From a virus: a stretch of DNA of 21,243 bases. Positions 1-21,243 of this stretch are shown here, piece by piece (position 1 is the stretch's first letter; every line of letters starts with the position of its first letter). The translations under genes and the position numbers were made by a program. The notes under the pieces are model-generated. The model was not told the origin of the DNA. It saw only the letters and a program-made list of their open reading frames with translations, and did not search any database. Location: positions 1 through 21,243 of IMG/VR virus record IMGVR_UViG_3300030108_003449. One strand, written 5' to 3'.

Positions 1-219
1 GCTCTTGCTGACAACACTGTAATGAAACATGCTTTACCAAGACCAGTAAATATTGCTGATGAATTTGGTATTAGACATCTTGCTAAAAGTGTGGACTTAA
101 CACCAGTTGATGTGAAAACAATCGCTCACTCAATGGGTGATTGGGAGCGTATAGCGAAGAGATTAAATGTTTCTCCTACAGTCGTAAAGGTAATCAAAGT
201 TAGTATTGGAGGTGTTTAA
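1..219 (+). CDS. C-terminal part of a small helix-turn-helix-like protein (5' partial)
   Basis: The reading frame is open from the first base, so the gene probably begins upstream of the window. The ATG at 22 has no Shine-Dalgarno in front of it and is more likely an internal Met. The visible 72 residues end in a run that looks like a helix-turn-helix (DWERIAKRLNVSPTVVKVI, roughly the last 25 residues), preceded by another short helical stretch. This could be a DNA-binding protein such as a small terminase subunit, since it lies two genes before the large terminase, but nothing visible proves that. The next gene begins immediately after the stop codon, so the two are probably cotranscribed. 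Confidence 0.6.
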   Translation, partial: ALADNTVMKHALPRPVNIADEFGIRHLAKSVDLTPVDVKTIAHSMGDWERIAKRLNVSPTVVKVIKVSIGGV

Positions 220-1380
220 TTGAGTTATGTAGGAGTCATTAAAAAACAAGAAGAAACTTTACCATCTCCTGAATTATATACAGATATGGGGGGGAAAGTT
301 AGTCTACAGTTACCCATTGGTAGTAAAGGTGAAAAAGAATTACCTTTAATTTCTGAAAAGCCGAAAAGAAGTTATCCCCAAATAATTGAAGAATCAACGG
401 GTATGGGCACTGGTAAAATTCATCAAGATGCAACTAGTGGTGAACCTCTTATTGAACGTAAACCTAAAAAATATGTACCACAAGATTTAGTGGAACAGGC
501 TGCTTACACACAATCAAATAGACCTTTACCTGAAAATGTTGCTGTTACACCTGAACAAATTTATGATATTAGTAGTAAATATGGCGAAAGAGCAGGTAAG
601 TTAGCAGATTTAGCCTCTAATTTATATGCTGGTACGAGATTTTTAACTGGTTTACAGAGAGGAACTGCTACTGGTCAAGATGCTCTTTCTGCTGTAGGAA
701 GTGCGGCTTTACAAGGTTATACTACTAGACAAACACTCAACCCAATTGCTAGAAGAACTGGTGCTGATGTTGGTGCTAAACTTGGTAGAAAGGTAGCAAT
801 AGACAGAGCAAATCCTGCTTATTTTGGAGACCGTGAAATATCTCGTGATTATAATATAAAACCACCCGAACCTGTTGTACCGTATGTTGCTCCTCCTTCT
901 GTACACGCAGGATATACACCTACTCCTAAAGTAACTGAAATTCCATTGAATTTTCCAACCGAGGCAGATGCTAAACTAAGAAGAGAACAAATGGGGTTGG
1001 AGTTTAGTCCAACAATACCTCAAACGGGTAAATCGGGTTATCAATTGGGGACTAAAGAAAATCAAGAAATTGCTGCTGCTCGGAGTAGAGGCTTACCACC
1101 ACCAAATATAGTAGGTGGAGCGTTAAATGTTGGTATGCCTAAAGCGTCTCCTACGGTTGCACCTCCTACGGTTGCATCTCCTACGGTTGCATCTCCTACG
1201 GGTACAGGTATAACTGATAATCAAGCAGTGAAGGAGTTATCGCCTTATGGGTTACCACAGGGACAAGGAACTTTACCAACAGGTGCTCCTCCTAAACAGG
1301 AGATGACTGATAAAGAAGCAGCAACAGGTTTTATTAATGCACAACGTAAAGAGCAAAGTAGTCAAACAGAAGGATTTTAA
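220..1380 (+). CDS. Pro/Ala-rich protein of unknown function
   Basis: Function not recognised. The TTG start directly follows the previous stop and is preceded by a strong GGAGGTG (208-214), which decides this start. The 386-residue product has an extended Pro- and Lys-containing N-terminal part (residues 1-110). A predicted helical, Ala/Gly-rich segment follows (about 111-195, starting PEQIYDISSKYGERAGKLAD). The long C-terminal half is rich in Pro, Gly and Thr. Residues 309-328 form a short degenerate repeat (ASPTV/APPTV) encoded by four 15-bp units. There is no signal peptide or clear membrane helix. Its position just before the terminase and its low-complexity make-up suggest a virion or packaging-associated protein, but this is inference. 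Confidence 0.8.
   Translation: MSYVGVIKKQEETLPSPELYTDMGGKVSLQLPIGSKGEKELPLISEKPKRSYPQIIEESTGMGTGKIHQDATSGEPLIERKPKKYVPQDLVEQAAYTQSNRPLPENVAVTPEQIYDISSKYGERAGKLADLASNLYAGTRFLTGLQRGTATGQDALSAVGSAALQGYTTRQTLNPIARRTGADVGAKLGRKVAIDRANPAYFGDREISRDYNIKPPEPVVPYVAPPSVHAGYTPTPKVTEIPLNFPTEADAKLRREQMGLEFSPTIPQTGKSGYQLGTKENQEIAAARSRGLPPPNIVGGALNVGMPKASPTVAPPTVASPTVASPTGTGITDNQAVKELSPYGLPQGQGTLPTGAPPKQEMTDKEAATGFINAQRKEQSSQTEGF
1144..1203 (+). repeat. Four tandem 15-bp units inside the Pro-rich gene
   Basis: Four head-to-tail copies of a 15-base unit of the form gcatctcctacggtt, with one or two mismatches between copies, encode ASPTV-like pentapeptides. The unit is a multiple of three, so copy-number change keeps the frame. 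It is probably a small expandable linker. Confidence 0.9.
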
Positions 1381-1381
1381 A

Positions 1382-2863
1382 ATGCAAGATAAACAGCAAA
1401 TGCAAGAACTTCTCATAGAGATGGACACTAAAATGTCTGAGCGTTCTTTCAAGTATTTCTTTGAAACTGTATTGGGTTTTCATTATTCAAATCATCATAA
1501 ACAATGGGATGAAGGTTTGAAAAATAATAGATACTATTGTGTTAAAGCATCTCGTGACCACGGTAAGTCTACGTTATTTATGTCGTATGCATTATGGATT
1601 GCTGCTTTTAATCCAAAAACACACATCATGATTTTCAGTCACAGTCTTGAACAGACATTAGAACACATGCGTTTTATCCGTAACTGTATAGATATGGCTC
1701 CTTGTTTAAGACATCTAAAACCCACAGGAGGAAAACCTTGGGCTAAATCATATTTTGAATTTACAAATGGTAGTCGTATGATGGCTAAATCGGTAGGCGG
1801 GGCTACTCGTGGTTTCCACCCTGATGTAGTAGTATGTGACGATATTCTTTGGGGTAACACATCTTCTGAATTACAAAGAGCAGCGGATTGGTTTTACGCT
1901 GTTTTATTACCAGTACTCCACCACACAGCAAGGTTAATGATGGTAGGAACTCCATTTTCTTATAATGACTTATACGCAGAACTTGAGCAAAAAGAAACAT
2001 TTCTCGTAGAAACATATCCTGCCATAAATGACAAAGGTGAAGCATTGTGGCCTGAGCGTTGGGATTTAGAAGCCCTAGACCAAAGACGCAATTCTATGCC
2101 AGCAATACAATTTGCTCGTGAATATTTATGTGAACCAATTCATGATGTAGCGAGTATGTTTCCTATGGACATTCTTGAAAATGCAAGAGATAAAGATTTA
2201 GTTTTACTCGATAGGGCTGAAACAGAATTCGATGAAGAAGGTGAGCCAGCGGGAGTATTTGGTCATCATTTCATAGGATGGGATACTGCTATTGCATCTG
2301 ATAAAAATGCTGACTTTACCGCTATGACAGTTCTTCGTACTCCTCCTGATGATGATGTTAAACAAATTATAGGAATAGTGCATGAAAGAGGCATGTCTTC
2401 AATGGCTCAGAAAAAGAGAATAATATTGTTAAATAATAGATTTCAACCTGATTTAATAGAATTAGAAGGTAATAATTTTCAAAGAATGTTTGCGATGGAA
2501 CTTCAAGATATTAGACAAGATATCCCAATTAGAACATTTATGACTACACGTACTCGAAAGGAAAGCCTCTTTATGAGTTTACTCATGGCCTTCGAGCAGG
2601 GGCAAATCAAAACTCCGTATGGAGACGAGAGGAGTCGTGAGTTTACACATAAGTTAGAAATGGAGTTAAACAGATTCGGAATGCAAAAAAATGGAAGGTT
2701 GGAAAGCGTGGGAACTCATGATGACTTGGCTATGTCTTTGGCTCTTGCTAATTGGGCCACAAAAGAGTTTAGAGGGTCTGTAATGTTACTAGATGATTAT
2801 TTACCGGGTTTCGATGGATGGATATCGGGAACGGGCAAAGGCGGAGGATGGATGATACCATGA
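1382..2863 (+). CDS. terL: Terminase large subunit (packaging ATPase and nuclease)
   Basis: This is the motor that pumps DNA into the procapsid through the portal and cuts it. From ATG 1382 the product has 493 residues, normal for the family. That start is preferred because AGAAGGA lies 7 bases upstream; an in-frame ATG at 1337 lies deep inside the previous gene. The ATPase domain shows a Walker A-like ASRDHGKST (56-64), a Walker B DVVVCDD (148-154) and a coupling-type motif VGTPFS (188-193). The RNase H-like nuclease domain shows GWDTA with D301, the acidic E360/E362 in LIELEGNN, and HDDLA with D447/D448. These are the expected three acidic positions. The stop overlaps the next start (ATGA). 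Identification as TerL is firm; the packaging mode (cos, pac or other) cannot be read from it. Confidence 0.95.
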   Translation: MQDKQQMQELLIEMDTKMSERSFKYFFETVLGFHYSNHHKQWDEGLKNNRYYCVKASRDHGKSTLFMSYALWIAAFNPKTHIMIFSHSLEQTLEHMRFIRNCIDMAPCLRHLKPTGGKPWAKSYFEFTNGSRMMAKSVGGATRGFHPDVVVCDDILWGNTSSELQRAADWFYAVLLPVLHHTARLMMVGTPFSYNDLYAELEQKETFLVETYPAINDKGEALWPERWDLEALDQRRNSMPAIQFAREYLCEPIHDVASMFPMDILENARDKDLVLLDRAETEFDEEGEPAGVFGHHFIGWDTAIASDKNADFTAMTVLRTPPDDDVKQIIGIVHERGMSSMAQKKRIILLNNRFQPDLIELEGNNFQRMFAMELQDIRQDIPIRTFMTTRTRKESLFMSLLMAFEQGQIKTPYGDERSREFTHKLEMELNRFGMQKNGRLESVGTHDDLAMSLALANWATKEFRGSVMLLDDYLPGFDGWISGTGKGGGWMIP

Positions 2864-3003
2864 AAGAAAAAAAATTAGGCGGAAAGAAACACGGAATGGT
2901 GTTAATAATATCAGTTGGAAAGAAAGGTGGGAAAGACCCAACTAAAGTTTCTGATACTGATAAAAAGAAAAAAGGAAAAGTAAGAGTAGATAAGGGGTAC
3001 TAA
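2860..3003 (+). CDS. 47-residue Lys-rich basic protein
   Basis: Function not recognised. The ATG at 2860 overlaps the terminase stop codon (ATGA), and GGAGGAT at 2843-2849 is a plausible ribosome binding site. A longer version from ATG 2818 would run further into the terminase gene and lacks such a site. The 47-residue product is strongly basic, with Lys/Gly clusters at both ends around a short hydrophobic strand (MVLIISVG). Such a charge suggests nucleic-acid binding. Position between terminase and the LAGLIDADG protein hints at a packaging accessory role, which is speculation. The small size leaves some doubt that it is expressed, but it fills the gap exactly with proper signals at both ends. 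Confidence 0.65.
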   Translation: MKEKKLGGKKHGMVLIISVGKKGGKDPTKVSDTDKKKKGKVRVDKGY

Positions 3004-3004
3004 T

Positions 3005-4228
3005 ATGTGGGCTTCTGCTATTCTTGATGATGATTTTGAGATTGTCAAAGAGGATAGTATATCTTTAGAAGAAGAGGAAGTGGTCAAATATCAATTTCCT
3101 ATCAACGGCGATGGTTGGTTTGAAACAACTTTAGGTTGTTCTGCTGATAGTTTTGTTAAAAGATTTAGAAAAGCAAGAAGACATAATAAGGACGATAAAA
3201 GTGAAATAGACAGTTTTATCAAAGATATTAGAACAATCAAATCTTTAGAGACAGAAATGACTCTACATAATTTATCATGGGGTAAAGACTTACACGATGT
3301 GATGAAACAATTAGGTCTAAGTGATAGACAACTAAAAAGTTTAAGAAAATTTGGAGATAGTAGACAGATATCTTTACTTCAGGCTTGTAATTTGTGGAAA
3401 AACGCAGAACGTACTCTAAAAATGTTAGACCAACATGAAGATGTATGGGGTAAAGAAGAGGAACAGGCTTGGGCTACCGCTATGGGTAATAGGTCTGCTG
3501 CTAGAAAAATGTGGTCTAGTACATTAAATCAAATAGATAAACTCACTAAAGCGGAGTTGGGTTACTTAGAATTTGTAGTAAATGAATTAAAACAAAAAGG
3601 TCCTATGAGACCTTCTGACATGAAAGTGAATTTACATGATGCTGGATTGTTAAAAAAATCTTTTACGGACAGAAAGTTAACTGCTCTCTTGAATATGTAT
3701 GGTGAGGAATTAGATATTATCAAAGGTGCTGAGAGAGGCACTTACGTTTTAATTTCTACCCAAGGACTAATTATGAAAGATGTATGGGCTTATAGTGCTG
3801 GTTTTTTAGATGCTGATGGTTATATCACCATAACAGAAAGAGGAGAACCTCGGGCTGGTATGATTGCCACTGGTGCTAGAGGTAAAATTCATTGTGAAGA
3901 TTTGTATAAACATTTAGAATGTGGTGTGTTACAATTGGACAATAAGGTATACAAGGAGTCTCAAAGAAGTCAACACAGACTTCAGTTTTATTCTAAAAAC
4001 GATTTAAGAAAATTATTGAATGGTGTATCACCTCATCTAAAAATGAAATCAATGCAAGCAAAATGTGTTTTAGCATATTTAGATGAAAAAGACCCTGTTA
4101 AAAAAGAAGAGATTAAAAGATTAGTTAGATATGAAAATTGGAAAGATGATGCTAAGAAATCTCGTGAGTTACTAGAAGGGTGGGGTATTGACGAAGATAC
4201 TATAGGTAAATATAGAGAGGGATTATAA
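3005..4228 (+). CDS. Helical/winged-helix protein fused to a LAGLIDADG endonuclease domain
   Basis: The 407-residue product starts at ATG 3005 behind AAGGGG (2992-2997). Residues 1-175 are acidic and then helical, with no family I recognise. Residues about 178-252 look like a winged helix (helix, helix, then a GTYVLI strand). Residues 258-360 carry a single LAGLIDADG motif, SAGFLDADG at 264-272. They also show the family's later features: an IATGARGKIHCEDL strand-helix, a QFYSKNDLRKLL segment, and the typical PHLKMKSMQAK ending. D271 is the predicted metal-binding acid, so the domain looks intact and should work as a dimer. A helical tail follows (361-407). The enzyme class cleaves long DNA sites and is usually selfish. 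Here there is no intron or intein around it; it is a normal operon member between terminase and portal (the stop shares one base with the portal start). A role in genome cutting or packaging is inferred. Confidence 0.85.
   Translation: MWASAILDDDFEIVKEDSISLEEEEVVKYQFPINGDGWFETTLGCSADSFVKRFRKARRHNKDDKSEIDSFIKDIRTIKSLETEMTLHNLSWGKDLHDVMKQLGLSDRQLKSLRKFGDSRQISLLQACNLWKNAERTLKMLDQHEDVWGKEEEQAWATAMGNRSAARKMWSSTLNQIDKLTKAELGYLEFVVNELKQKGPMRPSDMKVNLHDAGLLKKSFTDRKLTALLNMYGEELDIIKGAERGTYVLISTQGLIMKDVWAYSAGFLDADGYITITERGEPRAGMIATGARGKIHCEDLYKHLECGVLQLDNKVYKESQRSQHRLQFYSKNDLRKLLNGVSPHLKMKSMQAKCVLAYLDEKDPVKKEEIKRLVRYENWKDDAKKSRELLEGWGIDEDTIGKYREGL
3776..4084 (+). other. LAGLIDADG homing-endonuclease-like domain
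   Basis: Domain-level annotation of residues 258-360 of the 407-residue protein. The AGFLDADG core carries both Asp residues, and the downstream strand-helix and Lys-containing segment match the single-motif family. It is not flanked by intein splice residues or disrupted exons. Confidence 0.82.
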
Positions 4229-5970
4229 TGGCTGAGGACGATGCAGGGGAGAGTAGGATTAGTAGATTCTTATCAGCATTGGCTAGTCCATTCAGAAGAA
4301 GAACAACTCCACAACCTCAAATGCCTTTGTATACCACTGGTATTCAAGAGCCTGTTTTAGCACAAGGTATTACATTACCAGCATTGTATGCGGTTACACA
4401 TGAAAATTTAATTCTTAGAACTGTAACTTCTAAATTAAATCAAGAAATATTTAGACGTGGCTATTATTGGGAAAAAAAGTTTCGTGTAAAATGCGTAGAA
4501 TGTGATGAAGAGTTCCAACATGAGGTAGAAGAATGCCCCACTTGTGGAGGAGAGGTAAGAGAGCCTGACCCGAATGATGTTGTGTATGGTAAATGGTTAT
4601 TAAGCCAAGAAAACTCTATGGAGCAATCTTTTTTACAAGTATTGTACGAAATAGAAAGAGACTTGAATATAGTTGATGATGCTTTTCTAATATTAATAAA
4701 AGAGTATTATGTAGATGAAGAAACGGGTGATATTCAATTTTATCGTGTCAAAGAAGTAGTTAGAGGAGACCCTATATTTATGCGTATTATCGCTGATAAA
4801 CGTGGAGTTAGAGGTGGAAGATATCGAATCTGTAGGCTACATAGAGACCAAGTGGCGTATCCCGGTCAAGACCACGCTTGTCCTATTTGTGGCTCAGATA
4901 TGGTAGATGCTCATTATGTTAACATGGCTGGCTCGGGTAAAAATCAATATTTTACAAAAGGAGAGGTTCTACATATTTCTAAATATAATCCAAGTAAACT
5001 GTATGGTAAAAGTCCTGTAAACACATTATGGAGACAAGCGATGACCTTGACTGCCATGGACAATTATATGTACACTGCATACCAAAAACGTAGAAGCCCA
5101 AAGGGTATAATTTCCGTAACTACTGATAATTTAGAATCAATGAAATCTTTTTGGAAAGGTGTTGATGAAAAACTCGAAAGAGACCCACATTACATTCCTA
5201 AAGTTGGTATTGAAAGTCAAACTGGTCGTGGGGGAGTCAATTGGATTAAGTTCATGGACACTCTCGAAGAGATGCAATACATCGCTGTGCGTGATGAAAT
5301 AAGAAATAGAATAGCAGCATTCTTCGGTGTATCTTCTATTTTTATGATTGATAACGGTAAATCAGGTGGACTGAATAACGAAGGCTTACAGATTCTTGTG
5401 ACCAACAGAGCAGTTGAATTTGGACAAAAAATTTACACTGAGGTTTTATTCCCTCGTCTTCTGAGAGAAATGGGTATCAGTGATTGGAAGATAACATTGT
5501 ATCCAAATGAAGAAGAAGATGAAATCACTAGATTACGTAGAGATGAAATGGAAGTCAACTTAGCGCAAAGAATGCAAATGCTTGGATATAAACCTGAATT
5601 GATGGAAGAAGGTGAAAGAGATGTTAGGTTTACTTACAAAAAAAGGTTTACTTACAAAAAAATAGATGAACAGGCACAACCTCAAGCGCAACCTCAAATG
5701 CCCATGAGAGGCGGTATGCCTCCAAATGCACCGGGTGGTAGAAACGCAGTCCCACCGGGTATGGGCATGGGTGCAATGATGCCCCCTTCACAACCGGGTG
5801 GAGAGGGTCAAGGAATTAGAACTCCAAGAAGTCCAGCAAGGCCACAACAAAGAAGTTCGGGTGGTATAGGTTCTCCTATTTCTAACGTTCAACAAAGAGG
5901 TTTGCCACCCACGATACCCCAACAAAATTCACAAGCATTGATGGATTCAAGAAGGTTACGAGGTGCGTAA
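4228..5970 (+). CDS. Portal protein with two inserted zinc-ribbon-like clusters
   Basis: This forms the dodecameric ring at the capsid vertex through which DNA passes. The call rests on position directly after the terminase group and on the sequence style. Residues 45-80 resemble the portal N-terminal region. GEVLHISKYNPSKLYGKSPV (246-265) is a classic portal segment. The helix containing YIAVRDEIRNRIAAFFGVSS (351-370) is typical of the wing/stem. Two cysteine clusters are unusual: C89, C92, C103, C106, and C202, H205, C218, C221. Both look like metal-binding knuckles inserted in the N-terminal half. Residues 467-478 are a tandem RFTYKK duplication. The last 100 residues are low-complexity Pro, Gln, Met and Gly. 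The start overlaps the previous stop (TAATG). At 580 residues it is longer than many portals because of the insertions and tail. Confidence 0.9.
   Translation: MAEDDAGESRISRFLSALASPFRRRTTPQPQMPLYTTGIQEPVLAQGITLPALYAVTHENLILRTVTSKLNQEIFRRGYYWEKKFRVKCVECDEEFQHEVEECPTCGGEVREPDPNDVVYGKWLLSQENSMEQSFLQVLYEIERDLNIVDDAFLILIKEYYVDEETGDIQFYRVKEVVRGDPIFMRIIADKRGVRGGRYRICRLHRDQVAYPGQDHACPICGSDMVDAHYVNMAGSGKNQYFTKGEVLHISKYNPSKLYGKSPVNTLWRQAMTLTAMDNYMYTAYQKRRSPKGIISVTTDNLESMKSFWKGVDEKLERDPHYIPKVGIESQTGRGGVNWIKFMDTLEEMQYIAVRDEIRNRIAAFFGVSSIFMIDNGKSGGLNNEGLQILVTNRAVEFGQKIYTEVLFPRLLREMGISDWKITLYPNEEEDEITRLRRDEMEVNLAQRMQMLGYKPELMEEGERDVRFTYKKRFTYKKIDEQAQPQAQPQMPMRGGMPPNAPGGRNAVPPGMGMGAMMPPSQPGGEGQGIRTPRSPARPQQRSSGGIGSPISNVQQRGLPPTIPQQNSQALMDSRRLRGA
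5626..5661 (+). repeat. Perfect 18-bp tandem duplication in the portal gene
   Basis: Two identical adjacent copies of aggtttacttacaaaaaa encode RFTYKK twice. The duplication is in frame and lies between the structured part and the Pro/Gln-rich tail, which suggests a recent slippage event in a tolerant linker. Confidence 0.95.
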
Positions 5971-6013
5971 CTATAATTAGAGCGATATGCTTGGGAGTTA
6001 TAAGGTGAGACAA

Positions 6014-6370
6014 ATGGACTTACAGAAAATGCATCCTATGGCCCGTAAATTAGGCGTACACACAGAGGAATTTACAAAGGCTTTAGAAAACGATGATGTT
6101 ATGGTTGCACAGCAACATTTGAACGAAATTAAAAAGTTTGCAGACTTCCTTTCTGATGATATTTTTATGGCTATCAAAAAGGCAGAAGAACAAGTAACAC
6201 ACGCACATCAAAGTCATGTAAATGGTGTTGTGTTACAAAAAATGAATGAAACTGGTGCTAAATTTGATTCTGCTCAAAGAGACCGTGTTTTACCCGGTGT
6301 CATCATTCCTGCTAGAACAGGCGGTGGAATGAGAAAACACAGTGGTACTTTTGGTCGTTATTCTAACTAG
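6014..6370 (+). CDS. Small mostly helical protein of unknown function
   Basis: Function not recognised. ATG 6014 is chosen because AAGGTGA (6002-6008) lies 5 bases upstream, the same arrangement as other starts in this operon. An in-frame ATG at 5987 has only a weak site. The 118-residue product begins MDLQKMHPMARKLGVHTEEF. It has several amphipathic helices to about residue 75 (including DVMVAQQHLNEIKKFADFL) and ends in a Gly/Arg-rich, probably disordered tail. Being between portal and the giant protein, it is likely a minor head or assembly protein, by position only. Confidence 0.78.
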   Translation: MDLQKMHPMARKLGVHTEEFTKALENDDVMVAQQHLNEIKKFADFLSDDIFMAIKKAEEQVTHAHQSHVNGVVLQKMNETGAKFDSAQRDRVLPGVIIPARTGGGMRKHSGTFGRYSN

Positions 6371-6378
6371 GTGATTCA

Positions 6379-6711
6379 ATGAGTGAAGACACATCTGTTA
6401 CAGAGCGTCTAATGAACACATTAATTTCAAAAATGGAATCTATGGATTCTGACTTACAAGTAATAAAAAATGAAAATCAAAAATTACGTTCTATGATTAA
6501 TAATCCCGCTACTTTACTACGTAAAGCAGGATTCGTATCAGCGGTTACACCTCTCAGTGAAGATGTTTCTAACGATGCTTTTAGAGGAGAAGAGGACTTA
6601 TTAATCAAAGGACAACCAAGTTATTCGAATGAAGAAATTCATCTTATGAGTTGGGAAGAAATACACGAAATGGCTGAACAAGCCAAATCCACAGAGGAGG
6701 TAAAAGCATGA
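6379..6711 (+). CDS. Coiled-coil protein with a scaffold-like C-terminal motif
   Basis: The 110-residue product begins at ATG 6379 after AGGTGAT (6369-6375). Residues 8-42 form a predicted coiled coil (LMNTLISKMESMDSDLQ and onward). Residues 90-99 read MSWEEIHEMA, nearly identical to MSWEEVHQLA at the C-terminus of the protease/scaffold protein encoded at 13051-14460. In both proteins the motif follows a coiled coil and a Pro-containing linker. This suggests both bind the same partner during procapsid assembly, perhaps the capsid protein. That reading is inference; the similarity itself is seen. The stop overlaps the next start (ATGA). Confidence 0.82.
   Translation: MSEDTSVTERLMNTLISKMESMDSDLQVIKNENQKLRSMINNPATLLRKAGFVSAVTPLSEDVSNDAFRGEEDLLIKGQPSYSNEEIHLMSWEEIHEMAEQAKSTEEVKA
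6646..6675 (+). other. C-terminal MSWEEIHEMA motif, copy 1
   Basis: Ten residues (90-99 of the 110-residue protein) that match the scaffold C-terminus encoded at 14407-14436 at seven of ten positions, with conservative changes at two more. The DNA is also similar, including TTGGGAAGAA in both. Confidence 0.85.
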
Positions 6712-7424
6712 AACCAATACCATCGCCAATAAGTAAAGAAGCACTAGACCTAATGAACAAAGCACAATTTATGATTGAACGTATCGATACGCTCGAAAAG
6801 AAATTAGAAATGGTTGAACACGAAGGAAAGCAAGTTCCCGCTTTCGCTGCTGATGGTAAGGGCGAAAAAGACTTGAAAGAAAAGGGAGAAGGTCACGAGC
6901 AGAAAATTATCTCTTGCCTTAAAAAGAAAGGTGGCGCTGCTAGTCTCGAAGAGTGTGCTAAAGAGTGCGGTGTATCAAAAGCCGAATGTAAGAAAATTAT
7001 CGATAAAATGGACAACGTCAAAATGTCTCCACACGGTGATGTTATACTCACAGATGGTTTACAAAAAGGTAGTAAGAAGTGCCCTGAATGTGGTGAAGGA
7101 ATGAATAAAATGGGATGCATGAAAATGGGTTGTAAAATGTATGGAGGTAAAATGGAAAAAGCACAACCTAATTATAAAGTATCTTACAACACAAATCCTC
7201 AAGAAAATATGTTTGTAGTAGAATCAGGTGGACAAACAAGAAGCGCTTATTATACGACAAATCAACATTTATTAGATAGTCAAGATGTTGCTAACAAGGG
7301 CGCATCTTCTTTTTCTGTAGATTTTAAAACCTTAGCATCACAAATGAATCCACACGAAGGTGGCGGCGCAGATAGGTTAGATGTAGAAGGTAAAATTAGT
7401 AAGTCAAATAATTCACCTTATTAG
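6708..7424 (+). CDS. Winged-helix and zinc-ribbon protein of unknown function
   Basis: The 238-residue product starts at ATG 6708, overlapping the previous stop, with GAGGAGG (6694-6700) 7 bases upstream. Visible parts in order: an N-terminal coiled-coil helix (residues 9-38), a charged linker, and a winged-helix-like segment. That segment covers about 62-116 and includes HEQKIISCLKKKGG and SLEECAKECGVSKAECKKI. A Cys cluster (C125, C128, C137, C142) follows, probably binding one metal ion, then a C-terminal Ser/Asn-rich region with no clear fold. A DNA-binding look is unexpected inside the capsid block. It could contact packaged DNA, or regulate late genes. Function is not established. Confidence 0.82.
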   Translation: MKPIPSPISKEALDLMNKAQFMIERIDTLEKKLEMVEHEGKQVPAFAADGKGEKDLKEKGEGHEQKIISCLKKKGGAASLEECAKECGVSKAECKKIIDKMDNVKMSPHGDVILTDGLQKGSKKCPECGEGMNKMGCMKMGCKMYGGKMEKAQPNYKVSYNTNPQENMFVVESGGQTRSAYYTTNQHLLDSQDVANKGASSFSVDFKTLASQMNPHEGGGADRLDVEGKISKSNNSPY

Positions 7425-7435
7425 GGGTGAATAAA

Positions 7436-10400
7436 ATGCGAGAAGACGCTATAGATGTCTATAAAAGACACAGACATGATTTAATAAAATCTATTTATGA
7501 TGGATTAGATTTTGAAAATAATATAGCATATTATAATTTAGCATTAGAAAACCTAGAAAGACAAGGCTATGGTAATTTTGATAATACTTGGGAAGATTTA
7601 GTTTGTAAAGCAGTTTCTAAATCTAAAGCAGATTTCCAAGCAGGTGCAGAATTACAAATTGCTCCTAATCAAGTATGGGATGATAGAGGAGTGGAAAGAA
7701 AAATACACGAAATGAGCGGTGGTAAACCCTCTTATAAAAATGTAGAAGGGGGTCATTATAATGATGCTAATCCTTGGGATGAATCACATGACCCTTTATT
7801 GTTTAGAAATATAGTAACAGGTAGAACCGCTAGAGATGAAATGTTGTATAGTTTTTATTTACCCTCTGCACCGGGTGAAAAAAGTTTAGCGGAGGAATAT
7901 GCTGAAATAGAAAAAAACCATGAAAATCATCATACCGATAAACAAAACCCTTTTTACACAGGTATACTTACAATTGATAAAGTAAAAAGATATCCTTACT
8001 CGGGTAAAACAGGTAAATCTTTGTATGAAGTGTATAATGAACATTTTAACAATTGGAAAGAAAATCCTGATAACAAAGAACAAGTAGAAGAGATAAAAGA
8101 AAAATATTCAAACGAGGATATACAAGATTTAGAGTTAAGAAAAGCACATTTTGACCACACTCGTGTGAATGACTGGGAGTCAGATGAAACTCATTTTCAA
8201 ATCGACCCCTTAGAAACTCTCTCTGATAAAGAAAAAGTAGAGTTAGCCCTAGAGGGAGGTGGGGATTTTCCACCTGAATATTATCATAAAAAACCTGTTA
8301 AAAAGGGATTAGGTTTTGAGGACTATTTATTTGGTTTAGAATTTAGAGACCCTAAAGAAAGATATGAAATTCATAAACATATACACGAAAAAGGCACCGA
8401 TTCTAAAGATGCTCAAATTATTAAATTATCTAGTGGAGAACGTGTCAATATAGGTAGAGTAAAAAATGATACAAAAATGAGACTTCAAGCGCTTAAGTAT
8501 CACTACATAAGAGATGAGGGTAAGCATGGGCCTAATATGAACACCACAGTGGAGGATATAGATAAAGATACAAAAGGTGGGATGGATGCTCACACTCAGT
8601 ATGTTTTAAAAAATGCTATAATGGAACATCCTGAGTACGCTAGTTTATTAGGTAAAACTAATCAATTACTGGGATTTAAAGACCACAGTGAAAGAATTAA
8701 AATTTTGGAAGAGCAACTAAAAAGTAAATCATTATCCCCCAACGAGGAATATGACGCTGAAAAAGAATTAAGAGATTTAAAAGAGGAACAGGGCTTAGAA
8801 CATTTACCTGCTATGGATAAAAGTTCAGCAAAAAAATATGGTGGACCTACAAGTTTTAAAGATAAAGATTCTGATAGTAATAATAATCAATTGAGTATAG
8901 GTGATTTTAAAAGATTTTTAGGTTATGACCCTGAGACAAACGATGTATTGGGCGAACACGCTTTATTCACTAATTTTAAAGAGCCTTTATTGAGTGAAGA
9001 ACATTTGAAAGAGATACTTAATTCTGCTACTAACAAAGCGGGCTCTTTGGCTATGGCTAAACCAATTAGAAATGCTCATAATCAAATATTCGGTGGTTCT
9101 AATGGACCTAAGGAAGAAGATATACCTGAAGATGAAAAACATCTTTATAGAATAAAAAATGGACAAAGAGTTGGTTTAGGAGAGGCTTTTGAATACGCTC
9201 ATCATTTCTTAGGAGGACATGGAAGAAATTGGGCTAATTATTTAAAAAATTGGCATGATACTTTACCTAAAAATGAAGATGGTTTTAGTATTCTAGGTAG
9301 AGTTAACCCTGATAACGAGATGTTTGAAGGTAACCCTGAAACAGTTGGTTTGTTTGGACACGTAATACCTGAAGAACAAACAAAAGGTGATATTCTAAAA
9401 TATTCCAACCCTAAAAGTATAATATCTCAGTTTAATCATTCTACTCCTGTAGATTTAATAAACGGTAAAGCGACAGGTAGACCTCGAACTTTAAAGAACA
9501 ACACAACACATGGTATGACCTCTAAATTCCCACGTTGGTCGAACAAGGTTGCTAACTGGGGTGATGGTGATTTTCAAAATTTTACTGGTGTCAAAGATAA
9601 AAGAGGAGCCGTAGGGAGGGGTATTGATGGTAATACAGTTGGAACCTATTTCAGTGCAAACCCTTTAACCGCAATAGGGAGTAAAGGAAGACCACTTTCT
9701 AACACTGAAAATAAAGCAAGAATTGCGTATAGAAGAATAACCACTCTTGGTAGACATCATCCTCCCCATAAACCATTCTCTAAAAAATATTTAAAATATA
9801 GCGATTATGATAAACATCCCGATAATTTAGCACATGGGGACAGTGTCTTAGAATATAGATTAGGACAAGGTCATATTGCTGGTACAAAAGGAACTGCTGA
9901 AAGAAGTAGAAGGAGAGAGGTTGGATTTACTGATGCTGAAATAGAAAGAATGACAGTTTTAGATGAAATAATCAACACTGGTAAAAAGCCCGATACAACA
10001 TTACCTAGTGGTAACACAGTGGTAGGTGAAAAATTATCAGAAGATGAATTAGAAAAATTCAAAGAAGAATTAGAATATCTTGAACAGAAAAAACAATTAA
10101 AAGAGGCTCAAACATTTCAACCCAATAACATACAAGTAGGTCAGATGCAACGTGAAATTGAGAAAGCAGAAATTGCAGATTTAAACGCTATAACGGAAAT
10201 GGCTAAACTATTAGTGCCTTTAGCATTAGAAAAAGACCCCGATGCTTTTAATCCCGATAATCCTCAAAAATTCAGTGATAATGTCGCTAGATTATTTTAT
10301 GATGCTAATCGTGGATTGAAGATATTACCACATGATTATCATAAACTCACCACATATGGTTATAATGGTGATTACAAAGAAAGGGATAAAAGTATATCTG

Positions 10401-12982
10401 AAGGTTTAGAAGGTTTAAATCCTCATCATACATTACAAAAAGTGTTACAACACATGGGTGTAGAAATAGAGCCTGATTCTGTTAGTAGTAATGAGGGTGT
10501 TGAAACCATTCTTTCTGCTCTTAATTTACCTAACGATAATATTCATATCAAGCATATCAGAGAATTAGCAGACAAATATTCTGATAGACCATTCAGAGTT
10601 TTAACTAATGCTCAAATTATGAGCACAGGGTTACCTATACATCCTAGACAAGATTTTTCTGAATATACCGAAATTGAAAATCATCATGAACATATAGATG
10701 GTTTATACGATAAATTTGATGAAAAGAGAAAAGAGCAGTTAGAAGGCATGGATGAGGATGAAAGAAGAAGATTCATGAACAGAAAAAGTAGTAAAGGTGG
10801 GTTTGCTCAAAGTAAATATTTCAAAGATATTTCTATGATTCCACATTTTTTACGTAGTGCTGTTAAAAATCAGTTTGAGCCTTACGGATTATCTTTTCAT
10901 GGTTTTGATGAAAACACATTTGCTAGGGATAAAATAAAAGGCACAGGGGAAAAGGGTGAGATTAAAACACCTATTAAACGGGCAAAAGCGCACGCACATG
11001 GTATGGTTGTGTTGAATCCTGATGCGGTTACTGAAACAGATAACGTTGTGATGGAAGGCTCAATGGTGAACAAACCTCGATTTATGGATAATGTACCAAT
11101 AGGTCCCGCCAATAGAGCAGATTCTAGTGCCACCGTGGGGGCTTACTATAATGGTGGTATGATGAATACAGGATACGGTGGTAGGGTCCCTACTATAGGA
11201 TTTGAATTCAGTGGGGGTAAACCAGTAGTGGGCACTCAACAGTTTGAGCAATTTTTACATACTCCTTCTCAAGAACAAATGGAAGATGTATTTGGAAAAG
11301 ATACAGTAAATCAATTTTTATCATCAGGTTTCGAAGCACCCATAATTACAACTAATTATTATGGGCTAAATGTTATGGGTGAGTCTAGGCATGATATCGG
11401 AGTTGATAGTAGTGCTGGAAGTATCCCAACTGACATATCAACTAGCGACCCCAGTGAAACATTAATGGTGATGATGAATCCTGATGCTTTGTTAAAAACA
11501 GATAAAACAAGACCACCTCCTATATTACCTATGCACAGAATCTTTACAATAAAAGATTTTGAGTGTTTAAGAGGTTTTAGCGGAGGATGGGTGGTAACCC
11601 ATTATTATGATGGTCAAAGAATGTTAATAGAAAAGAAAAGATACAAGGTTTCTGCTCATGACGAAAACGGAGATGATGTATCTTTATCGGGTGATGATAT
11701 CAAACAACTAAAAGCACTATGTGAAAGAAATTATATCGTAGACGCTATCAAAACTAAAGATGAAATACATATTTTTGATATTATAGAGTACGATGGTACA
11801 ACAGTTGCTGATATGGCTACATCTGAAAGGCTTAAAATTTTAAGAGGACAATTCGATAGCCATGAGCATGTATTAGTCCCCGGTCCACATAATACTCGTA
11901 TTACAGACGAAGAAGGTTTAGATTTAATTGTAACAGATTTACAAAAAACATATCCTCAACTATTACTTAGAGATATTAAATCTACTTACATGAAAGGAGA
12001 AAGAAGACATCCTAAGTGGTTCTTATTAAGAAAAAATAAAGATATATCTTTCATTATATTAGATGTTAGAGGTAAAGGACCTTACACTTATAGATTAGGA
12101 GCAGGACCTGTGGATGAAGAAAACCTCGGAAATAGAGGTGTAGAATATGAAGATGATTTCTATCTTGACGTTGGCACCGTAAAAAGTCCTAAACCTTTCC
12201 AAGAGGGAGATATAATATCTGTATCTGTATCGGGTGTGAAAGAGAAAAAGAAAAATGGTAGAATAATTTATGATGTTACTATGTCTAAAATTAAAGGAGA
12301 AAGTGATGTTGAAAGTCCTGCTAGTTTAGAAACTTTAGGATTACTCGCTAAATCACATCCAGTTATACAAGTTCCTTACGATTTAGAAATAGATGGTAAT
12401 AAACTTAAGATTTCATTTAATGAAATAGATGATGTTATGTATAAAATGGATGAGGTACAATCAGGCACATGGATTCATTCTCCTCATTCCGCTTTAGGTG
12501 ATTTAAAGAAAAACAACTATTCTTTGAGATTAGCAGAAAGTCTTAGACCCGTATGGTCAACCGCTGTTGCTTTATTAAGAAAAGGAGTAACCAGTAAACC
12601 ACGTTCTATGGCGGAAGAAAAGAATAGAAAACAGTCAGAAGATAACTCAGCGGGTATCATAGATGCTGATGCTGAAGATAATGTTATGAAACCTAAAGAT
12701 GAAGAAAAACTAAAAACCATGGTTAAGGCTTTAGAAAAAATAGTTGATTTATTTGATAGAGTTGAAAAAGAACAGATGTTCAATACCACAGGTGCTCGTG
12801 GGTTAGGTATAGACGTGGGAGCACAAATAGAGTCACCTAGAGGCCCTACAGAACTCACCGCAGAGCAAAGTATGCCTGACTGGGACATGTTAGACCGCCC
12901 AACCGAAGACCCCGAGAAAGAGTACCCTCATATGAAAAATAAGAAAAAGAAGGATAAAAATGCAGAGCAGTCTAGCGTTTAG
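7436..12982 (+). CDS. Giant 1848-residue putative virion protein with a degenerate DNA-ligase-like region
   Basis: A single uninterrupted frame. ATG 7436 is chosen because GGGGTGA (7424-7430) precedes it by 5 bases; GTG 7427 lies within that site. Residues 1-90 are helical. A long hydrophilic, largely unrecognised region follows, with coiled-coil stretches near 415-455 and 865-930. Two similar strands ending in NPDA (N1194 and N1348) precede a region that resembles an ATP-dependent DNA ligase core. It shows YYDGQR (1390-1395) at motif I, FDIIEYDG (1447-1454) at motif IIIa, LLLRD (1509-1513) at motif IV and WFLLRK (1528-1533) at motif V. An OB-fold-like region covers about 1578-1622. The motif I lysine is Tyr (Y1390) and other catalytic residues are changed, so activity is doubtful. 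A C-terminal coil (about 1750-1780) and a Lys-rich tail close the protein. Position between portal and protease suggests a minor or internal head protein. Confidence 0.9.
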   Translation: MREDAIDVYKRHRHDLIKSIYDGLDFENNIAYYNLALENLERQGYGNFDNTWEDLVCKAVSKSKADFQAGAELQIAPNQVWDDRGVERKIHEMSGGKPSYKNVEGGHYNDANPWDESHDPLLFRNIVTGRTARDEMLYSFYLPSAPGEKSLAEEYAEIEKNHENHHTDKQNPFYTGILTIDKVKRYPYSGKTGKSLYEVYNEHFNNWKENPDNKEQVEEIKEKYSNEDIQDLELRKAHFDHTRVNDWESDETHFQIDPLETLSDKEKVELALEGGGDFPPEYYHKKPVKKGLGFEDYLFGLEFRDPKERYEIHKHIHEKGTDSKDAQIIKLSSGERVNIGRVKNDTKMRLQALKYHYIRDEGKHGPNMNTTVEDIDKDTKGGMDAHTQYVLKNAIMEHPEYASLLGKTNQLLGFKDHSERIKILEEQLKSKSLSPNEEYDAEKELRDLKEEQGLEHLPAMDKSSAKKYGGPTSFKDKDSDSNNNQLSIGDFKRFLGYDPETNDVLGEHALFTNFKEPLLSEEHLKEILNSATNKAGSLAMAKPIRNAHNQIFGGSNGPKEEDIPEDEKHLYRIKNGQRVGLGEAFEYAHHFLGGHGRNWANYLKNWHDTLPKNEDGFSILGRVNPDNEMFEGNPETVGLFGHVIPEEQTKGDILKYSNPKSIISQFNHSTPVDLINGKATGRPRTLKNNTTHGMTSKFPRWSNKVANWGDGDFQNFTGVKDKRGAVGRGIDGNTVGTYFSANPLTAIGSKGRPLSNTENKARIAYRRITTLGRHHPPHKPFSKKYLKYSDYDKHPDNLAHGDSVLEYRLGQGHIAGTKGTAERSRRREVGFTDAEIERMTVLDEIINTGKKPDTTLPSGNTVVGEKLSEDELEKFKEELEYLEQKKQLKEAQTFQPNNIQVGQMQREIEKAEIADLNAITEMAKLLVPLALEKDPDAFNPDNPQKFSDNVARLFYDANRGLKILPHDYHKLTTYGYNGDYKERDKSISEGLEGLNPHHTLQKVLQHMGVEIEPDSVSSNEGVETILSALNLPNDNIHIKHIRELADKYSDRPFRVLTNAQIMSTGLPIHPRQDFSEYTEIENHHEHIDGLYDKFDEKRKEQLEGMDEDERRRFMNRKSSKGGFAQSKYFKDISMIPHFLRSAVKNQFEPYGLSFHGFDENTFARDKIKGTGEKGEIKTPIKRAKAHAHGMVVLNPDAVTETDNVVMEGSMVNKPRFMDNVPIGPANRADSSATVGAYYNGGMMNTGYGGRVPTIGFEFSGGKPVVGTQQFEQFLHTPSQEQMEDVFGKDTVNQFLSSGFEAPIITTNYYGLNVMGESRHDIGVDSSAGSIPTDISTSDPSETLMVMMNPDALLKTDKTRPPPILPMHRIFTIKDFECLRGFSGGWVVTHYYDGQRMLIEKKRYKVSAHDENGDDVSLSGDDIKQLKALCERNYIVDAIKTKDEIHIFDIIEYDGTTVADMATSERLKILRGQFDSHEHVLVPGPHNTRITDEEGLDLIVTDLQKTYPQLLLRDIKSTYMKGERRHPKWFLLRKNKDISFIILDVRGKGPYTYRLGAGPVDEENLGNRGVEYEDDFYLDVGTVKSPKPFQEGDIISVSVSGVKEKKKNGRIIYDVTMSKIKGESDVESPASLETLGLLAKSHPVIQVPYDLEIDGNKLKISFNEIDDVMYKMDEVQSGTWIHSPHSALGDLKKNNYSLRLAESLRPVWSTAVALLRKGVTSKPRSMAEEKNRKQSEDNSAGIIDADAEDNVMKPKDEEKLKTMVKALEKIVDLFDRVEKEQMFNTTGARGLGIDVGAQIESPRGPTELTAEQSMPDWDMLDRPTEDPEKEYPHMKNKKKKDKNAEQSSV
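11531..12310 (+). other. DNA-ligase-like nucleotidyltransferase plus OB-fold region, probably inactive
   Basis: Residues about 1366-1625 of the giant protein. The order and spacing fit an ATP-dependent ligase: the motif I strand, a short motif III (V-D1436-A-I in place of a DGE-type sequence), motif IIIa FDIIEYDG, the ERLKILRG helix, motif IV, a Lys/Arg-rich loop, motif V, then an OB-fold. Structural residues (DG-x-R, FD, W, K1533) are kept. The expected nucleophile Lys is Y1390, and the motif III and IV acids are absent. It reads as a retained fold without chemistry, or a strongly diverged enzyme. Confidence 0.7.
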
Positions 12983-13050
12983 GAATAAAAATGAAAGGAG
13001 AATCGATGCCGCTTTATTAATATAGGTAAACAAGCGAACAGGTGACTAGT

Positions 13051-14460
13051 GTGCTTCGACAAACCAGTGCAGACAGCAATATCCAATTGCTTAAATCTAG
13101 TAATGACCTCATTGTCGCAGGATATGCCTCAGTGGAGTTAGTAGATAAACAAGGAGATATGATAACCCGCAAAGCGTTAAAAGAAGCATTCAAAAAATAC
13201 ATGGAGGAACCAAAATACCGAAACGTGCAACTAGCGCATTCAAACATACAAGTCGGTGAAGTGATTCCAAGTTATACAGATAGTGAAGGGAGGTTATGGA
13301 AGAGCGAAGTTGATGACGCAGGAATGTTTGTCGTTGTTAATCTTAGAACTGATATTGAAAAGGCTAGAGAAGTAGCAGCAGAAATCAGAAAAGGAAGTCT
13401 AAGAGGATTCAGCATTGGAGGACAAGCATTCAAACGGGTAAGAAAAAGTGATGCAAAACACGGAGATTACCAAGAAATAAGCAAACTAGAACTTCACGAA
13501 ATCACAATCTGTGAAAAAGGGATAAACCCCGAAGCAACATTTAGAATACTAAAAGAAGATAAAGAAAACAATAAGGTGAAAAAAATGACTGATGATGTAA
13601 TGGAACAAATGACAGACGTATTAAGTCGTCTTGAAGGTCGATTAGACTCCATGGAAAAAGGAGAAATTCCTAAGGGCTTGAAAGAGCACATGGATAAGAA
13701 AGACAATAAAGACAACAAAATGGATGAAAAAATGGAAGATAAAATGGACAAAGGTGTTCATGCTATGGACGATGATAAAAAGGAAGAGAAAGATGACAAA
13801 AAGAAATCTGACGAATATTCTGACGTTATCACATCCGAATATCTTGACTGGATGGAGAACACTCTAAAAGGTGCAGGAGTAGACATAGCAGGAGCAAGGC
13901 AACACTTTGATGACCTTGCTAAAGCAAACTTAGGTTCTACACCTGAATCAATTGGTGATGGAGCAAATTACTTTGCTGGACAAGCACCGGGACGTGTTCA
14001 AGAAGGCGGTAACCCTTCAACAAACGCTGTTGGTAAATTAAACAGTGGAAAAGGTAAAGAAGGAGCAGTAGAAAAATCAGAATTCTTAGTACCAAGTGAT
14101 GTAGATGGCTCTCAAATAGAGAATGCATATGAAGTTTACAAAGCAGCAAAAAGAGAAGAAGAATTCCGTGCTACATTAGAAAAACAATTTGAAGGTAGAT
14201 ACCAACAAGAAATGACACAAGAATATCAACAAGCAGAAGCAGCAGCATTCGATGCTCGTGGACCACTTGCTGAAATTCAAAAAGCAATTAGTTCATTATC
14301 AGAAAGAATCGATAACATTGGTTCTGATGAAGGCGTAACACTCCAAAAATCAGTAGGAGTACCTACAAGTGATGTTGTAGTACCATCAACACCTGATATG
14401 GCAAACATGTCTTGGGAAGAAGTACACCAATTAGCAGGTAGTGTTTTCAGAGGAGATTAA
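13051..14460 (+). CDS. Prohead maturation protease (XkdF/S78-like) fused to scaffold
   Basis: This directs procapsid assembly, then cleaves scaffold and itself. GTG 13051 is chosen because AGGTGA (13040-13045) precedes it by 5 bases, the operon's usual spacing; GTG 13042 lies inside that site. The 469-residue product has a protease domain at about 15-170. It opens with IVAGYASVELVDKQGDMITR and carries H63 in QLAHSNIQVGEV and S121 in GSLRGFSIGG, the expected His and Ser of this family. Residues 175-260 are highly charged (Lys, Asp, Met repeats). Residues 260-430 are Gln/Glu/Ala-rich with coils near 355-400 and 405-423. The C-terminus carries MSWEEVHQLA (453-462). The gene lies directly before the capsid gene, the classic order. 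An internal start at codon 179 probably yields a free scaffold. Confidence 0.9.
   Translation: MLRQTSADSNIQLLKSSNDLIVAGYASVELVDKQGDMITRKALKEAFKKYMEEPKYRNVQLAHSNIQVGEVIPSYTDSEGRLWKSEVDDAGMFVVVNLRTDIEKAREVAAEIRKGSLRGFSIGGQAFKRVRKSDAKHGDYQEISKLELHEITICEKGINPEATFRILKEDKENNKVKKMTDDVMEQMTDVLSRLEGRLDSMEKGEIPKGLKEHMDKKDNKDNKMDEKMEDKMDKGVHAMDDDKKEEKDDKKKSDEYSDVITSEYLDWMENTLKGAGVDIAGARQHFDDLAKANLGSTPESIGDGANYFAGQAPGRVQEGGNPSTNAVGKLNSGKGKEGAVEKSEFLVPSDVDGSQIENAYEVYKAAKREEEFRATLEKQFEGRYQQEMTQEYQQAEAAAFDARGPLAEIQKAISSLSERIDNIGSDEGVTLQKSVGVPTSDVVVPSTPDMANMSWEEVHQLAGSVFRGD
13575..13587 (+). promoter_or_regulatory. Internal ribosome binding site and start codon within the protease gene
   Basis: GGTGA at 13575-13579 followed 5 bases later by ATG 13585, in frame at codon 179. 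This is the same sequence and spacing used at real gene starts such as 7436 and 13051, and it falls exactly at the protease/scaffold boundary. Confidence 0.6.
13585..14460 (+). CDS. Nested scaffold protein from an internal start
   Basis: Predicted 291-residue product, in frame with and sharing the C-terminus of the protease. It would contain the charged linker, the coiled-coil region and the MSWEEVHQLA end, but no protease domain. Many tailed phages make such a nested scaffold; lambda C/Nu3 is the known example. The support here is the strong internal ribosome binding site and the domain boundary. Expression is inferred, not shown. Confidence 0.55.
   Translation: MTDDVMEQMTDVLSRLEGRLDSMEKGEIPKGLKEHMDKKDNKDNKMDEKMEDKMDKGVHAMDDDKKEEKDDKKKSDEYSDVITSEYLDWMENTLKGAGVDIAGARQHFDDLAKANLGSTPESIGDGANYFAGQAPGRVQEGGNPSTNAVGKLNSGKGKEGAVEKSEFLVPSDVDGSQIENAYEVYKAAKREEEFRATLEKQFEGRYQQEMTQEYQQAEAAAFDARGPLAEIQKAISSLSERIDNIGSDEGVTLQKSVGVPTSDVVVPSTPDMANMSWEEVHQLAGSVFRGD
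14407..14436 (+). other. C-terminal MSWEEVHQLA motif, copy 2
   Basis: Residues 453-462 of the protease/scaffold, seven residues before its end. It matches copy 1 at 6646-6675. C-terminal helices of scaffolds commonly bind the capsid protein, so this is a candidate capsid-binding element. Confidence 0.85.
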
Positions 14461-14463
14461 ATT

Positions 14464-14482
14464 AAATAAAGGAGATGAAAAA
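14464..14482 (+). promoter_or_regulatory. Strong translation leader of the major capsid gene
   Basis: The 19 bases aaataaaggagatgaaaaa occur here and again, identically, before the decoration gene at 15667-15685. They contain AAAGGAGATGA, a long match to the 3' end of 16S rRNA, in an A-rich unstructured setting. This probably drives high output of the two most abundant capsid proteins. Confidence 0.75.
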
Positions 14483-14483
14483 T

Positions 14484-15650
14484 ATGGCAAGAAATTACGT
14501 AAGAACAGTAACAGATATGGAGAGGTACTACTATGGTGCCGGAAACGCAATGGGGTACACATACACTGGTAGCGAGTTATTAAAAGCAGACTCACCAATG
14601 TTATCCACAACTGCTGGTACATACCAAGCAATTTATGGACGAAAAGTGTGGTCTCAATTAAACCAAGAATTTAATGCATTCAGCATTCTACCTAAGAAAC
14701 CTTGGGATAGAAGTGGATGGAGAGTAATCACTGCAAAACCTAATGCAGGTACATTACACGGTGGAGTAGCAGAAAATGCAACACTACCTGAAACAGTGAA
14801 ACCAACTTTCCAACATGTAGCAGCAAAACCAAAAACAATTGCTCACACATTTGATATGTCAGAAACTGCAATCTTCCTTGCTGATAAGGATGATGGTATG
14901 GGAGACATCCGTTCAGTATTAAAAGAAGAAATGGGTAAACACCACGCAGAAATGATTAACAAAATGCTACTAACTGATGTAGATACACCAGCAGGTAACA
15001 ACTATGAATCACTTGACAGAATCACAGCAGCATTCCTTGCTGACGCTGATGCAAAAACTGGTATGGACAATCTCCACAGTGATTTAAGTGCTGATACAGA
15101 CTTAGATATCTACAGTATTAGCAGAAGTGCAAACTCTTGGTCAAATGCAGAATTGAGTAATAATGTTGTAAGTAATACAGCAACTGATAGAGTTCTTTCA
15201 TTAGACCACTTAGATGATTTATTCCAAAGAGTTTGGGAACGTGGAGGTAATCCAAAAGTTATCTTAACAGGATATGACACTTTAATGAGATTACAACAAT
15301 TACTACAATCTCAACAAAGATTTATGGAAGAAAAAAGAGTAACACCTACATACAATGGAGTAAAGGGTGTACCGGGTATTGAAGCAGGATTTATCGTTGC
15401 TACATATAACGGAGTACCAATCATTCCTTCCAAGGATGTACAAAAAGATACTCTAAGTAGAATGTACTTATTAGACACAGATTACATGTACTTCAGCACA
15501 GCAATTCCAACACAATACTTTGAAAGCGGAATTGAAACTGGTGACCCATTCGCAATTAACAGACTAGGTCAAGAAGGACTTTACAGAACAATGGGAGAAA
15601 TATGGACAACTTTCTTCGGAGCACAAGGACAAATCCGTTCTTTAAAATGA
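14484..15650 (+). CDS. Major capsid protein, HK97 fold
   Basis: The shell protein, many copies per virion. ATG 14484 is chosen over the in-frame ATG 14475, because 14475 lies inside the AAGGAGATGA binding site; the next gene uses the same layout. The 388-residue product follows the protease/scaffold gene, as expected. Features of the fold can be seen: a helical N-arm, then the AIYGRKVWSQLNQEFNAFSI and WRVITAKPNAGT segments with the GGVAENATLPE loop typical of HK97-type proteins of archaeal and bacterial viruses. The spine-helix region follows (IRSVLKEEMGKHHAEMINKM), then a P/A-domain core including DHLDDLFQRVWERGGNPKVI. No clear long cleaved N-terminal delta domain is present, which fits the separate scaffold. 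Codon use leans to gca, aca and aac, unlike the giant gene. Confidence 0.92.
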   Translation: MARNYVRTVTDMERYYYGAGNAMGYTYTGSELLKADSPMLSTTAGTYQAIYGRKVWSQLNQEFNAFSILPKKPWDRSGWRVITAKPNAGTLHGGVAENATLPETVKPTFQHVAAKPKTIAHTFDMSETAIFLADKDDGMGDIRSVLKEEMGKHHAEMINKMLLTDVDTPAGNNYESLDRITAAFLADADAKTGMDNLHSDLSADTDLDIYSISRSANSWSNAELSNNVVSNTATDRVLSLDHLDDLFQRVWERGGNPKVILTGYDTLMRLQQLLQSQQRFMEEKRVTPTYNGVKGVPGIEAGFIVATYNGVPIIPSKDVQKDTLSRMYLLDTDYMYFSTAIPTQYFESGIETGDPFAINRLGQEGLYRTMGEIWTTFFGAQGQIRSLK

Positions 15651-15666
15651 ATAAAATGGAGAAAAA

Positions 15667-15685
15667 AAATAAAGGAGATGAAAAA
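15667..15685 (+). promoter_or_regulatory. Second copy of the strong translation leader
   Basis: Identical for 19 bases to the leader of the major capsid gene, with AAAGGAGATGA ahead of the ATG at 15688. The short A-rich gap between the two genes otherwise holds nothing recognisable. Confidence 0.75.
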
Positions 15686-15687
15686 AA

Positions 15688-16095
15688 ATGGCAGTAACTT
15701 TTACAAGAAGCACAGGAAGCGGCGGAGTAATGTCCGTTACATTAGAACTAGACCTATACGCAGGAACACCAATAGACGACACAGCATGGTTAGATGGCGG
15801 AGCAGCAGCGGGCTCATACCCGGGTGCTCTTGCTGGATTCAATGCAAAGAACAGTAATACCACTAACGCAACAGCAGGAATGAAATTGATTATGGGAACT
15901 TTCACCCTAGTTCAAGATAATAATGAATTCACCGTTGGTGGAGATGCAAGTAAAATCTTAGCAATCGTTGTTGGAGGCTCAGGTGTGGCAGGAAAGTCTT
16001 TGACTGTTGACGCAGGTATTGGAACAGGCGTTATTACTATGCAAGCAGAAGGCACACTAGATAGTCAAACACACTTTATGGCTATAGTCGCTTAA
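15688..16095 (+). CDS. Probable capsid decoration protein
   Basis: The 135-residue product follows the capsid gene and shares its strong leader. It is rich in Gly, Ala, Thr and Ser, with alternating hydrophobic strands (for example MSVTLELDLYAG, LIMGTFTLVQDNNEF, ILAIVVGGSGVAG) and almost no helix. That profile, with the FMAI-type end, fits the small beta-rich proteins that coat HK97-type capsids or form head fibres. It may be related to the 102-residue protein at 16496, which also begins MAVT and ends in a similar strand. The role is inferred from position, size and composition. Confidence 0.75.
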   Translation: MAVTFTRSTGSGGVMSVTLELDLYAGTPIDDTAWLDGGAAAGSYPGALAGFNAKNSNTTNATAGMKLIMGTFTLVQDNNEFTVGGDASKILAIVVGGSGVAGKSLTVDAGIGTGVITMQAEGTLDSQTHFMAIVA

Positions 16096-16106
16096 GGTGA
16101 TTAAAT

Positions 16107-16496
16107 TTGCCTACAGTAACTTACAAGGGTAAGTCTTACTCAGTTAGATGTATAGACCCTTCTCACCCTGAATTTATCAGGGGAGAAAAAAGGGAAGTCA
16201 CTACAGCATGGGTTGACCAATGGGGTCATAGATTAGGAGACAATTTCACCATTGAAGGATACGAAAAACCAACAGAAACTAAAGATTTAGGTAATGACGG
16301 AATTCCTGATGAAGGATGGTCAAGAAAAGATATTCTTGCTTGGTTAGCCAAGTATGAAATAAAACCGAATGGTTATGCAACAAAATCTAAATTACTAGAA
16401 TTAGTAGCAACAGTTATGAGTCCCGATGGTGTCGCAGAGACTGACGAACTCATAGCAGACTCAAAAGAAGAAGAAACAACAGGAGATGAAGAATAA
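16107..16496 (+). CDS. Small protein with a SAP/HeH-like domain
   Basis: A TTG start at 16107 is set by AAGGTGA (16094-16100) with 6-base spacing. The 129-residue product begins with a small beta region (TVTYKGKSYSVRCIDP). It continues into a segment resembling a helix-extension-helix (SAP/HeH/LEM-like) domain at about residues 70-104: WSRKDILAWLAKYEI, a PNGYATK turn, then KLLELVATV. It ends in an acidic Glu/Asp tail. Such domains recur in proteins near phage capsid genes and may bind nucleic acid or protein. The stop shares one base with the next start (TAATG). Confidence 0.78.
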   Translation: MPTVTYKGKSYSVRCIDPSHPEFIRGEKREVTTAWVDQWGHRLGDNFTIEGYEKPTETKDLGNDGIPDEGWSRKDILAWLAKYEIKPNGYATKSKLLELVATVMSPDGVAETDELIADSKEEETTGDEE

Positions 16497-16804
16497 TGGC
16501 AGTAACAATAGACCCAAGACCGAGTTATTTCGGTGACAGAATGATAGTAACAGGAACTTTTGCACAAACAGACACAAGCATTGACTTGAGTGGACTACTA
16601 GCATCAATTGATGCTTTTGTGCTTAACAGTTCAGCCGCACCAGCAACTTTCAACGTAAGAGATGCGGCGGGTAGCGGAACTCAGGCTATGTCCTTTACAC
16701 CTTTAGGTCATGTTGATGGGACTACAATCACCATCATTGGTGGTAATGGTGCATCAGGTGCATCCTCAAATGGGACTTTCTTAGCGATAGGTCGCCGCTC
16801 ATGA
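16496..16804 (+). CDS. Second probable decoration-like beta protein
   Basis: The 102-residue product starts at ATG 16496 overlapping the previous stop, with AGGAGATGAA (16481-16490) upstream, a partial copy of the capsid leader. It looks like a beta-sandwich: MIVTGTFAQTDTSIDL, a hydrophobic VLNSSAAPATFNV strand pair, a Gly/Ser-rich loop and a GTFLAIG end. This pattern is common in small capsid-associated proteins of marine viruses. It may be a distant paralogue of the protein at 15688. Function is inferred. Confidence 0.72.
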   Translation: MAVTIDPRPSYFGDRMIVTGTFAQTDTSIDLSGLLASIDAFVLNSSAAPATFNVRDAAGSGTQAMSFTPLGHVDGTTITIIGGNGASGASSNGTFLAIGRRS

Positions 16805-16818
16805 GGGCGGTGATTTAA

Positions 16819-16992
16819 GTGGCGAAATCAGTATCAATACTTGGTCCGTTTCCACCTAAGGATTTTCAAGATAACACTGCGAAAACTGCAATAGAAACAG
16901 CGATTAGCGATGCTATCGCTAGTAACACATGTGTATCTTGTGACCCACATCACATTTTAGGAAACATTTACATCTTTGTTACAACGAGTTAA
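16819..16992 (+). CDS. 57-residue protein with a CxxC-HH element
   Basis: GTG start preceded by GGCGGTGAT (16806-16814), the operon's characteristic signal, which supports this short frame strongly. The product begins MAKSVSILGPFPPKDFQDNT, has one helix (about residues 20-36), then C38, C41, H44 and H45 and a short strand before the end. Two Cys and two His close together could bind one metal ion. The family is not recognised. It fills the gap between the decoration-like gene and the zinc-ribbon gene exactly. Confidence 0.7.
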   Translation: MAKSVSILGPFPPKDFQDNTAKTAIETAISDAIASNTCVSCDPHHILGNIYIFVTTS

Positions 16993-17010
16993 TGAGAGTG
17001 AGGGGAATGA

Positions 17011-17310
17011 ATGGCGCTCGACTTTCGAACAATTGATGCTGAAGACATAGAAAGGTTTCAGAAACAAAGTATACGTAGTGATATTCAATACGATGTATCT
17101 TCTGTTTTAAATACAGAAAAACCTCTTGCTGGTATAACCAATGAGCAACGTAATCGTAACTCCTCAGCAGGAGATGTTTTAAACATAGGCGCTGGCACAC
17201 GTTGTAAACACTGTGGCATGCTCCACTTTTTATGGGTAGAAAATTGTAGCACTTGCGGTAAACCAATGGAATATAATCTAGGACACAGAGACGAGGAGAA
17301 TAGGGATTGA
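17011..17310 (+). CDS. Small zinc-ribbon protein
   Basis: The 99-residue product starts at ATG 17011 after GAGGGGA. Residues 1-60 are polar and partly helical. C65, C68, C79 and C82 (CKHCGM and CSTCGK) form a plain zinc ribbon. Zinc-ribbon mini-proteins are usually adaptors or DNA/RNA binders. Its place just before the head-tail adaptor gene suggests a neck or assembly role, by context only. Confidence 0.78.
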   Translation: MALDFRTIDAEDIERFQKQSIRSDIQYDVSSVLNTEKPLAGITNEQRNRNSSAGDVLNIGAGTRCKHCGMLHFLWVENCSTCGKPMEYNLGHRDEENRD

Positions 17311-17311
17311 T

Positions 17312-18877
17312 ATGCCGATAGTATTTAGTCCGGGTGAAGGAGAAACAAGACCTCTGTATCCTGATGAAATAGTATACACTAGTGCTCAAAAGGTAGCAGA
17401 TTATCTTAATATTGGCCCCAGTGAAGCAGTATTAATGTCTGCTAACGCAGAAGCAAATGCGGTTTTTGTAACAGGTGAGGAATACAGAAACATTGGATTT
17501 TCAGTAAATGATGTTATATTAATTTACAGTGATGCTGACCCGCTAGGGTTAGAGCGTACAATTACAGCCATAACCTCGACTGTTAGTGGTGTAAAGTTAG
17601 CATTTTCATCGGCTATAAATCCGGGTCTTTATGAAACATCAGATAATGCTTATGTTCAAAACACAGCCTCATTTACTAATGGTAGAACTAGAGGTTTGAC
17701 TAAAAGTAAGGTAGAAACCCGTATTAAAGAAATACAGGACCGTATAGACAATATTACACACAACGCTTGGAGACCATACATAGTACAAGCAGAATATATT
17801 AACTTCGATACGTATAAACCATATAGAAGGCGATATTATACTGATTATGTAGGTACTACCCCCCTATTGTTTAGGAATGTTCAGCAAATGTTGCGTATAG
17901 AATTATGGCAAGGAGACGATTATAGAGAGATATGTGGTGCTGAAGCACGTATATCAATACCTGAAGATGTAAGAGCAATCAGTGGTTCTATAGTTGTATC
18001 ACCGGGTAACGGGAGTGCTGGTGTGCTTACAGCAGGTACTAGTAGCACACAGTGGAGAGCAGATTTTGATGCTACTACAACTGCTCAGAATCTTGCTGAC
18101 CTTATCAACAAAGAAGATAGAGTAAGTAAGGCAGCAGTGGAGTTTTCTCCTACGTTTACTTTAGAAGGCTCAACTTCAAATGTTTCAGTTAATAATGAAT
18201 TCTTAGCAACTGCTAACTCTGATTATGGAACTGGTATAGTAAAAATTAGTAGCATGAGAGCGGTTAAAGCAGGAGAAACATGTTCTATAGTTACCACTGA
18301 TAGTAGTATTGGTATATCTCAAACATCATCACACAGCACAACATTTAGTAGTCTTGTATCCACAACTATCAATGTTACTTCAACAACTGGTTTCGCTAAG
18401 GCTGGTGTTTGTGTAGATTCTAGTGGAGATGTGTTTAGATACACAGGGGTGACCGATACATCATTTACAGGATGTGCAATCGTGGTTGGTAGTGCTTTAT
18501 CCGACATTGGTGGTACTATAACTCAAGAAACTTTACAAGTTGATTTACAAGGTGGTAGCGCAAGTGGTGACAATGCTCGTCTGAAAGACTGGTGGTTAGA
18601 CCACGAAGTAGGTATAGTATACTTCAATAATTCATATCCTTTCTTCGAGTACAACGCTGTAAAAGTAGCGTATATATATGGTGAAAGATATTTAGATAAA
18701 GCAATAGAAGAAATCGCCACTAAGATGACTTGTATCGACTTATTGATGTCAGATGACCGTAGTGTCCTGATTCCCGAAGGAACACAGAATGTTGATTTAA
18801 CATCTAAAATACAACTTTTACAATCTGAAGTTGACCGATTATTACCTCGGTATATAGAAATGGTAATATTTGAGTGA
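17312..18877 (+). CDS. Enlarged head-tail adaptor-like protein
   Basis: Probably the connector ring under the portal. The 521-residue product opens with VYTSAQKVADYLNI (about 21-34), like the start of adaptor proteins. It ends with a helical bundle (AIEEIATKMTCIDLLMSDDR and the helix from 497) like the adaptor core. GIVYFNNSYPFFEYNAVKVA and the VAYIYGERYLDKAI junction are also adaptor-like. Between them, about residues 215-410 are beta-rich and look inserted, including a Thr/Ser module (350-390, TTINVTSTTG and DVFRYTGVTDTSFTG) seen in phage surface proteins. Typical adaptors are 100-200 residues, so this is a much enlarged version. Start ATG 17312 follows a GAGGAGAATAGGGATT region. The call is inference from position and fragments. 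Confidence 0.7.
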   Translation: MPIVFSPGEGETRPLYPDEIVYTSAQKVADYLNIGPSEAVLMSANAEANAVFVTGEEYRNIGFSVNDVILIYSDADPLGLERTITAITSTVSGVKLAFSSAINPGLYETSDNAYVQNTASFTNGRTRGLTKSKVETRIKEIQDRIDNITHNAWRPYIVQAEYINFDTYKPYRRRYYTDYVGTTPLLFRNVQQMLRIELWQGDDYREICGAEARISIPEDVRAISGSIVVSPGNGSAGVLTAGTSSTQWRADFDATTTAQNLADLINKEDRVSKAAVEFSPTFTLEGSTSNVSVNNEFLATANSDYGTGIVKISSMRAVKAGETCSIVTTDSSIGISQTSSHSTTFSSLVSTTINVTSTTGFAKAGVCVDSSGDVFRYTGVTDTSFTGCAIVVGSALSDIGGTITQETLQVDLQGGSASGDNARLKDWWLDHEVGIVYFNNSYPFFEYNAVKVAYIYGERYLDKAIEEIATKMTCIDLLMSDDRSVLIPEGTQNVDLTSKIQLLQSEVDRLLPRYIEMVIFE

Positions 18878-18882
18878 TTGGA

Positions 18883-19245
18883 ATGGTACTAACAGAATTC
18901 GATGAATTGATGAACGAAATCATTGAAGAGTACAAGAAGCCAAAAAATCAAGAGAAAATCCAAGAGGCTGTTAAAAGCAGTCCTGCTTCATATAGAGAGA
19001 AAGTGGAGAGAGAAGAATTAAGATTCAATGGGATAGAAGAAACCCAAGGTGGTTATAGATACACAAAGGGCAACGGCTCACCATCAGAGGGAGAGATAGA
19101 TTCTGTCTTTCAAAGAGTAGACGCACGTATGTTACGTGAATCTCCTCTATTAATAGAACAAAAATTAAAATTCTCGGGAGGAGTTATTATACCTGATATG
19201 TCAAGGTATGACAAAATGAATATTCCGATTAGTGCATTATTGTAG
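18883..19245 (+). CDS. Small neck or head-closure candidate
   Basis: Function not recognised. ATG 18883 is preferred, with a GAGTGAT site 4-5 bases upstream. A GTG at 18874 that overlaps the adaptor stop is the alternative and would add three residues. The 120-residue product is acidic and helical at its N-terminus (FDELMNEIIEEYKKPKNQEK), then mixed, ending in a short hydrophobic strand (FSGGVIIPD). Between an adaptor-like and a terminator-like gene, head closure is the natural guess. Confidence 0.68.
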   Translation: MVLTEFDELMNEIIEEYKKPKNQEKIQEAVKSSPASYREKVEREELRFNGIEETQGGYRYTKGNGSPSEGEIDSVFQRVDARMLRESPLLIEQKLKFSGGVIIPDMSRYDKMNIPISALL

Positions 19246-19253
19246 GTGATATT

Positions 19254-19700
19254 ATGGTAGCAACGTTTTCAGAAGGTATAGATTCCGTAATATCAGTCTT
19301 ATCGGATTGGAACAGAGGTAACACAGACAACATAAAACCCATTATCCAAGACATAGCATCCATAGGACCCGAGAGAGGAAAGAGGCTAGATTTATCAAGA
19401 CATGATTTTATTTTAGTCTTTGAAACAGCACATAATGAAGAAACACCTGAGTTACTCTATGATTTTGTAACTACTAGATTAAATATTACAGTCGATTGTC
19501 GTACAGCAAAAACCCGTGAACATCTAAAAAAGATGGAAAATGAGATAAGGAGACTTATTCATGTGAAGCGAAAAGGTGATGGTACGAATTTCGATAGATT
19601 AGTTTTCAAAACTAGAACAGACCTATCTGACCGAACTAAAAGGTTATTTAGAATGACATTTCAGATAGAGGTTGTTATATTCGCAGAACTAATCCCATGA
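19254..19700 (+). CDS. Tail-terminator-like (tail completion) protein
   Basis: The 148-residue product follows AGGTGAT (19244-19250). It has an alpha/beta layout with a central LNITVDCRTAKTREHLKKM segment, a helix (ENEIRRLIHVKR), and a C-terminal TDLSDRTKRLFRMTFQIEVV strand region. This fits proteins of the tail-terminator fold that cap the tail tube at the head-tail joint. The position directly before the tail protein agrees. The identification is by pattern and order, not by certain motif. Confidence 0.68.
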   Translation: MVATFSEGIDSVISVLSDWNRGNTDNIKPIIQDIASIGPERGKRLDLSRHDFILVFETAHNEETPELLYDFVTTRLNITVDCRTAKTREHLKKMENEIRRLIHVKRKGDGTNFDRLVFKTRTDLSDRTKRLFRMTFQIEVVIFAELIP

Positions 19701-19711
19701 GGTGAGCCGAC

Positions 19712-21243
19712 ATGCCAAGTACAGTATATAAGGGAGATTTAGCCGAAGTTTCATTCGGCCACGAAACAGGAGTAAGATTACCACATAACTACTCAGGTAG
19801 TTTTACTTTTAGACACGAAAGCACAGATGCAAGCGCTAATACAAGTGTGATAAAAATAACAGGAGGGACTGACGGTACCCCCGTTGGTGCTAATGGATAT
19901 TTAGAGTTCCCATTGGGTATGATTATAGGCGCTAAAATATCTTTCGATGGTGGGACTGCTTTTGGCTCTGATGATTCACTTGCTACTGGTAGAATTTATA
20001 CGGTTGTTGGGCATGCAATCGGCTCTAGTATGACCAATATAACAGTGACACCTGCTTTAAAAACAGCAACATCAACTGACTCCTCTACTAATGATGTGTT
20101 AATTTTTCACGCTTTTGGATTACCCGCTATTGATGTGAACGCTAGTGTTCCTGTACAACTAAATGCATCCAAAGCATCATCTGCTGAGGGTGTTCTTACA
20201 GACCAATTTTTAGGTTTAACATCTGCTTTAACACTACCTGAAACCAAAGTAGATTTGAAAAGATACCATGTAGTAGGTTTAGGTCGTGATATTGCTGTAC
20301 AGGCACCGGGTAGATTTACTAATGAAGGTGGGTCTTTTGAAGTAAATATGCACAATCCTAGATGGTTATATTATTGTCTAGGTATGGAGGCAGTCGATGT
20401 AAATTCTGCTGGCACAACTGGTGGGCAATTCGATACTCTACTTGATGTTGAAGCCACTGGTGTTCTTTTAAATGAAAGCACAATTAGTGCTGGTACACAG
20501 ACTGTTCTAACTGTAGACACTGTAGATGCTACAACAAAGTTTAATGTTGGTGATGCTGTTTATGACGCCAATGGTGATTTTACCGGTTTAGTAAAGTCAG
20601 TTGATAGCGCTACACAAATTACACTTGAGGCAAATAATATTACTGAGATTGCGGATAATGAACAATTGGGTAGAATCGCACAGAGATTAAACGGTAAAGT
20701 GACAGCGGGTACATCTTTCTTAACATACGATGGTGGTCACCCTAATTTCTTAGGGTCAGACGACCCTGTAGCAGCGGGAGACTATGTAATTATAAAAGAT
20801 ACAACAACTATTGATGTTGTTTCACATAAAGAAGCCACGGGTACAAATGTATTTGGTGTAGCAACAGATGTTGCTAGTAAATACATTGATAAAACAGAAA
20901 CTAGTGAAATAAGAAGAATAGTAGCGATAACCACTACTGGTATTTGGTTAGACGATGCTTTATGTTTCTCACATGCTGATAACACACCTCTTAGATTTGC
21001 TAGGTTTAAAACAGATAGTACACAAGGTAGCCCCGATAGAGCAAGTAGTGGTGCTTTAACTAACGGAGTAACTAGACTACTATATTCAAGAAGCACTGTA
21101 CCATCTTTCGCTATGGAAGTAAGTATCAGAAGAACAGATGTAGATGGAGGAGATGATGATGTGGTAGATGGAGGAAACTCTGATTCTAAACAACTCACTC
21201 GTGTATTTAGAGGTTGTAAAGTAAAGGACTTTAATTTAACAAC
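19712..21243 (+). CDS. Major tail (tube) protein, 3' partial
   Basis: The ATG at 19712 follows GAGGTGAG (19699-19706). The frame stays open to the window edge, giving at least 510 residues, so the gene is cut. The N-terminus reads MPSTVYKGDLAEVSFGHETG, and near the edge RVFRGCKVKDFNL matches the Gly-Cys-Lys strand often found in tail tube proteins. The interior contains several beta modules, including TVDTVDATTKFNVGDAVYD, that could be inserted surface domains. A tube of this size with inserted modules implies a long tail (siphovirus or myovirus type). No tape-measure or sheath gene is visible in the window to decide between these. Confidence 0.75.
   Translation, partial: MPSTVYKGDLAEVSFGHETGVRLPHNYSGSFTFRHESTDASANTSVIKITGGTDGTPVGANGYLEFPLGMIIGAKISFDGGTAFGSDDSLATGRIYTVVGHAIGSSMTNITVTPALKTATSTDSSTNDVLIFHAFGLPAIDVNASVPVQLNASKASSAEGVLTDQFLGLTSALTLPETKVDLKRYHVVGLGRDIAVQAPGRFTNEGGSFEVNMHNPRWLYYCLGMEAVDVNSAGTTGGQFDTLLDVEATGVLLNESTISAGTQTVLTVDTVDATTKFNVGDAVYDANGDFTGLVKSVDSATQITLEANNITEIADNEQLGRIAQRLNGKVTAGTSFLTYDGGHPNFLGSDDPVAAGDYVIIKDTTTIDVVSHKEATGTNVFGVATDVASKYIDKTETSEIRRIVAITTTGIWLDDALCFSHADNTPLRFARFKTDSTQGSPDRASSGALTNGVTRLLYSRSTVPSFAMEVSIRRTDVDGGDDDVVDGGNSDSKQLTRVFRGCKVKDFNLT

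Follow-up and report, generated by a model that had tools for sequence, protein, structure and literature searches.

Does a viral gene that carries the fold of an ATP-dependent DNA ligase but lacks the catalytic residues encode an enzyme at all, and if it does not, what is the domain kept for? The question is raised by a 21.2-kb IMG/VR virus contig (IMGVR_UViG_3300030108_003449; the window, i.e. the whole stretch of 21,243 nucleotides analysed here), the plus strand of which harbours a tailed-virus head module. An initial annotation of the window, made from its sequence alone, had described a pseudo-ligase inside a giant putative head protein and had suggested either a nick- or end-binding module or an atypical enzyme. 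The genes concerned are the following:

1337-2863, plus strand: large terminase
3005-4228, plus strand: open reading frame with a homing-endonuclease-like domain
4228-5970, plus strand: portal protein
between the portal gene and the giant open reading frame, plus strand: three small genes
7427-12982, plus strand: giant head-module protein of 1,851 amino acids, GTG start, with an alternative ATG at 7436
13042-14460, plus strand: prohead serine protease (S78)
14475-15650, plus strand: HK97-fold major capsid protein (MCP)

The genes for portal, giant protein, prohead protease and MCP follow one another in a near-constant order. Counting only distinct loci with enough flanking sequence, the portal gene precedes the giant gene in 54 of 54; the protease gene follows it directly in 60 of 64, and the MCP gene lies 3' of it in all 64. 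The relatives of the giant protein are mostly 1,700-2,150 residues long, and their gene sits within the head operon beside those for portal, protease and MCP, a position expected for the gene of a virion protein. We infer that the giant protein is a putative head-assembly or internal head protein, which perhaps enters the cell together with the DNA; the earlier placement inside a head protein thus holds for the gene position, and presence in the virion remains putative. Pfam, PHROGs and PDB profile searches gave no assignment for residues 1-1350, a profile of the full-length family found nothing in the PDB at E 1, and Pfam and PHROGs searches with 24 full-length members returned nothing consistent beyond the ligase domain. 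The giant protein had no match among the INPHARED phages (tblastn, E 0.1), and among contigs of cellular-species genomes none of 32 pattern candidates was a relative, so that neither a provirus nor a copy in a cellular genome came to light.

The gene content of long relatives strongly indicates that the window belongs to a large family of abundant, marine, magrovirus-like tailed viruses of archaea. PolB is present in 17 of 18 long relatives and a chaperonin of the Cpn60/TCP-1 family in 17 of 19, and 14 of the long relatives examined measure 91-111 kb. The MCP of the window finds its best matches in HVTV-1 and HCTV-5 (Druskaviridae; 34-35% identity), and archaeal viruses are the only relatives that it has in the phage collection. 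The marks of the Magrovirales, i.e. PolB, chaperonin, a genome of 90-110 kb and a Druskaviridae-related head module, are hence all found in the long relatives, and the published magroviruses of Poseidoniales present the same picture of PolB, chaperonin and genome size (PMC5332604, PMC12999244, PMC10768690). A PCNA sliding clamp (PF00705), as reported for the type virus of the Aoguangviridae (magrovirus clade B), was detected in none of 19 contigs. The published gene list of the Apasviridae (clade A) names no clamp, and the absence of PCNA fits this list better than it fits the Aoguangviridae.

Within the giant protein we distinguish the following features, with residues numbered from the GTG codon:

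11507-12034, plus strand: pseudo-ligase nucleotidyltransferase (NTase) core, residues 1361-1536, defined by PF01068, PDB profile matches, AlphaFold2 and VIA
11603-11620, plus strand: degenerate motif I, YYDGQR, residues 1393-1398, Y1393 at the lysine position
11738-11749, plus strand: degenerate motif III, VDAI, residues 1438-1441, Glu gone
11774-11797, plus strand: motif IIIa, FDIIEYDG, residues 1450-1457, D1451 invariant, F variable
11843-11866, plus strand: family-specific conserved segment RGQFDSHE, R1473 and F1476 invariant
11960-12031, plus strand: motif IV as LLLRD and motif V as WFLLR, both degenerate and flanking the family-specific STYMKGExRHPKW
12035-12304, plus strand: OB-fold domain, residues 1537-1626, defined by model strands and superposition on ligases
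12647-12931, plus strand: residues 1741-1835, a conserved but unassigned region near the C terminus of the giant protein

Profile matches and the predicted structure identify residues ~1361-1626 as the NTase and OB core of ATP-dependent DNA ligases. PF01068 (DNA_ligase_A_M) is matched with E 2e-4 by the whole giant protein and with E 8e-6 by the isolated domain; it also matches 61 of 61 diverse homologues, and the match is not due to chance. Several NCBIfam models of ATP-dependent DNA ligases match the domain as well, far below their curated cut-offs. When the family profile is compared with the PDB, Thermococcus DNA ligases rank first (4eq5 at E 4e-6 to 5e-5); the alignment to 4eq5 places KYDGAR opposite YYDGQR and brings the stretches surrounding motifs I, IIIa, IV and V into register. 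An AlphaFold2 model of the domain reached a pLDDT of 89 and a pTM of 0.82 with 61 divergent sequences (pLDDT 47 with 21 close homologues). The structural search that the initial annotation had proposed as a check finds the ligase fold: Foldseek matches this model to DNA ligases with E down to 1e-14, and VIA-align superimposes it on archaeal ligases, human LIG1 and LIG3 with Z 19-20, the NTase core alone giving an rmsd of 2.3-2.4 Å over 168-171 residues (Z 19 for the match at 2.3 Å over 168 residues). The rmsd is high when the OB domain is counted in the superposition. As the OB domain of ligases is movable, this high overall value probably reflects OB mobility. The model also confirms the OB-fold-like region noted before. 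Among the VIA matches listed, none covers model residues beyond ~290, i.e. the post-OB segment, which is no sign of novelty either way. The nearest model in BFVD is A0A516LT18 (827 residues, 26% identity). PF04675, the N-terminal DNA-binding domain of large archaeal and eukaryotic ligases, has no Pfam match in the window or in 24 full-length homologues at the level of sequence search.

The motifs of this core are degenerate throughout. All motif strings quoted in the initial annotation (YYDGQR, VDAI, FDIIEYDG and PQLLLRD, the latter being motif IV at residues 1510-1516) are present in the open reading frame 7427-12982; it takes the ATG at 7436 as residue 1, and its numbers are therefore 3 lower than ours. 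To follow motif I across the family, 205 loci were reduced to 103 distinct domain rows, 102 of which cover the motif. The position of the nucleophilic lysine is occupied by Trp in 38, Phe in 14, Leu in 14, Tyr in 13, His in 11, Met in 6 and Gln in 6 of these 102 copies and by Lys in none, so that Y1393 (formerly Y1390), about which it had been asked whether it is fixed, is one of several bulky residues, whereas the arginine of KxDGxR, R1398 in the window, is invariant (102/102). The Glu of motif III is mostly replaced by Ile, Val, Thr, Met or Leu, yielding sequences of the DAI or DGI type, and the stretch from motif I to motif IIIa lacks ~30 residues that 4eq5 possesses. In motif IV the Glu is not conserved and the Lys is mostly Arg, being kept in a few copies only. 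Motif V, WxKxK in ligases, reads W-[FLVI]-[LVMI]-[LYM]-[RATQ] in the family. In the window its Trp is indeed kept (W1531, the former W1528), but the lysine recorded as kept alongside it (K1536, the former K1533) is no motif V lysine and is variable among homologues; as the two lysine positions of WxKxK are L1533 and R1535, motif V is lost, too.

Taken together, the domain possesses the NTase and OB folds of an active ligase and lacks the motif I Lys, in the window and in each of the 102 copies, as well as the motif III Glu, the motif IV Glu/Lys and the motif V Lys-x-Lys. A search for another conserved lysine that might take the place of the one in motif I was negative. In this superfamily, loss of the nucleophilic lysine abolishes adenylation. 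Because this lysine is gone, the viral domain should be able neither to ligate nor to adenylate, and because the defining catalytic features are missing despite the homology we do not file it as a DNA ligase. Sequencing error or recent decay as cause of the loss was considered and rejected in view of 102 distinct copies and low dN/dS values.

The pseudo-ligase domain is not decaying but is the most strongly conserved part of the giant protein. In seven pairs of relatives dN/dS is 0.03-0.11 for residues 1361-1536, as compared to 0.12-0.39 for residues 1-1350. An invariance scan of 24 divergent full-length proteins, in which the others are 24-41% identical to that of the window, yielded 45 invariant columns, 28 of which lie in the NTase core (1361-1536), 14 after the OB fold and 3 in the first 1,350 positions. 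The invariant residues include H1370, R1398, D1439, D1451, E1525, H1528 and K1530, and the domain has acquired new conserved segments, i.e. HRIF, LRGFxGxW, RGQFDSHE and STYMxGExRHPKW. The strong conservation of R1398, H1370, H1528, E1525 and K1530 could reflect an undiscovered activity or a retained contact with nucleic acid. The OB fold is present in about two thirds of the copies and missing from one clade (25 of 61 rows); on the tree its loss is a single event on one branch (99/98 support, all bootstrap trees). As this clade has lost the OB fold and kept the core, it is the NTase core that no copy has given up. Neither side of the split has the motif I lysine, and self-adenylation was probably lost before the sampled viruses diverged. 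Hence, the earlier diagnosis of a pseudo-ligase, with a ligase fold, catalytic residues missing in 102 of 102 distinct copies and strong purifying selection, is borne out. That the loss is family-wide and bears on the published annotation of magroviruses goes beyond what a single sequence could show.

An ATP-dependent DNA ligase is listed for magroviruses by the ICTV profiles and by Xu et al. (PMC10768690, PMC12999244, PMC10160649), the latter finding it in almost all magrovirus vOTUs, and magroviruses have been described as having a nearly complete replisome that includes this ligase and as barely needing host factors for this reason (PMC10768690, PMC12999244). Outside the giant gene, PF01068 matches in only 1 of 61 family contigs (1 of the 14 over 90 kb), and an NAD-dependent ligase was found in 0 of 18. 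These counts include several contigs that are fragments and some that are near-copies of one another, and a ligase of a different family could go undetected in them if very divergent. The exception (contig G030) encodes an additional ligase of 379 residues with intact KFDGVR and FDGEL, far from the head module; as this ligase was found, the search is able to detect real ligases. Since the ligase model matches only the giant gene outside G030 and no NAD-dependent ligase was found, the 'ATP-dependent DNA ligase' of the literature is probably the dead domain in most genomes, an identity that rests on gene order and not on the same accession. If so, the claim of a replisome ligase fails for most genomes, and these viruses would rely on the ligase of their host.

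The opposite view, i.e. that the domain is a working, if divergent, replisome ligase just as listed in the literature, appears extremely improbable to us, given that the motif I Lys is missing in every copy and that the gene lies in the head operon and not beside PolB. An enzyme with rebuilt chemistry, in which another lysine or the new set of invariant His, Glu and Arg residues catalyses nucleotidyl transfer or a different reaction, might account for the invariance of H1370, H1528, E1525, K1530, R1398, D1439 and D1451, but catalytic positions have degenerated in motifs I, III, IV and V simultaneously, no conserved lysine substitutes for that of motif I, and K1530 is not new, as a lysine before the motif V Trp already exists in the Thermococcus ligase (KKWLKIK). 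Apart from some new invariant residues, nothing therefore speaks for the atypical enzyme considered initially, and we regard it as very unlikely.

Two non-catalytic alternatives carry more weight. The domain may still bind DNA, at nicks or at the ends of the genome, while the genome is packaged or once it has been ejected, and shield such sites or recruit the host ligase. The fold of the ligase core, the OB fold in about two thirds of the copies and the invariant R1398 of motif I are in line with this, and there is a precedent in mutants of yeast Dnl4 with a non-catalytic function, catalytically dead Dnl4 still loading at breaks (PMC3694833). However, the domain has a mean net charge of about -9 over 61 copies (about -2 in that of the window), as opposed to +12 for a canonical ligase encoded within this virus group, the OB fold, which ligases require for closing around DNA, has been dispensed with by an entire clade that kept the remainder of the domain, and the DNA-binding domain of large ligases is not recognised by sequence search. 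The nick- or end-binding module proposed at the outset consequently loses ground, and we consider it possible but rather unlikely. Slightly more doubtful still is a purely structural domain, i.e. a rigid β-rich spacer or a capsid-lining module without specific ligand: this would suit a huge head-operon protein whose position relative to portal and MCP is fixed and the replacement of pocket residues by varied bulky ones, but invariant Arg, His, Glu, Lys and Asp residues clustered in few segments point to a specific interaction, and the N-terminal 1,350 residues are far less conserved.

We thus favour, as highly probable, that a ligase core was captured into a giant head-module protein, lost catalysis and was kept as a non-catalytic binding module. 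An ATP-dependent DNA ligase core of the archaeal/eukaryotic type would have entered the head-module protein of magrovirus-like viruses, lost self-adenylation and been retained thereafter, with the rebuilt segments HRIF, LRGFxGxW, RGQFDSHE and STYMxGExRHPKW possibly forming a docking surface. As partner, we rank a protein of portal-capsid assembly, for which we see an even chance, above DNA, which is a tentative second choice; the acidic charge and the loss of the OB fold speak more for docking to a protein than for nick binding, the charge argument being weak on its own because the whole giant protein is acidic. It is about equally probable as not that the core is an essential non-catalytic module of capsid or packaging, binding e.g. 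portal-terminase or a genome end, throughout a widespread order of archaeal viruses, and that most magroviruses have no working ligase and depend on that of the host, in contradiction to present descriptions. The domain is also a clean example from nature of an enzyme core taken into a virus head module and held under stronger constraint than the rest of the 1,850-residue protein, and it offers a defined set of invariant residues. Fold and superfamily are known. An arrangement in which a dead ligase core, shared by the whole family, is the best-conserved portion of a giant head-module protein did not turn up in the open-licence literature searched, a scope that excludes the founding magrovirus paper.

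Among known systems, the head module resembles that of HVTV-1 and HCTV-5 (Druskaviridae) in that large proteins are encoded from the portal region to the prohead protease, but there gp113 and gp115 ('zeta toxin') occupy the corresponding place, and the profile of the giant protein has no match in the head modules of HVTV-1 and vir519 (E 10 for HVTV-1/HCTV-5). As a very large protein from a portal/head operon, the giant protein is reminiscent of the polyvalent proteins that phages inject with their DNA (PMC5512222) and that combine several enzymatic or effector domains in one polypeptide; in contrast to these, it has one recognisable domain, which is catalytically dead, and is at most a candidate for injection. 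With the core of archaeal and eukaryotic ATP-dependent ligases (4eq5, 3rr5, 6wbo, LIG1, LIG3) the domain shares the NTase and OB folds, the motif order, xDGxR, the FDI of motif IIIa and an SxYxxG...W stretch between motifs IV and V; it differs from them by the absence of the motif I Lys, the motif III and IV Glu and the motif V Lys pair, by a stretch from motif I to motif IIIa that is ~30 residues shorter, by its location within a head-module protein of 1,850 residues and by the lack of the OB fold in one clade. PF21974, the model of the m3G-cap-binding domain of snurportin-1, weakly matches 10 of 61 copies (best E 0.0018). Snurportin-1, unlike the viral domain, is a eukaryotic nuclear import adaptor, and cap binding by the viral domain is without support; as a comparison it offers a pseudo-guanylyltransferase, i.e. 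an NTase fold that is used without catalysis.

Outside the dead domain, i.e. the pseudo-ligase core without catalytic residues, two further regions of the giant protein, neither with a consistent Pfam, PHROG or PDB profile match, are:

7427-11476, N-terminal 1,350 residues (1-1350)
12647-12931, C-terminal ~95 residues, strongly conserved

A canonical ligase was found in only one of 61 contigs, G030, the single relative combining the dead domain with an intact-motif enzyme:

L208:342-1481 (contig G030 of L145), compact 379-aa ligase, intact motifs

Two neighboring genes of the head module are:

3005-4228, ORF between terminase and portal, homing-endonuclease-like at its end
4228-5970, portal protein with two CxxC...CxxC zinc-ribbon-like insertions

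The former consists of ~250 residues without assignment fused to a C-terminal stretch of ~110, which hits phrog_5046, a homing endonuclease family of HNH/LAGLIDADG type, at E 6e-7; the ORF is matched in relatives more rarely than other head genes (raw tally, uncorrected for flank length). The portal insertions read CVECDEEF...CPTCGG and CRLHRD...CPICG; Zn-ribbon models of Pfam match the protein weakly.

The short sequence M[ST]W[ED]E[VI]Hx[ML]A recurs 17-21 residues from the C-terminus of two different head-module proteins in most relatives, and is possibly a capsid- or scaffold-targeting helix common to both:

6379-6711, 110-aa head-module protein
13042-14460, prohead protease

In the archaeal virus HVTV-1 the corresponding slot is occupied by two proteins, neither matching the giant protein in sequence:

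L041:4146-12480, slot flanked by portal region and prohead protease, 1,048-aa protein and 1,313-aa 'zeta toxin' protein

The 1,048-aa protein contains an HExxH-like stretch, and the C-terminus of the 'zeta toxin' protein appears, by eye, ADP-ribosyltransferase-like.
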